Part shown: positions 1 to 64,000 of the stretch, piece by piece
Layout: each line of letters starts with the position of its first letter
How positions within the stretch are numbered: position 1 is the stretch's first letter
Assembly: GCF_039566955.1 (NCBI RefSeq)
Contig: NZ_CP154796.1
Location: 6,572,001 to 6,636,000, forward strand
DNA: 64,000 bases
Direction of reading: 5' to 3'
DNA from: Micromonospora sp. DSM 45708
GTDB lineage: Bacteria > Actinomycetota > Actinomycetes > Mycobacteriales > Micromonosporaceae
Notes under the pieces: model-generated
Told to the model about the DNA's origin: nothing
The model's database searches: none
What the model saw: only the letters and a program-made list of their open reading frames with translations
Position numbers and translations under genes: made by a program

Positions 1-620
1 CGGCCGAGGCGTTCCGGCGTCCAGTCCGTGCCGCTGCGCACGGCCGGGCCGGTGGTCCGGTACGGCGCACCCGCCGCCGGCGCCGCCTCACCGGCCGGTC
101 GGTCGGCGGTGCCGCTGCTGTCCCCGCCCGTGTCCGCCAGCCGGCCGACGCCGAGGCTGACCGCGGCGACCGAGGCGGCGGCCAACGCCACCGGGCCGGC
201 GAGCCGGGCCCAGCGCCGGGAGCGTCGTCCGGGCCCGGTGTGCCGCTCGGGGCGGGTGGCCGTGCCGGGCGGGCGGGTCGCCCGGCCGGGCTGCGCCGGC
301 ACGACGACCGGTGCCGCGTCCCGGCCGGCGTGACCGGGCACGTGGTCGGCGGCCGGGACGGGGCCGGCGCCGGCGAGCGCGGCCGTGATCCGGTCGGCCA
401 CCGCCGCCGGCAGCTCCGGCGCGGGCGACGACGCCCAGGCGGCGAGGTCGGCGTGCACCAGGTCGAGCGCGCCGGCCAGGGTCGCGTACGCCGCGCGCCA
501 GGCCGGGTCCTGCTCGACCAGCCGGGCCACGGTCGCCTGCTCGGGGGTGCCGTCCAGCGCCCCGCCGAGGTAGTCGGCGAGGAGGTCGTGGTCGACCTCG
601 CTGAACTCCCGCGAACTCAC
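1..620 (-). CDS. Membrane anti-sigma factor of SigM (partial, 3' end off window)
   Basis: About 206 codons are visible; the C-terminus lies beyond the left edge. The GTG start at 620 overlaps the sigM stop codon in a GTGA, so translation is probably coupled. The N-terminal 110 residues are mostly helical and acidic (begins MSSREFSEVDHDLL), then comes a Pro/Arg-rich stretch, one membrane segment at about residues 138-157 and a Ser/Gly-rich outer part. I see no cysteine, so the classic HxxxCxxC zinc anti-sigma motif is absent. Position directly after sigM matches the SigM anti-sigma gene of Streptomyces and M. tuberculosis (Rv3912). The role as SigM antagonist is inferred from position and topology. 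Confidence 0.75.
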   Translation of the reverse strand, partial: MSSREFSEVDHDLLADYLGGALDGTPEQATVARLVEQDPAWRAAYATLAGALDLVHADLAAWASSPAPELPAAVADRITAALAGAGPVPAADHVPGHAGRDAAPVVVPAQPGRATRPPGTATRPERHTGPGRRSRRWARLAGPVALAAASVAAVSLGVGRLADTGGDSSGTADRPAGEAAPAAGAPYRTTGPAVRSGTDWTPERLG

Positions 621-1327
621 GGCTCCTCCTGGCTGACGTCCGGCCGGGTGAGTCCCGACGAGGATCGGACGCCTTCGGGCGGCCGACGGTTCCCTGTGGT
701 GACCCGGGGCACGTCCACCGCGTCGTCGGCACCGGTACGCAGGTGCCCCAGCAGCACGGCGAGTCGTGCCCGGCCCCGGGCGCACCGGCTCTTCACCGTC
801 CCCTCGGCGACGTCGAGGATCCGGGCCACCTCGGCCACCGGGTAACCCTGCACGTCCACCAGGACCAGCGCGGCCCGCTGCTCCGCCGGCAGGGCCGCGA
901 GCGCCTGCCGGACCACCAGCGCGGTGTCGTGGTCGGGGGCGGGCGCGGCCGGCTCGACGCCACCGGTGTGGCGTCCGGGCTCCCCGTCGGTGTGCACCCC
1001 GTCGGGCAGCGGGACGGTCGCGTGGGTCTGCCGTCGCCGCATCCGGTCCAGGCACGCGTTCACCACGATCCGGTGCAGCCAGGTGGTGACCGCCGAGTCG
1101 CCCCGGAAACGGGCCGCGGCGCGGTGCGCCGACAGCATCGCGTCCTGGAGCGCGTCGGCCGCCTCCTCGCGGTCACCTGCCGTCCGCAGCGCCACCGCCC
1201 AGAGGCGGTCGCGGTGCCGGTGGAACAGCTCGGTGAAGGCGTCGCGGTCGCCCGCGACGTGGGCCCGGAGCAGCTCCAGGTCGGAGCCGGCCGGCGGGCC
1301 GTCGCCGGTCGCCGACCAGCGGCTCAC
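617..1327 (-). CDS. sigM: ECF RNA polymerase sigma factor, SigM type
   Basis: A 236-residue ECF sigma factor that directs RNA polymerase to envelope-stress promoters in related species. Region 2 lies at about residues 17-90 (DALQDAMLSAHRAAARF, then FRGDSAVTTWLHRIVVNACLD) and region 4 at about 135-190 (LPAEQRAALVLVDVQGYPVAEVA, then GTVKSRCARGRARL). A charged tail of about 40 residues follows. The GTG start sits in a GTGA overlap with the upstream pseudokinase gene, and the end overlaps the anti-sigma gene the same way. The name rests on this gene order (murJ - pseudokinase - sigM - anti-sigma), which is shared with Streptomyces and Mycobacterium. Confidence 0.88.
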   Translation of the reverse strand: MSRWSATGDGPPAGSDLELLRAHVAGDRDAFTELFHRHRDRLWAVALRTAGDREEAADALQDAMLSAHRAAARFRGDSAVTTWLHRIVVNACLDRMRRRQTHATVPLPDGVHTDGEPGRHTGGVEPAAPAPDHDTALVVRQALAALPAEQRAALVLVDVQGYPVAEVARILDVAEGTVKSRCARGRARLAVLLGHLRTGADDAVDVPRVTTGNRRPPEGVRSSSGLTRPDVSQEEP

Positions 1328-3054
1328 GAGCCCTGGACCGTGATCTCCTGGACCCCGATCTTCCAGCCGCTGCCGTCGTCCTTCTTCGGCAGCTCGGTGA
1401 TCCAGAAGAGGAGGTACTGGTACTTCTGGGCCGGGTCGAACCCGTTGAAAATCATCTTGGTGCCGTCGTGGTCCTCGAACGGCTGCCCGATCACGGTGGG
1501 GTACGCCGCGACGAGGTCCTTGTCGCCCTTGGAGGTGGACGGGAACTCACCGTTGGTGCCGGCGCGCAGCTCGGCCGAGGCGCCGGTGGACGAGAGCGTG
1601 GCCTGGAGCGACTTGACCGTGTGCGGGGCGCCGAGGTCGATCCAGACGCCCATGCCCTTCTTCAGGCCGCCGAACTTGCCGTTGTTCCGGTAGGTCTGGG
1701 TCTCCCAGCCCTCGTCGTCGCTGCCGTCGATGACTTTTTCGGCGTTGCGCACCTCGGCGCGGTCCCCGCTCTCCGGGTCGATGATCCGGACGTCGGAGAC
1801 GGTGAGCTTGCGGACCGGCGCGGCGGCCTCGGTGCTGCCGCCCGTGGCGGGGGCGCTGCCGGTCGGCTGGGCCACCGGCTGCTTGTCGTCGTCGCCGCCG
1901 CCGAGCACGCTGATCCCGACGAGCAACCCGACCAGCGCCACCACCAGCAGGGCGGCGATGCCCAGGGCGACCTTGCGTCCGCCGGCCGCGGCCAGCGGCG
2001 AGGACGGCTCCTCGCCGGGGTCGGCGGTGAAGCGCAGCGGGCCGGCCTGCTCCAGGAACTGCTCGTCGGCCGGGATGTCGAGCCGGCTCAACTCGGCGGA
2101 CAGCACGTCCGACGAGGGCGGGGCGATCTCCGGGTCGAGCAGGTCCATGGTGAGGTCGTCGAGGTACGCCGGCACCCCGGCGCGCACCTGCCGGGGCGCG
2201 GCGATGCTGCCGCTGGCGTCCCGGACGGCGTCCGGCAGGGCGGCCCGGCCGTGCCCGGCGGTGGCGCCGTGCAGCGGCGCCTCACCGTGCGGCCAGTGCC
2301 CGGTCAGCGCGAAGTAGAGCACCCCGCCGACGGCCCGCAGGTCGTTTTCCTGGCTGTCCGCCCCGTCGGTACGCGCGTCGGCCAGCACCACGCGGCCGTC
2401 GTCGCTGATCATCACCGTGCCGGGGTGGAGGTTGCCGTGCACCATGCCGGTGGCGTGCACCGCGGCCAGGGCGCTGGCGACGGCGTTGCCGATCGCGGTC
2501 GCGCGGGCCGGGTCCAGCGGCCCGTCGGCGGCGACCATCTCCCGCAGCGACTGGCCGTCCACCCACTCGCGGACCACGTAGGCCCGGTCGTCCTCGTCGA
2601 TGGCGTCGTAGACGCCGACCAGGTTGGGGTGGATGACCCGGCTGGCCGCGACGGCGGCCTGGAGCATCTCGGTGGCGGAGTCACCGCCGGGGTAGCGGAG
2701 AACCACCGCGACGGGCCGGCGCAGCACCACGTCGACCCCGCGCCAGACCAGCCGGCCGGCACTGTCGTTGTTGATGTGCTCGACCAGTTCGTAGCGCTCG
2801 GCGAGGAGCTCACCGACTGTGGGAGCACCGAGGGTCACGACCGCGGGAGAGGTTTCCTCCGCTTCCTGACCCTCGCCGACCTGGGTCACCCGTCCTCCCT
2901 CGGTGATCGTGTCGATCGATGGACCCGTGCTGCTGGGCATGTGGCTTCCCGCTCTGGCTTCGGTGGAACCGGCACGGTCGGCGTCGACGCCCACGTCGAC
3001 GCCGGACGTACCCGTCGAGAGCGACCTTACCCGGGATGCCCGGTTCTCCGACAT
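1324..3054 (-). CDS. Membrane pseudokinase with extracellular lectin-like domain (MurJ partner)
   Basis: A 576-residue protein. Residues 1-80 are a disordered Ser/Thr-rich tail; about 85-320 is a Ser/Thr-kinase fold lacking key residues. The VAIK lysine is replaced (VAVVLRY), the catalytic HRDLKPxN reads HGNLHPGTV, and DFG reads ADA, so phosphotransfer is unlikely. One membrane helix lies at about 360-382. After a Pro/Thr linker the C-terminal 150 residues look like a discoidin/carbohydrate-binding jelly roll (WIDLGAPHTVKSLQATLSS). In M. tuberculosis the same parts are fused to MurJ in Rv3910, where the phosphorylated pseudokinase recruits FhaA to control lipid II export. Here it is a separate gene, translationally coupled to sigM. 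The ATG start has a GGGAAG site. Confidence 0.85.
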   Translation of the reverse strand: MSENRASRVRSLSTGTSGVDVGVDADRAGSTEARAGSHMPSSTGPSIDTITEGGRVTQVGEGQEAEETSPAVVTLGAPTVGELLAERYELVEHINNDSAGRLVWRGVDVVLRRPVAVVLRYPGGDSATEMLQAAVAASRVIHPNLVGVYDAIDEDDRAYVVREWVDGQSLREMVAADGPLDPARATAIGNAVASALAAVHATGMVHGNLHPGTVMISDDGRVVLADARTDGADSQENDLRAVGGVLYFALTGHWPHGEAPLHGATAGHGRAALPDAVRDASGSIAAPRQVRAGVPAYLDDLTMDLLDPEIAPPSSDVLSAELSRLDIPADEQFLEQAGPLRFTADPGEEPSSPLAAAGGRKVALGIAALLVVALVGLLVGISVLGGGDDDKQPVAQPTGSAPATGGSTEAAAPVRKLTVSDVRIIDPESGDRAEVRNAEKVIDGSDDEGWETQTYRNNGKFGGLKKGMGVWIDLGAPHTVKSLQATLSSTGASAELRAGTNGEFPSTSKGDKDLVAAYPTVIGQPFEDHDGTKMIFNGFDPAQKYQYLLFWITELPKKDDGSGWKIGVQEITVQGS

Positions 3055-3209
3055 GTCATCTTCCCGCTGCGGCGGGCGGGAAGCCAGCCACCGCGGACAC
3101 GCACCGCCAATCTAGAGGTTGACGGCAAGTGATCGGCGCAGGGGCGTACCGGTGTGGCGCGCCGGGGGTTTCCCCGTCCCGGCCTGGGCACCCTCGTCCG
3201 TACGGTTGG

Positions 3210-3261
3210 TTGTCCACAGGCCGAGAGGCCCACTGGACGGCGGAATCCCGAGTTATCCACA
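3210..3261 (+). promoter_or_regulatory. Pair of DnaA-box sequences between murJ and the pseudokinase gene
   Basis: TTGTCCACA at 3210-3218 (the actinobacterial consensus) and TTATCCACA at 3253-3261 (the E. coli consensus) lie in the same orientation 43 bases apart, in the 259-base gap between two minus-strand genes. They could bind DnaA near the expected origin side of the chromosome and influence transcription of the pseudokinase-sigM operon. Binding is inferred from sequence alone. Confidence 0.5.
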
Positions 3262-3313
3262 GCCGTATCCCCAGCCTGGTGATCCTCGTTCACCGTCGGT
3301 CACGGGTGGGCGC

Positions 3314-5065
3314 TCAGCGCCCGAGCCGCCGTCGCACCATGCCGACGACCTCGGTGATCTCACCGATCCGCAGCAGCATGGCCAGCCCGAGGTACGTCCC
3401 GCCGATCGCCGCGCCGCCGATCACCAACTGGGCCGCGGCGGCGAACCAGCTCAGCTTCGCCGGGTCGCCCGGCAGCACCGCGACCACGAGCACCCCGACC
3501 AGCGCGGCGCCGAGCGCGGCCACCACGACCCGGCCGAGCGTGCGCATGATCCGGCCCAACCCGATCCGGCCCACCCGGGGCCGCAGCAGCATCGCCGAGA
3601 TGATGGCCGCGGCCAGGTACGACACCGCGTTGCCGAGCATCATCCCGGCCGCCGCGAACGTGTTCGAGAAGAGCAGGAAGAGGCCCACCTGGAGCAGGAC
3701 ACGCAGGATCACCACCGGAATGTTGATCAACGCCGGGGTGCGGGTGTCGGGCAGCGCGTAGAACGCGAACGTGAAGAGCTGGCTGACCGCGAACGGCACC
3801 AGCCCGAGCGCCGCGACCAGCAGCACGGTCGAGGTGGCCACCGCGTTGTCGCCGGTGAACGCGCCGTAGCGGAACACCACCACGGAGATCGGCGCGGCCA
3901 GCACCGCGTAGCAGACCGCGATCGGGGCCAGCACCGCGGTGACCATCCGGGTGCCCCGGGACAGGTCGGCGGTGACGTCGCCGAACCGGCCCTCGGCGGC
4001 AGCCGCGCTCATCCGGGGCATCAGCGCGGTGATGATCGAGACGGCGATGATGCCGTGCGCCATCATCAACAGCAGGAAGACGTTGTTGTAGATCAGCAGA
4101 CCGGCGTTGTCGCCGTCGCCGCCGGTCGCCCGGCTGAGCAGGTTCACCACCACGAAGAGGCCGAGCTGGTTGACCGCGACGTAGCAGAACATCCAGGCGC
4201 CGAGCCGGGCCAGCTCGCGTAGCCCCAGCTCCCGGAAGTCGAACCGCAGCTTCCACCGGAAGCCGACCTTCCGCAGCGCCGGCAGCAGGCCGACCGCCTG
4301 CACCCCCACGCCGAGCAGCGAGCCGCCGCCGACCAGCAGGATCCGGTCCCAGCCGACCTCGCCGGGGCGCAGCGCGGTCGCGCCGTAGACGACGATGTAG
4401 AGGCCGAACGTGCCGATCGAGACGAGGTTGTTGAGGATCGGCGCCCACATCGGGGCGGCGAAGTGCCCCCGGGTGTTCAGCACGGCGGCGATCAGCGCGC
4501 TGATGCCGGTGAAGAACAGCATCGGCAGCATCAGGTACGACAGCCGGGTGACCAGCAGCGTGTACGCCGGGTCCTTCCCGCCGGCGGCGTAGAGCGCGGT
4601 CAGCACCGGGGCCAGCACCACCGCGATCAGCGCGGTCACGGCCAGCGCCAGCACCGCCAGGGTCAACAGCCGCTGGGCGTACGCCTCGCCCCGGTCCGCG
4701 TCCGCCTTGCGACGGCGTACCAGCACCGGGATCAGCACGCTGGTCAGCACACCGCCCAGCAGGAACTCGTACACCTGGTTCGGCAGGAACTGGGCGGTGG
4801 TGAACGCGTCGCCGACCATGGTGCCGAGCGCGGCGCCGATCATCAGGTTGCGGACGAACCCGGTACCGCGGCTGACCAGGCTGCCGATCGCCATCACCGC
4901 GCTGTTCGCCGCGGCGCTGGTCTCGGCGACCACCTCCTGCGGCGGCGCCACCGCCTCGACGCCCGGCTGGTTCAGCGGGTCCGCCGAGATGAAGGTGGCG
5001 CCGTCGTCCGGCGGCAGGCCGCCGCCGTGCGCGTTCGCGCTGCGGTAGAGCCCGCCGCCGCTCAT
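3314..5065 (-). CDS. murJ: Lipid II flippase MurJ (MviN family)
   Basis: A 583-residue polytopic protein of the MOP superfamily that flips lipid-linked peptidoglycan precursor across the membrane. A cytoplasmic tail of about 50 residues precedes the first helix; the family opening SLVSRGTGFVRNLMIGAALG is present and about 14 membrane segments follow. It ends MVRRRLGR soon after the last helix, so the C-terminal pseudokinase of mycobacterial MviN is missing and is instead encoded by the next gene. The ATG at 5065 has a good GGGAGG site eight bases upstream. It is divergent from pcnA. Confidence 0.95.
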   Translation of the reverse strand: MSGGGLYRSANAHGGGLPPDDGATFISADPLNQPGVEAVAPPQEVVAETSAAANSAVMAIGSLVSRGTGFVRNLMIGAALGTMVGDAFTTAQFLPNQVYEFLLGGVLTSVLIPVLVRRRKADADRGEAYAQRLLTLAVLALAVTALIAVVLAPVLTALYAAGGKDPAYTLLVTRLSYLMLPMLFFTGISALIAAVLNTRGHFAAPMWAPILNNLVSIGTFGLYIVVYGATALRPGEVGWDRILLVGGGSLLGVGVQAVGLLPALRKVGFRWKLRFDFRELGLRELARLGAWMFCYVAVNQLGLFVVVNLLSRATGGDGDNAGLLIYNNVFLLLMMAHGIIAVSIITALMPRMSAAAAEGRFGDVTADLSRGTRMVTAVLAPIAVCYAVLAAPISVVVFRYGAFTGDNAVATSTVLLVAALGLVPFAVSQLFTFAFYALPDTRTPALINIPVVILRVLLQVGLFLLFSNTFAAAGMMLGNAVSYLAAAIISAMLLRPRVGRIGLGRIMRTLGRVVVAALGAALVGVLVVAVLPGDPAKLSWFAAAAQLVIGGAAIGGTYLGLAMLLRIGEITEVVGMVRRRLGR

Positions 5066-5196
5066 CTCACAGCCTCCCAGGGGACGTCGGAACCGGGCCC
5101 CGACGGCCCCGCACCACCGGAACCTTAGTCAACCTCGGCCGGTTACCCGCGCCCGGCGCGGTCGATCCACCCCCGGCCCGCTAGGCTGGCGATCCC

Positions 5197-6654
5197 ATGT
5201 CCGAAGCCTCCGCCTCCGCCGCCGATCGCCGTGAGCTGACCGCCGCGCAGCGCAACGCCGTCGCCGAACTGCTCCGCGTCTCCCCGGTCGCCGACGAGCT
5301 GGGTCGGCGCTTTGCCCGTGCCGGTCACGAGCTGCACCTGGTGGGCGGATCGGTGCGGGACGCGCTGCTCGGCCGGCTCGGCAACGACCTCGACTTCTGC
5401 ACCGACGCGCACCCGGACCAGACCGTGAAGATCATCCGGGGCTGGGCCGAGTCGATCTGGGAGACCGGACGCGAGTTCGGCACCATCGCCTGCCAGCGCG
5501 ACGGCCTCAACCTGGAGATCACCACCTTCCGCGCCGAGGTCTACGACCAGGTGAGCCGCAACCCGGTGGTGCAGTACGGCACCAGCCTGACCGAGGACCT
5601 GAAGCGTCGCGACTTCACCGTCAACGCGATGGCGGTGAGCCTCCCGGACCACCGGTTCACCGACCCGTACGGCGGTCTGGACGACCTCGCCGCCAAGGTC
5701 ATCCGTACGCCCGGCACGCCGCAGGAGTCGTTCCGCGACGATCCCCTGCGGATGCTGCGCGCGGCCCGGTTCGCCGCCCAGCTCCGCTTCGCCGTCCACC
5801 CCGAGGTCCGCGCGGCGATGGCCCGGATGGCGTCCGACCTCGACCGCATCACCGCCGAGCGGATCCGGGACGAGTTCACCAAGCTGCTCTGCGGGGCCGA
5901 CCCGGTGACCGGGCTGCGCCTGCTTGTCGACACCGGCCTGGCCGAGCGCTTCCTGCCGGAGCTGACCGGCCTCAAGCTCACCATCGACGAGCACGCCCAG
6001 CACAAGGACGTCTACGAGCACACGCTCACCGTGGTCGTCAACGCCATGTCGATGGAGTCCGACGGCTGCGACTTCGTGCTGCGGATGGCCGCGCTGATGC
6101 ACGACGTCGGCAAGCCGGGCACCAAGGCGGTCGGTCCGGACGGCCGGGTCAGCTTCCACCACCACGAGGTGGTCGGGGCGCGGCTGACCAAGGCCCGGAT
6201 GAAGGCGCTGCGCTACCCCAAGGACGTCACCTCGCAGGTGGTCAAGCTGGTCGGGCTGCACCTGCGTTTCTACGGGTACGGCCGGGGCGAGTGGACCGAC
6301 TCGGCGGTCCGCCGGTACGTGACCGATGCCGGTGACCTGCTGTCCCGGCTGCACAAGCTGACCCGTTCCGACTGCACCACCCGCAACCGGCGCAAGGCCG
6401 CCCAGCTCGCGGCCGACTACGACGCGTTGGAGGAGCGGATCGCCCGGATCGCCGCCGAGGAGGACCTGGCCCGGGTCCGGCCCGACCTGGACGGCAACGC
6501 GATCATGGAGCTGCTCGGCGTGCCGCCGGGGCCGGTGGTCGGCCGCGCCTGGGCGCACCTCAAGGAGCTGCGCCTGGAGCGTGGCCCGCTGGACCGGGAC
6601 GAGGCCGAGGCGGAGCTGCTGCGCTGGGCCCGCGGCGAGGGCATCGTCGGCTGA
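5197..6654 (+). CDS. pcnA: CCA tRNA nucleotidyltransferase / PcnA family
   Basis: A 485-residue nucleotidyltransferase that adds or repairs the 3' CCA end of tRNA. The class II head domain shows GGSVRDALLGRLGNDLDFCTDA with the DxD metal residues, then RRDFTVNAMA and the RMLRAARFAAQL region. A C-terminal HD domain begins near residue 300 (LMHDVGKP, then HHHEVVG), as in actinobacterial PcnA (Rv3907c). TAGGCT lies nine bases before the ATG and no Shine-Dalgarno is visible, so the mRNA may be leaderless. In Streptomyces and Mycobacterium this gene also neighbours murJ. Confidence 0.93.
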   Translation: MSEASASAADRRELTAAQRNAVAELLRVSPVADELGRRFARAGHELHLVGGSVRDALLGRLGNDLDFCTDAHPDQTVKIIRGWAESIWETGREFGTIACQRDGLNLEITTFRAEVYDQVSRNPVVQYGTSLTEDLKRRDFTVNAMAVSLPDHRFTDPYGGLDDLAAKVIRTPGTPQESFRDDPLRMLRAARFAAQLRFAVHPEVRAAMARMASDLDRITAERIRDEFTKLLCGADPVTGLRLLVDTGLAERFLPELTGLKLTIDEHAQHKDVYEHTLTVVVNAMSMESDGCDFVLRMAALMHDVGKPGTKAVGPDGRVSFHHHEVVGARLTKARMKALRYPKDVTSQVVKLVGLHLRFYGYGRGEWTDSAVRRYVTDAGDLLSRLHKLTRSDCTTRNRRKAAQLAADYDALEERIARIAAEEDLARVRPDLDGNAIMELLGVPPGPVVGRAWAHLKELRLERGPLDRDEAEAELLRWARGEGIVG

Positions 6655-6836
6655 TCCGCCGGCTGGGAAAAAGCGACGACGATACGCCGGCGTGTCGACC
6701 GAACGGTTGACGTGTTCCGGTCGATCTCTGCCGCATGATGTTGGTCATCGCCAGCCCCCCGCTCGACGGGCGCGGCTGTCCTGATCTCATCCGCCCGTCC
6801 GATCCGGACGGTCGCTGGACACGGGGAGACAATTCG

Positions 6837-8876
6837 GTGTCACGTCCCGGCGCGCTGCGCCGCTCCGCGCTGGTGGGGCTCGCCCTCACCTCCGCCACCT
6901 CGATCATCTGCGCCGCCACCGGCGGCGCCGCCCTGGCCGATCCGGTCGCCCCGCCGCGTGGCGACGTCCGGGGCGCCGGCACGACCAGCGCCGTGCCCGG
7001 CAGCTACATCGTCGTCCTGAAGGACGGCAAGGCCAGCCCGGCCAAGGTGCGGTCCACCGCGTCGGCCCTCACCGGCGAGCACGGCGGTTCCGTCCGGCAG
7101 GTGTTCAGCCGGGCCTTGCACGGCTACTCCGCCGCCATGGACCGCCGGCAGGCGGAGCGGCTCGCCGCCGACCCGGCCGTCGCGTACGTCCAGCAGGTCC
7201 AGCGCTGGAAGACCTCCGGCAGCCAGACCACGCCGCCGTGGGGACTGGACCGGATCGACCAGCTCAAGCCGAAGACCGACGGCCGGTACACCTACCCGGC
7301 GACCGGCGCCGGGGTCACCGCGTACGTCATCGACACCGGCATCGACATCGACCACAAGGACTTCGGCGGGCGGGCGAGCTACGGCTACGACGCCGTCGAC
7401 GGCGACGACGTCGCGCAGGACTGCAACGGTCACGGCACGCACGTGGCCGGCACGGTGGGCGGGACGAAGTACGGCGTGGCCAAGGACGTCGAGCTCGTCG
7501 CCGTGCGGGTGCTCGACTGCGACGGCGCCGGTCGCACCGACCAGGTGCTGGCCGGCATCGAATGGGTCACCGCCAACGCGGTCAAGCCGGCGGTGGCCAA
7601 CATGAGCCTGGGTTCCGACCGGGTCGACCAGGCGATCAACGACGCGGTCACCCGTTCCATCGCCTCCGGCGTCACGTACGCGGTCGCGGCCGGCAACGAG
7701 TCGGCGGACGCCTGCACGGTCTCGCCGGCGAGCGTGCCGGCGGCGATCACGGTCGGAGCCACCGACCGGCTCGACTTCCGGGCCCGGTTCTCCAACTACG
7801 GGTCCTGCCTGGACACGTTCGCGCCGGGCGCCGGCATCGTCTCGGCGGAGCAGGGCACCACCGACGGGTCGGTGGCGATGAGCGGCACCTCGATGGCGTC
7901 CCCGCACGTGGCGGGCGCCGCCGCGCTGCTGCTGGAGGCGCACCCGACCTGGACGCCGCAGCAGGTGCGCGACTCCGTCGTCACCACCGGCATCGGCGGC
8001 GCGGTGCACGACAGCATGGGCTCGCTGGACCGGCTCCTGCACCTCGGCACGGTCCCCACGGCGCGTGGCTCGTACGGGCTCAAGGCCCGGGCCAACGGCC
8101 GCTACGTCGTGGCGGAGAGCGCCGGGACGAAGCCGCTGATCGCGCGCGGCACCACCATCGGCGCCTGGGAGAAGTTCGACGTGGTCGACGCCGGCGGTGG
8201 CCTGTACGGCCTGCGCGCCCGCGTCACCAACAAGTTCGTCACGGCGGAGAGCGCCGGCGCGAAGCCGTTGATCGCGCGCGGCACCACCATCGGCGCCTGG
8301 GAGAAGTTCCAGATCGTCGACAACACCGACGGCACGGTCAGCCTGAAGGCCACGGTCAACGGCCGGTACGTCACCGCGCCGAGCGCCACCTCCCCGCTGA
8401 TCGCCAGCAAGACCTCGATCGGCGCCGCGGAGAAGTTCGACTTCGACGCGCCGGCCCCGATCGTCGGCATCAAGGCGGTGGCCGGCGGCCGGTACGTCAC
8501 GGCGGAGAGCGGCGGCGCGAAGCCGCTGATCCCCCGCTCGACGACGGTCGGTGCCTGGGAGAAGTACGAGGTGGTCAGCGACGGCGACGGCTTCTTCGGC
8601 CTGAAGGCGCTGGCCAACGGCAAGTTCGTGGCGGCGGAGAGCGCCGGTGCGAAGCCGCTGATCGCGCGCAGCACCTCGATCGGCGCGTGGGAGGCGTTCG
8701 TCTTCCTCGACTACTACGGTGACGGCTCGGTGAGCCTCTACGCCAACGCCAACGGCAAGGCGGTCACCGCCGGCAGCGCCGGCACCAGCCAGCTCGTCGC
8801 GAGTCGCGTCATCGACTGGGACAGCGACACCCTCGGTCTGGGCGCCGGCGAGAAGTTCGTCCTCGCCGTGCTCTGA
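6837..8876 (+). CDS. Secreted S8 subtilisin-like protease with six C-terminal beta-trefoil repeats
   Basis: A 679-residue secreted serine protease. I chose the GTG at 6837 because GGGGAGA lies seven bases before it and it gives a normal signal peptide (basic RRSALVGLAL, cleavage near ALADP). An I9 propeptide (GSYIVVLKDG) follows. The catalytic triad is Asp about 164 (DTGIDIDH), His about 198 (GHGTHVAGT) and Ser about 348 (GTSMASPHVAG). The last 280 residues hold six repeats of 43-45 residues of the type YGLKARANGRYVVAES ... GAWEKF, consistent with two fascin-like beta-trefoils, which in other exoenzymes bind carbohydrate or protein. An upstream ATG at 6735 is possible but would bury the signal peptide. 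Confidence 0.9.
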   Translation: MSRPGALRRSALVGLALTSATSIICAATGGAALADPVAPPRGDVRGAGTTSAVPGSYIVVLKDGKASPAKVRSTASALTGEHGGSVRQVFSRALHGYSAAMDRRQAERLAADPAVAYVQQVQRWKTSGSQTTPPWGLDRIDQLKPKTDGRYTYPATGAGVTAYVIDTGIDIDHKDFGGRASYGYDAVDGDDVAQDCNGHGTHVAGTVGGTKYGVAKDVELVAVRVLDCDGAGRTDQVLAGIEWVTANAVKPAVANMSLGSDRVDQAINDAVTRSIASGVTYAVAAGNESADACTVSPASVPAAITVGATDRLDFRARFSNYGSCLDTFAPGAGIVSAEQGTTDGSVAMSGTSMASPHVAGAAALLLEAHPTWTPQQVRDSVVTTGIGGAVHDSMGSLDRLLHLGTVPTARGSYGLKARANGRYVVAESAGTKPLIARGTTIGAWEKFDVVDAGGGLYGLRARVTNKFVTAESAGAKPLIARGTTIGAWEKFQIVDNTDGTVSLKATVNGRYVTAPSATSPLIASKTSIGAAEKFDFDAPAPIVGIKAVAGGRYVTAESGGAKPLIPRSTTVGAWEKYEVVSDGDGFFGLKALANGKFVAAESAGAKPLIARSTSIGAWEAFVFLDYYGDGSVSLYANANGKAVTAGSAGTSQLVASRVIDWDSDTLGLGAGEKFVLAVL

Positions 8877-8889
8877 CCCGTACCACCGC

Positions 8890-8931
8890 ACGGCGCCCGC
8901 CGGCTCCCCGAGGGGAACCGGCGGGCGCCGT
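8890..8931. terminator. Bidirectional terminator hairpin
   Basis: Perfect 14-base arms ACGGCGCCCGCCGG (8890-8903) and CCGGCGGGCGCCGT (8918-8931) with a further CTCCCC/GGGGA pairing inside. It sits between the convergent protease and flotillin genes and has no strong U-tract, as is usual in this phylum. Confidence 0.75.
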
Positions 8932-8934
8932 CGT

Positions 8935-10440
8935 TCACGGGGTGACCGTGCTGCCGTCCACCGCGTTCCTGCCGTTGGTGTGCGCGCTGCCGAGCCGGGC
9001 GAGCAGGCCGGCCAGGTCGATGCCGGTCAGGTCGCTGCCGAGCTGGAGGCCCTGGGCGACGTTGCCGGCCACCGACTTGGTCAGCGACGAGGCGCCGTCG
9101 GTGGAGATGACGGTCATCTTGTCGATCGCGCCGATCGGGGCGCTCGCCGCACCGACCACCTCGGGCAGCACCTTCACCAGCAGGTCCAGCACCGCAGCCT
9201 CGCCGTACGCGGCGAACGCCTCGGCCTTGCGGGCCATCGCGTCGGCCTCCGCCTGCCCCTTGGCCAGGATGGCCGCGGCCTCGGCCTGGCCCTCCCGCTC
9301 GACCGCCTCGGCGATCGCGGACCGCCGGCGCTGCTCCGCCTCACCTTCCTTGGCGCCCTCGATCGCGTTCGCCTCGGCCAGCGCGGCGCGGCGGGCCCGC
9401 TCACCCTCACCGGTGAGCCGGGACTGCTCGGCGATGGCCTGGGCGGCGGCGATGGTGGCCTGCCGCTCGGCGTCGGCGCGCAGCACCGCCGCGTTGCGGG
9501 CCGCCTCGGCCTCCTGCTCCACCTTGTACCGCTGCGCGTCGGCCGGCTTGCGGACCTCGGTGTCGAGCTGGCGCTGCTTCAGCTCGGCGTTGCGCTCGGC
9601 CACCTTCTGCTGCTCGGAGAGGATCGCCTGGTCCCGCTCGGCCTGGGCGAGCGGTCCGGCCGCGGCCGACTTCGCCTTCGCCGCGTCGATCTCGGCCTGG
9701 ATGCCGGCCTGCTTGAGCGACAGGTTCCGGTTCGCCTCGGCGATCGCCTCCTCGGCGAGCAGCCGCTCCTGCTCGGCGGCCTGCCGGGCGCGGGCCTCGG
9801 CGATGGCCGCGTCCTTGAGCACCCGGGCGGCCTCGGGCCGGCCCAGGTCGGCCAGGTACGACCCCTCGGCCAGGATGTCCTGGAGCTGGAACGTGTCCAG
9901 CACCAGGCCCTGGTTGGTCATCGAGTGCTCGGCCTCCTCGGCCACCGCGCTGGCGAACGCGGCCCGGTCCCGGATGACCTCCTCGACGGTGAGCCGGCCG
10001 ACGATCGAGCGCAGCGCGCCGGCCAGCACCTCGCGGGTGAAGTTGTCGATCTCGTCCTGCTGGTGCAGGAAACGCTGGGCGGCGGCCCGGATGGCGTCCT
10101 CGGTGCCGCCGACCTTGACGATCGCGACGCCGTGCAGGTCGGCGCGGATGCCCTGCTTGCTCACCGCGCCCCGGATGCCGACGTCGATGCGCCGGCTGGA
10201 CAGGTCGAGCGACTGGAGCTTCTGCACCACCGGCAGCACGAAGACCGAGGCGCCGAGCACGACCTTCTGCCCGGACATGTCGGTGGATCGGATGCCGTCG
10301 GCGGTCTGGGTGGTCCGGCCCTTGCGGCCGGTGACGATGAACGCCTCGTTCGGCCCGGCCACCTTGATCCGGGAGAGCACGAAGAAGACGAGCAGGACGG
10401 CGAGGAGGACCGCGCCGCCGATGGCGACGAGCAGGGGCAT
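8935..10440 (-). CDS. Flotillin-like SPFH domain membrane protein
   Basis: A 501-residue protein with one N-terminal membrane helix (residues 4-24, LLVAIGGAVLLAVLLVFFVL), an SPFH/band-7 domain to about residue 200 (AGPNEAFIVTGRKG), then a long Glu/Ala-rich coiled coil of about 200 residues (EAEQRRRSAIAEAV and similar) and a Gly-rich end. Flotillins assemble as rings or scaffolds at the cytoplasmic membrane face and organise membrane domains. The upstream gene on the same strand, 25 bases away, encodes an NfeD-like protein, the usual partner of bacterial flotillins. The ATG start has only a weak ribosome site. Confidence 0.9.
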   Translation of the reverse strand: MPLLVAIGGAVLLAVLLVFFVLSRIKVAGPNEAFIVTGRKGRTTQTADGIRSTDMSGQKVVLGASVFVLPVVQKLQSLDLSSRRIDVGIRGAVSKQGIRADLHGVAIVKVGGTEDAIRAAAQRFLHQQDEIDNFTREVLAGALRSIVGRLTVEEVIRDRAAFASAVAEEAEHSMTNQGLVLDTFQLQDILAEGSYLADLGRPEAARVLKDAAIAEARARQAAEQERLLAEEAIAEANRNLSLKQAGIQAEIDAAKAKSAAAGPLAQAERDQAILSEQQKVAERNAELKQRQLDTEVRKPADAQRYKVEQEAEAARNAAVLRADAERQATIAAAQAIAEQSRLTGEGERARRAALAEANAIEGAKEGEAEQRRRSAIAEAVEREGQAEAAAILAKGQAEADAMARKAEAFAAYGEAAVLDLLVKVLPEVVGAASAPIGAIDKMTVISTDGASSLTKSVAGNVAQGLQLGSDLTGIDLAGLLARLGSAHTNGRNAVDGSTVTP

Positions 10441-10465
10441 GGGGGTTCCCGTCTGTGCGGAGGGA

Positions 10466-10987
10466 TCAGTAGGTCTCGACGTGCACGCTGGTCTCGCTGA
10501 GCGCTTCGACCACGAAGATCCGGGCGCCGACCGGGATCGGCCGGTCGGACCGGGCGTTGAGTTTGACCGGCTGGCCGGCGAGGCGGACCCGGACCTCGCC
10601 GTAGCCGTCGCTGGGGATCGGGGTCACCACCAGACCGATCGCGCCGGCCAGGTGGTCCCGGGTGGGTGTCGGGTCGGTGCGCATGTCGCGGGCCGCGCGG
10701 CTCAGCCGGGCCGCCAGCCAGCCGGTGGGCACCGCGGCGAGCGCGCCGCCGGCCACCGCCGCCGCGATCATGCCGGGGGTACGCGCCCCGAGCATCTCGT
10801 TGACGATCGCGCCGCCGAACCCGAACGCGCCGATGAACCCGGCGACCGCCTCCAGCGACACCGGGCCGTCGACGTCCGGGTGACCGAGGTGCAGCACTCC
10901 CGACCCGAGCAGGGCCAGCGTCAGCACGCCGACGCCCACTCCGCCGATGATCAGGAAGATGAGCGTCCCGGTGGCCACGACCTGCAC
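10466..10987 (-). CDS. NfeD-like membrane protein with OB-fold, flotillin partner
   Basis: About 173 residues. After an N-terminal helix (TGTLIFLIIGGVGVGVLTLALL) come two or three more membrane segments and a C-terminal five-strand OB-like domain (AGAIGLVVTPIPSDGYGEVRVRLAG ... FVVEALSETSVHVETY). NfeD proteins of this type pair with flotillins and are thought to help assembly at the membrane. The start is uncertain: I chose the GTG at 10987 because the frame upstream runs into the next gene; no strong ribosome site is visible. Confidence 0.78.
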   Translation of the reverse strand: MQVVATGTLIFLIIGGVGVGVLTLALLGSGVLHLGHPDVDGPVSLEAVAGFIGAFGFGGAIVNEMLGARTPGMIAAAVAGGALAAVPTGWLAARLSRAARDMRTDPTPTRDHLAGAIGLVVTPIPSDGYGEVRVRLAGQPVKLNARSDRPIPVGARIFVVEALSETSVHVETY

Positions 10988-11028
10988 GGTATCGGCACGG
11001 CGCAAGGTCGTCCGCACTGAGCGGACGC

Positions 11029-12129
11029 TCAGTACGGCGCGATCGTCACCTCCAGGTCGACCAGTTGCCGCGGCAGTGGCTGGCGGACCAGTTCCCGGCC
11101 GCTGGTGTCGGTGAGCACGAAGTCGCCGGCGCCGAACGGCCGGCGGTACAGCAGCCGGTCGCCGGTGACCCAGGCGACGTCGGCGCTGGGCAGCGGGTTC
11201 ACCACCCGGCCGGTCGCGGTCTCCACCAGCAGCGGTTCCTGATGCCCCTGGACGACCACCATCGTCCCGTCCGGCGACCAGGCGTCCGGGCCGACCGGCC
11301 CGCCCGGCAGGTCGATCAGTCGGGTGGGCCGGCCGTCGTCGACCGACAGGAGTTGCACCCCCTTGGCGAGGTCCCGGGGCCACGACTCCGACTTCTGCCT
11401 GCTCAGCGTCAACGCGACCGACCGGCCGTCCGGCATCCAGGTGAATTCGCACCGGTCGGCGCAGGGCCAGCCGAGCCGCCCGACCGGATGGGTCTTCTGC
11501 CGGCCGTCCCGGTCCAGCACGACGAAACCGAAGTGGTCGAGCTGGCTGGTGGTGAACAGCAGCCGCCGGCCGTCCGGCGACCAGCGCGGCGCGGAGAGGG
11601 CGCGGCCCACCTCGTACCAGCGGGTCTTTCCGGTGGCCAGATCGAACAGACCGATGTCCCGGGCGCGGTCGTCGTCCCGGACCGCGACGAGGGAGCCGGC
11701 CGGCGCCGGGAAGATGCCGTCGTACCGGTCGGTGGCGAAGTACCGTCCGCGCCCCCGGTCGAGCAGGAACCCGCTACCGGAGCCGCCCACCACCTGGGCG
11801 CGGGTGACCACCCACTCACCGGGTAGCACCAGCGGCCGGTCCGCCCAGTCCGCGCCGGGTTCGGCCCGGAGCACCGGCGAGGGGCTGGCGGTGACCGGTG
11901 GCGTCGGGGGCGTGGTGGGCGGCGGAGCGGAACGGGGGCGCAGCAGCACGAACGGCAGTGTCACCGCCACCACCGCGACCAGCGCCACGGCGGTCGCGGC
12001 GGCACGCCGGCGGCGACGCAGCCGGCGGCCCCGCCCGAGCGCCCGCAGTGCCAGGTCCGGCGCGGGCGCGGCGCCGTCGGCCAGCTCGCGTACGGCCCTG
12101 CGGAGCGTCTCGTCCAGCGACGTGCTCAT
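11029..12129 (-). CDS. Membrane-anchored TolB/PD40-like propeller protein coupled to an ECF sigma factor
   Basis: 366 residues. The first 45 or so residues are cytoplasmic, followed by an Arg-rich patch and one membrane helix (AATAVALVAVVAVTLPFVLL, about residues 45-65). After a Pro/Thr linker the outer 290 residues contain repeating SPDG/W motifs (APRWSPDGRRLLFTT, DAWSPDGTMVVVQG), typical of a PD40/TolB beta-propeller. The ATG overlaps the sigma gene stop in an ATGA, so the two are co-translated. This arrangement suggests that the N-terminal part restrains the sigma factor; that is inference, since no zinc anti-sigma motif is present. Confidence 0.75.
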   Translation of the reverse strand: MSTSLDETLRRAVRELADGAAPAPDLALRALGRGRRLRRRRRAAATAVALVAVVAVTLPFVLLRPRSAPPPTTPPTPPVTASPSPVLRAEPGADWADRPLVLPGEWVVTRAQVVGGSGSGFLLDRGRGRYFATDRYDGIFPAPAGSLVAVRDDDRARDIGLFDLATGKTRWYEVGRALSAPRWSPDGRRLLFTTSQLDHFGFVVLDRDGRQKTHPVGRLGWPCADRCEFTWMPDGRSVALTLSRQKSESWPRDLAKGVQLLSVDDGRPTRLIDLPGGPVGPDAWSPDGTMVVVQGHQEPLLVETATGRVVNPLPSADVAWVTGDRLLYRRPFGAGDFVLTDTSGRELVRQPLPRQLVDLEVTIAPY

Positions 12130-12635
12130 CGGGTCACCTCCGCCCGGGTGGTCAGCTCGTCGAGTGCCGGCACCAGTTGCCGCAGTCGGGCCAGCGCCTT
12201 CGCGCTCTGGCTGGCCACCGTGCCGGGCCGACAACCGAGCAGCGCGGCGGTCTGCTCGACGCTCAGGTCCTCCAGGTAGCGCAGCGTCAGCACCGCGCGC
12301 TGGCGGGGTGGCAGCGCCCGGAGCGCGTCCCGCAGCAGCAGCCGCAGGTCGCTGTCGTCACCCGCCGCCGGCCGCTCCGGCAGGTTCGCCACCGGCACCT
12401 CCGCGCGCCGCGCCCGTCGCCGCCAGCCGGAGACCTGGTCGTGGTAGAGGATCCGTTTCACGTACGGCTCCGCGTCGCCGCGGATCCGGGGCCACCGGGT
12501 GTACGCCTTGGCCAGCGCGTTCTGGAGCAGGTCCTCCGCCGCGTGCTGGTTGCCGGCCAGCGCGTACGCGACCCGTAGCAGGACCGCCCCCCGCTCGTTG
12601 ACGAACGCGGTGAACTCCCCGTCGACCTCCGCCAC
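12126..12635 (-). CDS. SigE-family ECF RNA polymerase sigma factor
   Basis: 169 residues. Region 2 spans about residues 8-75 (FVNERGAVLLRVAYALAGNQHAAEDLLQ, AYTRW, DAEPYVKRIL) and region 4 about 105-160 (LPPRQRAVLTLRYLEDLSVEQTA, then GCRPGTVASQSAKALARL), as in the actinobacterial SigE-family group. The GTG at 12635 is preceded at six bases by GGAGG, which rules out the longer reading. It begins 67 bases from ogt, on the opposite strand, so the two genes share an upstream region. Its 3' end overlaps the propeller-protein gene by four bases. Confidence 0.9.
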   Translation of the reverse strand: MAEVDGEFTAFVNERGAVLLRVAYALAGNQHAAEDLLQNALAKAYTRWPRIRGDAEPYVKRILYHDQVSGWRRRARRAEVPVANLPERPAAGDDSDLRLLLRDALRALPPRQRAVLTLRYLEDLSVEQTAALLGCRPGTVASQSAKALARLRQLVPALDELTTRAEVTR

Positions 12636-12702
12636 CGTCCACCTCCGTGTCTCAGACGCGCGGCACGGGTGAAACTTTGCCCGCCGCGCGACAATGGGTG
12701 GC

Positions 12703-13182
12703 ATGCGCTGGACCGTGCTCGACTCGCCGATCGGGGAGTTCTCCGTCGGCACCGACGCCGACGCCGTACGCGGCGCGCACTTCGGCCGGGTGGCGTCGGC
12801 CGTCGAGGAGCCCGGCGACGACGTGGCCCGGCGGGCCGTGGCGGAGCTGCGGGCCTACTTCGCCGGTGAGCTGACCGAGTTCGGCGTGCCGGTGTCGGCG
12901 CAGCGCGGCTCGGAGTTCGAGCGGGCGGTCTGGCGGGAGATGACCCGCATCCCCTACGGCGAGACGATCACCTACGGCGAGGTGGCCCGGGCGCTCGGCG
13001 ACCCGGGCGCGGCGCGGGCGGTGGGGGTGGCGTGCAACCGCAACCCGGTGCCGGTGATCGTGCCCTGCCACCGGATCGTCGGCGCGGGCGGCAAGCTGGT
13101 CGGCTTCGGCGGCGGGCTGCCGCGCAAGGTGACGCTGCTGGAGTTGGAGGCGGGCGTCGCGCTGCGCCGCGCCTGGTCCTGA
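12703..13182 (+). CDS. ogt: Methylated-DNA--protein-cysteine methyltransferase
   Basis: 159 residues. It transfers alkyl groups from O6-alkylguanine to its own cysteine in a suicide repair reaction. The active-site IVPCHRIV and the downstream GGGLPRK..LLELE motif are present, as is the helix-turn-helix region (RIPYGETITYGEVARALG). I prefer the ATG at 12703 (MRWTVLDSPIGEF, the usual N-terminus) to the ATG nine bases earlier; GACAAT lies seven bases upstream, compatible with a leaderless mRNA. Confidence 0.93.
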   Translation: MRWTVLDSPIGEFSVGTDADAVRGAHFGRVASAVEEPGDDVARRAVAELRAYFAGELTEFGVPVSAQRGSEFERAVWREMTRIPYGETITYGEVARALGDPGAARAVGVACNRNPVPVIVPCHRIVGAGGKLVGFGGGLPRKVTLLELEAGVALRRAWS

Positions 13183-13265
13183 CTACTGACTCGACTCCGG
13201 CCCCTCGGCGTTACGCGTGCCACGCCGGTCAAAGCCACGGGCCCACCCACCTCCAGCGCGGTGAT

Positions 13266-13313
13266 CATGAGGTTGCGGCGCTCGTCGCCCGACCCGTCGC
13301 CGCCAACCTCATG
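13266..13313. repeat. Palindromic repeat, GATCATGAGGTTG type
   Basis: Arms CATGAGGTTG (13266-13275) and CAACCTCATG (13304-13313) are perfect complements, with GCG pairing possible inside. The left flank GTGATCATGA recurs at 29364 next to dnaB, so this seems to be one member of a dispersed family. Confidence 0.6.
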
Positions 13314-13363
13314 CCCCACCCCCACCCCCACCCCCTCTCCCGCTCCTGGGAGGCCTCTTGGGC

Positions 13364-13421
13364 GTGATCAAGGAGTTGGGGTCGGAGTCGATCTTCGCGG
13401 TGACGCGAACTCCTTGATCAC
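13364..13421. repeat. Palindromic repeat, GTGATCAAGGAGTT type
   Basis: Perfect 14-base arms GTGATCAAGGAGTT (13364-13377) and AACTCCTTGATCAC (13408-13421) around a 30-base loop. It is too loose for a classic terminator and resembles a small intergenic repeat; I cannot count copies outside this window. Confidence 0.6.
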
Positions 13422-13463
13422 CTCCTTTACACCTCGGCGTCGGCGCGGCCCGAACGACGACGG

Positions 13464-13491
13464 AGGGCCGGGTCCCGACGGACCCGGCCCT
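13464..13491. terminator. Terminator hairpin after ino1
   Basis: Twelve-base arms AGGGCCGGGTCC (13464-13475) and GGACCCGGCCCT (13480-13491) with a CGAC tetraloop, 20 bases past the ino1 stop codon. Confidence 0.7.
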
Positions 13492-13511
13492 CTTCAAGGT
13501 GTGTCAGCGCG

Positions 13512-14591
13512 TCAGCGCTCGATCTCGCCGGCGATGAACGCCTCGACGGCGGCGTGCGCGTCGTGGTCGGCGTACTGCTGCGGCGGGGACTTCATGAAGT
13601 ACGAGGACGCGGAGAGGATCGGGCCACCGATCTTCCGGTCCAGCGCGATCTTCGCGGCGCGGACGGCGTCGATGATGACACCGGCCGAGTTCGGCGAGTC
13701 CCACACCTCGAGCTTCAGCTCCGCGTTGAGCGGGGTGTCGCCGAAGGAGCGGCCCTCCAGACGGATGTACGCCCACTTGCGGTCGTCCAGCCACGGCACG
13801 TGGTCGGACGGGCCGATGTGCACGTCGCTCTTCTGCATCTCGTGCGGGATCTGGGACGTCACCGACTGGGTCTTCGAGATCTTCTTCGAGACCAGGCGGT
13901 TGCGCTCCAGCATGTTCATGAAGTCCATGTTGCCGCCGAAGTTGAGCTGGTACGTGCGCAGCAGCTCGACGCCGCGGTCCTCGAAGAGCTTCGCCAGCGC
14001 GCGGTGCACGATGGTGGCGCCGACCTGGCTCTTGATGTCGTCACCGACGATCGGCAGGCCGGCGTCGGTGAACTTCTGCGCCCACTCCGGGTCGGAGGCG
14101 ATGAAGACCGGCAGGGCGTTCACGAACGCGCAGCCGGCGTCGATCGCGGCCTGGGCGTAGAACTTGTCGGCCTGCTCGGAGCCCACCGGGAGGTAGGAGA
14201 CGACCACGTCGACCTGCGCGTCGCGCAGCGCCTGCGCCACGTCGACCGGCTGGGCGTCCGACTCCTCGACGATCTCGCGGTAGTACTGGCCCAGGCCGTC
14301 GAAGGTCGGGCCGCGCTGCACGGTCACGCCGGTCGGCGGGACGTCGCAGAGCTTGATCGTGTTGTTCTCGCTGGCGACGATCGCCTCCGCGAGGTCCATG
14401 CCCACCTTCTTGGCGTCCACGTCGAACGCCGCGACAAACTCCACGTCCGAGACGTGGTAGTCGCCGAAGGTGACGTGCATGAGACCCGGGACGCGGTCGT
14501 TCGGGTCGGCGTTCCGGTAGTACTCCACGCCCTGCACGAGGGACGAGGCGCAGTTACCCACACCGACGATGGCGACGCGGACGGAGCCCAT
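13512..14591 (-). CDS. ino1: Inositol-3-phosphate synthase
   Basis: 359 residues. It converts glucose 6-phosphate to myo-inositol 1-phosphate with NAD, the first step toward phosphatidylinositol and mycothiol. The Rossmann motif [16 protein letters not shown] is at the N-terminus; the family signatures [26 protein letters not shown] and the SYFMKSPP end are present. The length matches the short actinobacterial/archaeal form. The ATG at 14591 has GGAGG eight bases upstream. The PadR-type gene 23 bases upstream on the same strand is the conserved neighbour (Rv0046c/Rv0047c) and may control it. Confidence 0.95.
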
Positions 14592-14614
14592 AGCGTCTGC
14601 CTCCTTCTTCTTCA

Positions 14615-15262
14615 TCACGGCCGCTCTGTCCTGGACGTTCCAGGCGTGGGCGGGCTGTCGTTGTCTCCTCGGCCGCCGACCCTCCGGGAATCCGGGGCGG
14701 TCGGGGCCCGGCCGGAGCGCTCGTTGGCGATGAGCTCCTCCAGCCAGCGGACCTCGCGCTCGCAGGCGTCGAGCCCGTGGCGCTGCAGTTCCAGGGTGTA
14801 CGCGTCGAGGCGCTCGGCTGCCCGGCCGAGCACGTCACGAAGACCTTCGCGGCGCTCCTCGATCTTGCGACGGCGACCTTCCAGGATCCGGAGCCGGGTG
14901 GCCTGGTCGGTCCGGGCGAAGAACGCGAAGTGCACGCCGAAGCCCGTGTCGTCGTACGTCTCGGGTCCAGCCTGCGCTATGAGCTGGGCGAAGCGTTCCT
15001 TGCCCTCCGCGGTAATGGTGTAGACCACCCGACCGCGTCGGCTGGTCAGCGCGGGAACCTCCTCGGCGGTCGCGGGTGTCTCGGCGGCTTCGGTGATCCA
15101 CCCCGCCGCCTGCAACCGGCGCAGGGTCGGGTAGAGCGAGCCGTAGCTGATCGCCGCCCGGATGGCGCCGAGCTTGGCGGTCAACTCCTTGCGCAGCTCG
15201 TAACCGTGCATCGGAGCCTCCTGCAGGAGGCCCAGGATGGCGAACTCGAGCACGGGTGCCAT
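14615..15262 (-). CDS. PadR-family transcriptional regulator
   Basis: 215 residues. An N-terminal winged helix (residues 2-95: [20 protein letters not shown], then [18 protein letters not shown]) is followed by a C-terminal helical dimerisation domain ([32 protein letters not shown]). It matches Rv0047c, the conserved neighbour of ino1. A 25-base perfect palindrome 36 bases upstream of the ATG is a strong candidate operator, so autoregulation and control of ino1 are likely. The start at 15262 is the usual [10 protein letters not shown] position. Confidence 0.92.
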
Positions 15263-15297
15263 CCCTTCTTTTCCCCCTGCGCGGAGGGCTAACCGCC

Positions 15298-15322
15298 GCG
15301 ATGTATCGGGCCGATACATCGC
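15298..15322. promoter_or_regulatory. Palindromic operator upstream of padR
   Basis: Perfect 12-base half-sites GCGATGTATCGG and CCGATACATCGC separated by one G. It contains the ATGT...ACAT halves seen in PadR-family operators and lies between padR and the divergent DUF5318 gene, so it could affect both. Binding is inferred. Confidence 0.7.
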
Positions 15323-15430
15323 ACGTTAGCGGAGAGCGGTGGCCAGGGCAAACCCTCGGTTACGCGACGTGGTCATCACGGATCGTGACCATGGTCGCCT
15401 CGGTTCGCCGGAGCGCGTACCCTTTGCCGC

Positions 15431-15877
15431 ATGCGTACGCAGCGCCAGGTCGTCGACTACTCGCTCCAGAAGCGAGCGGTGCTGCGTGAACTCCTCGCCG
15501 GGCGGATCGGCACGTACGACGTCTGCGACGCGTCGCCGTACCTGAAGAACGCCGCCCGTTTCCACGGCGAGCCGACCGATCACCGCTGCCCGATCTGCCG
15601 CGGTGAGAACCTCATCCACGTCCACTACATTTACGGTGACGAACTCAAGCAGTCGGCGGGTCAGGCGCGCACTCGGGCCGAGTTGCCCGTCCTGGCCATG
15701 ACGCTGCGTGAGTTCCAGGTGTTCGTGGTGGAGGTCTGCCCCGGCTGTGACTGGAACCACCTCGTCGAGCAGTTCCTGCTCGGTCGGGACGGTCTCACGG
15801 GCGAGGCGACGGACGCGACCGGGTCGGCCGTGGCCGACGGCTCCACCGCCCGGCGAAGGCGAGAGGCGCAACGGTGA
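15431..15877 (+). CDS. DUF5318 conserved actinobacterial protein
   Basis: 148 residues, similar in sequence and position to Rv0049. Two CxxC pairs (CPIC near residue 56 and CPGC near residue 105) suggest a zinc ribbon; the N-terminus MRTQRQVVDYSLQKRAVL is characteristic. The C-terminal 25 residues are Arg/Ala-rich. No function is known. TACCCT lies seven bases before the ATG, which fits leaderless transcription. It precedes the penicillin-binding protein gene, as in Mycobacterium. Confidence 0.85.
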   Translation: MRTQRQVVDYSLQKRAVLRELLAGRIGTYDVCDASPYLKNAARFHGEPTDHRCPICRGENLIHVHYIYGDELKQSAGQARTRAELPVLAMTLREFQVFVVEVCPGCDWNHLVEQFLLGRDGLTGEATDATGSAVADGSTARRRREAQR

Positions 15878-16071
15878 ACGCGGCTGTCCCGACCGCTGCC
15901 GGCCCGTTGTCAGGGCGGCACGAGCGACAGCCTTTAAGCGTAATTGGTCCGAATAGGTCTAATTTGATGGGCACGGACCGGCGCGGCGGGTCGGTAGTGT
16001 CCCGTGTTTCAGCTCACGGCAACCCGGTGGCGGCGCCCCCGCGCCCCACCGCGACCGGCAGGGTGTGAGGA

Positions 16072-18948
16072 ATGAACTACGGCGATTCCAGTTCTTCGCG
16101 TGGGCGGGCCCAGATCCCGGGCCCGAACGGCGGCGACCCCGGCTCCGAGCGGAGTCCGCGCGGGAACGGTTGGTCCGGCGCCCCCGAGGGGGGCGCCTCG
16201 GCGCGTGCCTCGGTCACACCGGGTGGTGCGGGCGGCCGGGCCCCGGTCGGCGGCGTCGCTCCGGTGCCCCGCGGGTCGGCGGGCTCGGCCCCGGTCGGCG
16301 GTGTCGCTCCGGCACCCCGGGGGGCGGCGGGCTCGGCCTCGGTGGGCCGCGCCGGCGCGGGACGGGCCTCGGTGCCGGTCTCACCGGCACCCGGCGTCGC
16401 CGGGCGCGCGGGCGCGGGACGGGCGTCCGTCCCGGTCTCCCCGGCCGGACCGGCCGGCCGGGCCTCGGTGGGCGCGGCGAGCGTGGGCGGCGCCGGGCGG
16501 GCGGGCGTCGGCGCGGCGCCCGTCGGTGGCCGTGCCGCGGTGGCCCGGGCCGGCGTGCCCGGCTTCAGCGGCGGCCCCGGTGGTCCCGGCGGTCCGGGTG
16601 GGCCGACCGGCCCCCGGCGCGGTGGTCGCGGTGAGGACCCGGCGCGGTCGAAGAAGCGCCGCCGGCTCAACATGCTGATCGCCGGCTTCGCCGTGTTCAT
16701 CATGCTCGCCGGCATCGGCGTGGTCAGCTTCACCTGGTACTCGACGAAGGTGGTGCTCCCGGAGGACACCATCCCGCCGCTGTCGACCACCATCTACGAC
16801 TCCACCGGCAAGAACCCCATCGCCCGGATCGGCGACCAGAACCGGCAGCTGGTCACCATCGACCAGATCCCGGAGCACGTCCAGCACGCGGTCGCGGCGG
16901 CGGAGGACCGGAACTTCTACCGCCACTCCGGCGTGGACTACAAGGGCATCGCGCGGGCCGCCTGGAACAACCTGAGCGGCGGCGACAAGCAGGGTGCCTC
17001 GACGATCACCCAGCAGTACGCCCGCAACGCGTTCGACAACCTGAACCAGGACTCGTACGGCCGCAAGGTGAAGGAGGCGGTCCTCGCCTCCAAGCTGAAC
17101 GACCGCTACGACAAGCGGACGATCATGCAGCACTACCTGAACGTCATCTACTTCGGCCGGGGCGCGTACGGCATCCAGGCGGCGGCGAAGACGTACTTCA
17201 ACAAGGACGTCAACAAGCTGACGGTGGCCGAGGCGGCGGTGCTGGCCGCGTTGATCAAGCAGCCCGAGCCGAGCTCCACCCACCAGGGCTACGACCCGGC
17301 GATCAACCCGCAGGCCGCGCTGGACCGGTGGAACTACGTCGTCAACGGCATGATCACGGAGAAGTGGCTGGACGCGCCGAACATGCCGGATCACCCCACC
17401 GAGTACCCGAAGAACATCCTGAAGCCGACGAAGAACAGCGCCGGCGGCTTCGGCATCGACACGCCCTACGGCAACATCGTCAACTACGTCTCGCAGGAAC
17501 TGCGCGAGATGAACCTCTGCACCGACAACGAGGCCGAGGCGACCGACGCGAAGCCGCTCTGCTCGAAGGCGCTGAGCCGTGGTGGTTACAAGATCACTAC
17601 CACGATCGACAAGAAGATGCAGGAGGCGGCGCTTGCCGCGGCCCAGCGGGCCAAGAAGGGCTCCGAGCTTGAGGGGCAGCCGAAGAACCTGATGGCCGCC
17701 GTGGTGTCCATCGAGCCGAAGACCGGGGCGGTGCGCGCCTACTACGGCGGGGACAACGGCACCGGCACCGACTACGCCGGCAAGAACGTCGAGAACGGCG
17801 TGATCAGCGGTGGCCACTCACCGGGTTCAAGCTTCAAGATCTACACGCTGGCGGCGGCGCTGAAGGAAGGCATCTCGATCAAGTCCCGCTGGAAGGGCTC
17901 GGCGTTCACGCCGAAGGACACGAAGTTCAAGGTCAGCAACGCCGGCGCGGACCGGGTCTCCTGCGGCGACTCCTGCACGCTGGAGCTGTCCACGCTCAAG
18001 TCGCTGAACGTGCCGTTCTACTACATCACCGAGAAGATCGGCCCGGACAAGGTGCTCGACATGGCCAAGCAGGCCGGCGTCACCACCATGTGGCAGACCG
18101 ACACCAACCCGGCGAAGGCACACGACCTGACCAAGGCGGACCCGAAGGACCTCGCGCCGAACCCGTTCTTCCACGTGATCGGCTACGGCCAGTACCCGAT
18201 CACGGTGCTCGACCACGCCAACGGCGTGGCCACGTTCGCCAACCAGGGCGTCTACAACAAGGCGCACTTCGTGAAGCTGGTGCAGAAGCAGAACCCGAAC
18301 ACCGGCAAGTGGGACACGGTCGGCGGTGAGAAGCTCAAGCCGCAGCGGCGCATCGACAAGGACATCGTCGCCGACGTCACCTCCGTGCTGGAGCAGTACC
18401 CGGCCCAGGTGGACCACCGGCTCGACGACGGCCGCAAGGCCGCCGAGAAGACCGGCACCTGGGAACTCGGCGACGGCAGCAACGACAACGGTGACGCCTG
18501 GATGATCGGCTACACGCCGCAGCTCGCCACCGCCGTCTGGGTCGGCAACGTCAAGGACCGCAAGGCGATCAAGTACAAGGGCGGCGCGACCATCAGCGGT
18601 GCCAAGATGCCCGGTGACATCTTCGAGCGTTTCATGAACGACGCGCTCAAGGGCAAGGACAAGGAAGACTTCCCGCCGGCCGCGAACGTCGGCAAGGACG
18701 ACACCGGCAACGGCGAGATGCCCGCGCCCCCGCCGCCGACCCCGAATGGGCCCGGCGGGCCGGCCTGTGACCCGCTCGGCCTGTTCTGCCCCGGTGGCAA
18801 CAACCCCGGCGGTGGCAACCCGGGCGGTGGCGGTAACCCCGGCGGCGGCGACCAGGGCGGCGGCACCCCCGGCGGCGGCCTCCCCGGCGGGGGTGGCCGT
18901 GGCGGCGGAGTGCTGCCCAGCACCCCACCCACCCGTCAGACCAACTGA
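16072..18948 (+). CDS. ponA: Bifunctional class A penicillin-binding protein
   Basis: 958 residues. Residues 1-190 are a cytoplasmic Gly/Ala/Pro-rich tail and the membrane anchor is about 197-222. The GT51 transglycosylase domain begins near 260, with EDRNFYRHSGVDYKGIARA and QGASTITQQYARN containing its catalytic glutamates' motifs. The transpeptidase shows SXXK at about 585 (GSSFK), SLN near 644 and KTGT near 792. The last 100 residues are a Pro/Gly-rich tail outside the membrane. Neighbours match M. tuberculosis ponA1 (Rv0050). It polymerises and cross-links peptidoglycan. The start is supported only by a GAGGA very close to the ATG, so a nearby alternative remains possible. Confidence 0.95.
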   Translation: MNYGDSSSSRGRAQIPGPNGGDPGSERSPRGNGWSGAPEGGASARASVTPGGAGGRAPVGGVAPVPRGSAGSAPVGGVAPAPRGAAGSASVGRAGAGRASVPVSPAPGVAGRAGAGRASVPVSPAGPAGRASVGAASVGGAGRAGVGAAPVGGRAAVARAGVPGFSGGPGGPGGPGGPTGPRRGGRGEDPARSKKRRRLNMLIAGFAVFIMLAGIGVVSFTWYSTKVVLPEDTIPPLSTTIYDSTGKNPIARIGDQNRQLVTIDQIPEHVQHAVAAAEDRNFYRHSGVDYKGIARAAWNNLSGGDKQGASTITQQYARNAFDNLNQDSYGRKVKEAVLASKLNDRYDKRTIMQHYLNVIYFGRGAYGIQAAAKTYFNKDVNKLTVAEAAVLAALIKQPEPSSTHQGYDPAINPQAALDRWNYVVNGMITEKWLDAPNMPDHPTEYPKNILKPTKNSAGGFGIDTPYGNIVNYVSQELREMNLCTDNEAEATDAKPLCSKALSRGGYKITTTIDKKMQEAALAAAQRAKKGSELEGQPKNLMAAVVSIEPKTGAVRAYYGGDNGTGTDYAGKNVENGVISGGHSPGSSFKIYTLAAALKEGISIKSRWKGSAFTPKDTKFKVSNAGADRVSCGDSCTLELSTLKSLNVPFYYITEKIGPDKVLDMAKQAGVTTMWQTDTNPAKAHDLTKADPKDLAPNPFFHVIGYGQYPITVLDHANGVATFANQGVYNKAHFVKLVQKQNPNTGKWDTVGGEKLKPQRRIDKDIVADVTSVLEQYPAQVDHRLDDGRKAAEKTGTWELGDGSNDNGDAWMIGYTPQLATAVWVGNVKDRKAIKYKGGATISGAKMPGDIFERFMNDALKGKDKEDFPPAANVGKDDTGNGEMPAPPPPTPNGPGGPACDPLGLFCPGGNNPGGGNPGGGGNPGGGDQGGGTPGGGLPGGGGRGGGVLPSTPPTRQTN

Positions 18949-18961
18949 CGCGTACCACCGA

Positions 18962-18998
18962 CGGCGGCGGCCGGACCCGAGCGGTCCGGCCGCCGCCG
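18962..18998. terminator. Terminator hairpin after ponA
   Basis: A perfect 16-base stem (18962-18977 with 18983-18998) around CGAGC, followed by CGTTTCGCG. It lies 14 bases past the stop codon. Confidence 0.8.
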
Positions 18999-19069
18999 CG
19001 TTTCGCGTACCGGAATTTCTGCGCGCACGGCGGGACGGACGGCCCTGACGTACGGCAGGATGCCTCTCC

Positions 19070-20635
19070 ATGAGCACCCAGTCGACCGCAGGCATCGATG
19101 AACCCGGCACGTCCGGGGAGGAGACGCCCCGGCCCGGAGCGACCGAGGACCACCCGTCCCGCTCGGACTGGTTCGTCCGGGGCACGTCCGGCCTGATCGG
19201 CGGTCCGCTCGGTGACCACGCCGCCGCCCTCGACCGGCCGGCCGGTCGCGACGGCCGGTTCTGGAGCGCGGCGCGGATCGTGCTGGCCCTGATCTGCCTC
19301 ACGCTCGCGCTGCACTGGGTGCAGAAGTCCCCCTGCCAGGACGGCGCCTGGCAGAACAACGTCCAGTACACCCGGATGTGCTACACCGACGTGCTGGCGC
19401 TCTACTACGCCGAAGGGCTCAACGAGGGCAAGGTGCCCTACGCCGACCACCCGGTGGAGTACCCGGTGCTGACCGGCTACTTCATGGGCGCGCTCGGCCT
19501 CCCGGTGCACGCCCTCGGCGTGGACAACCCCGGCCTCAACCAGGGGCAGTGGTTCTACAACCTCAACGCGCTGGTGCTCGGCGCGCTCGCGGTCGCCACC
19601 GTCGCGGTCATCCTCAGCCTGCGCCGCCGACGACCCTGGGACGCGGCGCTGTTCGCCCTCTCACCGGCGCTGGTGCTCACCGCCACCGTCAACTGGGACC
19701 TGCTCGCCGTCGGCCTGGCCGCGTTCGGGCTGTTGGCCTGGGCGCGCACCCGGCCCGACCGGTTCGGCATGCTGATGCCGGGGCTGGCGGGCGTGCTGCT
19801 CGGGCTCGGCGGCGCGGCGAAGATGTGGCCGCTGTTCCTGCTCGGCCCGATCCTCGTCCTCACGCTGCGCGCCGGCCGGCTGCTGGCCGGGCTCGTCGCC
19901 ACCGGCGCCGCGCTGGTGGCGTTGGTCGCAGCCAACCTGCCGGTGGCGATCCCGTACCCGGAGAGCTGGGGCCGGTTCTTCGACCTGAACACCACCCGCC
20001 CCATCGACTGGGGCACGCTCTGGTACATCGGCCGCTACCTGGACGGCCGGATCAGCCCGTCCGCGCCCGGCGAACTCGGCCCGTTCGAGTGGCTCAACGC
20101 GAACATCCCCACCCTCAACTGGGTGTCGTACCTGCTCTTCGGGCTGGCCTGCCTCGGTGTGGCCGCGCTCGCGCTGCTCGCCCCGCGCCGGCCCCGGCTG
20201 GCGCAGATCGCGTTCCTGGTGGTCGCCGCCTTCCTGATCTTCAGCAAGGTCTGGTCGCAGCAGTTCGTGCTCTGGCTGCTGCCGCTCGCGGTGCTCGCCC
20301 GACCCCGCTGGGGCGCGTTCCTGGCCTGGCAGTTCGCCGAGGTCTGCTACTTCGCCGCGTTCTACGGCGAACTGCTCGGCACCGCCACCTCCCGGCCGGT
20401 CTTCCCGGAAGGGGTGTTCGTGCTGGCCTCCAGCCTGCGCCTGATCACCGTGGCGGTCCTCTGCGGCTTCATCGTCCGGGACATCCTGCGGCCGGAGCAG
20501 GACGCGGTGCGGCAGACCTACGCCGACGACCCCGACGGCGGGGTGCTCGACGGCGCGCCGGACGCGCCCTGGCACCAGCGCTGGCGCGCACGCTCCGGTG
20601 CCGCCGACCACCCCGTCGAACCCGTACCGGCCTGA
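19070..20635 (+). CDS. GT87-type polytopic membrane glycosyltransferase
   Basis: 521 residues with about 12 membrane helices. A 65-residue cytoplasmic tail precedes the first helix (IVLALICLTLALHWV). The first large outer loop carries DVLALYYAEGLNEGKVPYAD and HPVEYPVLTGYFMG, the acidic loop and YP motif of the GT87 (DUF2029) GT-C family, which uses polyprenyl-phosphate sugars, often mannose. Its place after ponA matches Rv0051. The actual acceptor (arabinomannan, glycolipid or glycoprotein) is unknown. Confidence 0.82.
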   Translation: MSTQSTAGIDEPGTSGEETPRPGATEDHPSRSDWFVRGTSGLIGGPLGDHAAALDRPAGRDGRFWSAARIVLALICLTLALHWVQKSPCQDGAWQNNVQYTRMCYTDVLALYYAEGLNEGKVPYADHPVEYPVLTGYFMGALGLPVHALGVDNPGLNQGQWFYNLNALVLGALAVATVAVILSLRRRRPWDAALFALSPALVLTATVNWDLLAVGLAAFGLLAWARTRPDRFGMLMPGLAGVLLGLGGAAKMWPLFLLGPILVLTLRAGRLLAGLVATGAALVALVAANLPVAIPYPESWGRFFDLNTTRPIDWGTLWYIGRYLDGRISPSAPGELGPFEWLNANIPTLNWVSYLLFGLACLGVAALALLAPRRPRLAQIAFLVVAAFLIFSKVWSQQFVLWLLPLAVLARPRWGAFLAWQFAEVCYFAAFYGELLGTATSRPVFPEGVFVLASSLRLITVAVLCGFIVRDILRPEQDAVRQTYADDPDGGVLDGAPDAPWHQRWRARSGAADHPVEPVPA

Positions 20636-20652
20636 CCCGGTCGGCGTCGGCG

Positions 20653-22896
20653 CTACAAGCGGTAGACGACCGCGTCGCCGACCTGCTCCCGGGTCACGCC
20701 CAGGCCCTCGACCGGCCGGTCGAGCATCCCCTCCCACGGGGTGCCGCCGAGCCGGTCCCGGAGCACCACCACGTTCCGGACGCCGATCCGGCGCAGGTAG
20801 TCGATGCTGGCGTAGTCGGGGAAGCTGACCGTGGCCTCGCGGGTCCGGGCCTGCGACGCCGGGGTGAAGCCGCTGCCGCCGTTGACCATCTGCTGGAACC
20901 GGTCCGTCGACCAGAGCATCACCGGCTGGTCGAGGTTCTGGCTGCTGGGCAGCACCAGCAGCGGCCCGTCGACGGTCCGCATCACGGCCGGCTGCTGCGG
21001 CACCACCGGATGCGGGGTGACGTTCAACCCCTCCGCGAGCACCAGCGCCAGCGGCAGCAGCGTGGCCAGCCGCAGCCACGGGCCGGGCCACGGCGGGACC
21101 CGTTCCGCGGCGAGTTCCCGCACCCGGGCGCAGAACGCGGTGACCGCGCCGGCCGCGAGCAGGCCGAGCAGCAGCGTCGCCCAGAGCATCATCCGGCCCG
21201 GCGTACGCAGCCCGTTCCAGCCCGGCAGGTAGTCGAAGAGCGGCACGTAGGTGAACCGGCCGTCGAGGAACCTGGTGCCCATCGCCAGCGCCATCGTCAC
21301 CAGCACGCCGGCGAGCAGGAACAGCCGGTGGCGGACCCGCCAGACCGAGAAGAACAACCCGCCGGCGGCCAACGCGTAGAGCGCGAAGCCCGGCAGCAGC
21401 GTCATCTCCGGGGGCCAGGGCAGCGCCGCCCGCGCCCCCTCGTGCAGCTCGCCCCACACCCGTGACTCGGCCGGCGCGGTGAACAAGCCGCTGGCCGGCG
21501 GCGAGTAGAGCTGGATCTCGGCGAGCGTGCGCGCCGCGTTGGGATGCAGCTCGGCGACCTTGAAGAAGGGGATCGCCAGCAGGCCGCCCACCGCGGCGAA
21601 GACCAGCCCGCCGACCAGGTCGGCCAGGAACAGCCGGCGGCCGAACGGGCGCTTCACCCGGCGGCGCCGGACGAACCACAGCACCGCCGAGACCAGCACC
21701 ACACCGGCCAGCAGGTACGCGAACGGCAGCCCGATGCCGAAGCCGAGGCTGAGCTGCCAGGCGGCCACCAGCCAACCGGCGAGCGCCCACCCCGCGTGCC
21801 GGCGGCGCGGGCGGTAGCCGTACCGCAGCGACCAGCCGTGACCACGGGCGAGCATGGCCAACGCCAGCGGGATGCCGCCGTTGGAGATGATGTGCAGGTG
21901 CCCGGCCTGGGCCAGCAACCACGGCGCGTACGTGAAGCCCGCCCCGGCCACCGCGCCGCCGATCCGGCCCGCGCCGAGCTGCCGGGCCAGCGCGTACGCC
22001 CCGAACGCGGCGAGCGCGTGCGCCAGCACGAACATGATGTTGTAGCGCAGCACGGCGTGCTCCGGGCCGACCCCGATCAGGCCGGCCGGCGCGTAGCCGA
22101 GCAGTGTGTCGGAGAACGCGAAGCTCCAGTTCTCCGGGAAGAACGTGTTGGAGTGCCAGAGCATCGCCGGATCGGTGCGCAGGATATGGCCGGACCATGC
22201 CATCTGCCACGCCTGGAGGCTCGGGTCCCAGTAGTCCTGCGGCAGCGTGTAGCGCGGGTAGCGCAGCGTGGGCCAGGTCATCGCCGCGGCCAGCGCCAGC
22301 GCGGCGACGGCGGCGAGCGTCCACTCGTGCACCAGGAACCGGCCCACCGCGCGGACGGCCCGGCGGGCACGGCCGAGCACCGGCTCGGGCGCCGGCCCGA
22401 ACGCGGTCCAGGGGTCAACCGCCTTCCCGCCGTCCGTGCCGGCGGTCTCGGCCGTGCCGGTGCTGCCGCTCTCGCCGTCGCTGTCACGCTTGCTCGGGCC
22501 GGCGGCGGCGTCGGTACTGCCCTCGTCGGTGCTGTCCCCTGGCGCGTCGGTCCCACCCTTGCCGCCCGGTGCCGTGCCCTTGTCGGCCGCCGCGTCCTTG
22601 TCGACGGCCGCGTCCTTGCCGATGGCCGCGTCCTTGCCGATGGCCGCGTCCTTGCCGATGGCCGCGTCCTTGTCGACGGCCGCGTCCTTGCCGGCCCGTG
22701 CCGCGTCCTTGCCGGCCCGTGCCGCGTCCTTGTCGGCTCGCGCCGTGTTCGTGTCGGCCGCCGTGCTCGTGCCGCCGTCCACCCGGTCGCCGGCTCCGGT
22801 CGGTGCCGGCTTCCCCTCGTCGGCCGGGGAGCCCTTGCGGGTCGGTCGCGGGCCGGCGCCGGAACGACCGGTCGCACCGGACTGCTCCATGGTCAT
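20653..22896 (-). CDS. Large polytopic GT-C-like membrane protein with Lys-Asp-Ala-Ala repeat tail
   Basis: 747 residues. The first 190 are a charged, low-complexity cytoplasmic tail with about nine KDAA-type repeats. About 11 membrane helices follow; the first outer loop holds DYWDPSLQAWQMAWSGHIL and LWHSNTFFPEN, reminiscent of GT-C glycosyltransferases that use lipid-linked sugars, and a globular C-terminal domain of about 90 residues ends the protein. The ATG overlaps the nfo stop in an ATGA. A sugar-transfer role is a guess; I do not recognise a named family. Confidence 0.7.
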   Translation of the reverse strand: MTMEQSGATGRSGAGPRPTRKGSPADEGKPAPTGAGDRVDGGTSTAADTNTARADKDAARAGKDAARAGKDAAVDKDAAIGKDAAIGKDAAIGKDAAVDKDAAADKGTAPGGKGGTDAPGDSTDEGSTDAAAGPSKRDSDGESGSTGTAETAGTDGGKAVDPWTAFGPAPEPVLGRARRAVRAVGRFLVHEWTLAAVAALALAAAMTWPTLRYPRYTLPQDYWDPSLQAWQMAWSGHILRTDPAMLWHSNTFFPENWSFAFSDTLLGYAPAGLIGVGPEHAVLRYNIMFVLAHALAAFGAYALARQLGAGRIGGAVAGAGFTYAPWLLAQAGHLHIISNGGIPLALAMLARGHGWSLRYGYRPRRRHAGWALAGWLVAAWQLSLGFGIGLPFAYLLAGVVLVSAVLWFVRRRRVKRPFGRRLFLADLVGGLVFAAVGGLLAIPFFKVAELHPNAARTLAEIQLYSPPASGLFTAPAESRVWGELHEGARAALPWPPEMTLLPGFALYALAAGGLFFSVWRVRHRLFLLAGVLVTMALAMGTRFLDGRFTYVPLFDYLPGWNGLRTPGRMMLWATLLLGLLAAGAVTAFCARVRELAAERVPPWPGPWLRLATLLPLALVLAEGLNVTPHPVVPQQPAVMRTVDGPLLVLPSSQNLDQPVMLWSTDRFQQMVNGGSGFTPASQARTREATVSFPDYASIDYLRRIGVRNVVVLRDRLGGTPWEGMLDRPVEGLGVTREQVGDAVVYRL
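22580..22745 (-). repeat. In-frame 18-base minisatellite coding for IGKDAA/VDKDAA units
   Basis: Tandem copies of an 18-base unit (GCCGCGTCCTTGCCGATG and close variants on the plus strand) encode successive KDAA hexapeptides in the tail of the membrane protein. Four central copies are nearly identical, so copy number probably varies between strains. Confidence 0.75.
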
Positions 22897-23675
22897 GCCG
22901 TGGCGCCCAACTGGCCGCGCAGGAACGCGATGTCGGCCGCCTGACCCTCGACGCCGCCCGGGGTTTCGACGATCACCGGCGCTCCGGCCGCCCGGACCAC
23001 GGCCACCAGCAGCTCCGGCTCGATGGTGCCGCCGGTGAGGTTGTCGTGGCGGTCCTGGCCGGAGTTGAAGGCGCCCTTCGAGTTGTTCGCGTGGATCAGG
23101 TCGATCCGGCCGGTGATCGCCTTGACCCGGTCGACCAGACCCAGCAGCTCCTCACCGCCGGCGTGGGCGTGACAGGTGTCGAGGCAGAAGCCGACCTCGT
23201 GGTCACCGAGCGCGTCCCAGAGCCGGGCCAGCGCGTCCAGGTGCCGGGCGCAGGCGTTGTCACCGCCGGCGGTGTTCTCGATCAGCACCGGCAGCGGGAA
23301 GCCGCCGGAGTCCGCCGCGTACGCGAAGGTCTTGCGCCAGTTGTCGAAGCCGGCGGCGAGATCGCCCCCGGCGTTGACGTGGCCGCCGTGCACGATCAGC
23401 CCGCGGGCCCCGACGGCCGCCGCGGCGGTGGCGTGGGCCAGCAGCAGCTTGCGGCTCGGGATGCGGATCCGGTTGTTGAGCGTGGCCACGTTGATCACGT
23501 AGGGCGCGTGGACGTAGAGGTCGACGTCGGCGGCGCGCAGGCGCTCGGCGTCCTCCCGCGGCTTCGGTGCCTTCCAACCCTGCGGGTCGGCGAGGAAGAA
23601 CTGCACCGCCTCGGCCTCCCGGGTGGCCGCCTCGGCCAGCGGGTCGGTCGCGTCGACGTGGGCTCCGATTCGCAT
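22893..23675 (-). CDS. nfo: Deoxyribonuclease IV (AP endonuclease family 2)
   Basis: 260 residues, a TIM-barrel AP endonuclease that cuts 5' to abasic sites in base-excision repair. The zinc-ligand motifs are all visible: HAPYVINVA, VHGGHVN, LIENTAGG, CLDTCHAHAGG, DLIHANNSKG, GQDRHDNLTGG and VETPGG. TAGGCT lies seven bases before the ATG with no ribosome site, suggesting a leaderless mRNA. The stop overlaps the next gene's ATG. Confidence 0.95.
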   Translation of the reverse strand: MRIGAHVDATDPLAEAATREAEAVQFFLADPQGWKAPKPREDAERLRAADVDLYVHAPYVINVATLNNRIRIPSRKLLLAHATAAAAVGARGLIVHGGHVNAGGDLAAGFDNWRKTFAYAADSGGFPLPVLIENTAGGDNACARHLDALARLWDALGDHEVGFCLDTCHAHAGGEELLGLVDRVKAITGRIDLIHANNSKGAFNSGQDRHDNLTGGTIEPELLVAVVRAAGAPVIVETPGGVEGQAADIAFLRGQLGATA

Positions 23676-24300
23676 GCAGGGCAGCCTACGTCGCGTCTAC
23701 GACGGGCGGTGCGCACGCGCGCGGGGGGCGGACGCGTCACCACCCGGCCCGGCGGTCGTTGTCCGAAGTGGGATCGATGGTCGACGCTCCGCCCGACGTG
23801 GTCCACAGCACGGACGGCGAGGGGAGACGCCCGGCGACGGGTCGCCCCGCCGTGCGGCCCGGCACGACGGGGCGGGGTCCCCTGGTCACCACACCGCAAT
23901 CGGTCAGATGGATTAATTCCAGCATTTACCCCAAGTGGTGACGAGAGCCGCTGTATGGTCAGACCAGATGACAACATGATAAAGCTCCGCGGGGCGTCCT
24001 CGATCCAACCTCATCGGTGTGGTCGTTCCTCCCCAGGTCCCACCCAAGGAATGCGGACGGGACGCCCCGCGGCCCCGTGGACAGGGGTCCACCTTTCCGG
24101 CGCCCGACGCCGGGGGTGGGCCCCTGTCACCGCGTCCGGAGCCGTCCGGGGCCACCGGCCCCGGCATGATCGTCCGGACCGGCTATCCTGGTCCGGTTGT
24201 CCGCGTCCGGCCGGGTTCCCCCGGCACCGGGCGGGCACGACGCACGACCTCCTGCCACGGAAGGACCGTGGCCGCTTAGCCCACAGGAGGTGAGCACGTC
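23676..24300. other. 625-base regulatory gap upstream of rpsF
   Basis: No convincing gene. The stretch 23905-23990 is locally AT-rich (GGATTAATTCC, ATGATAAAG) and may hold the operon promoter, but I cannot place a paired -35/-10. A one-mismatch DnaA box (TGGTCCACA) is at 23799-23807. An inverted repeat CCGGACC/GGTCCGG (24174-24180 and 24190-24196) encloses TATCCT, a possible -10. The last 54 bases form the structured leader listed next. Confidence 0.6.
24247..24291 (+). promoter_or_regulatory. Probable S6:S18 ribosomal-protein leader hiding the rpsF ribosome site
   Basis: ACCTCCTG (24247-24254) pairs perfectly with CAGGAGGT (24284-24291), which contains the rpsF Shine-Dalgarno. Inside lies the hairpin CCACGG-AAGGA-CCGTGG (24255-24271), directly followed by a 12-base one-sided bulge that begins with CCG (24272-24274). 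A helix, a second helix and a bulge starting with CCG is the layout described for the S6:S18 leader found upstream of rpsF in many bacteria. S6 with S18 binding here would stabilise the closed form and repress translation. The assignment is by pattern, not by alignment. Confidence 0.7.
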
Positions 24301-24591
24301 TTGCGTCACTATGAAGTCATGGTGATCCTCGATCCCAGCCTCGAGGAGCGCACCGTCGCCCCGTCGCTCGACACGTACCTGAACGTGATCCGGACCGCGG
24401 GTGGCTCGGTGGAGAAGACCGACGTGTGGGGCCGCCGGCGCCTCGCGTACGAGATCAACAAGAAGGCCGAGGGCATCTACGCCGTCGTCGACCTCCAGGC
24501 GACGCCGGAGGCCGTGGCCGAGCTGGACCGTCAGCTCCGACTCAACGAGTCGGTGCTGCGCACCAAGGTCATTCGCCCGGAGATGCGCTGA
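24301..24591 (+). CDS. rpsF: 30S ribosomal protein S6
   Basis: 96 residues, [19 protein letters not shown] at the N-terminus and the [19 protein letters not shown] core of S6. S6 binds with S18 to the central domain of 16S rRNA. Translation starts at TTG, ten bases after AGGAGG. It is the first gene of the rpsF-ssb-rpsR-rplI operon and probably autoregulated through the leader just upstream. Confidence 0.98.
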
Positions 24592-24688
24592 GCATCTAGA
24601 CCCGGCACGTCCGGATCAAGCTCATCCGCGCTGTCGGAGGGCTCTGAGAGCCTGTACGGCACAACGATGAGTGCGCGAGGAGATGGTC

Positions 24689-25201
24689 ATGGCAGGAGAC
24701 ACCACCATCACGGTCATCGGCAACCTGACCGATGACCCCGAGTTGCGGTTCACCCCCTCCGGTGCGGCGGTGGCCAAGTTCCGGGTCGCTTCGACGCCCC
24801 GGTTCATGGACAAGGCGTCCGGCGAGTGGAAGGACGGCGAGCCGCTGTTCCTCTCGTGCACCGTCTGGCGCCAGGCCGCCGAGAACGTCGCCGAGTCGCT
24901 GCAACGCGGCGCCCGGGTGATCGTGTCCGGCCGGCTGCGTCAGCGGTCGTACGAGACCCGCGAGGGTGAGAAGCGCACCGTCATCGAGCTGGAGGTCGAC
25001 GAGATCGGCCCGTCCCTGCGCTACGCCACGGCGAAGGTGCAGAAGATGTCCCGCTCCGGTGGCGGAGGCGGCGGCTTCGGTGGTGGTGGCGGCCAGGGCG
25101 GCGGCGGAGGCAACTTCGACGACCCCTGGGCCTCTGCTGCCCCGGCCCCCTCCCGCGCTGGTTCGGGCGGCGGAAACTTCGACGAGGAGCCCCCGTTCTG
25201 A
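24689..25201 (+). CDS. ssb: Single-stranded DNA-binding protein
   Basis: 170 residues. The OB-fold (residues 1-115) begins [20 protein letters not shown] and contains [16 protein letters not shown] Gly-rich linker leads to the acidic tip DEEPPF, which recruits replication and repair partners. The ATG at 24689 has GAGGAG six bases upstream, better than the GTG 18 bases earlier. It is in the ribosomal-protein operon, as in most actinobacteria. Confidence 0.98.
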
Positions 25202-25242
25202 TGGCGCCGAGCGCCCGCGATCGCAAACCAGGAGCAAGAGCA

Positions 25243-25482
25243 ATGGCGAAGGCTGCGGCACTGCGCAAGCCGAAGAAGAAGGTGAACCCGCTCGACAAGG
25301 ACGGGATCACCTATATCGATTACAAGGACACCGCGCTGCTGCGCAAGTTCATCTCCGACCGCGGCAAGATCCGCGCTCGACGGGTGACCGGCGTGACCTC
25401 GCAGCAGCAGCGGCAGATCGCCCGTGCGGTCAAGAACGCCCGTGAAATGGCGCTCCTGCCCTACACGGCCACGGCCCGCTGA
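25243..25482 (+). CDS. rpsR: 30S ribosomal protein S18, cysteine-free form
   Basis: 79 residues: [13 protein letters not shown] at the start, then [27 protein letters not shown] and the conserved end ALLPYT. The protein has no cysteine at all, so it is the zinc-independent (C-minus) version; actinobacteria often keep a zinc-binding CxxC form in this operon and a Zur-controlled C-minus copy elsewhere. The ATG has AGGAG eight bases upstream. An ATG at 25201 overlapping the ssb stop would add 14 atypical residues. Confidence 0.96.
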
Positions 25483-25496
25483 GGGGAGGCACGGAC

Positions 25497-25943
25497 ATGA
25501 AGATCATCCTTACTCAGGAGGTGTCCGGCCTCGGCTCTCCGGGCGACATCGTCGAGGTCAAGGACGGCTTCGGCCGTAACTACCTGCTGCCGCAGGGCTT
25601 CGCGATCGCCTGGACCAAGGGTGCCGAGAAGCAGGTCACGGTCATCAAGCGGGCCCGCTCGGCCCGCGAGGTCCGTGACCTCGACCACGCCAACGAGATC
25701 AAGGGCCAGATCGAGGGCCTGAAGGTCAGCCTGAAGGCCCGCGCCGGCGACGGTGGCCGGCTCTTCGGTTCGGTCACCCCGGCCGAGATCGTCGACGCCG
25801 TCAAGGCGGCCGGCGGTCCGAGCCTGGACCGGCGTCGGCTGGAGACGCCCGGCCACATCAAGTCGCTCGGCGCCTACCCGGTCAGCATCCGGCTGCACCC
25901 CGAGGTGACCGCCAAGTTCGACCTGAACGTGGTCAAGGGCTGA
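25497..25943 (+). CDS. rplI: 50S ribosomal protein L9
   Basis: 148 residues. The N-terminal rRNA-binding domain reads [36 protein letters not shown]; a long connecting helix and the C-terminal domain ([13 protein letters not shown] ... [19 protein letters not shown]) follow. GGGGAGG lies seven bases before the ATG. It is the last gene of the operon, followed by a strong hairpin. Confidence 0.98.
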
Positions 25944-25958
25944 CCCCACCGCACCACG

Positions 25959-25994
25959 AAAGGGCCCGCACCGGTTGTCCGGTGCGGGCCCTTT
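25959..25994. terminator. Operon terminator after rplI
   Basis: A perfect 16-base stem AAAGGGCCCGCACCGG / CCGGTGCGGGCCCTTT around TTGT. The A and T ends make it work in both directions, and it also faces the convergent gene ending at 26033. Confidence 0.9.
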
Positions 25995-26032
25995 CTCGCA
26001 TCTTCCGACGACGCGCGCCCCGACCGGCGGGC

Positions 26033-27532
26033 TCAGCCGATCGGCTGGCCGGTCACCGCGCTGATCACCACCGTGGACAGCCCACCACCCACCACGGCCG
26101 CCGCCAACGCCACCGTCGCCGACCGCCACGTCGTACCGACCTGACGCAGCAGCACCGCCACCACGAGGCTGCTCACCAGCGCCAGCCCGAACCTCGGCGC
26201 CGCCGCCGACAACGACGCGAACGCGTGGGCCCGCGGCGAGTCGCAGCCACCGCCACTGATGTCGGTGACGCACCCCGCCGGCGCCTGCCCGTCCAGGAAC
26301 ACCAGGCCGAGGAAGAGCAGCACCGCCGGCACCAGATAGCAGGCGGCCGTGTAGACGAGCGGTCGCAGCGGCCCACCCGGATCCGGATCCAGCAGGTCGT
26401 CCTCCAGCCGGCGGCTCCACGAGCCACCGCCGACCGGGTCCATCCGCCGCCGCGTCGGGGAACCGACCGGCCCGACCGGCTCCGCCGCCCGACGGCGCGG
26501 CGCGGCCCGGGGACGCGGCGCGGTGTACGCGACCACCGGCGACTGCGGCGCCGACGTCGGCGTCTCCATCCACCGCGGATCGTCACCCGCCAACCGGGTC
26601 CCCGACCAGAACTCCTCGACCTGCTCCGGCGACGCCCAACCCTCCCGGACCGGCGGCGCCGTGCGGTCCCACGGATCGGCCGCCGGATACCGCGGACCGG
26701 CGTCCCGCACCCGGTCGAGGTGACCGGTGTCGGTGAACCGGTCCCACTCACCGGTGTGCTCGGTGCGGTCCCACCGGCTCCCGGCCTGCTCCCACCGACC
26801 TCCGGCGTCCGCCCGACCCCACGCGCGCACGCCCGACGCGTCCCACGGATCGACCGCGGGCTGCTCCACCGGGGCCGGCTCGGCCGCCCGACCCCGTTCC
26901 CAGGGATCCACGGCCGGCGGTGGCCAGGACGAACCGGTCGCTCGCGGACTCCGCCGGGCCGGCCGCTCGGCGTCCCACCCGCCGGTGCCACCACCCGGGC
27001 CCGTCTCGTCCGGCAGCCCCGACCAGATCACCTCCGGTCGGCGGGTTGCCGCCCGCCGCGGACGGCTCCGGGGCGCCGTCCCCGACACCGGCCCGTCCTC
27101 CCCGGCCTCGGCCCGTCTGCTCCCGACGTAGCCCTGCTCCTGCGGGGCGTCCATGGTCCACTCGGCGGTGTGGTCGGACACCGGCCCGGGCCCGACGGCC
27201 CGCAGCTCGCGTCGGCCGTCGTCCCGACGCCGACCGGTGTCGGCCCGCCAACCACCGCCGGAGGCGGGCGACTCGGCGTCGTCGTCGTCCGGCGCGGCAT
27301 GCCGCCCACCGCCGTCCGCCCGACTGACCCCCGACTCCACCGCCCACCGCGGAAGGTAGGCGTCCACCGGCTCGTCCTGGCCGCGCTCGATGGCCCGCCG
27401 TCGGCTCGGCGTGCGCTGGCGCTCCGGCGCGTACGGGTCCACGGGGCGCGGACCAGCGGAAGCGTCCCAGGAAGCGCTCGGCCGGCGCTCGCGCGGGCTG
27501 TCCTCCCCGCTTGCCCAGTCCCGGTGTCTCAC
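26033..27532 (-). CDS. Proline/arginine-rich membrane protein of unknown function
   Basis: About 499 residues. The first 360 are disordered, rich in Arg, Asp, Trp and Pro with repeated DPW(D/E)R-type motifs (VDPWERG, VDPWDASG, ADPWDRT). The C-terminal 130 hold three or four membrane helices (VYTAACYLVPAVLLFLGLVFL; FGLALVSSLVVAVLL; TVALAAAVVGGGLSTVVISAV) with a short loop containing two cysteines. Start at GTG 27532 is a best guess; an ATG at 27622 is in frame. It lies convergent to rplI and divergent from dnaB. No family recognised. Confidence 0.65.
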   Translation of the reverse strand: MRHRDWASGEDSPRERRPSASWDASAGPRPVDPYAPERQRTPSRRRAIERGQDEPVDAYLPRWAVESGVSRADGGGRHAAPDDDDAESPASGGGWRADTGRRRDDGRRELRAVGPGPVSDHTAEWTMDAPQEQGYVGSRRAEAGEDGPVSGTAPRSRPRRAATRRPEVIWSGLPDETGPGGGTGGWDAERPARRSPRATGSSWPPPAVDPWERGRAAEPAPVEQPAVDPWDASGVRAWGRADAGGRWEQAGSRWDRTEHTGEWDRFTDTGHLDRVRDAGPRYPAADPWDRTAPPVREGWASPEQVEEFWSGTRLAGDDPRWMETPTSAPQSPVVAYTAPRPRAAPRRRAAEPVGPVGSPTRRRMDPVGGGSWSRRLEDDLLDPDPGGPLRPLVYTAACYLVPAVLLFLGLVFLDGQAPAGCVTDISGGGCDSPRAHAFASLSAAAPRFGLALVSSLVVAVLLRQVGTTWRSATVALAAAVVGGGLSTVVISAVTGQPIG

Positions 27533-27640
27533 GGCCGGAGCGTGACCCTTCTCAACCCGAAAGTGCAATCCGCTGTCAAGGTGCAGCCGTTCGCAGCGAT
27601 AGTACGGGACGAACGACGCCAAGGCTCGACCGGAAATCTT

Positions 27641-27759
27641 CCGTCCACAGGGTGGGGATAGGAAAAGCCCAGGTCAGAGGCGATAGGCCCGGAATCCTCC
27701 ATCACTTTTCCACACCCCTGTGCACACCCTGCGCACATGCCGGTCCCCCTGCGTCCACA
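27641..27759 (+). promoter_or_regulatory. DnaA-box-like cluster upstream of dnaB
   Basis: TTTTCCACA at 27706-27714 fits the general DnaA-box consensus; CCGTCCACA (27641-27649) and GCGTCCACA (27751-27759) keep the GTCCACA core with two mismatches. All face dnaB. Spacing is too loose and copies too few for an origin. Confidence 0.35.
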
Positions 27760-27789
27760 GGTTGTCCCGAGGCTCGTCCACCGGCCCTG

Positions 27790-27818
27790 TTGGTGGCTGA
27801 CCTCGGGTTCCGTATCGT
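27790..27818 (+). promoter_or_regulatory. Candidate dnaB promoter
   Basis: TTGGTG at 27790-27795 and TATCGT at 27813-27818 are separated by exactly 17 bases, a typical vegetative promoter layout, about 108 bases before the dnaB start. Confidence 0.4.
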
Positions 27819-27925
27819 GGCCAGCGACCGCCGGGCGATGGCCCCCGATCGACCGGAGGGTCGGCGGAAGTTGTCACACCCCGGCGATAGAGCTGGACTC
27901 GATCCGACGCAGCAAGGGGGGACCC

Positions 27926-29329
27926 GTGTCGGTCACCGACGAGACGCGCGCGGAACGGACCGGGGGGCAACCGTCCGAGCCGCCCATGCGGGAGGCGTCC
28001 TTCGAGAAGACACCACCCCAGGACGTGGCCGCCGAGCAGTGCGTCCTCGGCGGCATGCTGCTCTCCAAGGACGCCATCGCGGACGTCGTGGAGATCCTCA
28101 AGACCAACGACTTCTACCGCCCGGTGCACGCCACCATCTTCGACGCGATCCTCGACATCTACGGTCGGGGTGAACCGGCCGACCCGATCACGGTGGCCGC
28201 GGCGCTGGCCGACTCCGGCGACCTCGCCCGCATCGGCGGCGCGCCCTACCTGCACACCCTGATCGCCAGCGTGCCCACCGCCGCCAACGCCGCCTACTAC
28301 GCCCGCATCGTGGGCGAGCGGGCCGTGCTCCGCCGGCTGGTCGAGGCCGGCACCCGGATCGTGCAGCTCGGCTACGGCACCGGCCCGAGTGGCAGCCGGG
28401 ACGTGGACGACATCGTGGACCTTGCCCAGCAGGCCGTCTACGAGATCACCGAGAAGCGGGTCAGCGAGGACTTCGCGATCCTGGCCGACATGCTCCAGCC
28501 CACGCTGGACGAGATCGAGGCGGTCGGCGCCCAGGGCGGCGTGATGACCGGCGTCCCGACCGGCTTCACCGACCTCGACCGCCTGCTCAACGGCCTGCAC
28601 GCGGGGCAGTTGGTGATCGTGGCCGGCCGACCTGGTCTGGGCAAGTCGACCGCATCTATGGACTTTGCCCGAAATGCGGCTATTCGCGCTAACCAGGCCG
28701 CGGCGATCTTCTCGCTGGAGATGAGCAAGGTCGAGATCGTCATGCGACTTCTCTCGGCCGAGGCGCGGGTGCCGCTGCACGTGCTGCGCAGCGGGCAGCT
28801 CTCCGACGACGACTGGACCAAGCTGGCCCGCTGCATGGGCGAGATCAGCGAGGCGCCGCTCTTCGTCGACGACACCCCGAGCATGAACCTGATGGAGATC
28901 CGGGCGAAGGCACGACGGCTCAAGCAGAAGCACGACCTGAAGCTGATCGTGGTCGACTACCTCCAGCTCATGACCTCACCGAAGCGCACCGAGAGCCGGC
29001 AGCAGGAGGTCGCGGATCTGTCCCGTGGCCTGAAGCTGCTGGCCAAGGAGGTCGAGTGCCCGGTGATCGCGGTGAGTCAGCTGAACCGTGGCCCGGAGCA
29101 GCGTACGGACAAGCGACCGCAATTGTCCGATCTGCGTGAATCGGGATCTATTGAGCAGGATGCTGACGTAGTAATCCTTTTGCACCGCGATGACTATTAT
29201 GACAAGGAGTCGCCGCGGGCCGGGGAGGCGGATTTCATCATCGCCAAACACAGGAATGGGCCGACCGACACGGTGACGGTCGCCGCGCAGTTGCACCTGT
29301 CGCGCTTCGTGGACATGGCCATCGTCTGA
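27926..29329 (+). CDS. dnaB: Replicative DNA helicase DnaB
   Basis: 467 residues. The N-terminal domain (TPPQDVAAEQCVLGGMLLSKDAI) precedes the RecA-like motor: Walker A GRPGLGKST near residue 233, Walker B IVVDYLQLM, QLNRGPEQR and the end motif ESGSIEQDADVVILLHR. No intein interrupts it, unlike several mycobacterial DnaB proteins. The GTG at 27926 follows AAGGGGGG at a suitable distance. It unwinds DNA ahead of the replisome. Confidence 0.98.
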   Translation: MSVTDETRAERTGGQPSEPPMREASFEKTPPQDVAAEQCVLGGMLLSKDAIADVVEILKTNDFYRPVHATIFDAILDIYGRGEPADPITVAAALADSGDLARIGGAPYLHTLIASVPTAANAAYYARIVGERAVLRRLVEAGTRIVQLGYGTGPSGSRDVDDIVDLAQQAVYEITEKRVSEDFAILADMLQPTLDEIEAVGAQGGVMTGVPTGFTDLDRLLNGLHAGQLVIVAGRPGLGKSTASMDFARNAAIRANQAAAIFSLEMSKVEIVMRLLSAEARVPLHVLRSGQLSDDDWTKLARCMGEISEAPLFVDDTPSMNLMEIRAKARRLKQKHDLKLIVVDYLQLMTSPKRTESRQQEVADLSRGLKLLAKEVECPVIAVSQLNRGPEQRTDKRPQLSDLRESGSIEQDADVVILLHRDDYYDKESPRAGEADFIIAKHRNGPTDTVTVAAQLHLSRFVDMAIV

Positions 29330-29363
29330 GCGACCGCCTTGTACGGGGTTCTCCTCCGAGGCC

Positions 29364-29422
29364 GTGATCATGAGATTGACGGCGTTGTTGATTTACGTTG
29401 ATGCCGTCAGGTTCATGGTCAC
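29364..29422. repeat. Palindromic repeat, GATCATGAG...TGACGGC type
   Basis: Arms of 20 bases (29364-29383 and 29403-29422) match at 16 positions as inverted repeats around a 19-base loop. The left arm begins GTGATCATGAGATTG, the same motif as the element at 13261-13275, so the two belong to one dispersed family. Confidence 0.6.
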
Positions 29423-29549
29423 CGCCGGCCTGCCTGTTCGACGCCACCCCCGTTCTGCTGAGGCAGAACCCGGACCCGCAGGAACTGTTCGACCGCTTCG
29501 TCGGCTGGACCGCACGCCCCACACTCGCTGATCAAGGCGGGAGGCCCCG

Positions 29550-30233
29550 TCAGCCGAGCAGCGGGAACCAGCCCGCCGCCTCGCCCAGCTCGAACCGGTC
29601 CCGGTCGGTCAACGGCACCCGCCCGGTGGCCTTGAGCAGATATTCGTGGTCGTCCCAGGCGGCCGGGCGTACCGCGTCGTCGCACAGCAGGCCGTCCATC
29701 GTGGTCACCGCGACCCGCGTCGGGCCGGTCGCCGGCCGTGGCGCGTCCGGCAGGTCCACCACCAGGTCGAGGTGGTGCACGACCGCCTCGGTGGTCAGCG
29801 TGGCCAGCAGATCGGGTACGCGCAGCACGTGGCCCTGGGTGGTGACGTGCCCGCCCGTGTCCGCTGCGGCGGCGGCGCGGGCGGCAGCCGGGGCGGTGTC
29901 GGACCAGATCCGGACCACGCCGGTGGGCCGGTCGAACGCGGCGGCCGAGCGGCGGGCCCACCAGGCGTGCCGCGCGTCGGCCCCGTCCTCGCCGTCGGCG
30001 CCGAACGCGCGCCAGTAGCTGACGTCGTCGACGTCGGCCGGACCGGGCACCGGGCTGGCCAGCGCGACGAGCGCGCGTTGGGCGTCGCAGAGCACGTGGA
30101 AGAGCAGGTCGGCGACGAGCCAGCCCCGGCAGCGGGTCGGTCGTTGCAGGCCGGCGTCGTCGAGCGGGCTGACGACGGCGGTGATGCCGTCGTACGCCTG
30201 GGCCAGCGCCTCGTGCGGCCGGATCGGGCTCAT
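29550..30233 (-). CDS. Maleylpyruvate isomerase / DinB-like family protein
   Basis: 227 residues. The N-terminal helix pattern and motifs (CRGWLVADLLFHVLCDAQRA, TEAVVHHLDLVVDLP) match the actinobacterial mycothiol-dependent maleylpyruvate isomerase-like group, four-helix metal-binding proteins. The paired histidines in VVHHLDL fit the metal site. The actual reaction is unknown; members are often suspected mycothiol-using transferases. Start ATG 30233 gives the usual N-terminus MSPIRPHEAL. Confidence 0.7.
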   Translation of the reverse strand: MSPIRPHEALAQAYDGITAVVSPLDDAGLQRPTRCRGWLVADLLFHVLCDAQRALVALASPVPGPADVDDVSYWRAFGADGEDGADARHAWWARRSAAAFDRPTGVVRIWSDTAPAAARAAAAADTGGHVTTQGHVLRVPDLLATLTTEAVVHHLDLVVDLPDAPRPATGPTRVAVTTMDGLLCDDAVRPAAWDDHEYLLKATGRVPLTDRDRFELGEAAGWFPLLG

Positions 30234-30274
30234 GGGGTGCAGCCTGCCACGGCGCGCGGCGGTCGGCACGGTCA

Positions 30275-30324
30275 GGCGGGGGCCCCCTCTTATCGCCAGG
30301 CGTTAAGAAGGGGCCCCTCCTTTA
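30275..30324. repeat. Double GGGGCCCC palindromic repeat between two genes
   Basis: A minus-strand unit GGCGATAAGAGGGGGCCCC (30297 downward) and a plus-strand unit GGCGTTAAGAAGGGGCCCC (from 30299) form an inverted pair; each unit is also partly self-complementary. A relative occurs at 45668-45722. It probably also ends transcription of the zinc-ribbon gene. Confidence 0.65.
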
Positions 30325-30332
30325 CACGCTCG

Positions 30333-30722
30333 TCAGTCGAACAGCTCGCCGAGGAAGCCGTGCTTCTTCTTGCGGCGGTAGTGGCCGTGGTAGCCGTAGT
30401 GCTGCTGCTGACCGTGGCCGTACGCGGGCTGCGGGTAGCCGTGGCCGGGCGGCGGCGGAGGGGGCGGGGGGACGGCGCCGTAGCCCGGCTGGTGCGGGGC
30501 GGCGGGCGGGGGCGGCGGAGGCGGCGGGTAGCCGGCCCCGGCGGGTGCGGCCTGCGGGGCGCCGCCCTGCTGCCGGTTCCAGTTGGCCTCGGCCTCGAAC
30601 AGCTTTTCGAGCTCGCCTCGGTCGAGGAAGATCCCGCGGCATTCGCCGCACTGGTCGATGACTACTCCGCTGCGCTCGTACTGGCGCATCTCTCCACGGC
30701 ATTTGGGACAGGTGAGCTGCAT
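30333..30722 (-). CDS. TFIIB-type zinc-ribbon protein with Pro/Gly/Tyr-rich tail
   Basis: 129 residues. Residues 1-45 form a zf-TFIIB ribbon: CPKC at the start and CGEC about 20 residues later, followed by GIFLDRGELEKL. The rest is Pro/Gly/Tyr/His-rich and ends with a basic RRKKKHGFLGELFD. Proteins of this kind are common in actinobacteria with unknown role. TACCGT lies seven bases before the ATG, suggesting a leaderless mRNA. Confidence 0.8.
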   Translation of the reverse strand: MQLTCPKCRGEMRQYERSGVVIDQCGECRGIFLDRGELEKLFEAEANWNRQQGGAPQAAPAGAGYPPPPPPPPAAPHQPGYGAVPPPPPPPPGHGYPQPAYGHGQQQHYGYHGHYRRKKKHGFLGELFD

Positions 30723-30745
30723 GACACCGACGGTACCGGGTGTTT

Positions 30746-31378
30746 TCACGCGGCGGCGGTCAGCGCGTGCGTCACCTCGTCGTCGGAGACCTCGTGGAAG
30801 TCGTCGTAGTAGGCGCCGACGGCGGCGAAGTCGGCCGGGAGTTGGCTGCTCACGACCGTGTCGGCCGTGGCGGCGAGCATCTCGTACGCCTGCGGGGAGC
30901 CGACCGGGACGGCGACGACCACCCGGGCGGCGCCGAGGTGGCGGGCGACCTGGACGGCGGCGCGGGCGGTGGCGCCGGTGGCGAGCCCGTCGTCGACGAT
31001 CAGGGCGGTCCGGCCGGTCAGGTCCAGCGGGGGGCGACCGGCGCGGTAGCGCTGCTCGCGGCGGTCCAGTTCGGCCTGTTCGCGGCGGCGGACCTGGGCC
31101 CGGTCGTTCTCGCTGATCCGGCCGGCGACCATGTCGTTGAGGACCTGCACGCCGCCGGGGCCGAGCGCCCCGTAGGCGACCTCGGGCGCCCAGGGCACAC
31201 CGAGTTTGCGGACGACCAGCACGTCGAGGGGGGCGTGGAGCCGGTCGGCGATCACCCGGGCGACGGGTACGCCGCCGCGGACCAGCGCGAGGACGACGAC
31301 GTCGGGCCGGTCGACGAGGTCGGTGAGTCGCTCGGCGAGGTCCCGTCCCGCTTCGGCCCGGTCACGGTAGGTGGTCAT
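30746..31378 (-). CDS. Phosphoribosyltransferase-domain protein
   Basis: 210 residues of the type I PRTase fold. The PRPP-binding loop ALIVDDGLATGATA lies at about residue 122; the N-terminal part has VVLALVRGGVPVARVIA and VVRKLGVPW. The insert with ENDRAQVRRREQAELDRRE is typical of the actinobacterial stand-alone group, often found with stress or dormancy genes, whose substrate is unknown. The gene start overlaps the end of the upstream membrane-protein gene by 17 bases. Confidence 0.85.
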   Translation of the reverse strand: MTTYRDRAEAGRDLAERLTDLVDRPDVVVLALVRGGVPVARVIADRLHAPLDVLVVRKLGVPWAPEVAYGALGPGGVQVLNDMVAGRISENDRAQVRRREQAELDRREQRYRAGRPPLDLTGRTALIVDDGLATGATARAAVQVARHLGAARVVVAVPVGSPQAYEMLAATADTVVSSQLPADFAAVGAYYDDFHEVSDDEVTHALTAAA

Positions 31379-32717
31379 GCCTCAGGTGTACGCCTTCCGG
31401 CCGCTTCGCGTCGGGCGGTTGCCGGGAATGCCGGCCGGCCGGTGCCTCGGCGAGTGCCAGCGCCGGGGCGAGGACGAGGAGCGCGGCCGGGTAGAGCAGG
31501 TAGCCGAAGCGGGTGGAGGGCATCAGCAGGATCGCGGCGAGCAGCCCGTACCCGCTGACGAGCGCCGTGGCGGCGGCGGTGCGCGGCGGGTGGCGCAGCA
31601 GCCGGACGGCGATCGCCAGGCCGACCGCGACGAGCAGCGCGGCGGCGATCACCCGGCCGGCGGGGAGCGTCTCGGCGATCAGGTGGCCGGGGAACGGGGA
31701 CTGGGCGGGGCTGGTCACCAGGCCGTGGCCGAGCGGGAACCGGAGCACGTTCTCGACGAGGGCGTCGCGGTCGACGAGCAGGACCGGCAGCAGCGCGAGG
31801 ACGGGGAGGCCGAGGGCGCCCAGCGCGGTGCGGGGCGCGGCCCGGCGGGTGGCGGCCCAGCAGACCAGCACGACCGCCACCGGCCAGGCGAAGAGCTTCA
31901 GCGCGCCGGCGGCGCCGACCGCGAGGCCGGCGCGGCCGGGCCGGTCGGCGGCGGCCAGCGCGAGGGCGAGCAGGCAGAGCGCGAGTACGGGGAGGTCATC
32001 GCCGCCGGTGGCGAGCGTGAGCGCGGAGACGGGCAGGACGGTGGCGGCCTGCACGACGCGCAGCAGCGCGGCGCAGCGGCGGGGCGAGGTGGGGCCGGTG
32101 CCGGTGCGCAGCGTGGTGACCAGGGCGGCGAGCGCGAGCGCGGTGCCGACCGCGAACCAGACGCGGGCGTCGGTCCACCAGGCGTCGGCGGCGGCCCGGG
32201 GCAGCCCGAACAGTGCCATCCCGGGTTGGTAGGGCGTGTAGCCGAGGAGTTGTTCGCCGGGGGGCAGGGCGGCGATGGCGTCGGGGCCGAGGTAGGGGGT
32301 GCCGTGCTCGGCGAGACGGGTGCCGGCGTGTTCCACCACGAGCACCTCCTCCTGGGCCCGGCCGGGGTGCCCGCCGGCCCGCTGGACGCTCTGCACGACG
32401 ACCGGCAGCAGCGCGGTGGTGGCCCAGGTCAGGCCGGTGACCGTCCAGCGGGCGGGCAGGCCGGCCAGCGGGGTGCCGGGGCGTCGGCGGCGGGCGAGGA
32501 GCTGGGTGGTCGCGGCGAGCGTGGCGAGGGCGTACCCGATGGTGGCGACGGTGCCCCACGCGCGGTGCGGGGGCAGGGTGGAGGTGGCGGCGGTGACCGC
32601 GGCGAAGATCGTGGCGGCGGCGTAGAGGCCCAGGTCGAGGGCGAGACCGCCGGCGGCGGTGTCGAGCGCCGACCAGCGGCGGGTGGTGGCGGTGGCCGGG
32701 TCGGCGTGGGCGGTCAC
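31362..32717 (-). CDS. GT87-like polytopic membrane protein
   Basis: About 451 residues with about ten membrane helices. The first outer loop contains HGTPYLGPDAIAALPPG and YTPYQPGMALFGLP, comparable to the acidic loop and YPP motif of GT87 (DUF2029) glycosyltransferases; VGAAGALKLFAWPVAVVL is the conserved mid helix. The GTG at 32717 is the best start; the same frame stays open far upstream only because it is the shadow of the GGDEF gene. Sugar donor and acceptor are unknown. Confidence 0.72.
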   Translation of the reverse strand: MTAHADPATATTRRWSALDTAAGGLALDLGLYAAATIFAAVTAATSTLPPHRAWGTVATIGYALATLAATTQLLARRRRPGTPLAGLPARWTVTGLTWATTALLPVVVQSVQRAGGHPGRAQEEVLVVEHAGTRLAEHGTPYLGPDAIAALPPGEQLLGYTPYQPGMALFGLPRAAADAWWTDARVWFAVGTALALAALVTTLRTGTGPTSPRRCAALLRVVQAATVLPVSALTLATGGDDLPVLALCLLALALAAADRPGRAGLAVGAAGALKLFAWPVAVVLVCWAATRRAAPRTALGALGLPVLALLPVLLVDRDALVENVLRFPLGHGLVTSPAQSPFPGHLIAETLPAGRVIAAALLVAVGLAIAVRLLRHPPRTAAATALVSGYGLLAAILLMPSTRFGYLLYPAALLVLAPALALAEAPAGRHSRQPPDAKRPEGVHLRHDHLP

Positions 32718-32770
32718 GCGGGCCAGTCTGGCAGACCGGGGGTGCGGTCCGGCCGGGTCGGGCCGGTCGG

Positions 32771-35299
32771 TCAGGGGTGGCGGACGTCGGTGGCGGAGGC
32801 CGGGCGGGTACGGGTGCCCGCAGTGCGGCGGCCGGGCAGCCGGATGACGGCGCCGGTGTCGTGCAGCGGTGCGGCGAGTGCGCCGGGCCGGCCGCCGGCG
32901 CCGCGTTGGAGGGCGGCGAGCAGCGCGCCGGCCGGCAGCGGCCGGGCGAACAGATGGCCCTGGCCGGCCGTGCAGCCCAGCTCCCAGAGCGTGCGGCGTT
33001 GGGGTTCGCTCTCCACGCCCTCGGCGACCACGGTGAGGTCGAGGCTGCGGCCCAGGTCGAGGGTGGAGCGGATCACGGCGGCGGCCTCGGGTGCGGTTTC
33101 CATCGCGGTGACGAAGCTGCGGTCGATCTTGAGTTCGTGGACCGGGATGCGGGAGAGCAGGGAGAGCGACGAGTAGCCGGTGCCGAAGTCGTCGAGGGCC
33201 AGCCGGACGCCGGAGTCGCGGAGCCGGCTGAGCACCCGGTCGACCACGTCGAGCTGGCTGAGGGTGAGCGTCTCGGTGAGTTCCAGGACGAGCCGGTCGG
33301 GTGGGAGGTCGTGGGCGCGCAGCCGGGCCAGCACGGCGCCGGGGAAGCGGGCGTCGAGGAGGCTGCGGGGCGACACGTTCACCGAGACGGGCAGGTCGAA
33401 GCCGGCGTCGTGCCAGGAGCCGGCCGCGATCAGGGCCTGGTCGAGGATGGCCTCGGCGAACGCGGGCAGCAGCCCGGAGCGTTCCACCGCCTCCAGGAAG
33501 CGCAGCGGGTCGATCAGGCCGTGGGTGGGGTGGTGCCAGCGGGCCAGCGCCTCCGCGCCGGTGACCTGGCCGCTGCCCAGGTCGACGATGGGTTGGAAGT
33601 TGACGGTGAACTCGTGATCGGCGACGGCCCGGGGCAGCTCCCCGCCGAGCGTGAGCCGGTTGAGGTCGGCGGTGTCGCGGGCCGCCGCGTACGTGGCGAT
33701 CCGCTGGCCGGCGCGCTTGGCCTGGTACATCGCCACGTCGGCGCGGCGCAGCAGCTCGGGCATCCCGCCGGTGGCGGGGGCGACGGCGATGCCGCCGCTG
33801 GCTTCCACGCTGATCCGCATGCCGTCGAGGTCGAGCGGGTCGTGCAGCGCGGCGAGCAGGGTTTCGGCGCGGTGCGCGGCGACCGCCGGGGCGGGCAGGC
33901 CGCGCAGCAGGACGGCGAACTCGTCGCCGCCGAGCCGGGCGACCAGGTCGTCGGCGCGTGCCGCGCCGCGTAGCCGCTCGGCGACCTGGATCAGCACCCG
34001 GTCGCCGGCGCCGTGCCCGAGCGTGTCGTTGACCTCCTTGAAGTGGTTGAGGTCGATCAGCACCAGGGCGGTGATGCCGTCGGCGTGCCGGGTGGTGAGC
34101 TGGGCGGTTCCCTCGTCCAGCAGGTGCCGGCGGTTGGACAGGCCGGTGAGCGCGTCGTGGGTGGCGGCGTAGGCGTGGTCGGCGGCGACGCGGGCCAGTT
34201 CGGCGTACGCCTGGGCGTTGCGGACCGCGGTGCACAGGGCGGAGGCGAAGGTACGCAGGGTGTACTGCTCCCGCTCGGAGAGCTCGACCGGCCCGGCGAA
34301 GCGGAGCCGCAGCTCGCCGATGTCCTCGGACCGGTCGTGTCCTTCCAGCGAGACCGGCATGATGCGGCCGTCGGTGCCGCTGGGCCGTGGCGACGTTCCG
34401 TCGTACGCGATGCCGGCCGCGCCGCCGCGGACCGTGCGCCCGCCCTCGCGCAGCTCGATCTCGACCTCGTCGGCGGAGAAGAGTTCGGCGGCCTCGGTGA
34501 CGGCGGTGGTGAGCACCTGGCCGAGGTCGACGACGTTGAGCGCGTCGGTGGTGCGGGCGAGTCGCTGCCAGGCCTGCTGTTCGGTGCGGGTGCGGATCCG
34601 GGTGGAGTAGGCCAGGTGCAGGCTGAGCACCAGCGGCGGTACGGCGAGCAGCAGGCGGGGGTCGATCGACAGGATCGCCAGGGTGCAGACCGCGACCACG
34701 AAGCGGACGACGAAGCCTGCCACCCGGAGGTCGAGGTTGGTGAGGAACTGGCGGCGTACGCGGGTGCCGGAGGCGAGCGCGATGACCGGGATTGCGAGCA
34801 GGTCGTCGATGACGGCGACGGCCAGGTAGGCGACGCCGAGCGGGACCAGCATCTCCAGCGGGTGGGGGGACGGCCACGTCCAGTCCAGGAGCGTGAGCGT
34901 CAGACCCGCGCCGAAGGCCACCAGGGTGTTCTTGCCGATCCCGAAGGCGATCTTGATCGGGGTCAGTTGCAGCGAGGCGAGCGTGATCCCGACGACGGTG
35001 CACAGCACCACCCAGGGCAGGGGGATGACCGCGGCGCCGATGACGATCGCGGTCTCGTTCCAGCTGATGGACTGTGTGGTGGAACGGATCCGGATGCGGG
35101 CCTTGACGAGTGTCCCCACCGCGATCATGAAGGTCAGCATCATCAGGGTGGCGGCGTCGTAGACCGATGTGGGGGGCGCGTCGACGAGGGCGCCGGGGAG
35201 CGAGGTCAGCACCACCACGGCGGCTGCCACGACGACGAGACCGACCAGCAGCCGTAGCCGCCTGTCGGTCTCGATCTCACGTCGCTGGGAAGAAGTCAC
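32771..35299 (-). CDS. Membrane GGDEF-EAL cyclic-di-GMP enzyme
   Basis: 842 residues. About six N-terminal membrane helices (residues 15-235), a GAF-like segment (about 245-390), a GGDEF domain and an EAL domain. The cyclase motif GGDEF near residue 453 is intact, with the inhibitory RxxD (RADD) five residues before it. The EAL side has EALARWHH (about 581), ELTET, DDFGTGYSSL, KIDRSF and AEGVE, all needed for phosphodiesterase activity. It could therefore make and break cyclic di-GMP. The GTG start has GGGAG close by; a seven-codon open frame precedes it. Confidence 0.93.
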   Translation of the reverse strand: MTSSQRREIETDRRLRLLVGLVVVAAAVVVLTSLPGALVDAPPTSVYDAATLMMLTFMIAVGTLVKARIRIRSTTQSISWNETAIVIGAAVIPLPWVVLCTVVGITLASLQLTPIKIAFGIGKNTLVAFGAGLTLTLLDWTWPSPHPLEMLVPLGVAYLAVAVIDDLLAIPVIALASGTRVRRQFLTNLDLRVAGFVVRFVVAVCTLAILSIDPRLLLAVPPLVLSLHLAYSTRIRTRTEQQAWQRLARTTDALNVVDLGQVLTTAVTEAAELFSADEVEIELREGGRTVRGGAAGIAYDGTSPRPSGTDGRIMPVSLEGHDRSEDIGELRLRFAGPVELSEREQYTLRTFASALCTAVRNAQAYAELARVAADHAYAATHDALTGLSNRRHLLDEGTAQLTTRHADGITALVLIDLNHFKEVNDTLGHGAGDRVLIQVAERLRGAARADDLVARLGGDEFAVLLRGLPAPAVAAHRAETLLAALHDPLDLDGMRISVEASGGIAVAPATGGMPELLRRADVAMYQAKRAGQRIATYAAARDTADLNRLTLGGELPRAVADHEFTVNFQPIVDLGSGQVTGAEALARWHHPTHGLIDPLRFLEAVERSGLLPAFAEAILDQALIAAGSWHDAGFDLPVSVNVSPRSLLDARFPGAVLARLRAHDLPPDRLVLELTETLTLSQLDVVDRVLSRLRDSGVRLALDDFGTGYSSLSLLSRIPVHELKIDRSFVTAMETAPEAAAVIRSTLDLGRSLDLTVVAEGVESEPQRRTLWELGCTAGQGHLFARPLPAGALLAALQRGAGGRPGALAAPLHDTGAVIRLPGRRTAGTRTRPASATDVRHP

Positions 35300-35935
35300 G
35301 CCGCTCCCAGTTGCTGCGCCGGCTGTGGCAAGAGCCTACCGCGGACGCTCCGTGGTGCCGGTCCTGCTTTCAGTTCCAGTCGGTCCCGCGCATGTCCCTG
35401 CCTCCTTCGATCGTCGGCGCCCGTATCTTTCGGCGCATCTTTCTGACGAAAAAGAGGTTAGGTCAGGAACGTGGCGTTTAGAAGGCAAATATGTAACTAT
35501 ATGCAATATGAGCGAATAGCTTGGCTTTTCGCAACTTTGCGTTTGCAAAAGAGTGCGGAGCGCGTCTATACCTCTCCTTTCCGTGCGCGATCCATTGCGG
35601 ACTGCAACGTCGCTACCTGCTCGGTCCGGAGCGCTCCATCAGTCTCACCGCATCCCGGCGGCGTCTCATCCACAGTTCAGTCGGGTTCGGCTTCGAATCA
35701 GGGGAAGATACCCTCCGGGGCAACTCGATGTCGCGTCGGACGTGCGGCCGGTGACGGGCCGGCGGGCGGTGTCGACGGCAGATGAAATCGGAGTGGCTTT
35801 CCGGCGATGAATGGTGATCCCGCCGGCGTTAATTGCGACCAGGTTGTCCGAATGGGTCGCGGGCACGGCTGACATCCGGATTTGCGGCCCGGGCGGCGAC
35901 GCCGTGCCGTCGTACCCGGCGGATAGGGTCGGGCG
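35300..35935. other. 636-base gap with an AT-rich core
   Basis: No convincing gene. The part 35400-35800 is far less GC-rich than its surroundings, with ATATGTAACTATATGCAATA near 35490 and CTTTTCGCAA...TTTGCAAAAG near 35525-35551. A one-mismatch DnaA box (TCATCCACA) lies at 35666-35674. Open frames here have atypical composition and no ribosome site. It could be a remnant of acquired DNA or a long regulatory region for the divergent GGDEF-EAL and moaC genes. Confidence 0.5.
35370..35393 (-). CDS. Possible seven-residue leader peptide upstream of the GGDEF-EAL gene
   Basis: ATG CGC GGG ACC GAC TGG AAC TGA reads MRGTDWN. It is preceded at seven bases by AAGGAGG, the strongest ribosome site in this area, and ends 71 bases before the GGDEF-EAL start in another frame. 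It may be a regulatory leader; chance occurrence is not excluded. Confidence 0.35.
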   Translation of the reverse strand: MRGTDWN

Positions 35936-36427
35936 GTGACCGATCCCGCGCAGCTCACCCACGTCGACCCGGCCGGCGCGGCCCGGATGGTCGACGTCTC
36001 CGCCAAACCGGTGTCCGGCCGGCTCGCGGTCGCCGCCGGCCGGCTCCGCACCACCGCCGAGGTGGTGGAGCTGCTGCGCCGCGACGGCCTGCCCAAGGGC
36101 GACGCGCTCGCGGTCGGGCGGCTCGCCGGGATCATGGGGGCCAAGCGGACCCCTGACCTGATCCCGCTCTGCCACCCGATCGCCCTGCACGGCGTCACCG
36201 TCGACCTGCGCCTCACCGCTGACACCGTGGAGATCACGGCCACCGCGCGGACGGCCGACCGCACCGGGGTGGAGATGGAGGCGCTCACCGCGGTGGCGGT
36301 CGCCGGGCTCGCCCTGGTCGACATGGTGAAGGCGGTCGACCCGGCCGCGTCGGTGGACGCCGTCCGGGTGCTCCGCAAGGAGGGCGGCAAGACCGGCGAG
36401 TGGCTCCGGCCGGAGGACCGGCCGTGA
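35936..36427 (+). CDS. moaC: Cyclic pyranopterin monophosphate synthase MoaC
   Basis: 163 residues. MoaC turns the MoaA product into cyclic pyranopterin monophosphate, the first step of molybdenum-cofactor synthesis. Motifs THVDPAGAARMVDVSAK, IMGAKRTPDLIPLCHPI and GVEMEALTAVAVAGLALVDM are all present. TAGGGT lies six bases before the GTG, suggesting leaderless transcription. It starts the moaC-mogA-moeA-moaE cluster; its stop overlaps the next GTG. Confidence 0.97.
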   Translation: MTDPAQLTHVDPAGAARMVDVSAKPVSGRLAVAAGRLRTTAEVVELLRRDGLPKGDALAVGRLAGIMGAKRTPDLIPLCHPIALHGVTVDLRLTADTVEITATARTADRTGVEMEALTAVAVAGLALVDMVKAVDPAASVDAVRVLRKEGGKTGEWLRPEDRP

Positions 36428-36894
36428 TCCGGGCCCGGGTGATCGTGGCCTCGAACCGGGCCGCCGCCGGGGTCTACGAGGACACCAGCGGTCCGCTGCT
36501 CGTGGCCGGCCTGCGGGAGCTGGGCTGCACGGTCGACGCCCCGGTGGTGGTGCCCGACGGCGAGCCGGTCGGCGACGCGCTGCGTGCCGCCCGTGACGAG
36601 GGCGTCGACGTGGTGCTGACCAGCGGCGGCACCGGCATCACCCCGACCGACCGCACGCCCGAGGTGACCGGCGCGCTGCTCGACTACGAGATCCCCGGCA
36701 TTGCCGAGGCGATCCGCGCGCACAGCCGCGAGGCGGTGCCCACGGCCGCGCTGTCCCGGGGCCGGGCCGGTGTCGCCGGCCGGACGCTCGTGGTTAACCT
36801 GCCCGGCTCGCGCGGCGGCGCGCGGGACGGCCTGGCCGTGCTCGGGCCGATCCTGCGGCACGCGGTCGACCAGCTGCGCGGCGGTGACCACTGA
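36424..36894 (+). CDS. mogA: MogA/MoaB-type molybdopterin adenylyltransferase
   Basis: 156 residues. It adenylates molybdopterin before molybdate insertion by MoeA. TSGGTGITPTDRTPEV and LPGSRGGARDGL are the binding-loop signatures. The GTG at 36424 lies in a GTGA overlap with the moaC stop, so translation is coupled. The name MoaB would be equally defensible. Confidence 0.92.
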   Translation: MIRARVIVASNRAAAGVYEDTSGPLLVAGLRELGCTVDAPVVVPDGEPVGDALRAARDEGVDVVLTSGGTGITPTDRTPEVTGALLDYEIPGIAEAIRAHSREAVPTAALSRGRAGVAGRTLVVNLPGSRGGARDGLAVLGPILRHAVDQLRGGDH

Positions 36895-36931
36895 GCCCGC
36901 GGGCCGGGCGCGCCGACGCTAGGCTCGCCGG

Positions 36932-38188
36932 ATGAGCACGGAAACCGGAGCCGCCACGGTCGAGGTGGGCACGCCCCCGCCGGCCGGGTGGGAGGAGGCT
37001 CGCTCCCGGGTGTACGCGGTCGGGCTCTCCGCCGCGCTCCCCGCGGTCGCCCGCCCGCTGGCCGACGCCGACGGGCACACCCTGGCCGAGCCGCTGACCA
37101 CCCGCACCGACCTGCCGGCGTTCCCCACCTCCAGCGTCGACGGCTGGGCGGTGCGCGGGTCGGGGCCGTGGCGGGTGGTGGGCCGGCTCCTCGCCGGGCA
37201 CACCGCGTCCCCGCTGGAGGCGGACGGCACCACCGTGGAGATCGCCACCGGCGCGATGGTGCCGGCGGGCACCACCGCGATCCTGCGGATCGAGGACTCC
37301 ACCCGGACGACGGACGGTCGGGTGACCGGCACGCCCCGGCCGCAGCCGGAGTGGCGCGAGCCGGGCGAGGAGGCGCACCGCGGGGAGGAGCTGCTGCCCG
37401 CCGGCACGCCGGTGGACCCGGCGGTGATCGGCCTGGCCGCCTCCTGCGGGCACGACACGCTGCGGGTCCGCCGCCCACCCAGGGCGGCGCTGCTGGTCTT
37501 CGGCGACGAGCTGCTCACCTCCGGCCCGCCCGGCGCCGGCCGGGTGCGCGACGCGCTCGGTCCCTCGGTGCCCGCCTGGCTACGCCGCTACGGCTGTCAG
37601 GTGCGCGGCGCCGACGTGGTCGGGCCGGTCGCCGACACGCTGCCCGCGCACGTCGCGGCGCTGCGTGGCGCGCTCGCCAACGCCGATCTGGTCTGCACCA
37701 CCGGCGGCACCATGCACGGGCCGGTCGACCATCTGCACCCGACGCTGGAGGCGCTCGGCGCGGACTACGTGGTCAACACCGTGGCGGTGCGCCCCGGCTT
37801 CCCGATGCTGCTCGCCCGGCTGGTCGAGGGCGACGGCCGGGTGCGCTTCGTGGCCGGCCTCCCGGGCAACCCGCAGTCCGCGGTGGTGGCGCTGGTCTCG
37901 CTCGTCGCTCCCCTGCTCGCCGGTCTCACCGGCCGGCCGATGCCGGTGCTGCCGCAGGTCACGCTGGCCGAGCCGGTGCCCGGGCGCGGCGACCACACCC
38001 ACCTGGCGCTGGCGCGCTGGGACCGGGTCGCCGGCACCGCGCACCCGGTGCGGCACGTCGGCTCGGCGATGCTGCGCGGGCTGGCCGGCGCGGACGGCTT
38101 CGCGGTGATCCGGCCCGGCACCAGCGGCGCCGCCGGCGACCGGGTCCCGCTCGTTCCGCTGCCCCTGACCCCCGGAGAGCGCTCGTGA
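36932..38188 (+). CDS. moeA: Molybdopterin molybdenumtransferase MoeA
   Basis: 418 residues. It inserts molybdate into adenylated molybdopterin. The N-terminal region has FPTSSVDGWAVRG, ATGAMVPAGTTAILRIED and REPGEEAHRGEELLPAGT; the MoCF domain has VCTTGGTMHGPVDHLHPTL and GLPGNPQSAVVAL. TAGGCT six bases before the ATG fits a leaderless start, so moeA may have its own promoter as well as read-through from mogA. Confidence 0.95.
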   Translation: MSTETGAATVEVGTPPPAGWEEARSRVYAVGLSAALPAVARPLADADGHTLAEPLTTRTDLPAFPTSSVDGWAVRGSGPWRVVGRLLAGHTASPLEADGTTVEIATGAMVPAGTTAILRIEDSTRTTDGRVTGTPRPQPEWREPGEEAHRGEELLPAGTPVDPAVIGLAASCGHDTLRVRRPPRAALLVFGDELLTSGPPGAGRVRDALGPSVPAWLRRYGCQVRGADVVGPVADTLPAHVAALRGALANADLVCTTGGTMHGPVDHLHPTLEALGADYVVNTVAVRPGFPMLLARLVEGDGRVRFVAGLPGNPQSAVVALVSLVAPLLAGLTGRPMPVLPQVTLAEPVPGRGDHTHLALARWDRVAGTAHPVRHVGSAMLRGLAGADGFAVIRPGTSGAAGDRVPLVPLPLTPGERS

Positions 38189-38616
38189 GCACGGAGACGC
38201 GTGTGGTGTTCGGCGCGGTGACGGACCAGCCACTCGACCTGGCCGCGCACGAGGCGGCGGTCGCCGACCGCCGGGCCGGTGCCGTGGTCTCCTTCCAGGG
38301 CGTGGTCCGCGACCACGACCACGGGCGGACGGTCACCCGGCTGGAGTACGAGGGCCACCCCACCGCCGAGACGGTGCTGCGCGAGGTGGCGGCCGAGATC
38401 GCCGCCGACCCGGCGGTGCACGCGGTGGCGGTCTCCCACCGGGTCGGCCCGCTGGAGATCGGTGACGTGGCGCTGGTCGCCGCCGTCAGCACCGCGCACC
38501 GGGCGGCGGCGTTCGCGGCGTGCGCCCGGCTGGTCGACGAGGTGAAGGCGCGGCTGCCGATCTGGAAACGGCAGGTCTTCGACGACGGCACCGAGGAGTG
38601 GGTGAACTGCCCCTGA
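38185..38616 (+). CDS. moaE: Molybdopterin synthase catalytic subunit MoaE
   Basis: 143 residues. With thiocarboxylated MoaD it adds the dithiolene sulphurs to form molybdopterin. Motifs: GAVVSFQGVVRDHDHGR, LEYEGHPTAE, HRVGPLEIGDVALVAAVS and IWKRQVFDDGTEEWVNCP. The GTG at 38185 overlaps the moeA stop by four bases. Its partner moaD lies in the separate cluster near 50.4 kb. Confidence 0.95.
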   Translation: MSTETRVVFGAVTDQPLDLAAHEAAVADRRAGAVVSFQGVVRDHDHGRTVTRLEYEGHPTAETVLREVAAEIAADPAVHAVAVSHRVGPLEIGDVALVAAVSTAHRAAAFAACARLVDEVKARLPIWKRQVFDDGTEEWVNCP

Positions 38617-38626
38617 GCGGGGCGGG

Positions 38627-40063
38627 TCAGCGTCGGGCGGCGAGCTGGGCCGTACGGCCCAGCCGGTCGTGGTAGAACGCCGGCTCGGCGCCGGGGCGCC
38701 AGGGCAGCGCCGCGACCAGCACGATCAGCGCGATGGCCAGGGAGTTCTCCATCAGCGCGCCGAACAGGCCGTCCTGGTAGTGGGACACCTCGGGGAGCTG
38801 GTGCTCGTACGGCCAGATCGGTGAGATCAGGAATAGGAGATAGAGCCCGAGCGCGCCGGCCGCGTGCCGGAACCCGGTCAGCGTCGGGTACCAGATCGGC
38901 GGGCGCAACGTGGGCACGCCGTTCGTCGAGGCCGGTCCGCTCGTCCGCAGCGGCAGCCCGCGGCTGGCCTCGCGGCGGCGTACCGCGGCGTCGGCCAGCA
39001 CCACGATCGCCGGGATGACCCAGACCAGGTGGTGCGACCAGGAGATCGGGCTGATCACGTTGGCGGTGAGCCCGACCAGCGTGAACGCGGTCAGCTCGTC
39101 GCCGTCGGCGCGGGCGCTGAGCGCCCGGGACAGGCCCAGCGCCAGCACCAGCACCGAGAACGCGAGCCAGAGCAGCCCGGGCGTCTCGATCGAGTCGTAG
39201 AGCCGTGCCAGCAGCCCGGCGAGGGACTGGTTGGCGGTCATGTCGGCGGCGCCGACCCGTTCGGTCTGCCACAGCACGCTGGTGAAGTACGCGCGGGACT
39301 CCTCACCGACGGCACCGAACGTCGCGAGCGTCACCCCGATCGTGGTGGCGACCGCGATCCAGGCGGCCCGCCACTGCCGGGTGAGCATCAGGTAGCCGAT
39401 GAACAGCGCCGGGGTGAGCTTGACGGCGGTGGCGAGCCCGATGCCGACCCCGGCCCAGGCGCCGCTGTAGAGGAAGCGGGCCAGCGGCGACTCGGCGGTC
39501 TCGTGGTGGGTGCCCCGCTTGGCCCGCCACCGCAGGCCCACCAGATCCGCCATGATCAGCGCGAAGAGCAGCAGGTTGACCTGGCCGTAGCCGAGCGTCT
39601 CGCGGGACGGCTCGATCGCCACGGCGAGCGGGGTGGCGATGCCGACGGTGAACCAGAGCGACCAGCCGAGCCGGTCCACGATGGGGCGCAGCAACGCGGC
39701 CAGCACGACCGCGAGCGCGGCGATGCTGGCCAGCGCGTTGACGAACCCGGCGGCGTCCACCGGCAGCCAGGACATCGGCAGCATGACCAGACCGGCGAAG
39801 GGTGGATAGGTGAAACCGAGGGTCGTCGAGGGGGCGACGAAGTCGTACAGCTCGTTGCCGTTGGCCCACCACAGCACCGCGCCGTGGTAGATCTTCATGT
39901 CGAAGAAGTTGTACGGCCGGCCGAAGGCGCCGATCGCGAGCCAGGCCGCGTACGACACGGCGGCCACGATGCCGATGCGCACCACGAGCCGCTGGTCGAC
40001 CCCGAGGACGACGCGGGGGGCCGGTGGGAGGCGGTTGGTCCGTCTACCGACTGTCGTCGGCAT
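38627..40063 (-). CDS. GT87-family polytopic membrane glycosyltransferase
   Basis: 478 residues with about 11 membrane helices. The first outer loop holds FFDMKIYHGAVLWWANGNELYDF and GFTYPPFAGLVMLP, clear GT87 (DUF2029) motifs with the catalytic-type aspartate. The mid helix GVGIGLATAVKLTPALFIGYLML is also family-typical. It likely transfers a sugar, often mannose, from a polyprenyl phosphate at the outer membrane face. ATG at 40063 follows GGGGGTGG. Confidence 0.85.
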   Translation of the reverse strand: MPTTVGRRTNRLPPAPRVVLGVDQRLVVRIGIVAAVSYAAWLAIGAFGRPYNFFDMKIYHGAVLWWANGNELYDFVAPSTTLGFTYPPFAGLVMLPMSWLPVDAAGFVNALASIAALAVVLAALLRPIVDRLGWSLWFTVGIATPLAVAIEPSRETLGYGQVNLLLFALIMADLVGLRWRAKRGTHHETAESPLARFLYSGAWAGVGIGLATAVKLTPALFIGYLMLTRQWRAAWIAVATTIGVTLATFGAVGEESRAYFTSVLWQTERVGAADMTANQSLAGLLARLYDSIETPGLLWLAFSVLVLALGLSRALSARADGDELTAFTLVGLTANVISPISWSHHLVWVIPAIVVLADAAVRRREASRGLPLRTSGPASTNGVPTLRPPIWYPTLTGFRHAAGALGLYLLFLISPIWPYEHQLPEVSHYQDGLFGALMENSLAIALIVLVAALPWRPGAEPAFYHDRLGRTAQLAARR

Positions 40064-40267
40064 GGCGTGGCCACCCCCGTACCAAGGTCGTCGTGCCCGT
40101 CCAGGTCCAGAACGGAGCCTAGAACGGCGCCTCACGTTGCTGCCTCCCGCGTTACACGACCGTGTCCGATCCCACACGTGTTTGCGACATTTCCACCGCG
40201 TTAACGGGTGTCGGACGGTTCAGGTGATTGGTGGCCTTGCGGGGGGTGGGGGCTGTGCGGATGTGGG

Positions 40268-40813
40268 TCAGCCGGGCATCCGGCGGGCGGTCGCCGCGGA
40301 GCGTACGGCGATCCTCGCCTCGCGGCGGGCCGTGCGGACCGCGCGCTTGACCGACCGGCGTGAGTGGTCGATCCGGTGGCCGGCGCGCCAGCGCAGCCCC
40401 GGCTTGCCCTCGGTGTCCGCGGCGGCGAGGAGGAGCCCGCCGAGCAGCCCGAGGTTCTTCAGGAAGTGGATCTGGTTGTTGTTGCGCGCGGCCGGGTCGT
40501 CGTTGTTCCAGAAGGGATGGCCGGCGACGGTGGCCGGCACCAGCGTGCCGGCCAGGACGAGCGCGGCCGGGCGGGTGAACCGGCCGGTGGCCAGCATCAG
40601 ACCGCCGACCAGTTGGGTGGCGGCGTTGGCCCGGATCAGCGTCTCGGTGTCGGTCGGGATGCGCGGGTGCAGGTTCTGGATCAGCGGGGCGACCCGGTCG
40701 GTGACCGGCTTCGCGGCGGGCACCAGCCGTTCCGCGTTGCGCAGGTTGCGGGCGCCGCTGACCACGAAGATGCCGCTCAACATGACTCGGGCGAGGGAGC
40801 GCACGGGCTTCAT
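40268..40813 (-). CDS. DoxX-family membrane protein
   Basis: 181 residues with four membrane helices: ARVMLSGIFVVSGARNL, ANAATQLVGGLMLATGR, AALVLAGTLVPATVAGHPFW and FLKNLGLLGGLLLAA. These follow the DoxX pattern, including the NND..ARNNNQIHFLKNLGL segment. The C-terminal 40 residues are strongly basic. Mycobacterial DoxX acts with superoxide and thiol stress proteins; the role here is not shown by context. Confidence 0.85.
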   Translation of the reverse strand: MKPVRSLARVMLSGIFVVSGARNLRNAERLVPAAKPVTDRVAPLIQNLHPRIPTDTETLIRANAATQLVGGLMLATGRFTRPAALVLAGTLVPATVAGHPFWNNDDPAARNNNQIHFLKNLGLLGGLLLAAADTEGKPGLRWRAGHRIDHSRRSVKRAVRTARREARIAVRSAATARRMPG

Positions 40814-40938
40814 GGTTCAGTCTTACCCCGTCGTGGGCCCGGTCACCCCTGCAACACACGAAAGGTATCGACGTCCGTCCGGTATCGATTTCAGCGACCG
40901 TCGCGGATGGACCCGTTGCGTTCGGTAAGGTCGCGCGA

Positions 40939-41484
40939 GTGACGACGCTGCGACTGCGCCCGGAGGACCCGGCCGACGAAGCGCCGGTGGCCCGGGTGCT
41001 CGCCGCCGCGTTCGCCCGACCCGACGTGGCCACCCCGCCCGAGGTCGGCCTGGTCGAGGAGTTGCGGCACAGCGCCGCGTGGATCCCGGAACTGGCCATG
41101 GTCGCCGAGTACGGCGGCGAGGTGGTGGGCTTCGCGCTGCTCACCCGCGTGCGGGTACGCGTCGACGGCGGCGGCTGGCCGGCGCTGGCGCTCGGGCCGG
41201 TGGCGGTGGCCCCGCACCGGCAGCGGGTCGGGCACGGCACGGCGGTGGTGCAGGCGGCGCTCGACGCCGCCACGGAGCTGGGGGAACGGCTCGTGGTGGT
41301 GCTGGGCGACCCGGCGTACTACCGGCGCTTCGGGTTCGGCCCGGCGGACCGGTTGGGGTTGACCAGCCCGTGGTCCGGGCTGGGGGAGCCGTGGCAGGCG
41401 CTGGTGCTGCCGCCGTCCACCGGCGGGGAGCCGCCACCGCCGGCCGGTGAGGTGGTCTTCCCGTCGCCCTGGTCGCGGGTGTGA
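40939..41484 (+). CDS. GNAT-family N-acetyltransferase
   Basis: 181 residues. The acetyl-CoA loop reads LGPVAVAPHRQRVGHGTAVVQAAL, followed by the YRRFGFGPADRLGL motif of the YhbS/COG3153 group. TAAGGT lies seven bases before the GTG, consistent with leaderless transcription. The substrate is unknown. Confidence 0.9.
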   Translation: MTTLRLRPEDPADEAPVARVLAAAFARPDVATPPEVGLVEELRHSAAWIPELAMVAEYGGEVVGFALLTRVRVRVDGGGWPALALGPVAVAPHRQRVGHGTAVVQAALDAATELGERLVVVLGDPAYYRRFGFGPADRLGLTSPWSGLGEPWQALVLPPSTGGEPPPPAGEVVFPSPWSRV

Positions 41485-41486
41485 CC

Positions 41487-41528
41487 GGCCACGCGAGGAG
41501 TGAGCTTGCGAGCCCCGCAGTCGTGGCC
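41487..41528. repeat. Inverted repeat GGCCACG / CGTGGCC
   Basis: Seven-base arms (41487-41493 and 41522-41528) flank GAGGAGTGAGCTTGCGAG. It lies in the convergent gap between the GNAT and ATPase genes and may be a weak terminator or a dispersed element; evidence is thin. Confidence 0.4.
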
Positions 41529-41565
41529 AAGGTGGGCACCGCTCACCCGCCGGCCCGGCCGCCGC

Positions 41566-42801
41566 TCAGGCCGGCTGGGTGCGCAGGTAACGGCCGAAGT
41601 GCGGGACGGTGAACGCGACCGTCCCCCGCTCGCCGGAGTAGATCAGCCCCTTCTTGATCAGCGCGTCCCGGGCCGGGGAGAGGCTGGCCGGCTTGCGGCC
41701 GAGCGACCGCGCGATCTCCGCGGTGGGCACCGCGGCGTCCATGTCGTCCCGGGCGCCGTCCTCGCCGCCCACCAGCGCCAGTGTCGCCATGGCCCGCATG
41801 TACTCCCGTTCGGCCGGGGTGGCTCGCTCGAACCGGGAGCCGAAGAAGCCCACCGCCAGCTCCGCCTCCGCCTCGGGCGCGGCGACCCGCACGTCCGCGG
41901 CGGTGATCGGCGAGCGGGGCGCGTGGTCCCAGGTCGCCTTTCCGTACGCCTGGACGAAGTAGGGGTAGCCACCGGACTTCTCGTAGAGCAGGTCGAGCGC
42001 CTTCTGCTCGTACTCGACCTCCTCCCGCTCGGCCGGCGCGCAGAGTGCCTGGTCGGCGGCGATCCGGTCCAGCCGGTCGATCCGCTGGTAGCGGTAGAGC
42101 CGTTCGGAGTACGACTTGGCGGCGCTGAGCACGGCCGGCAGGTGCGGCAGCCCGGCGCCCACCACGATGAGCGGCGCACCGAGCTGGGACAGCTCGTGGC
42201 AGGCGGCGCAGAGCGCGGAGACGTCCTCGGCGCCCACGTCCTGCATCTCGTCGATGAAGATCGCGATGCCGGTGCCCACGTCGGTGGCGACCGCCGCCGC
42301 GTCGCTGAGCAGTTCCACCAGGTCGATCTCGATGTCGCCGGAGTCGGCCCGGCCGCTGCTGGCCGGCACGTCGATGCCCGGTTGCCAGCGGTCGCGCAGC
42401 TTCGGCGCCGCCCCGCCCCGCCCGGCCGGCGCGGACCGTTGCGCGAACGCCTTGAGCACGCCGAGGAAGCCGTCGATCCGGTCCGGCGCGCGGTGTCGTG
42501 GGGCCAGCTCGCGGACCGCCATGTGCAGCGCGGCGGCGATCGGTCGGCGCAGCGACTGGTCCGGTCTGGCCTCGATCTTGCCGGTGCCCCAGAGGTGGTT
42601 GATCGCCTCCGAGCGGAGCGTGTTGAGCAGGACCGTCTTGCCCACCCCGCGCAGCCCGGTGAGCATCAGGCTGCGTTCCGGCCGGCCCCGGGCGATGCGT
42701 TCCAGCACCACGTCGAAGACGTCCAGCTCCCGCCCCCGCCCGGCGAGTTCGGGCGGGCGCTGACCGGCGCCGGGAGCGTACGGGTTGCGGACCGGATCCA
42801 C
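41566..42801 (-). CDS. AAA+ ATPase with C-terminal winged helix (ORC/Cdc6-like)
   Basis: 411 residues. Walker A LTGLRGVGKTVLLN is near residue 50, Walker B AIFIDEMQDVG near 185, followed by a sensor-like VVGAGLPHLPAVL. The last 80 residues look like a winged helix (VPTAEIARSLGRKPASLSPARDALIKKGLIYSG, then GTVAFTVPHFGRYL). This is a common actinobacterial ATP-binding family without a known role; the fold resembles ORC1/Cdc6-type and STAND-like ATPases. The region just upstream carries an array of CTAG pairs that could bind this protein's own winged helix. Confidence 0.85.
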   Translation of the reverse strand: MDPVRNPYAPGAGQRPPELAGRGRELDVFDVVLERIARGRPERSLMLTGLRGVGKTVLLNTLRSEAINHLWGTGKIEARPDQSLRRPIAAALHMAVRELAPRHRAPDRIDGFLGVLKAFAQRSAPAGRGGAAPKLRDRWQPGIDVPASSGRADSGDIEIDLVELLSDAAAVATDVGTGIAIFIDEMQDVGAEDVSALCAACHELSQLGAPLIVVGAGLPHLPAVLSAAKSYSERLYRYQRIDRLDRIAADQALCAPAEREEVEYEQKALDLLYEKSGGYPYFVQAYGKATWDHAPRSPITAADVRVAAPEAEAELAVGFFGSRFERATPAEREYMRAMATLALVGGEDGARDDMDAAVPTAEIARSLGRKPASLSPARDALIKKGLIYSGERGTVAFTVPHFGRYLRTQPA

Positions 42802-42820
42802 GATCGCACAGTATCCGGTC

Positions 42821-42927
42821 GTCTAGTGACCAGGCTAGACGTGCGTAGAGGCGGCTACCGCGTGTCGGCTTCGAGCCGAATCTAGGTCTGTCTAGCGTCC
42901 ATCCCAGACAGCCCTAGAGTCGGCTAG
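42821..42927. promoter_or_regulatory. Array of paired CTAG motifs upstream of the AAA+ ATPase gene
   Basis: CTAG occurs six times at 42823, 42835, 42882, 42892, 42914 and 42924, plus a related GTAG/CTAC pair at 42845 and 42855. Within pairs the starts are 12, 10, 10 and 10 bases apart, about one helical turn, and the first is the palindrome GTCTAG-N8-CTAGAC. The array fills the gap before the ATPase start. It looks like a set of operator sites or a nucleation site for a DNA-binding protein. Confidence 0.6.
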
Positions 42928-42931
42928 CGGC

Positions 42932-43894
42932 CTATCGACGCTTCAGGCAGAGCACGAAGTCGAGCGTGTCCAGCTCACTGTCGAAGAAGTACCAGTCGGT
43001 GTAGCCGGCCACCTTGCCGCACTTGGCCTCGGCGTCCTTCTTGCCGCTGGTCGCGCCGTCGATCCGGCGCAGCACCTCGTACGTCTTCGGGGCGCAGTCG
43101 GCGATCACCAGCTTCGGCTGGGCACCGCCGCCCTGGTTGGCGACGCACTGACCCGCCTTCACGAAACGCGGATCGGTCGAGGAGGCCGGGGCCGCCGTGG
43201 TGGGCGTCGCCTCCGCCGGGTCGCTCGGCGCCGCGTCGGTCGGCGCCGGCGCGGTGGCGGCCGTCGTCCCGGCCGGCGGGCTGTCCCCGTCCCGACCGAG
43301 CAGCCAGTACGCCCCGGCACCCCCCAGCAGCAGCACCGCCAGCACGATCACCACCACCAGCAACGGGCTCCTGCCCCGCTTCGGCGGCGTCGGCTCGCCG
43401 TAGGGGTGCTGCCCCGCGCCGTACGGCGGTGGCCCGCCGGCGTAGGGCTGCTGTCCGCCGGAATAGGGCTGCTGTCCGCCGGGATACGGCACCTGGCCGG
43501 CGTAGTCGGGACCGGCCGGATAGCCCTGCCGGGGCGCGGCACCCGGACCGTCCGGCCACCCCGGGGCCGGCTCGAAGCGCTGGTCCGGCGGCCCGTACTG
43601 CTGCGGCGGGCCGTACTGCTCGCCGGGCGGCCCGTACTGCTGGGGCGACCCGTACCGCTCGGCGGGTGGGCCGTACTGCTCGTGGGGTGGTCCGTACTGC
43701 TCGGCGGGTGGCCCGTACTGCTCGGTCGGCGGGCCGTACTGCTCGTGGGGCGGGCCGTACGGCGGATTGGGCGGGCCGTACTGCGGGCCGCCGGGCCTCG
43801 GACCGTGGTGCGGGTCGGGGGCGTAGCCGTCGTCGGGACGTCGTGCCTCCCACGGCTCGGGTGCGCCGCCGCCCGGTGGTCCGAAGTTCGACAT
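42932..43894 (-). CDS. LppU/SCO3897-like membrane protein with YGPP(x)EQ repeats
   Basis: 320 residues. The first 185 are a cytoplasmic Pro/Gly/Tyr/Gln-rich tail with about eight copies of YGPPxEQ. One membrane helix (PLLVVVIVLAVLLLGGAGAYWLL) precedes a Thr/Ala/Pro linker and an outer domain of about 85 residues with four cysteines (AGQCVANQG, IADCAPKTYEV, EAKCGKVAGY, FVLCLKRR), the pattern of the LppU/SCO3897 family. GGAGG lies five bases before the ATG. Function unknown. Confidence 0.82.
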   Translation of the reverse strand: MSNFGPPGGGAPEPWEARRPDDGYAPDPHHGPRPGGPQYGPPNPPYGPPHEQYGPPTEQYGPPAEQYGPPHEQYGPPAERYGSPQQYGPPGEQYGPPQQYGPPDQRFEPAPGWPDGPGAAPRQGYPAGPDYAGQVPYPGGQQPYSGGQQPYAGGPPPYGAGQHPYGEPTPPKRGRSPLLVVVIVLAVLLLGGAGAYWLLGRDGDSPPAGTTAATAPAPTDAAPSDPAEATPTTAAPASSTDPRFVKAGQCVANQGGGAQPKLVIADCAPKTYEVLRRIDGATSGKKDAEAKCGKVAGYTDWYFFDSELDTLDFVLCLKRR

Positions 43895-43978
43895 GAACGC
43901 CTCCTGCATAGCCGGTCCTGAGAGGCCGGCCACCAACACGGGACGCCGACGCCGTGGTCACCGTAGCGTGGTCCACCG

Positions 43979-44986
43979 ATGAGCTCACGCCCCCCGAGTA
44001 CGACGGACGTCGCCGGCTCTCCGGCGCCGCCGGCCCGTGCCGCCCTGATCTGGACCGCGTTGGTGCTGGTCTACCTGCTGTGGGGCTCGACCTACCTGGG
44101 CATCCGGGTCGCCGTCGAGTCCCTGCCGCCGCTCACCTCCGCCGCGATGCGGTTCGCCGCCGCCGCCGTGGTGCTCGCGCTCGTGCTGCGGCTCCGTCGC
44201 GGGCCCGGGTCGCTCCGCGTGCCAGCGCGTCGCCTCGGCGGGGCCGCGCTGGTCGGGGTGCTGCTGCTGGCCGGGGGCAACGGGCTGGTGGTGCTCGCCG
44301 AGTCCGGCCCGCCCGGCGACGCGGTGCCCTCCGGTGTCGCCGCACTGCTGATCGCCACCGTCCCGCTGCTGGTGGTGGTGCTGCGTACGGCCGGCGGGGA
44401 CCGGCCCCGCCCGTGGACGTTCGTCGGCGTCGCGCTGGGCTTCGCCGGGCTCGTCCTGCTCGTCCTGCCCCGCGACGGGGTGGACGGGGTGCCGCTGGTG
44501 GGTGCGCTGACCGTGGTCGCGGCTGCCGCGAGCTGGTCGATCGGCTCCTATCTGTCCGGGCGGATCCGGATGCCGGCCGATCCGTTCGTGGCGACCGTCT
44601 ACGAGATGGTGGCCGGCGCGTCGGCGCTCGCGCTGGTCGCCGTCGTACGCGGCGAACTGGCCGACTTCGCCCCCGCCGAGGTGACCGGGCGGTCCTGGGC
44701 GGCGCTGGCGTACCTGATGGTGGCCGGCTCGCTGGTCGCCTTCACCGCGTACGTCTGGCTGCTCGCCCACGCGCCGATCTCGCTGGTCTCCACGTACGCG
44801 TACGTCAACCCGGCGGTCGCGGTGGCGCTCGGCGCGCTGCTCGTCGCCGAGCCGGTCACCACGCAGGTGCTGCTCGGCGGCGCGGTCATCGTGGCCGGCG
44901 TCGCCGTGGTGGTGAGCACCGAGCGGCCGGCCCGGACCCGGCCGGCTGCCGGTGACGGGACGGCCCCGAGGCGCGACGGCCGGTAG
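43979..44986 (+). CDS. EamA/DMT-superfamily transporter
   Basis: 335 residues with ten predicted membrane helices in two EamA halves. WGSTYLGIRVAVESLPPL and FVGVALGFAGLVLLVLPR mark the first half, and SLVAFTAYVWLLAHAPISLVSTYAYVNPAVAVALGALL marks the second. Such proteins export amino acids or small metabolites; the substrate is unknown. TAGCGT lies nine bases before the ATG. Confidence 0.92.
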   Translation: MSSRPPSTTDVAGSPAPPARAALIWTALVLVYLLWGSTYLGIRVAVESLPPLTSAAMRFAAAAVVLALVLRLRRGPGSLRVPARRLGGAALVGVLLLAGGNGLVVLAESGPPGDAVPSGVAALLIATVPLLVVVLRTAGGDRPRPWTFVGVALGFAGLVLLVLPRDGVDGVPLVGALTVVAAAASWSIGSYLSGRIRMPADPFVATVYEMVAGASALALVAVVRGELADFAPAEVTGRSWAALAYLMVAGSLVAFTAYVWLLAHAPISLVSTYAYVNPAVAVALGALLVAEPVTTQVLLGGAVIVAGVAVVVSTERPARTRPAAGDGTAPRRDGR

Positions 44987-44997
44987 CGTCCCGGCCC

Positions 44998-45642
44998 GTG
45001 TCGGCGGTGACGGTGGCGGGAACGGCGGTGCTCGGCGCGGTGGCCGGCCTGGTCGCGGTGCCGATCGGCCGCCATGTCGTCGGCCCTGGTCAGGCCGTGG
45101 GCGTCGGCCGCGTCGTGCCGCGCCGGTCCACCGTGGCCGTGGCCGGGGCCGTGGTGTTCGGCGGGCTGGCCGCCGCGCGTGGGGACGAGCGCGCGTTGCC
45201 GGCGCTGCTGCTGGTCGCCGCCGTCGGGCTGGTGCTCGCGGTGACCGACCTGATCGCGCTGCGGCTGCCCGACCCGCTGGTCGGCGCGGTGGCGCTCGGC
45301 GGTGCGCTCGGCCTGCCGGGCATCGCGCTGACCACCGGCGAGCCGGGCCGCCCGACGACCGCCCTGGCCGGGGTCGGTCTCTCGCTGGGCGGCTACCTGC
45401 TGCTCGCGCTGCTGCCCGGCGCCCGGCTCGGCTTCGGCGACGTGAAGCTGGCCGCCGCGCTCGGGTTCCCGCTGGGCTGGCTCGGCTGGCCGGCGCTCCG
45501 GCTCGGACTGCTCCTCCCGCACCTGCTCGGCGGCGTGACCTTCCTCGTCCTGCTCGCCACCGGCCGGATCCGCCGGGACACGCCGCTGCCGTTCGGCCCG
45601 GCGCTCCTCGCCGGCGCCTGGCTCGCCGCCGTGCTCACCTGA
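44998..45642 (+). CDS. A24 prepilin peptidase (short form)
   Basis: 214 residues with about seven membrane helices. The two catalytic aspartates of type IV prepilin peptidases are visible in VTDLIALRLPD and GFGDVKLAAALGF. The N-terminal methylase region with its paired CxxC is absent, as in short actinobacterial and archaeal-type forms. No pilin genes lie in the window, so its substrates must be encoded elsewhere. TAGCGT lies eight bases before the GTG. Confidence 0.87.
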   Translation: MSAVTVAGTAVLGAVAGLVAVPIGRHVVGPGQAVGVGRVVPRRSTVAVAGAVVFGGLAAARGDERALPALLLVAAVGLVLAVTDLIALRLPDPLVGAVALGGALGLPGIALTTGEPGRPTTALAGVGLSLGGYLLLALLPGARLGFGDVKLAAALGFPLGWLGWPALRLGLLLPHLLGGVTFLVLLATGRIRRDTPLPFGPALLAGAWLAAVLT

Positions 45643-45667
45643 CCGTCCCGCCCCGCCTGCACAGGGG

Positions 45668-45722
45668 GCGTCAAGCGGGGCGCCCACCTCTACCGAATGC
45701 GTTAAGCGGGGCCCCCGCCTTT
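45668..45722. repeat. Tandem GCGT(T/C)AAGCGGGG repeat in a convergent gap
   Basis: Units GCGTCAAGCGGGGCGCCC (45668-45685) and GCGTTAAGCGGGGCCCCC (from 45699) are direct repeats; the second is self-complementary (GCGGGGCCCCCGC). The motif is shared with 30275-30324. It probably acts as a terminator for both convergent genes. Confidence 0.6.
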
Positions 45723-48700
45723 CACATCAACCGGAGCTGGTGGTCCTTGGGGCGGCGCGGCTCGGCGGTGCCCAGCCGGTCGAACAGGGCCGGGTCGATC
45801 GCGTCGAGGAACGGGGTCGGGCGGGTGTCCCGTTCCGCCCCGTGCCGGCTGCGCCGGGCGGCGTGACTCACGTAGAGCCGGTCCTGCGCCCGGGTCAGGC
45901 CGACGAAGAAGAGCCGGCGTTCCTCGGCCACCGCGTCGTCGTCCGGCTCGGTGCCGGGCCAGCGCAGCGGCAGCAGGCGGTCCTCGGCGCCGACCAGGAA
46001 CACCACCGGGAACTCCAGGCCCTTGGCGGCGTGCAGCGTGAGCAGCGTGACCGCTTCGGCGCGCGGGTCGAGCGCGTCCACCTCCGCGCCGGTGGCGAGC
46101 TGGTTGAGGAAGAGCCCGAGGTCGTCACCGCAGCGCCGGGCCAGCGGCGTGAGCAGGTCCACGGCCGTGCGGACGTCGTCGGGGCGTACCGCGCCGGAGC
46201 CGTCGAGCGTGGGCACGGCGAAGCGTTCGGCCACCAGCCGGCCGGCCTCGCGTACCCGGGCGGTCAGGGAGCCGTCGAGACCGGCGTGCCGCAGCTCGCG
46301 GGCGATGGCCGCGACGCCCGGACGGTCCCGCAGCCGGTTGTGCGAGCGCTTCTGCACCGGGATGTTCGCCCGGGTCAACGCGTCCACGATCGGCGCCGCC
46401 TGGGAGTCGGTGCGGTACAGCACGGCGATGTCGGAGAAGGAGAGCGTGGTCGTCCGCCCGTCGATCCGCCCCGAGTCGAGCGACCGGTGGGACAGGCCAC
46501 CGACCAGCTCGTCGACGGTGCGGGCCACGAAGTCCGCCTCGTCGGCCACCGAGGTCGCGGCGTACCGGCCGACCAGCGGCGCCTCCGGGTCGAGCCGGGC
46601 CGGGTCGAGCCGGCGGCCCCGGACCAGCGACGACGGCGCGATGGCCTGCACGGCGGCGGCCAGGATCGGTGCGGAGGAACGGTAGTTGCGATTCAGCCGG
46701 ACCAGCCGGGCGTCGGTGAAGTCCTGCGAGAAGCGCAGGAAGTAGCCCACGTCGGCGCCCCGGAACGAGTAGATCGCCTGGTCCGGGTCGCCGATCGCGC
46801 ACAGGTTGCCGTCCGCCGGGCTGAGCAGCCGCAGCAGCTCGTACTGCACCGCGTCGACGTCCTGGTACTCGTCGACGAAGATCCACTTCCACCGCTCGCG
46901 GTACTCCCGGAGCAGCTTCCGGTCGCCCTTCAGCACCGCCACCGGCAGCGTGAGCAGCTCGTCCAGGTCGACCAGGTCCCGCTTGCGCAGCAGCGCCGCG
47001 TAGCGGGCGTCGTCCTCGCCGGCCTCGGCCCGGGCGGCCGTCCGGTCCGCGTCGTCGGCGATCCGGAATTCCGCCGGCAGCCCGGCCGCCTCCGCGTTCT
47101 CCCGCAGGATGGTCAGCCCGAGTGCGTGGAACGTGCCCACCGTGACGTCCTCGGCGACCGGCCCGAGCAGCGCGTCGAGGCGGTGCCGCAGCTCCTCGGC
47201 CGCCCGGCGGGTGAACGTGATCGCCAGGCACTGGTCCGGGAAGACGTTCAGCTCCGCGCAGAGGTAGGCGATCCGGTGGGTCAGCGTGCGGGTCTTGCCG
47301 GTGCCCGGACCGGCCACGATCAGCAGCGGGCCACCCGGCGCGGAGGCGGCCACCCGCTGCATCGCGTCCAGCCGGTCCAGCAGGCCGGTGCCGACCTCCT
47401 CCATGCCGGCGAGCATCGGCTCGAACGGCTCGTGCGGGGAGGGCGGCGGCGCCAGCGGCGGCGCGGGCGGCTTGCGCTTCGGCTCCGGCCGGACCGCCGC
47501 CGGGCGCTTGGCCTTCGGCTTCGGCGCCGGCTCCGCGGGTCGCCGTTGTGCGGGCACGGGTACGTCGAACAGCGTCTCCTGCCCGGCCCCGCCGCCCGAC
47601 GCGCCCAGTTCCGCCGGATCGAAGAGCGTGATCACGCCGTACTCGCCGTCGTAACCCGGCACCCGGCGGACGTCGCCGCGACGCAGCCGGCCGATGCCCT
47701 CCGCGAGCAGCTCGCCGCCGACCCGGCCGATCTCCTCCACCGGGGTACGGGTGAGGATCTCCAACTCCGGGCCGAGCGCCGCGACCAGCTCGTTGAGCTT
47801 GCCCTCGACCTTCTTCGACCGGGCGCCGACCTTGTTGATCTCGCCCAGGATCTCGGCGAGCGGCACCAGGTGGGCCACCTCGCGGGCGTGCGCCGGCCGG
47901 TGCCCCGCCGGCCGGTCGGCCAGCGCCTCGACGCGGCTGAGCACACCCACGGTCAGCGGCTTGCCGCACTCCGGGCAGCGTCCGCCCGCCTCGCGGGTCC
48001 GCTCCGGCGGCCAGTTCACGCCGCAGAGCCGGTGCCCGTCGGCGTGGTACTTGCCCTCCTCGGGGAAGAACTCGACGGTGCCGGCCAGCCCGTCCCCGGT
48101 GCGCAGCGCCTCCCGGATCGCGAAGTAGTCGCGCTCCGCGGTCAGGACGGTGGCCTCCCGGGCCAGCGCCGGCGGCGAATGGGCGTCCGAGTTGGACACC
48201 AACTGGTAGCGGTCCAGGCTGCCGACCCGCCAGTTCATCTCCGGGTCGGAGGAGAGCCCGGTCTCCACCGCGAAGATGTGCTCGGCCAGGTCGGCGTAGC
48301 AGTCGGCGATCGCGTCGAAGCCCGACTTCGAGCCGAGCGCGGAGAACCAGGGAGTCCAGATGTGCGCCGGCACCAGGAAGCCGTCCCCGCTGGCCTCCAG
48401 CGTGATCTCCAGCAGGTCGCGGGAGTCCAGCCCGAGGATCGGCCGGCCGTCCGAGCCGAGGTTGCCGATCCGGCCCAGCGCGGCGTTGAACCGGCCCACC
48501 GCGTCCAGGTCCGGCAGGTAGATCAGGTGGTGCACCTTCCGGGTCCGGTCGTCCCGCTTGTAGATCGTGGAGATCTCCACGCTCAGCATGAACCGGACCG
48601 GGTCCGCCTCCGCCTCGCTCGCCAGCCGGGGCGGCAGCCGCCGGGCGATGTCCCGCTCCGCCTCCGGCGACAGCCGGTAGAGGCCGGGCTCGGCCGGGTG

Positions 48701-48904
48701 CAGCGTCTCGCGCAGGTGGTCGTACCAGGCGGGGTGGGTGAAGTCGCCGGTGCCGAGCACCCCGATGCCCTTGCGCCGGGCCCACCGGCCGAGGTTCGGC
48801 AGGGTCAGGTCGCGGCTGCACGCGCGGGAGTACTTCGAGTGGATGTGCAGATCCGCGACGTAGGGCGGGAGGCCACCGGGGGGTGCGGCACTGAACGGAG
48901 GCAC
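45722..48904 (-). CDS. EndoQ/TIGR00375-type PHP nuclease fused to a UvrD-family helicase
   Basis: 1060 residues. Residues 15-440 form a PHP-type nuclease of the EndoQ family: VADLHIHSKYSRA (His20, His22), MLSVEISTIYK, VHHLIYLP, VPAHIWTPWFS, VSNSDAHS and a zinc site CGVNWPPE ... CPECGK near 293-315. A Lys/Pro linker (about 450-490) leads to a complete superfamily 1 helicase: GPGTGKTRT (about 532), TFTRRAAEEL, DEYQDVD (about 677), IGDPDQAIYSFRG, NRNYRSS, TLHAAKGLEF and FVGLTRAQDRLY. EndoQ cuts 5' of deaminated bases, so a nick-and-unwind repair enzyme is a reasonable inference. I chose GTG 48904 with AGGA upstream; GTG 48919 is also possible. Confidence 0.9.
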   Translation of the reverse strand: MPPFSAAPPGGLPPYVADLHIHSKYSRACSRDLTLPNLGRWARRKGIGVLGTGDFTHPAWYDHLRETLHPAEPGLYRLSPEAERDIARRLPPRLASEAEADPVRFMLSVEISTIYKRDDRTRKVHHLIYLPDLDAVGRFNAALGRIGNLGSDGRPILGLDSRDLLEITLEASGDGFLVPAHIWTPWFSALGSKSGFDAIADCYADLAEHIFAVETGLSSDPEMNWRVGSLDRYQLVSNSDAHSPPALAREATVLTAERDYFAIREALRTGDGLAGTVEFFPEEGKYHADGHRLCGVNWPPERTREAGGRCPECGKPLTVGVLSRVEALADRPAGHRPAHAREVAHLVPLAEILGEINKVGARSKKVEGKLNELVAALGPELEILTRTPVEEIGRVGGELLAEGIGRLRRGDVRRVPGYDGEYGVITLFDPAELGASGGGAGQETLFDVPVPAQRRPAEPAPKPKAKRPAAVRPEPKRKPPAPPLAPPPSPHEPFEPMLAGMEEVGTGLLDRLDAMQRVAASAPGGPLLIVAGPGTGKTRTLTHRIAYLCAELNVFPDQCLAITFTRRAAEELRHRLDALLGPVAEDVTVGTFHALGLTILRENAEAAGLPAEFRIADDADRTAARAEAGEDDARYAALLRKRDLVDLDELLTLPVAVLKGDRKLLREYRERWKWIFVDEYQDVDAVQYELLRLLSPADGNLCAIGDPDQAIYSFRGADVGYFLRFSQDFTDARLVRLNRNYRSSAPILAAAVQAIAPSSLVRGRRLDPARLDPEAPLVGRYAATSVADEADFVARTVDELVGGLSHRSLDSGRIDGRTTTLSFSDIAVLYRTDSQAAPIVDALTRANIPVQKRSHNRLRDRPGVAAIARELRHAGLDGSLTARVREAGRLVAERFAVPTLDGSGAVRPDDVRTAVDLLTPLARRCGDDLGLFLNQLATGAEVDALDPRAEAVTLLTLHAAKGLEFPVVFLVGAEDRLLPLRWPGTEPDDDAVAEERRLFFVGLTRAQDRLYVSHAARRSRHGAERDTRPTPFLDAIDPALFDRLGTAEPRRPKDHQLRLM

Positions 48905-48998
48905 GCCGCATCCTGTCACGTCCGCTTGCCTACCCGCCCGCCGCCACGCGTACGCGTGACCTGAGCAATGCGGTGCTGGACTGCGCGCCCCCGACCCG

Positions 48999-50333
48999 CT
49001 ATGGGGCACGCAGCTCGACGAGCGTCACCTGCGGCGGGGCGCCGACCCGCACCGGCGGCCCCCAGAAGCCGGCCCCGTTGGTGACGTAGACCTTGGTGCC
49101 GTCCACCTCGCCCAGACCGGAGACCACCGGCTGCTGGAGCTTCACCGCCAGGTTGAACGGCACCATCTGGCCGCCGTGGGTGTGCCCGGAGAGCTGGAGG
49201 TCGACGCCGAACTTCGCCGCCTCGTGCGCGGCCACCGGCTGGTGGGCCAGCAGCACCACCGGGCGGCTCGGGTCGCGGTCGCCGAGTGCGGCGGCGTAGT
49301 CGGCGGGCGCGGCCAGCCCGGTGCCGTCGGCGGTCACGTCGTTGACGCCGGCCAGGTCCAGCACGCCACCCCGGGCCCGGATCTCCTGCCGTTCGTTCTG
49401 CAGCACCCGCAGGCCGAGCCGGTCCACCTCGCGGACCCACTCCTCCACGCCGGAGTAGTACTCGTGGTTGCCGGTCACGAAGAAGCTGCCGTAGCGGGAG
49501 CGCAGGTCACGCAGCGGTTCGGCCGCCCTGCCCAACTCGGCCACCGAGCCGTCGACCAGGTCACCGACCACTGCCACCAGGTCGGCGTCCAGTCGGTTGA
49601 TCATGGCGACGATGCGCTCGGTGTGCGCCCGGCCGCGCAGCGGCCCGAGGTGGATGTCGGAGACGGTCGCGATCCGCAGCCCGTCCATGCTCCGCGGCAG
49701 CTTCGCCAGCGGAATACGCACCCGGTCCAGCCGGGGCGGTCCCATCGCGGTGCGGACGCCGTAGCCGGTGACACCGGCGGCGGTGAGCCCGGCGAAGATC
49801 GCCGCGCCGCGCGCGAGCAGCAGCCGGCGGGACTGGTCGTGGTCCGGCATCACGGCGTCGGCCGGGGACGATTCACCGGTGTCGGCTCCCGCGGGCGTGT
49901 CCCCGGTGTCGCCCGACGGCGACGTGTCGTCCGCGGTGCCGGCCGGTGACGTGTCGTCGGCGTCCACCGTCGGGGACGCGCTGCCGGCGCCGACCAGCGC
50001 CGGCTCCGGCGTCGGGCCGGTGGCCGACAGGGCCCGCCGGCGCAGGACGAGCCGCGCCACCGCGGTCGGCACCTCCAGCACCAGCAGCAGCACCAGCAGG
50101 TAGAACATCAGGGCCAGCCACAGGTAGCCCGGCCAGGCCAGCCAGTAGAAGCCGTTCTGGGTACCGGCCATGGTCGCCGGCACGAGCAGCACGAGCAGGA
50201 TCGCCACCACCGCCCCGACCCGGCGGGCACGCCCCGGGCGGGTGGTGTCCCGGACCAACCGTCGCCACAGGTAGTAGTGGATCAGGCCGATGACGAGCAC
50301 GACGAAACCCACGAATGTCGCCATCGCCAGCAC
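48999..50333 (-). CDS. Membrane metallophosphoesterase
   Basis: 444 residues. Three membrane helices (about 1-100) are followed by a variable Asp/Thr/Ser/Pro linker with DDTSPAG-type repeats, another hydrophobic segment after SRRLLLARGAA, and a calcineurin-like phosphoesterase domain: SDIHLGPLRGR, GDLVDGS, GNHEYYSG, LLAHQP and SGHTHGGQ. These supply the two-metal site. The family includes YkuE-like enzymes acting on lipid-linked phosphates; the substrate here is unknown. The GTG at 50333 has GGAGG six bases upstream, better than the ATG at 50324. Confidence 0.88.
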   Translation of the reverse strand: MLAMATFVGFVVLVIGLIHYYLWRRLVRDTTRPGRARRVGAVVAILLVLLVPATMAGTQNGFYWLAWPGYLWLALMFYLLVLLLVLEVPTAVARLVLRRRALSATGPTPEPALVGAGSASPTVDADDTSPAGTADDTSPSGDTGDTPAGADTGESSPADAVMPDHDQSRRLLLARGAAIFAGLTAAGVTGYGVRTAMGPPRLDRVRIPLAKLPRSMDGLRIATVSDIHLGPLRGRAHTERIVAMINRLDADLVAVVGDLVDGSVAELGRAAEPLRDLRSRYGSFFVTGNHEYYSGVEEWVREVDRLGLRVLQNERQEIRARGGVLDLAGVNDVTADGTGLAAPADYAAALGDRDPSRPVVLLAHQPVAAHEAAKFGVDLQLSGHTHGGQMVPFNLAVKLQQPVVSGLGEVDGTKVYVTNGAGFWGPPVRVGAPPQVTLVELRAP

Positions 50334-50344
50334 GTCGGCCTCCC

Positions 50345-50590
50345 TCAGCCGCCCGCGAAGGGTGGCAGCACGTCCACCGTGACCCCGGCCGGCAACGGTG
50401 CCTGACGATCATGACAGGCGACGCCGTCGACCAGGAAACTCGCCGCCCTGAGCACCACCGTCAGTCGCTCACCGTGGCGGGCGGACAGGTCGTCGAGGAG
50501 TTCGTCCAGCGACCGGCCGGCGGATGCGGTCTCCTCGGCACGGCCGGCGGCGGCCCGCGCGCCGGCGAAGTAACGGACGGTCAGCTCCAC
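50345..50590 (-). CDS. moaD: Molybdopterin synthase sulfur carrier subunit MoaD
   Basis: 81 residues with a ubiquitin-like fold: ELTVRYFAGARAAAGRAEE at the start, LDELLDDLSARHG in the middle and the C-terminal PPFAGG that is adenylated and thiocarboxylated. It feeds sulphur to MoaE. I chose GTG 50590 because GGAGG lies six bases before it; GTG 50596 would overlap the moaA stop in a GTGA. Confidence 0.92.
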   Translation of the reverse strand: MELTVRYFAGARAAAGRAEETASAGRSLDELLDDLSARHGERLTVVLRAASFLVDGVACHDRQAPLPAGVTVDVLPPFAGG

Positions 50591-50592
50591 CG

Positions 50593-51609
50593 TCACCCTC
50601 CGATCGCGGACATCGGCCGGACCGGCTGGAGGAAGGTCGGATCGTCGATGCCGTGCCCGGCCCGCTTGCCCCACATCGCGGCCCGCCAGCGCCGGGCCAA
50701 CTCGTCGTCGTCGACGCCCGCCCGCAGCGCGGCCCGCAGGTCCGACTCGTCGGTGGCGAAGAGGCAGTTGCGCACCTGGCCGTCGGCGGTGAGCCGGGTG
50801 CGGTCGCAGTCGCCGCAGAACGGCCGGGTCACGCTGGCGATCACCCCGACCCGGGCCGGGCCGTCGTCCACCAGCCACGTCTCGGCCGGCGCGGCGCCCC
50901 GCTCGGTCGGGTCGGGCCGCAACGCGAACTCGGCGCGCAGGGCGGCCAGGATCTCGTCGGCGGTGACCATGGTCGACCGGTCCCAGCCGTGCTGGGCGTC
51001 CAGCGGCATCTGCTCGATGAACCGCAACTCGTAGCCGTGCGCCAGGGCGAAGCGGAGCAGCGCCGGCGCCTCGCCGTCGTTGACGCCGCGCATCAGCACC
51101 GAGTTGATCTTGACGGGGGTCAGCCCGGCCGCCACCGCGCCGGCCAACCCGGCGAGCACGTCGGCGTGCCGGTCGCGCCGCGTCAACGTGGCGAACCGGG
51201 CCGGGTCCAGCGTGTCCAGCGAGACGTTGACCCGGTCCAGCCCGGCCGCGCGCAGCGCCGGCGCGAGCCGGGCCAGACCGATGCCGTTGGTGGTCAGCGA
51301 GATGCGCGGCCGGGGCGACAGCGCGGCCACGGCCGCCACGATGCCGGGCAGGCCGGGCCGGATGAGCGGCTCACCACCGGTGAAGCGCACCTCGGTGACG
51401 CCGAGCCGGCGCACCGCGACACCGACCAGCCGGACGATCTCGTCGTCGGTGAGCAGTTGTGGACCGGCCAGCCAGGGCAGGCCCTCGGCCGGCATGCAGT
51501 AGGTGCAGCGCAGGTTGCACTTGTCGGTCAGCGAGACCCGCAGGTCCCGGGCGACGCGGCCGTACCGGTCGGTGAGGACCCCGTCGGCCGTCGTCCGGGG
51601 GGCGGTCAT
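50593..51609 (-). CDS. moaA: GTP 3',8-cyclase MoaA
   Basis: 338 residues. A radical-SAM enzyme making the first intermediate of molybdenum cofactor. The CxxxCxxC cluster motif is Cys31-Cys35-Cys38 (DKCNLRCTYC), with RFTGGEPLIR and LTTNG; the second cluster is bound by CGDCDRTRL and RNC near the C-terminus, and the protein ends in the required GG (MSAIGG). Its ATG overlaps the stop of the fructosamine-kinase gene, and moaD follows directly. Confidence 0.97.
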   Translation of the reverse strand: MTAPRTTADGVLTDRYGRVARDLRVSLTDKCNLRCTYCMPAEGLPWLAGPQLLTDDEIVRLVGVAVRRLGVTEVRFTGGEPLIRPGLPGIVAAVAALSPRPRISLTTNGIGLARLAPALRAAGLDRVNVSLDTLDPARFATLTRRDRHADVLAGLAGAVAAGLTPVKINSVLMRGVNDGEAPALLRFALAHGYELRFIEQMPLDAQHGWDRSTMVTADEILAALRAEFALRPDPTERGAAPAETWLVDDGPARVGVIASVTRPFCGDCDRTRLTADGQVRNCLFATDESDLRAALRAGVDDDELARRWRAAMWGKRAGHGIDDPTFLQPVRPMSAIGG

Positions 51610-52520
51610 CCGTCGACGGTAGCGCGTCGGACGCCGCCGAGCGCGGCGCGGGCGGTGGAGACGACGGCCTCCGCGTACGCCGCGCCGAACAACGCGGTGT
51701 GCACCAGCAGCAGGTGCAGTTGGTGCAGCGGCACCCGCTCGCGCCAGCCGTCGGCCAACGGCCAGGCCTCCCGGTAGGCGGCCAGGACCCGCTCGAACTG
51801 CGGTGGGCCGCCGAAGAGCGCGAGCTGCGCCAGGTCGGTCTCGCGGTGGCCGCCGTGCGCGGCCGGGTCGATCAACCAGACCCGGCTGTCGGCGCCCCAG
51901 AGCAGGTTGCCGGACCAGAGGTCGCCGTGCACCCGGGCCGGCGGCTCGTCGCCGCCCCACTCGCCGACCCGGTCGACGACCTGCTCGACAAGCGCCGTCG
52001 CGGCGCCGGTGAGCGCGCCGTTGTCGACCGACATCCGAAGGTACGGCAGCAGCCGGCACCGGGCGAACCACTCCGGCCACGGCCCCGGGTCGGGCGTGTT
52101 GTCCTGCGGCAGCGCGCCGATGAACCCGGTCCACTCCGCGCCGAACGCCGGCGCGCCGGCCCGGTGCAGCCCGGCCAGCCCGCGGCCGAACGCCTCCGCC
52201 GCCTCCGGGCCCGGCTCACCCGGCTCCACCCAGTCCAGCGCCAGCAGTTCCGGCAGCGCGACCAGCACCTCCGGCACCGGCACCGCGTCGGCCTCGCGCA
52301 GCCACCGCAGACCGGCCGCCTCGGTGGCGAAGAAGCCGGCCGGCACCGGCCGCGTCGCCCGCTCCGGCCAGGTCTTCGCGAAGACGGAGTGGCCGTCGTC
52401 GAGCGTGAGTCGCGAGGCGGCGCAGATGTCACCGCCGGAGACCGGCGTCTCCCGGATCCGCTGGTGGGTCAGGAACGTCGGCAGGTGCTCCGGGTGTGCC
52501 CTCAGGTACGCCAGGTCCAT
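51606..52520 (-). CDS. Fructosamine kinase family protein
   Basis: 304 residues with the aminoglycoside-kinase-like fold. The catalytic loop is VHGDLWSGNLLW and the metal motif LIDPAAHGGHRETDLAQL; the N-terminal lysine is in VFAKTW. The family phosphorylates ketoamines formed by glycation so that they fall off proteins. TACCTT lies six bases before the ATG, suggesting leaderless transcription. The ATGA overlap with moaA makes it the first gene of a three-gene unit, an unexpected partner. Confidence 0.9.
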   Translation of the reverse strand: MDLAYLRAHPEHLPTFLTHQRIRETPVSGGDICAASRLTLDDGHSVFAKTWPERATRPVPAGFFATEAAGLRWLREADAVPVPEVLVALPELLALDWVEPGEPGPEAAEAFGRGLAGLHRAGAPAFGAEWTGFIGALPQDNTPDPGPWPEWFARCRLLPYLRMSVDNGALTGAATALVEQVVDRVGEWGGDEPPARVHGDLWSGNLLWGADSRVWLIDPAAHGGHRETDLAQLALFGGPPQFERVLAAYREAWPLADGWRERVPLHQLHLLLVHTALFGAAYAEAVVSTARAALGGVRRATVDG

Positions 52521-52692
52521 GAGCGCAAGGTAGCCGTTGGCTGGGACAAGCGTCGGCCGTGTCGTACCGAGACGGGTGGCGAACCTCGCCCACCTGCGCC
52601 GATACGTTCAGTAGTTGTGGACGAGCGGCATGTCGTCAACAGGGCGCGGCGCGGGCCTGCCACGGTGACCGGGGCCCCCGCACGCTCCCGGC

Positions 52693-53862
52693 ATGAACTC
52701 CACCGAGCGTCCCCGCCTCTCCGTCCGCTCGCCGGCCGACCTCGTCGCCGCCGTGCCCTACCTGCTCGGCTTCCATCCCGAGGACAGCGTGGTGGTGGTC
52801 GCGGTGCGGGGCCGGCGGGTGGTCTTCGCCGCCCGCGGTGACCTGCCCGAGCCGGGTGCCGACCCCGGTCCGGCGGCTCGGCACCTGGCGCAGGTGGTGG
52901 CCCGGCAGGACACCGACGCCGCGACGGTCATCGGCTACGGGCCGGCCGCCCGCGTCACCGGCGCGGTGGACGCGGTCGGCGCGGCGCTGGACGACGTGGG
53001 GCTGATCGTCCTCGACGCGCTCCGGGTGACGGACGGCCGCTGGTGGTCCTACCTCTGCGACGAGCCCGCCTGCTGCCCGGCCGAGGGCACGCCGTACGAC
53101 CCGGCGGCGAGCCGGGTCGGTGCGGCGGCCGTCTTCGCCGGTCAGGTCGCCCTGCCCGACCGGGCCGCGCTGGCCGCCCAGGTGTCGCCGGTGGGTGGTC
53201 CGGTCCGGCTCGCCATGCGCCGGGCCACCGGGCGGGCCCGCCGCCGGTTGGCCGCACTCACCGGGGAGCCGCCCGGCGAAACGGCCGGGAGCGGCGGAAC
53301 GGCCGGGAGCGGCGGAACGGCTGGGAGCGGCGGAACAGCTGGGAGCGGCGGAACGGCCGGGAGCGGCGGAACGGCCGGGAGCGGCGGAACGGCCGCCGGA
53401 CCGGCCGGGCGGGACGGGGTGGCGCGGGCCGTGCGTGCGGCCGGAACGGCGGCGGTGCGGGCCGCGTTCCGCCGGCAGGGGCGCGGTGAGCGACTCGACG
53501 ACGACGAGGTGGCCTGGCTGACCGTGCTCCTCACCCACCTCGTGGTACGCGACCACGCCTGGTCCCGCACGGATGGGCGGGACACCGACATCAGCCTGTG
53601 GACCGACGTGCTGCGGAGGGCCGAACCCGAGCTGACCGCGGCGCCCGGGACGCTGCTCGCGTTCGCGGCCTGGCGCTCCGGGCACGGCGCACTGGCCGCC
53701 GTCGCCCTGGAACGGGTGCTCGCGGCCCATCCCGGCTACTCCCTCGCGGTGCTCCTCGACGACGCGCTCCGCCGTGGGCTGGCCCCGTCCGAGCTGGACG
53801 GTTGGCCTGGCGTCGCCGGCCCGGCGGTACTGCGCCGCCGCCGGCGTCGCCCACGCCGCTGA
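52693..53862 (+). CDS. DUF4192 family protein with TAGSGG repeats
   Basis: 389 residues. The N-terminus SPADLVAAVPYLLGFHPEDSVVVVAV is the DUF4192 signature, a family of unknown role limited to actinobacteria; GWPGVAGPAVLR-type and LLDDALRRGLAPSE segments close it. A central insert at about residues 197-232 is six exact or near-exact TAGSGG units coded by 18-base repeats. The ATG lacks an evident ribosome site. Confidence 0.85.
   Translation: MNSTERPRLSVRSPADLVAAVPYLLGFHPEDSVVVVAVRGRRVVFAARGDLPEPGADPGPAARHLAQVVARQDTDAATVIGYGPAARVTGAVDAVGAALDDVGLIVLDALRVTDGRWWSYLCDEPACCPAEGTPYDPAASRVGAAAVFAGQVALPDRAALAAQVSPVGGPVRLAMRRATGRARRRLAALTGEPPGETAGSGGTAGSGGTAGSGGTAGSGGTAGSGGTAGSGGTAAGPAGRDGVARAVRAAGTAAVRAAFRRQGRGERLDDDEVAWLTVLLTHLVVRDHAWSRTDGRDTDISLWTDVLRRAEPELTAAPGTLLAFAAWRSGHGALAAVALERVLAAHPGYSLAVLLDDALRRGLAPSELDGWPGVAGPAVLRRRRRRPRR
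53281..53388 (+). repeat. Six 18-base in-frame repeats in the DUF4192 gene
   Basis: Six contiguous units ACGGCCGGGAGCGGCGGA with single-base variants (ACGGCT, ACAGCT) encode TAGSGG. They form a flexible linker and are likely to vary in copy number. Confidence 0.85.
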
Positions 53863-53906
53863 GTCGGGCAGCGGTGGTGTCCCCCACGCCGCTGAGCCGG
53901 CGCGGG

Positions 53907-54761
53907 TCAGCGCGGCACGCGCTGCGCCCCGGTGTAGACGTTCATGGTCGGGCCGCGGAGGAATCCGACAAGTGTCATTCCGGCCTCCTCGGCCAGTTCG
54001 GCGGCGAGCGTGCTGGGCGCGGAGACCGCCGCGAGCAGCGGCACTCCGGCCATCCACGCCTTCTGGGTGAGCTCGAAGCTGGCCCGACCGGACACCAGCA
54101 GGACGTGACCGGCCAACGGCAGCCGGTCCGTCCGGGTGGCCCAGCCGATCACCTTGTCCACGGCGTTGTGTCGGCCCACGTCCTCCCGCAGTGCCAGCAG
54201 TTCGCCGTCGGCGGTGAAGAGCCCGGCCGCGTGCAGGCCGCCGGTGCGGTCGAAGGCGCGTTGCGCGGCACGCAGCCGGTCGGGCAGTTCGGCCAGCAGT
54301 TCGGCGGTGACCTCCAGGGGGTCCTCCCGTACGGCGAACCGGGAGCGGGTGCGCACCGATTCGATGCTCGCCTTCCCGCACACCCCGCAGGAGCTGGTGG
54401 TGTAGAAGTTGCGGGCCGGGTCGGTGGCTGGCTCCGGCACGCCGGGGGAGAGCACCACGTCGACGACGTTGTAGGTGTTGGGGGTCTCTGCTCCGGAGCA
54501 GAGCTGCGCGGTGTGCACGTCCTCCGCCGACCGGATCAGCCCCTCGGTCAACAGGAAGCCGATCGCCAGGTCCAGGTCGTCGCCCGGGGTGCGCATGGTC
54601 ACCGCGAGCGGTCGGCGACGGCCGGGGCCGGCCGGTCCGACCCGGATCTCCAGCGGCTCCTCCACGGCCAGCGTGTCCTGCCGGCGGACCCGGGCCCGGC
54701 TGTCGCCGGTCGCCCCGAGGTCGATCCGCAGCACTTGACGCCGGTCTGTCGCCCGTCCCAT
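53907..54761 (-). CDS. fdhD: FdhD sulfurtransferase for formate dehydrogenase
   Basis: 284 residues. FdhD carries sulphur to the molybdenum cofactor of formate dehydrogenase. The CGVC motif lies near residue 127 ([12 protein letters not shown]), with [31 protein letters not shown] and [13 protein letters not shown] signatures. The ATG at 54761 has AGAGG upstream. It is divergent from mobA. No formate dehydrogenase is encoded in the window. Confidence 0.95.
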
Positions 54762-54959
54762 GCCGTCATCCTCTCCCGCGCCCCGCCCCACCCGCACCTC
54801 AGCGCCCCACCTGGCGCTTCTCCCACCCCGCCCCCGGGCACCCGCGCTCCCACCGGACGAGGCGGACGACGGGTGGAGCGCCGGGTCCCACGACGGCCCC
54901 CGGACACCCGTGACGTCGGCGCACGCCCCGCCGGCGCGGGCCGTGGGTAGGGTGAGGCG

Positions 54960-55559
54960 GTGACCGGGTACGCGGCGGTGCTGCTCGCCGGCGGCGCGGC
55001 CCGACGGATGGGTGGGGTGGACAAGCCGGCCCGCCCGGTCGGTGGCCGGCCGATGCTGCACCGGGTGCTGGCGGCGGTGGCCGACGCGGACGAGCGGATC
55101 GTGGTCGGCCCGTCCGGCCCGGTGCCCGGGGGCGTGCGGGTGACCCGCGAGGAGCCCGCCGGGGGTGGTCCGGTGGCGGCGACCGTGGCCGGGCTGGCCC
55201 TGCTGCGACCCGGTACGACCACGGTCGCCCTGCTCGCTGCCGACCTGCCTCTGCTCACCGTCGCCGCGGTGGCGGAGCTGCGGCGCGCGCTGGACGGGTC
55301 GACCGCCGGGCTGGCCTGCTACGTGGACGGCGACGGTCGCCGGCAGCAGCTCTGCGGTGTCTGGCGGTTGCCGGCGCTGCGCGCGGCGGTGGAGCGGCTG
55401 GTGGCGGAGCGCGGCGGCACGGTCGACGGCGCGGCGGTACGGGGCCTGCTGGCCGGTGCCACGGTTCGGGAGGTGGCCTGGTCCGGTGCCGGGCCGCCGC
55501 CCTGGTTCGACTGCGACACTGACGAGGACGTACGCCGGGCCGAGGAGTGGACGACATGA
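54960..55559 (+). CDS. mobA: Molybdenum cofactor guanylyltransferase MobA
   Basis: 199 residues. It attaches GMP to molybdenum cofactor, giving the form used by formate dehydrogenase-type enzymes. The nucleotide-binding start [25 protein letters not shown] and [10 protein letters not shown] are present. TAGGGT lies six bases before the GTG. The stop overlaps the next ATG. Together with FdhD it predicts a MGD-dependent enzyme elsewhere in the genome. Confidence 0.94.
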
Positions 55560-55813
55560 CGGTGTTGGACGACTGGGTCACCGCGGCCTGCGCCGAACTG
55601 GAGCTGGATCCGGCCGAGGTGCCGGTGTCGGCCGTGCTGGACGTGGCCCGGGACGTGGCGCATCAGGTGGTGCGGCCGGGGGCGCCGGTCAGCGCGTACC
55701 TCCTGGGGGTGGCTGTGGGGCGCGGCGCAAATCCGGCCGAGGTGGCCGCCCGGCTCAGCGCGCTGGCCGGGTCCTGGCCGGTGGAGCTGGACGGGACGAC
55801 GCCGGTGGAGTAG
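55556..55813 (+). CDS. DUF6457 small protein coupled to mobA
   Basis: 85 residues, acidic and helical ([18 protein letters not shown], then [25 protein letters not shown]). Such small proteins commonly follow mobA in actinobacteria and are assigned to DUF6457. The ATG at 55556 overlaps the mobA stop in an ATGA, so it is probably made with MobA and may assist it. No catalytic motif is visible. Confidence 0.8.
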
Positions 55814-55892
55814 CGGCTTGTCCGATCCCGGTCGGCTGTGATTCGGTCCCTGCCGTCCGTGGGTAGGGTGGCGGGAACGGACGGAGGCGATC

Positions 55893-56993
55893 ATGACGGC
55901 AGACCACCCCTCGGCGCCGGTCGACAAGCCTTCCGGCGGTACGCCGGAGCAGTACGAGTCGATCCTGCTCGACGAGCCGACCACGGCCGACCTGCGGGCC
56001 AAGGTGGCCGAGGCCTGGCGGGAGTTCGCCCGGGCACTGGCCGAGCGGCTGCGCGAGCTGCCCGCCGGTGGTCATCTGGAGGTCACGCTCGACCCGACCG
56101 CCTCGGGCACCGGGGATGCCGTCTACTCGGTCAGCGCGGACGCCGGCGAGGACGGTGTGCTGTCGGGTCGGGCGGTCGGCAACGCCACGCTGCCGGCGGG
56201 TTACCGGCTGGACCGGGCGGCGGTGGCGGACATGGTGGCGCTGGGCTGGTCGCCGCCCGGCGTGGTGGCGGGCTCCGGCGAGCAGTTCGGCCTGGACTGC
56301 GGCGTCGACGAGGCGACCCGGTTGTCCGCGGTGCTCTCCCGGACGCTGCGGGACGTCTACGGCGCCCCGCATCCCGCCTTCCTGGTCTACCTGGTGCACG
56401 ACGCCGAGGGTGAGCCGCTGCCGGTGGAACCGCTCGGCACCGCCCGCAGCGAGTTCGGCCCGAACGGGGACGTGGAGGCCGACCTCGACGAGGCGCTGGC
56501 CGCTGCGGCGGCTGCCCAGGCGGGTGAGAACGACGTGCTGGCCCTGGAGGAGCGGGTCCGTACGGTCGTCTCGACGATGTTGAAGTCGAACTCCGACCAG
56601 GTGCAGGTCGACTCCGACGGTGACATCAACATCCGGGCCGGCTCGGCGATGGTCTTCGTGCGGGTCCGCGACAATCCGCCGCTGGTCGACGTCTTCTCCC
56701 CGGTGCTGACCGAGGTCGAGCCGACCGAGCGCCTCTACGTGAAACTCTCCGAGCTGACCAACCGGATGCCGATCGGCCGGCTCTACTGCGCCGACGACAC
56801 GGTCTGGGCGTCCATCCCGGTGTTCGGCCGCAACTTCCAGGCCACCCACCTGATGTTGGCCGTGCAGGTGATGACCGGTCTGGCCGACGAGCTGGACGAC
56901 CGGCTGCACGGCGAGTTCGGCGGCAAGCGTTTCTTCGGCGAGGGCGACAAGCCGGCCCGGCCGCAGGAGCACCGCACCGGCATGTATCTCTGA
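55893..56993 (+). CDS. Two-domain YbjN/chaperone-like protein
   Basis: 366 residues. Residues 1-190 form an alpha/beta domain (LRAKVAEAWREFARALAERLRELPAGGHLEVTL, GYRLDRAAVADMVALGW); residues 210-345 resemble YbjN/type III secretion chaperone folds (LKSNSDQVQVDSDGDINIRAGSAMVFVRVRDNPPLVDVFSPVL). Families of this type are often seen with secretion or signalling proteins in actinobacteria but have no defined activity. GGAGG lies close before the ATG. Confidence 0.75.
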   Translation: MTADHPSAPVDKPSGGTPEQYESILLDEPTTADLRAKVAEAWREFARALAERLRELPAGGHLEVTLDPTASGTGDAVYSVSADAGEDGVLSGRAVGNATLPAGYRLDRAAVADMVALGWSPPGVVAGSGEQFGLDCGVDEATRLSAVLSRTLRDVYGAPHPAFLVYLVHDAEGEPLPVEPLGTARSEFGPNGDVEADLDEALAAAAAAQAGENDVLALEERVRTVVSTMLKSNSDQVQVDSDGDINIRAGSAMVFVRVRDNPPLVDVFSPVLTEVEPTERLYVKLSELTNRMPIGRLYCADDTVWASIPVFGRNFQATHLMLAVQVMTGLADELDDRLHGEFGGKRFFGEGDKPARPQEHRTGMYL

Positions 56994-57107
56994 CGGGTCC
57001 GGGTCGGCGCACGTCGAGCAGCGTCTTGCCGACGGTGGATCGCGGCGTGTGCCTCGGCGGCCCGCTCCGGCGGGAAGCGCTGGGCGATCGGCGGCCCGGA
57101 GTCCGGG

Positions 57108-57566
57108 TCAACTGACGGAGGGTCCGACACCGGGGGACTCGACCAGCCGGGACAGCACGATGGTGCTGCGCGACGAGGTGACGAACGACTCGGCGCGCAG
57201 CCGTTCCAGGGCCTCCTCCAGGTGGGCGATGTCGGCGGCGCGCAGGTGCACCAGCGCGTCCGCCTCGCCGGAGACGGTGTAGGCGCCGACCACCTCGGGG
57301 TGCCGGCGGGCGGCGACGCCGATCTGCGCGGGCGTGGTCCGGCCGGCGCAGAACAGCTCGACGAACGCCTCGGTGGTCCATCCCACGGCGGCCGGGTCGA
57401 CGACCGCGGTGAAGCCGCGGATCACGCCGGCGGCGCGGAGCCGGTCGACCCGGCGCTTGACGGCGGGGGCGGAGAGTGACACCCGGGTGCCGATGTCGGC
57501 GTACGAGGCGCGGGCGTCCGCCACGAGCAACGCAATGATTCGCTGGTCGACCGCGTCTATCTGCAA
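57108..57566 (-). CDS. Lrp/AsnC-family transcriptional regulator
   Basis: 152 residues. N-terminal helix-turn-helix (DAVDQRIIALLVADARASYADIGTRVSLSAPAVKRRVDRL) and C-terminal RAM ligand domain (PEVVGAYTVSGEADALVHLRA). Start at TTG 57566 follows GAGGCGG. It is divergent from ddaH, 68 bases apart, matching the arrangement of the M. tuberculosis Rv2324/Rv2323c pair, and likely controls it in response to an amino acid. Confidence 0.9.
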   Translation of the reverse strand: MQIDAVDQRIIALLVADARASYADIGTRVSLSAPAVKRRVDRLRAAGVIRGFTAVVDPAAVGWTTEAFVELFCAGRTTPAQIGVAARRHPEVVGAYTVSGEADALVHLRAADIAHLEEALERLRAESFVTSSRSTIVLSRLVESPGVGPSVS

Positions 57567-57634
57567 CGTTCCGCCTCTGGGAAGCAATGGTTGTGGCTGT
57601 TACCAAAGTTCCAGCCTACCTACTCTTGGTGACC

Positions 57635-58459
57635 GTGAACCAGCAGCGAGTCTCGCGAAAGCGGACATATCTCATGTGCTCGCCGGAGCACTTCGCGGTC
57701 GAGTACGCGATCAATCCGTGGATGGACCTGACCACGGCGGTCGACGCCGACCTGGCGGTCAAGCAGTGGGACCGGCTGCGCGAGACGCTGGTCGGGCTCG
57801 GCCACGACGTGCACCTGCTCACCCCCGAGGCCGGCCTGCCGGACATGGTCTTCGCCGCGAACGGGGCGTTCGTGGTGGACGGCACGGTCTACGGCGCCCG
57901 GTTCAAGCACGAGCAGCGGGCCGCCGAGGCCGCCGCCCACCGGGCGTTCTACGAGGCGCAGGGCTGGCACTTCATCGCGCCGAGCGAGACCAACGAGGGC
58001 GAGGGCGACTTCGCGTACCTGCCGGACGCGCACGGTGGCCTGGTCCTCGCCGGCCACGGTTTCCGCACCGAGCTGGCCGCGCACGCCGAGGCGCAGGAGG
58101 CGCTCGGTCGGCCGGTGGTGTCGTTGCGCCTGGTCGACCCGCGCTTCTACCACCTCGACGTGGCGCTCGCCTCGATCGACGACGGGAACGTCGTCTACTA
58201 CCCGGGCGCGTTCTCCGCGGCCAGCCAGAAGGTGCTGACCCAACTGTTCCCGGACGCGGTCGTCGCGGACGACGAGGACGCCCTGTCGTTCGGCCTGAAC
58301 CTGGTCAGCGACGGGCTCAACGTGGTGTTGAACAGCGACGCCACCCGGCTGGCCGGCAAGCTGAAGGCGGCCGGCTACCACCCCGTCCCGGTGGAGCTGG
58401 CCGAGCTGAAGAAGGGCGGCGGCAGCGTGAAGTGCTGCATCGCCGAGCTGCGGCACTGA
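57635..58459 (+). CDS. ddaH: Dimethylarginine dimethylaminohydrolase-like amidinotransferase
   Basis: 274 residues of the guanidino-group-modifying superfamily. LMCSPEHFAVEYAINPWMD, GLPDMVFAANGAFV, NEGEGDF, the catalytic His in FYHLDVALASID and the nucleophilic Cys in GGGSVKCCIAEL are present. It hydrolyses a methylated arginine or arginine to citrulline-type product; the exact substrate is uncertain. TACTCT lies eight bases before the GTG at 57635, supporting this start over the longer reading from 57587. No ornithine aminotransferase gene follows, unlike in Mycobacterium. Confidence 0.88.
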   Translation: MNQQRVSRKRTYLMCSPEHFAVEYAINPWMDLTTAVDADLAVKQWDRLRETLVGLGHDVHLLTPEAGLPDMVFAANGAFVVDGTVYGARFKHEQRAAEAAAHRAFYEAQGWHFIAPSETNEGEGDFAYLPDAHGGLVLAGHGFRTELAAHAEAQEALGRPVVSLRLVDPRFYHLDVALASIDDGNVVYYPGAFSAASQKVLTQLFPDAVVADDEDALSFGLNLVSDGLNVVLNSDATRLAGKLKAAGYHPVPVELAELKKGGGSVKCCIAELRH

Positions 58460-58472
58460 CCACGACACGCGC

Positions 58473-58505
58473 GAGGGCGGCCTCCCCGGAAGGGGGGCCG
58501 CCCTC
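58473..58505. terminator. Convergent terminator hairpin
   Basis: Arms GAGGGCGGCC (58473-58482) and GGCCGCCCTC (58496-58505), extended by TCCCC/GGGGG pairing, between ddaH and the convergent binding-protein gene. Confidence 0.75.
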
Positions 58506-58514
58506 GTCGTCGCG

Positions 58515-59726
58515 TCAGCCGAGCGTGGCCAGCTCGTTGATCACCACGTTGGAGAGCATCCGGCCGTCGAGCTGCACCTTGCGCAGGTACCACTTCTGCT
58601 GCGGGGTGCGCGGCTGGTTGAACTGCCAGGACCCGCGCGGGCTGTCGATCTGACCGATCTTGCCGAGCGCGAGGTTGACCTGCTGCGGGGACACGTTCCC
58701 GCCGACCAGCCGGATCGCCTTGTCCAGCACCAGCCCGGCGTCGTACGAGGCCATCGCGTACGTGGTCGGGGACGTGTTGAACGTCTTGCGGTACGCCGAG
58801 GCGAACACCCGGTTCGCGGTGTTGTTCAGGTCGGCCGAGTAGTTCAGCGCGGTCTCGATGCCGTACTTCTCGATCAGCGCCCGGTCCCGGCCCTTCTCGC
58901 CGTCGTCGAGCTGGTCGAGGACGGTGCCCTCGGTGAGGAACCCGGGCGCGTAGATCGGCCCCCGGTAGCCCTCGTCGTAGAGCTGCTTGACGAACTGCAC
59001 CGCCTGCGGGCCGGTGTAGTGGCAGAAGACCGCGTCCGGCCGGCGCCCCAGCGCCTTGCGGATCGGCCCGGCGTAGGCGCCCTTGCTGGGGTTGGCGTAG
59101 TCGGGCGTGTAGATCGGGTCCTCGGTGAGCCGGCGGCCCTGCTCGTAGCCGCGTCGCAGCCCGTCGACGACGTCCCGGCTGCCGGCGCCCTGGGTGCCGA
59201 AGATGGCGATCCGGCTCGACGCGTCCAGGTTCTGCCGCAGGTACTCGCCGAGCGCCACGCCCGGCTCGTCCAGCACGTACGAGGTACGCCAGATGTAGAC
59301 GACGCCCTGGAGCGTGGCGGGGGAGGCGTTGGAGCCGATCAGCGGCACCCGGGCCTCTTCCACGGCGTCCCGGATGCCGGTCATGACGGCCGGGCTGACC
59401 ACCCCGGTGAGCGCCAGCACGCCCTCCTTGAGCAGCCGGTCGACGGCGGCCTTGCCGGTCGCGACGCTGTCGCCCTCCTCGGCCGGCACCACGGTGACCG
59501 GGTGGCCGCCGAGCTGCTGGCCGTGCGTGGCGAGGAAGAGCTGGAAGCCGTTGGCGATCTCGTCACCGATGACCTTGTTCGGGCCACTGCCGGGCACGAT
59601 CAGACCGATCTTGACCGGGCTGCCGGGGGCGGCCTGGTCCGCGCTGTCGTCGCCGGAGCCGCAGCCGGCCGCGAGCCCGGTGGTGCCCAGTGCGGCCAGC
59701 AGTTGCAGGGCTCGCCTGCGGTTCAT
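58515..59726 (-). CDS. Branched-chain amino acid-type ABC substrate-binding lipoprotein (orphan)
   Basis: 403 residues. A lipoprotein signal (MNRRRALQLLAALG, lipobox LAAGC near residue 21) precedes a type 1 periplasmic-binding fold: VKIGLIVPGSGPNKVIGDEIANGFQL, GVVSPAVMTGIRDAVEEARVPLIGSNASP and PTTYAMASYDAGLVLDKAI. It belongs to the LivJ-type group for amino acids or amides. No permease or ATPase genes are nearby, so its partner is elsewhere or it acts as a sensor. ATG 59726 is chosen because the longer reading would displace the signal peptide. Confidence 0.9.
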   Translation of the reverse strand: MNRRRALQLLAALGTTGLAAGCGSGDDSADQAAPGSPVKIGLIVPGSGPNKVIGDEIANGFQLFLATHGQQLGGHPVTVVPAEEGDSVATGKAAVDRLLKEGVLALTGVVSPAVMTGIRDAVEEARVPLIGSNASPATLQGVVYIWRTSYVLDEPGVALGEYLRQNLDASSRIAIFGTQGAGSRDVVDGLRRGYEQGRRLTEDPIYTPDYANPSKGAYAGPIRKALGRRPDAVFCHYTGPQAVQFVKQLYDEGYRGPIYAPGFLTEGTVLDQLDDGEKGRDRALIEKYGIETALNYSADLNNTANRVFASAYRKTFNTSPTTYAMASYDAGLVLDKAIRLVGGNVSPQQVNLALGKIGQIDSPRGSWQFNQPRTPQQKWYLRKVQLDGRMLSNVVINELATLG

Positions 59727-59783
59727 CTGTGCCACCGACTTCCTTCCCGCCGGGGTGGCCAAGGTGCACACCCCTCCGGCGTT

Positions 59784-60611
59784 CTACCTGGTCGACGACG
59801 CTGCGTCAATGCCGGGTTGATCACCGTGCAGGGACCGCAACGCCGCCACCACCCGGGGCCAGGCGGCCGAGTCCGGCGCGATCAGCCCGAAATGCTCGCA
59901 TTCTGGCAGCTCAACGAGCGTGGCGGAGCCGCCGGCGGCCCGGTCCGCGGCCACCCAGGAGCGGCTCATCGACACCGGAACCTGCTGGTCGAGAACGCCG
60001 TGTATGACTACCGTGCGTGTTCGAATCGGTACCAATGCCGATGGATCGGTGGCGGCGTACCGGTCCGGCACGTCGGCCGGGCCGCCGCCGAGCAGCGCGG
60101 CCACCGCCCCGGCGTCCAGGTCCAGCCGGTACGCCTCGGCGAGGTCCGCGACCGGGGCCAGCGCCAGCACCCCGCCGGTGGTGTCCGGGGCGTGGGCCGC
60201 CACGTGGAGCGCCAGGTGGCCGCCGGCGGAGTGGCCGACCAGGATCGGCGGCACCGACGCCACCCGGCCGGGCAACGCGGCGGCGGCCAGCCCCGGCAGC
60301 GCGGCGACGCCGGCGAGCACGTCGGTGAGCGGATTCGGCCACCCACCGTCCGGATGGCCGGTCCGACGGTATTCGAGCTGGGCCACCGGATGGCCGAGCG
60401 CGGCCAGCGCCGCCGCCATCGGCCCGGTGTGGGTCCGGTCGTACTCCGCACGCCAGAAGCCGCCGTGCACCACGACCACCAGCGGGCGGGCGGGCCCCTC
60501 GCCGGCCGGGCCGCGCAGGTCGGCGCACTGGTCCGGGTGGTCGCCGTAGGCGACGGTGGCGTCGGGCGGCGGGGCCGGCCGGGTCAGCACGTCACGCGGG
60601 TCGCTGGGCAT
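59784..60611 (-). CDS. Alpha/beta hydrolase
   Basis: 275 residues. VVVVHGGFWRAEYD supplies the oxyanion hole, VGHSAGGHLAL the nucleophile elbow (Ser), GVLDQQVP the Asp and ECEHFGLI the His. The HGGFW form is typical of esterases related to kynurenine formamidase and BD-FAE-like enzymes; the substrate is unknown. TAGCGT lies six bases before the ATG, suggesting leaderless transcription. Confidence 0.9.
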   Translation of the reverse strand: MPSDPRDVLTRPAPPPDATVAYGDHPDQCADLRGPAGEGPARPLVVVVHGGFWRAEYDRTHTGPMAAALAALGHPVAQLEYRRTGHPDGGWPNPLTDVLAGVAALPGLAAAALPGRVASVPPILVGHSAGGHLALHVAAHAPDTTGGVLALAPVADLAEAYRLDLDAGAVAALLGGGPADVPDRYAATDPSALVPIRTRTVVIHGVLDQQVPVSMSRSWVAADRAAGGSATLVELPECEHFGLIAPDSAAWPRVVAALRSLHGDQPGIDAASSTR

Positions 60612-60676
60612 GCCCGGACGCTAGCGTGCCCGGTCCGGGCGCGTGCGCGTGGCCGGGGTGGGTAAAGATGGGTGCC

Positions 60677-61258
60677 ATGACCGAAGCACACTCCGGCGGA
60701 CACGACGACGAACAGGCCGACGACGGCATCCCCGGCACCGTGGTGGTGGTCGGCCCGGACGGTCGACCGGTCGGCACGGTGCAGACCGAGGAGGGCAAGG
60801 GCGAGGATCCGACCCGCCTGGTCGAACAGCCGGCCAAGGTGATGCGGATCGGCAGCATGATCAAGCAGCTGCTGGAGGAGGTGAAGGCCGCCCCGCTGGA
60901 CGACGCCAGCCGGCACCGGATGCGCGAGATCCACGAACGCTCGATCGTCGAGCTGAAGGAGGGGCTCGCCCCCGAGCTGCGCGAGGAGCTGGAGCGGATC
61001 TCGCTGCCGTTCACCGAGCAGCAGGCGCCCAGCGAGGGCGAGCTGCGCATCGCCCACGCCCAGCTCGTCGGCTGGCTGGAAGGGCTGTTCCACGGCATCC
61101 AGGCCGCACTGGTGGCCCAGCAGATGGCCGCCCGCGTCCAGCTGGAGCAGATGCGCTCCGGCCGGCAGGCGCTGCCCAGCGGCCCGGGCGGGATGGTCCC
61201 CGGCATGCCGGGCATGCCCGGCGGTGCCGAGGGCCACGCGCCCGGCCAGTACCTCTGA
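60677..61258 (+). CDS. bpa: Bacterial proteasome activator Bpa
   Basis: 193 residues. The central four-helix region (PAKVMRIGSMIKQLLEEVKAAPLD, ELKEGLAPELREELERISLPF, QLVGWLEGLFHGIQAAL) and the C-terminal GQYL, the tail that docks into the 20S proteasome ring, identify Bpa/PafE (Rv3780 family). It opens the proteasome gate independently of ATP. The ATG at 60677 gives the usual N-terminus; a second ATG lies nine bases earlier. Confidence 0.93.
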   Translation: MTEAHSGGHDDEQADDGIPGTVVVVGPDGRPVGTVQTEEGKGEDPTRLVEQPAKVMRIGSMIKQLLEEVKAAPLDDASRHRMREIHERSIVELKEGLAPELREELERISLPFTEQQAPSEGELRIAHAQLVGWLEGLFHGIQAALVAQQMAARVQLEQMRSGRQALPSGPGGMVPGMPGMPGGAEGHAPGQYL

Positions 61259-61265
61259 CCGACGC

Positions 61266-61294
61266 CGGCCGGGGCGCGTCACGCGCCCCGGCCG
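61266..61294. terminator. Convergent terminator hairpin after bpa
   Basis: Thirteen-base arms CGGCCGGGGCGCG (61266-61278) and CGCGCCCCGGCCG (61282-61294) around TCA, directly abutting the end of the convergent HAD gene. Confidence 0.8.
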
Positions 61295-61295
61295 C

Positions 61296-62108
61296 TCAGT
61301 CCACCCCGAAGACCTTCTCCAGGTACGCGGCGACGCCGTCCTCGGTGTTCGCCCCGGTCACCTCGTCCGCGATCTCCCGGACGGCCGGGTGGGCGTTCGC
61401 CACCGCCACCGCCCGACCGGCCCAGGTCAGCATCGGCACGTCGTTCGGCATGTCGCCGAACGCCAGCACGTCCCGCTCGACGATGCCCAGCCGGGCCGCG
61501 TACCAGGCCAGACCGGCCGCCTTGGTCACCCCGGCGGCGGACACCTCGATCAGCCCGCTGTACGACGAGTGGGTCGCCTCGGCCAGCCCTTCGAGCGCGC
61601 CGGCCACCACCCGGACGAACACGTCCGGGTCCTGCTCCCCGGCCCGGACCAGCAGCTTCACCGCCGGCGCGGCGAGCAGCTCCTCCGGCGACTCGATCGC
61701 GCGGATCGCGTCCGCGTCGGCGTCCCAGCGCAGCGGGTAGTGCGCCTCGTGCCGCATCTGCCGGCTGTCCACGATCTCCACCGCCAGGCTCACCCCGGGC
61801 ACCTCGGCCCGCAGCCGCCGGGCCACCTCGGCGAGCAGCTCCGGGGCGAGCGGGTCGGCGCGCAGCACCTCGTCGGCGGCCGGGTCGTACACCACCGCGC
61901 CGTTGGCGCAGATCGCCGGCAGCGGCGCGGCGAGCTGGTCGTACACGAGTTTGAGCCAGCGGATCGGACGGCCGGTGACCAGCACGACCGGCGTGCCCGC
62001 GGCGGCGATCCGGGCCAGCACCCGCGCGGTACGCGGGCTGAGCGTCCGGTCGTCCCGGAGCAGCGTGCCGTCGATGTCGCTCGCGACGAGGCGAGGTGGC
62101 TCTCCCAT
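61296..62108 (-). CDS. Cof-type HAD phosphatase
   Basis: 270 residues. Motif I SDIDGTLLRDD, motif II VLVTGRP, motif III Lys in TKAAGLAW and motif IV FGDMPNDVPML with a C2B cap define the Cof/YbdK sugar-phosphatase group. The ATG overlaps the stop of the upstream HAD gene by one base (TGATG), so the two are co-translated. Substrate unknown. Confidence 0.92.
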   Translation of the reverse strand: MGEPPRLVASDIDGTLLRDDRTLSPRTARVLARIAAAGTPVVLVTGRPIRWLKLVYDQLAAPLPAICANGAVVYDPAADEVLRADPLAPELLAEVARRLRAEVPGVSLAVEIVDSRQMRHEAHYPLRWDADADAIRAIESPEELLAAPAVKLLVRAGEQDPDVFVRVVAGALEGLAEATHSSYSGLIEVSAAGVTKAAGLAWYAARLGIVERDVLAFGDMPNDVPMLTWAGRAVAVANAHPAVREIADEVTGANTEDGVAAYLEKVFGVD

Positions 62109-62929
62109 CACCGGGAGAGTAGTCGGTCCAGGTAGACCGCGACGCCGTCGTCGTCGTTGCGCAGGGTGATCTCGTCGGCGGCGGCGCGCAGCTCCGGGTG
62201 GGCGTTCGCCACCGCCACCCGGGCCCAGCCCGCCCAGCCGAACATCGGCAGGTCGTTGGGCTGGTCGCCGAAGACCAGCACGTCCGCCGGGTCCACGCCG
62301 AGCCGCTCGGCGACCACGCTCAGCCCGGTGGCCTTGTCCACGCCGGGCGGGCAGATCTCGACGAAGCCGAGCCCGGCCTGGGTGAGCGTGGCCACCTCCG
62401 CCGGCACGATCCGGCGGGCCACCGCCAGCAGCTCGTCGACGTGGTGGTCCTCGGTCCGCGCGAACGCCTTGACCACGTCGCAGGAGAGGCATTCGGCCCG
62501 GCTGCGCGCCTCGAACCGGTCCGGGTAGGGCCAGCTCGGGTGGTAGTCGCCCCAGAGCGGCGCGTCGTGCTCGCCGGACGCCTCCACCATCACGGTGAGC
62601 GGGCCGACCGCGGCCTCCAGGTCGGCGAGCAGCCGGGCGAGCACCTCGCCCCGGAGCCGCTCGTCGCGCAGCACCAGCGGGCCGGCCGGGTCGCTCTGGT
62701 CGACCACCCACCCGCCGCCGGCCATCACCAGGAAGTCGGCGGCGCGGATGTCGTTGCGGCTCAGCTCGGCCAGCCGGGGTCCGCGCCCGGTGGCGCCGAC
62801 CACCGGAATGCCGGCGGCCCGCACCCGGTCCAGCACCCTGTGGGTGTACGCGGAGACGGTGTCGTCGCTGCGGACGAGCGTGCCGTCGAGGTCGGTGGCG
62901 ATCAGCTTGGGCAGGCCCGGGCGGGTCAT
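62108..62929 (-). CDS. Cof-type HAD phosphatase (paralogue of the next gene)
   Basis: 273 residues with ATDLDGTLVRSDD, VVGATGRG, the DKATGLSVV lysine and FGDQPNDLPMFGW. The same C2B-cap architecture as its neighbour points to a tandem duplication; sequence has since diverged, mainly in the cap, suggesting a different substrate. GGAGG precedes the ATG. Confidence 0.92.
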   Translation of the reverse strand: MTRPGLPKLIATDLDGTLVRSDDTVSAYTHRVLDRVRAAGIPVVGATGRGPRLAELSRNDIRAADFLVMAGGGWVVDQSDPAGPLVLRDERLRGEVLARLLADLEAAVGPLTVMVEASGEHDAPLWGDYHPSWPYPDRFEARSRAECLSCDVVKAFARTEDHHVDELLAVARRIVPAEVATLTQAGLGFVEICPPGVDKATGLSVVAERLGVDPADVLVFGDQPNDLPMFGWAGWARVAVANAHPELRAAADEITLRNDDDGVAVYLDRLLSR

Positions 62930-63098
62930 GGTTCCTCCTTCGCCCCGCCGCCGTCACGCCGGCCGACCCGGTCCACGTGTCGCGACCGTCGGACGGCGGG
63001 CAGCAACCGTATCTCGCGCGGTGGGGGCCGACCATGGCGTTCCGGCGAATCCGCCGCGAATCCACGGGGGCGATCCGGTGGCCGGTGGGCCGGACCGC

Positions 63099-63833
63099 TC
63101 AGCGGGAACGTTCGGGGCCGGCGAACGGCACGGTCGGCTCCACCGTGAGGTCGGCCGGCGCCGGCGGCGCCTCGTCGTCCCGTGCCCGGCGACGTCGGCG
63201 GAGCAGCCGGTCGTCCGGCGCCTCGTCGTCCGCTGCCGCCTCGACCTCCGCCCGGTCGGGGGCCCGGCCGACCAGGTGCAGCGTGACCGCCAGCAGCGCC
63301 ACCGCGAGGAACGCGGTCACCAGGCCGCGCCCGTGCTCGACCTGGATGTCCCGTTCCGCCGGGAAGAAGAGGATGCGCCGGGCGAGCGGCTGGAGCGAGG
63401 AAGCGGTCGCGACCAGCACGCCGAGCAGCGTCGTCGCGAGGCCCAGCCCGGCGATCCGGGCGTGCCGTCGCACCGCCGGGGCCCCGCGCAGCGCCAGCGC
63501 CACCGCGACCGACAGGCCGAGCAGACCCACGAGGTACGCCGCCCCGAAACCGCCGATCTCGGCGACCCCGCTGGGCAGCCGGAACGTGGTGTTCCCGTCC
63601 TCGCCCTCGTTGGGCACCGTGATCACCAGCCACTCGCCGATCAGCGAGGCGAGCGCGGCGACCGCGCCGAGCCCGGCGAGCACCGGCGGCAGGCGGTGGT
63701 CGCGGCCCAGACCGGCCAGCGACCGGCCCACCCGGCCGGAGGGGGCCGCCCCGGAGTCGGCGTCGCCCCACTCCACCACCGTGGTGCCGTCGGCGCGGTT
63801 GTCCTGCCTGGGAATGGGGAGATCCTGCGACAT
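63099..63833 (-). CDS. Four-helix membrane protein of unknown function
   Basis: 244 residues. A polar tail of about 45 residues, four membrane helices (PPVLAGLGAVAALASLIGEWLVI; FGAAYLVGLLGLSVAVALAL; IAGLGLATTLLGVLVATA; LVTAFLAVALLAVTLHLV) and a charged C-terminal tail rich in Arg, Asp and Pro. I recognise no family. It lies between the HAD pair and the OsmC-like gene, divergent from the latter. Confidence 0.7.
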   Translation of the reverse strand: MSQDLPIPRQDNRADGTTVVEWGDADSGAAPSGRVGRSLAGLGRDHRLPPVLAGLGAVAALASLIGEWLVITVPNEGEDGNTTFRLPSGVAEIGGFGAAYLVGLLGLSVAVALALRGAPAVRRHARIAGLGLATTLLGVLVATASSLQPLARRILFFPAERDIQVEHGRGLVTAFLAVALLAVTLHLVGRAPDRAEVEAAADDEAPDDRLLRRRRRARDDEAPPAPADLTVEPTVPFAGPERSR

Positions 63834-63959
63834 CGGCCACCCTTCTCCCGTACGCGGGCCTGCGTCGAATCATGGCACAACCGGCCCCCGGTCACCCGGA
63901 GCGCGAGGTGGGCAGGACAGGCGGTGCGGGACGGCCCGCTTTCGGTTAGCGTCGGGGTC

Positions 63960-64000
63960 ATGCCTATCCGTACCGCTTCCGCTCGTTGGCAGGGCAACCT
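63960..64000 (+). CDS. OsmC-like peroxidase (5' end only)
   Basis: Only 13 full codons are visible, MPIRTASARWQGN, which resemble the N-terminus of OsmC-family hydroperoxide reductases. TAGCGT lies seven bases before the ATG, supporting a leaderless start. The rest is beyond the window. Confidence 0.5.
   Translation, partial: MPIRTASARWQGN

Follow-up and report, generated by a model that had tools for sequence, protein, structure and literature searches.

What an EndoQ-type nuclease might do when it is joined to a helicase of superfamily 1 (SF1) is the question raised by one gene in the window, the whole 64,000-nucleotide stretch of DNA that was analysed. The gene lies on the minus strand (45722..48904) and was read as a single open frame of 1060 codons, with a GTG start at 48904 and an AGGA 6 nt upstream of it. 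The matches of distant relatives to the protein start near residue 15. An alternative in-frame start is possible at 49009. The preliminary description of this locus had placed the nuclease and an SF1 helicase in one 1060-residue protein, which was borne out by the reading frame, the domain matches and the predicted folds. The structure prediction against EndoQ and UvrD that it had called for gave a model in which both halves match the expected folds, with a pTM of 0.53 and an uncertain placement of the halves relative to each other. The union of an EndoQ-type nuclease and an SF1 helicase, here of the SF1A type, in one conserved protein with its active-site residues kept was confirmed. The gene itself was the single match of the EndoQ half in the 7.02 Mb single-contig genome of the host, and the closest named relative among the matches listed was Micromonospora humi (94.6% identity over 1060 residues).

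Nuclease half

The N-terminal stretch of the gene (47615..48904, minus strand) covers the PHP and zinc sites. Pfam detected no domain up to residue 500 (E up to 0.1). The NCBIfam model TIGR00375 matched the protein with 149.8 bits and its cut-off (326.6) was not reached; as a control, the same model matched 3 of 14 control genomes, 2 of them above the cut-off. A PDB sequence search with the nuclease half retrieved PfuEndoQ (E 1.4e-43), and in the structure model PfuEndoQ was matched over 381/398 residues, consistent with an EndoQ fold.

The PHP site and the selector residues were located within residues 18-242 (48179..48853, minus strand) by alignment to PfuEndoQ. The PfuEndoQ residues H8, H10, D42, E76 and H84 correspond to H20, H22, D54, E110 and H125, the residues H85, H139, D193 and H195 to H126, H181, D240 and H242, and the selector residues G169 and S171, read by eye in the alignment, to G216 and S218. 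Each of these positions was kept in at least 98.5% of 77 rows among the matches listed, in agreement with the earlier claim of a complete active site. L070 and L074, both outside this count, have Gln at the position of H20, which we take to be a PHP ligand; the PHP-site positions without mutant literature were likewise assumed to be metal ligands. The catalytic residues E76, H84, H139 and D193 of PfuEndoQ are all kept (E110, H125, H181 and D240). According to excerpts of a review (PMC8307549), the activity of PfuEndoQ is abolished by E76A, H84A or H139A, and normal bases are excluded by H139, G169 and S171. The Asp matching D193 is given as essential by mutation in a Methanosarcina enzyme in a further source (PMC6202378), and the PfuEndoQ chains 7k30 and 7k31 carry Asn at D193.

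The zinc site was placed at residues 291-313 (47966..48034, minus strand) by the same alignment and by conservation. The zinc cysteines C249, C252, C268 and C271 of PfuEndoQ correspond to H291, C294, C310 and C313, so that the site is not one of four cysteines. The preliminary description had named a CPEC zinc site and had not noted that the first Cys of the PfuEndoQ site is His here. H291 was found in at least 98.5% of the 77 rows and was nearly invariant (90% or more) in a 40-member alignment, and the stand-alone EndoQ L011 also has His at the C249 position. Histidine is a common zinc ligand, so that zinc binding by H291-C294-C310-C313 is still likely. The exchange could alter the pocket. 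Compared with PfuEndoQ, a 7-residue insert is also present ahead of the HH motif. Given the Cys-to-His zinc site and the TIGR00375 score under the cut-off, the protein was designated "EndoQ-type" and not a strict family member.

A TIGR00375 match so far under the cut-off, the C249-to-His exchange and the insert, together with the UDG and EndoV that the genome already has, would also suit a protein in which EndoQ-like fold and chemistry serve another lesion or structure handed over by the motor, such as a flap, an oxidised base or a ribonucleotide. We regard such a shift of substrate as quite improbable, since the selector residues matching H139, G169 and S171 are kept, the His is found in the stand-alone L011 too, and the Bacillus pumilus EndoQ nicks U-, Hx- and AP-containing DNA, as stated in part of a published study (PMC8438529).

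Helicase half

The helicase half (residues 506-1045; 45770..47389, minus strand) was matched by PF00580 and PF13361 in Pfam, and its predicted fold matched SF1A helicases. Motifs I (AGPGTGKT), Ia, Ib, II (DEYQD), III (GDPDQ), IV (NYRS), V (TLHAAKGLEF) and VI (EERRL..VGLTRA) were present, and the key residues of motifs I-VI were kept in at least 98.5% of 77 rows among the matches listed, as expected from the intact SF1 motifs claimed earlier.

The claim of a "full" helicase had to be given up. The Ib-II and IV-V stretches, which we take to be the seats of subdomains 1B and 2B, had median lengths of 87 (range 60-133) and 211 (range 184-310) residues in 57 family members, compared with 132 and 285 residues in the genome's own PcrA-like protein. 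An alignment to PcrA showed the same gaps: between aligned stretches the window protein had 13 residues where PcrA has 57, and 56 where it has 130. As judged from these spacings, the window's helicase is trimmed in 1B and 2B and does not carry the complete subdomains; a few relatives are unshortened in 1B or 2B, as the upper ends of both ranges show. The NCBIfam scores stayed under the equivalog cut-offs for pcrA (365.3 against 911.2) and uvrD (292.9 against 1144.45). Compared with UvrD, PcrA and Rep of SF1A (4c30, 1pjr, 9dci), the putative 1B and 2B of the fusion have median lengths lower by about 45 and 73 residues, an EndoQ stands at the N-terminus, and in the helicase tree the fusion is separated from the PcrA-like and UvrD2-like proteins of the genome. 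In excerpts of a 2026 review (PMC13238157), UvrD-type monomers are described as autoinhibited by 2B and Rep as activated by 2B deletion; what 2B does in UvrD-type helicases could be studied in the fusion family as a natural experiment.

Linker, selection and C-terminal tail

The halves are separated by a low-complexity linker that is predicted to be disordered (residues 437-505; 47390..47596, minus strand), to judge from a pLDDT <50 in the structure model, from lengths of 54-159 aa of the region (q426-512) in relatives and from a dN/dS of 0.19-0.47 against six relatives. Against the same relatives, dN/dS was 0.09-0.23 in the EndoQ half and 0.14-0.28 in the helicase half, which showed that both halves are under purifying selection. 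The pairwise distances of the two halves correlated (r 0.89, 61 members), and the nearest neighbour was common to both halves in 36 of the 61 members. Near the linker start a QETLFD occurs, and an internal Q(x)xLF-type motif follows the EndoQ half in 21 of 77 rows; these are possibly relics of the C-terminus of a stand-alone EndoQ.

The protein ends in QLRLM (residues 1056-1060; 45725..45739, minus strand), a pentapeptide of a type predicted, from motif conservation, to bind the beta sliding clamp. The pattern Q[LIMFV]xL[FLMIVWY] was found within the last 12 residues in 72 of 77 complete relatives among the matches listed, which include many close Micromonospora and are not independent; 24 have strict QLxLF, and shuffles of the relatives' own tails gave an expectation of 0.35%. 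The remaining five tails are of the QQRLF, QLTLF (some residues inward), QRTLF, QDSLF and QMSFDF types. Q1056 and L1059 were invariant in the 40-member alignment. The motif occurred in 14 of 872 flanking ORFs, many of those ORFs being spurious, and the PcrA-like and UvrD2-like proteins of the same genome end without it. The tail was of low confidence in the structure model. The stand-alone EndoQ L011 ends in QLSLL, and in the fusion the motif is located beyond the helicase half. According to one study (PMC4858679), stimulation of the T. kodakarensis EndoQ by PCNA needs a C-terminal PIP box, and bacterial EndoQ homologues are noted to end in a beta-clamp motif.

Distribution and history

Searching genome contigs with the whole protein yielded at least 583 relatives, the best 80 of which were kept; the query was fused and the scan is thus tilted toward fused proteins. 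Both halves were matched in 80 of these best 80, and the matched stretch was one open frame in 79 of them (L035 is broken, and L055 and L069 end at contig ends). According to record titles, the best 80 of at least 583 loci span ten phylum-level groups, several of them represented by metagenome bins only. The clamp-type motif, the Cys-to-His zinc exchange and this breadth of the family are features beyond the preliminary description.

In the EndoQ tree, the fused proteins formed one group apart from the stand-alone L011, L158 and PfuEndoQ (93/95), which are long branches. In the helicase tree (35 rows), 23 fused rows grouped against nine other SF1 rows (94/98), together with three mini-helicases that had been found by seeking a separate helicase in genomes with stand-alone EndoQ; both support values are below the starred mark of the tree tool. 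Actinomycetota formed one clade in the EndoQ tree (99/93), and the stand-alone L110 and L111 (mutual support 100/100, to a fused relative 100/89) nest inside it among fused proteins, so the helicase was lost there. In genus g246, two EndoQ halves remain without a fused helicase. The trees of both halves fit one origin of the fusion, which is apparently old and spread over many bacterial groups.

In a family-level sample, EndoQ was present in 127 of 150 genomes of the window's family. The frame was at least 979 aa in 120 of the 127, a count made by frame length and not by confirming each helicase, while five were cut by contig ends and two were stand-alone. EndoQ was also found in 68 of 298 sampled genomes of the order and 7 of 396 of the phylum. 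It is thus frequent within the window's family and patchy in the rest of the phylum.

Genomic context and other repair enzymes

Of 36 Micromonosporaceae loci, 35 have a metallophosphoesterase gene as their immediate upstream neighbour, and moaA is nearby in 34 of the 80 loci (best 80 of at least 583). A conserved operon was rejected: synteny is limited to Micromonosporaceae, and a comparison based on a crude picking of ORFs gave no specific neighbour common across phyla. Among the 25 largest flanking-ORF clusters, two generic ones (response-regulator-like and ABC-transporter-like) reached across phyla with six loci each. Of the DNA-damage promoter motifs, LexA-like ones occurred within the upstream ~300 bp of 15 of 73 loci and PafBC-like ones in 1 of 73, counted without a shuffle control, and none lay near the window gene.

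An anti-phage nuclease-helicase, directed for example at uracil-containing phage DNA in a Gabija-like manner, was considered in view of the GajB and DRT-helicase models that match the helicase half; an antiviral role of the Bacillus EndoQ is raised in an excerpt of a review. The best GajB score (230.9 bits) was below that of pcrA (365.3), so the GajB match reflects the common UvrD fold. A search of 72,556 plasmid and 50,697 phage records with the EndoQ half found nothing at E 1e-5, and the 13 viral loci found matched the helicase only. The presence of EndoQ in 127 of 150 family genomes and the fixed upstream neighbour in Micromonosporaceae also speak against this role, for which we see a very slight chance. 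Gabija is defined by a GajA partner with an OLD/TOPRIM nuclease; the fusion's own nuclease half is EndoQ-type by sequence and predicted fold, with no TOPRIM domain found by Pfam.

The window genome has EndoV and four UDG-superfamily matches, so the fusion would be an added route and not a substitute. UDG-superfamily matches (E up to 1e-10) were found in 145 of 150 family genomes, and the five without were all EndoQ-negative. Full-length-type EndoV (E up to 1e-30; 102 of 135 matched genomes by hand tally) was present in 83 of 127 EndoQ-positive and 19 of 23 EndoQ-negative genomes, with no clear difference. A substitution of EndoQ for UDG or EndoV was unsupported, as genomes with the fusion also have UDG and often EndoV. 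The suggestion that high GC favours the system fared no better, since 14 of the 80 loci (best of at least 583) are below 45% GC, down to 30%, and the same coexistence applies.

Proposed mechanism and comparison with known systems

These results are best explained, in our fairly confident view, by a fusion that acts as a clamp-tethered, single-polypeptide starter of an alternative excision repair. The protein would dock on the beta clamp through its C-terminal QLxLF-type peptide, and the EndoQ half would recognise a deaminated base or abasic site, flip it out and incise on the 5' side of the lesion, which would give a 3'-OH and a lesion-carrying 5'-phosphate end. The helicase, with its 2B brake cut down, would load at the nick, translocate 3' to 5' along the intact strand and so peel the lesion-bearing 5' end into a flap, to be replaced by polymerase, flap nuclease and ligase. 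The motor is proposed to track the intact strand because on the cut strand the wrong side would be peeled. Removal of the lesion after an EndoQ nick is, in the literature excerpts, only proposed (flap cutting or 5'-3' exonuclease). The literature on homologues supplies the 5' incision at U, Hx and AP, the clamp stimulation and the 2B autoinhibition in Rep/UvrD; the fusion protein's own activities, their order, the strand choice and the clamp contact are what we infer.

The proposal is favoured by the conservation of the selectors and of residues lethal as Ala in PfuEndoQ (E76, H84, H139); by the predicted folds of both halves, the kept helicase motifs and the mostly shortened 2B; by the clamp-type tail motif, absent from PcrA-like and UvrD2-like tails; and by the grouping of fused rows in each half's tree, with r 0.89 and dN/dS 0.09-0.28. 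Compared with the preliminary description, the mechanistic case is strengthened by the clamp-type tail and the shortened 2B. The proposal is weakened by the pTM of 0.53 and the low-confidence tail, the Gln at H20 in L070 and L074, some unshortened 1B and 2B, the stand-alone EndoQ halves in genus g246, the C249-to-His exchange, tree support below the starred mark, and a clamp binding that is a motif prediction with many close Micromonospora among the 77.

It is also weakened by the higher activity of PfuEndoQ on U and Hx in single-stranded DNA, given in part of one report (PMC11354406), which suits unwinding before cutting equally well. The helicase would then open the duplex, or ride single-stranded DNA near the fork, where the clamp-type motif suggests a site, and feed the EndoQ half as a scanning machine rather than nick and peel. 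We consider this order unlikely, as the same report gives an abasic site in duplex DNA as the substrate on which PfuEndoQ has its highest activity, and cutting a single-stranded template would presumably break the template.

Returning to the clamp-tethered starter, a wider pathway is conceivable, which we put forward only tentatively: an unrecognised, widespread bacterial route for deaminated bases, in which one clamp-riding protein finds, nicks and unwinds like MutH/MutL/UvrD, and its SF1A motor has lost part of the autoinhibitory 2B, which places the motor under the control of the attached nuclease instead of dimerisation. In MutH/MutL/UvrD mismatch repair, a nick is made and UvrD-type unwinding proceeds from it. 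The fusion as proposed would resemble this in its nick-then-unwind outline, and it is not a member, being one polypeptide with another nuclease. Its strand choice could be imposed by the fused nuclease and the clamp, much as UvrD is activated by MutL (PMC13238157, in part).

EndoQ itself (PfuEndoQ 5zb8, 7k30; TIGR00375, COG1379) shares with the window protein the predicted fold, the PHP site, the essential and selector residues, the place of the zinc domain and the clamp-type motif at the C-terminus, whereas the window protein has the attached helicase, the His for the first zinc Cys and the low TIGR00375 score. A nuclease covalently attached to an SF1A motor is also seen in AdnAB, AddAB and RecB, where it is of the RecB type, sits at the C-terminus and serves double-strand breaks; that of the fusion is N-terminal and of the lesion-type PHP class.

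The earlier view that the fused form is uncharacterised still holds as far as the open-access literature searched shows, in which no description was found, and the fusion may be regarded as a new variant on EndoQ-type repair. The bacterial occurrence of EndoQ named in the literature excerpts is Bacillus and Desulfovibrio, and EndoQ-type enzymes are now extended well past these cases. With cutter, motor and clamp tag joined in ten phylum-level groups, the lesion-removal step becomes testable with one purified protein. Because their nuclease half is hidden from Pfam, such proteins are probably annotated as mere helicases.

Relatedness and possible transfer of the fusion

In the EndoQ-half tree, the fusions L078, L079, L081, L083-L090 and L092-L094 were gathered into one cluster with 100/100 support. 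This cluster included Endomicrobiellum, Gastranaerophilales, two Alphaproteobacteria-type bins and other bins, and its named members were sampled at 30-43% GC. These fusions were perhaps transferred among gut communities. Additionally, the fusions in the Rhodococcus rhodnii record and Kibdelosporangium philippinense (loci L058/L057) were nearly identical, which indicated either a recent transfer or a mislabelled assembly.

Mini-helicase of genus g246

Each of the 15 g246 genomes searched at the genus level carried a mini-helicase of about 350 aa, with identities to the query of 81-100% (L164-L169; G463:C4:185779-186831; G479:C10:46925-47980). The helicase tree placed it among the fused proteins, although its branch there was very long, and in the genome of the window the fused gene was its sole match at E 1e-12. 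By eye, Walker A (SPGTGKT) was retained in the mini-helicase, while DEYQD (motif II), the Gln of GDPDQ (motif III) and motif V were not found. As for EndoQ in the same genomes, none was present in 12, a stand-alone form was present in 2, and one (G542) carried an EndoQ frame of fused length together with the mini-helicase.

Altered and diverged relatives

The fused proteins L070 and L074 from Alphaproteobacteria bins started with VDVQIHS, in which the first PHP His was replaced by Gln. The helicase half of the fused gene L161 (genome G562) contained a frame interruption, attributable to either decay or sequencing error. Two diverged stand-alone EndoQ-type proteins were identified in Actinomycetota, L158 (G684) and L011 (G275). 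The second zinc Cys position of L158 was read by eye as His (HREHG...CPVC), and the translation of L011 lacked the usual DLHIHS start, perhaps due to a frame problem.

For EndoV, the Endonuclease_5 matches were only weak (E > 1e-30) in 33 of the 135 matched genomes; these were mostly partial, covering about profile positions 17-144, and possibly represented a shortened EndoV relative.

Antisense to the fused gene of the window, an open frame of 1074 aa was found on the + strand (45740-48964). It was likely an artefact of the very high GC, and merits notice in automatic annotation.
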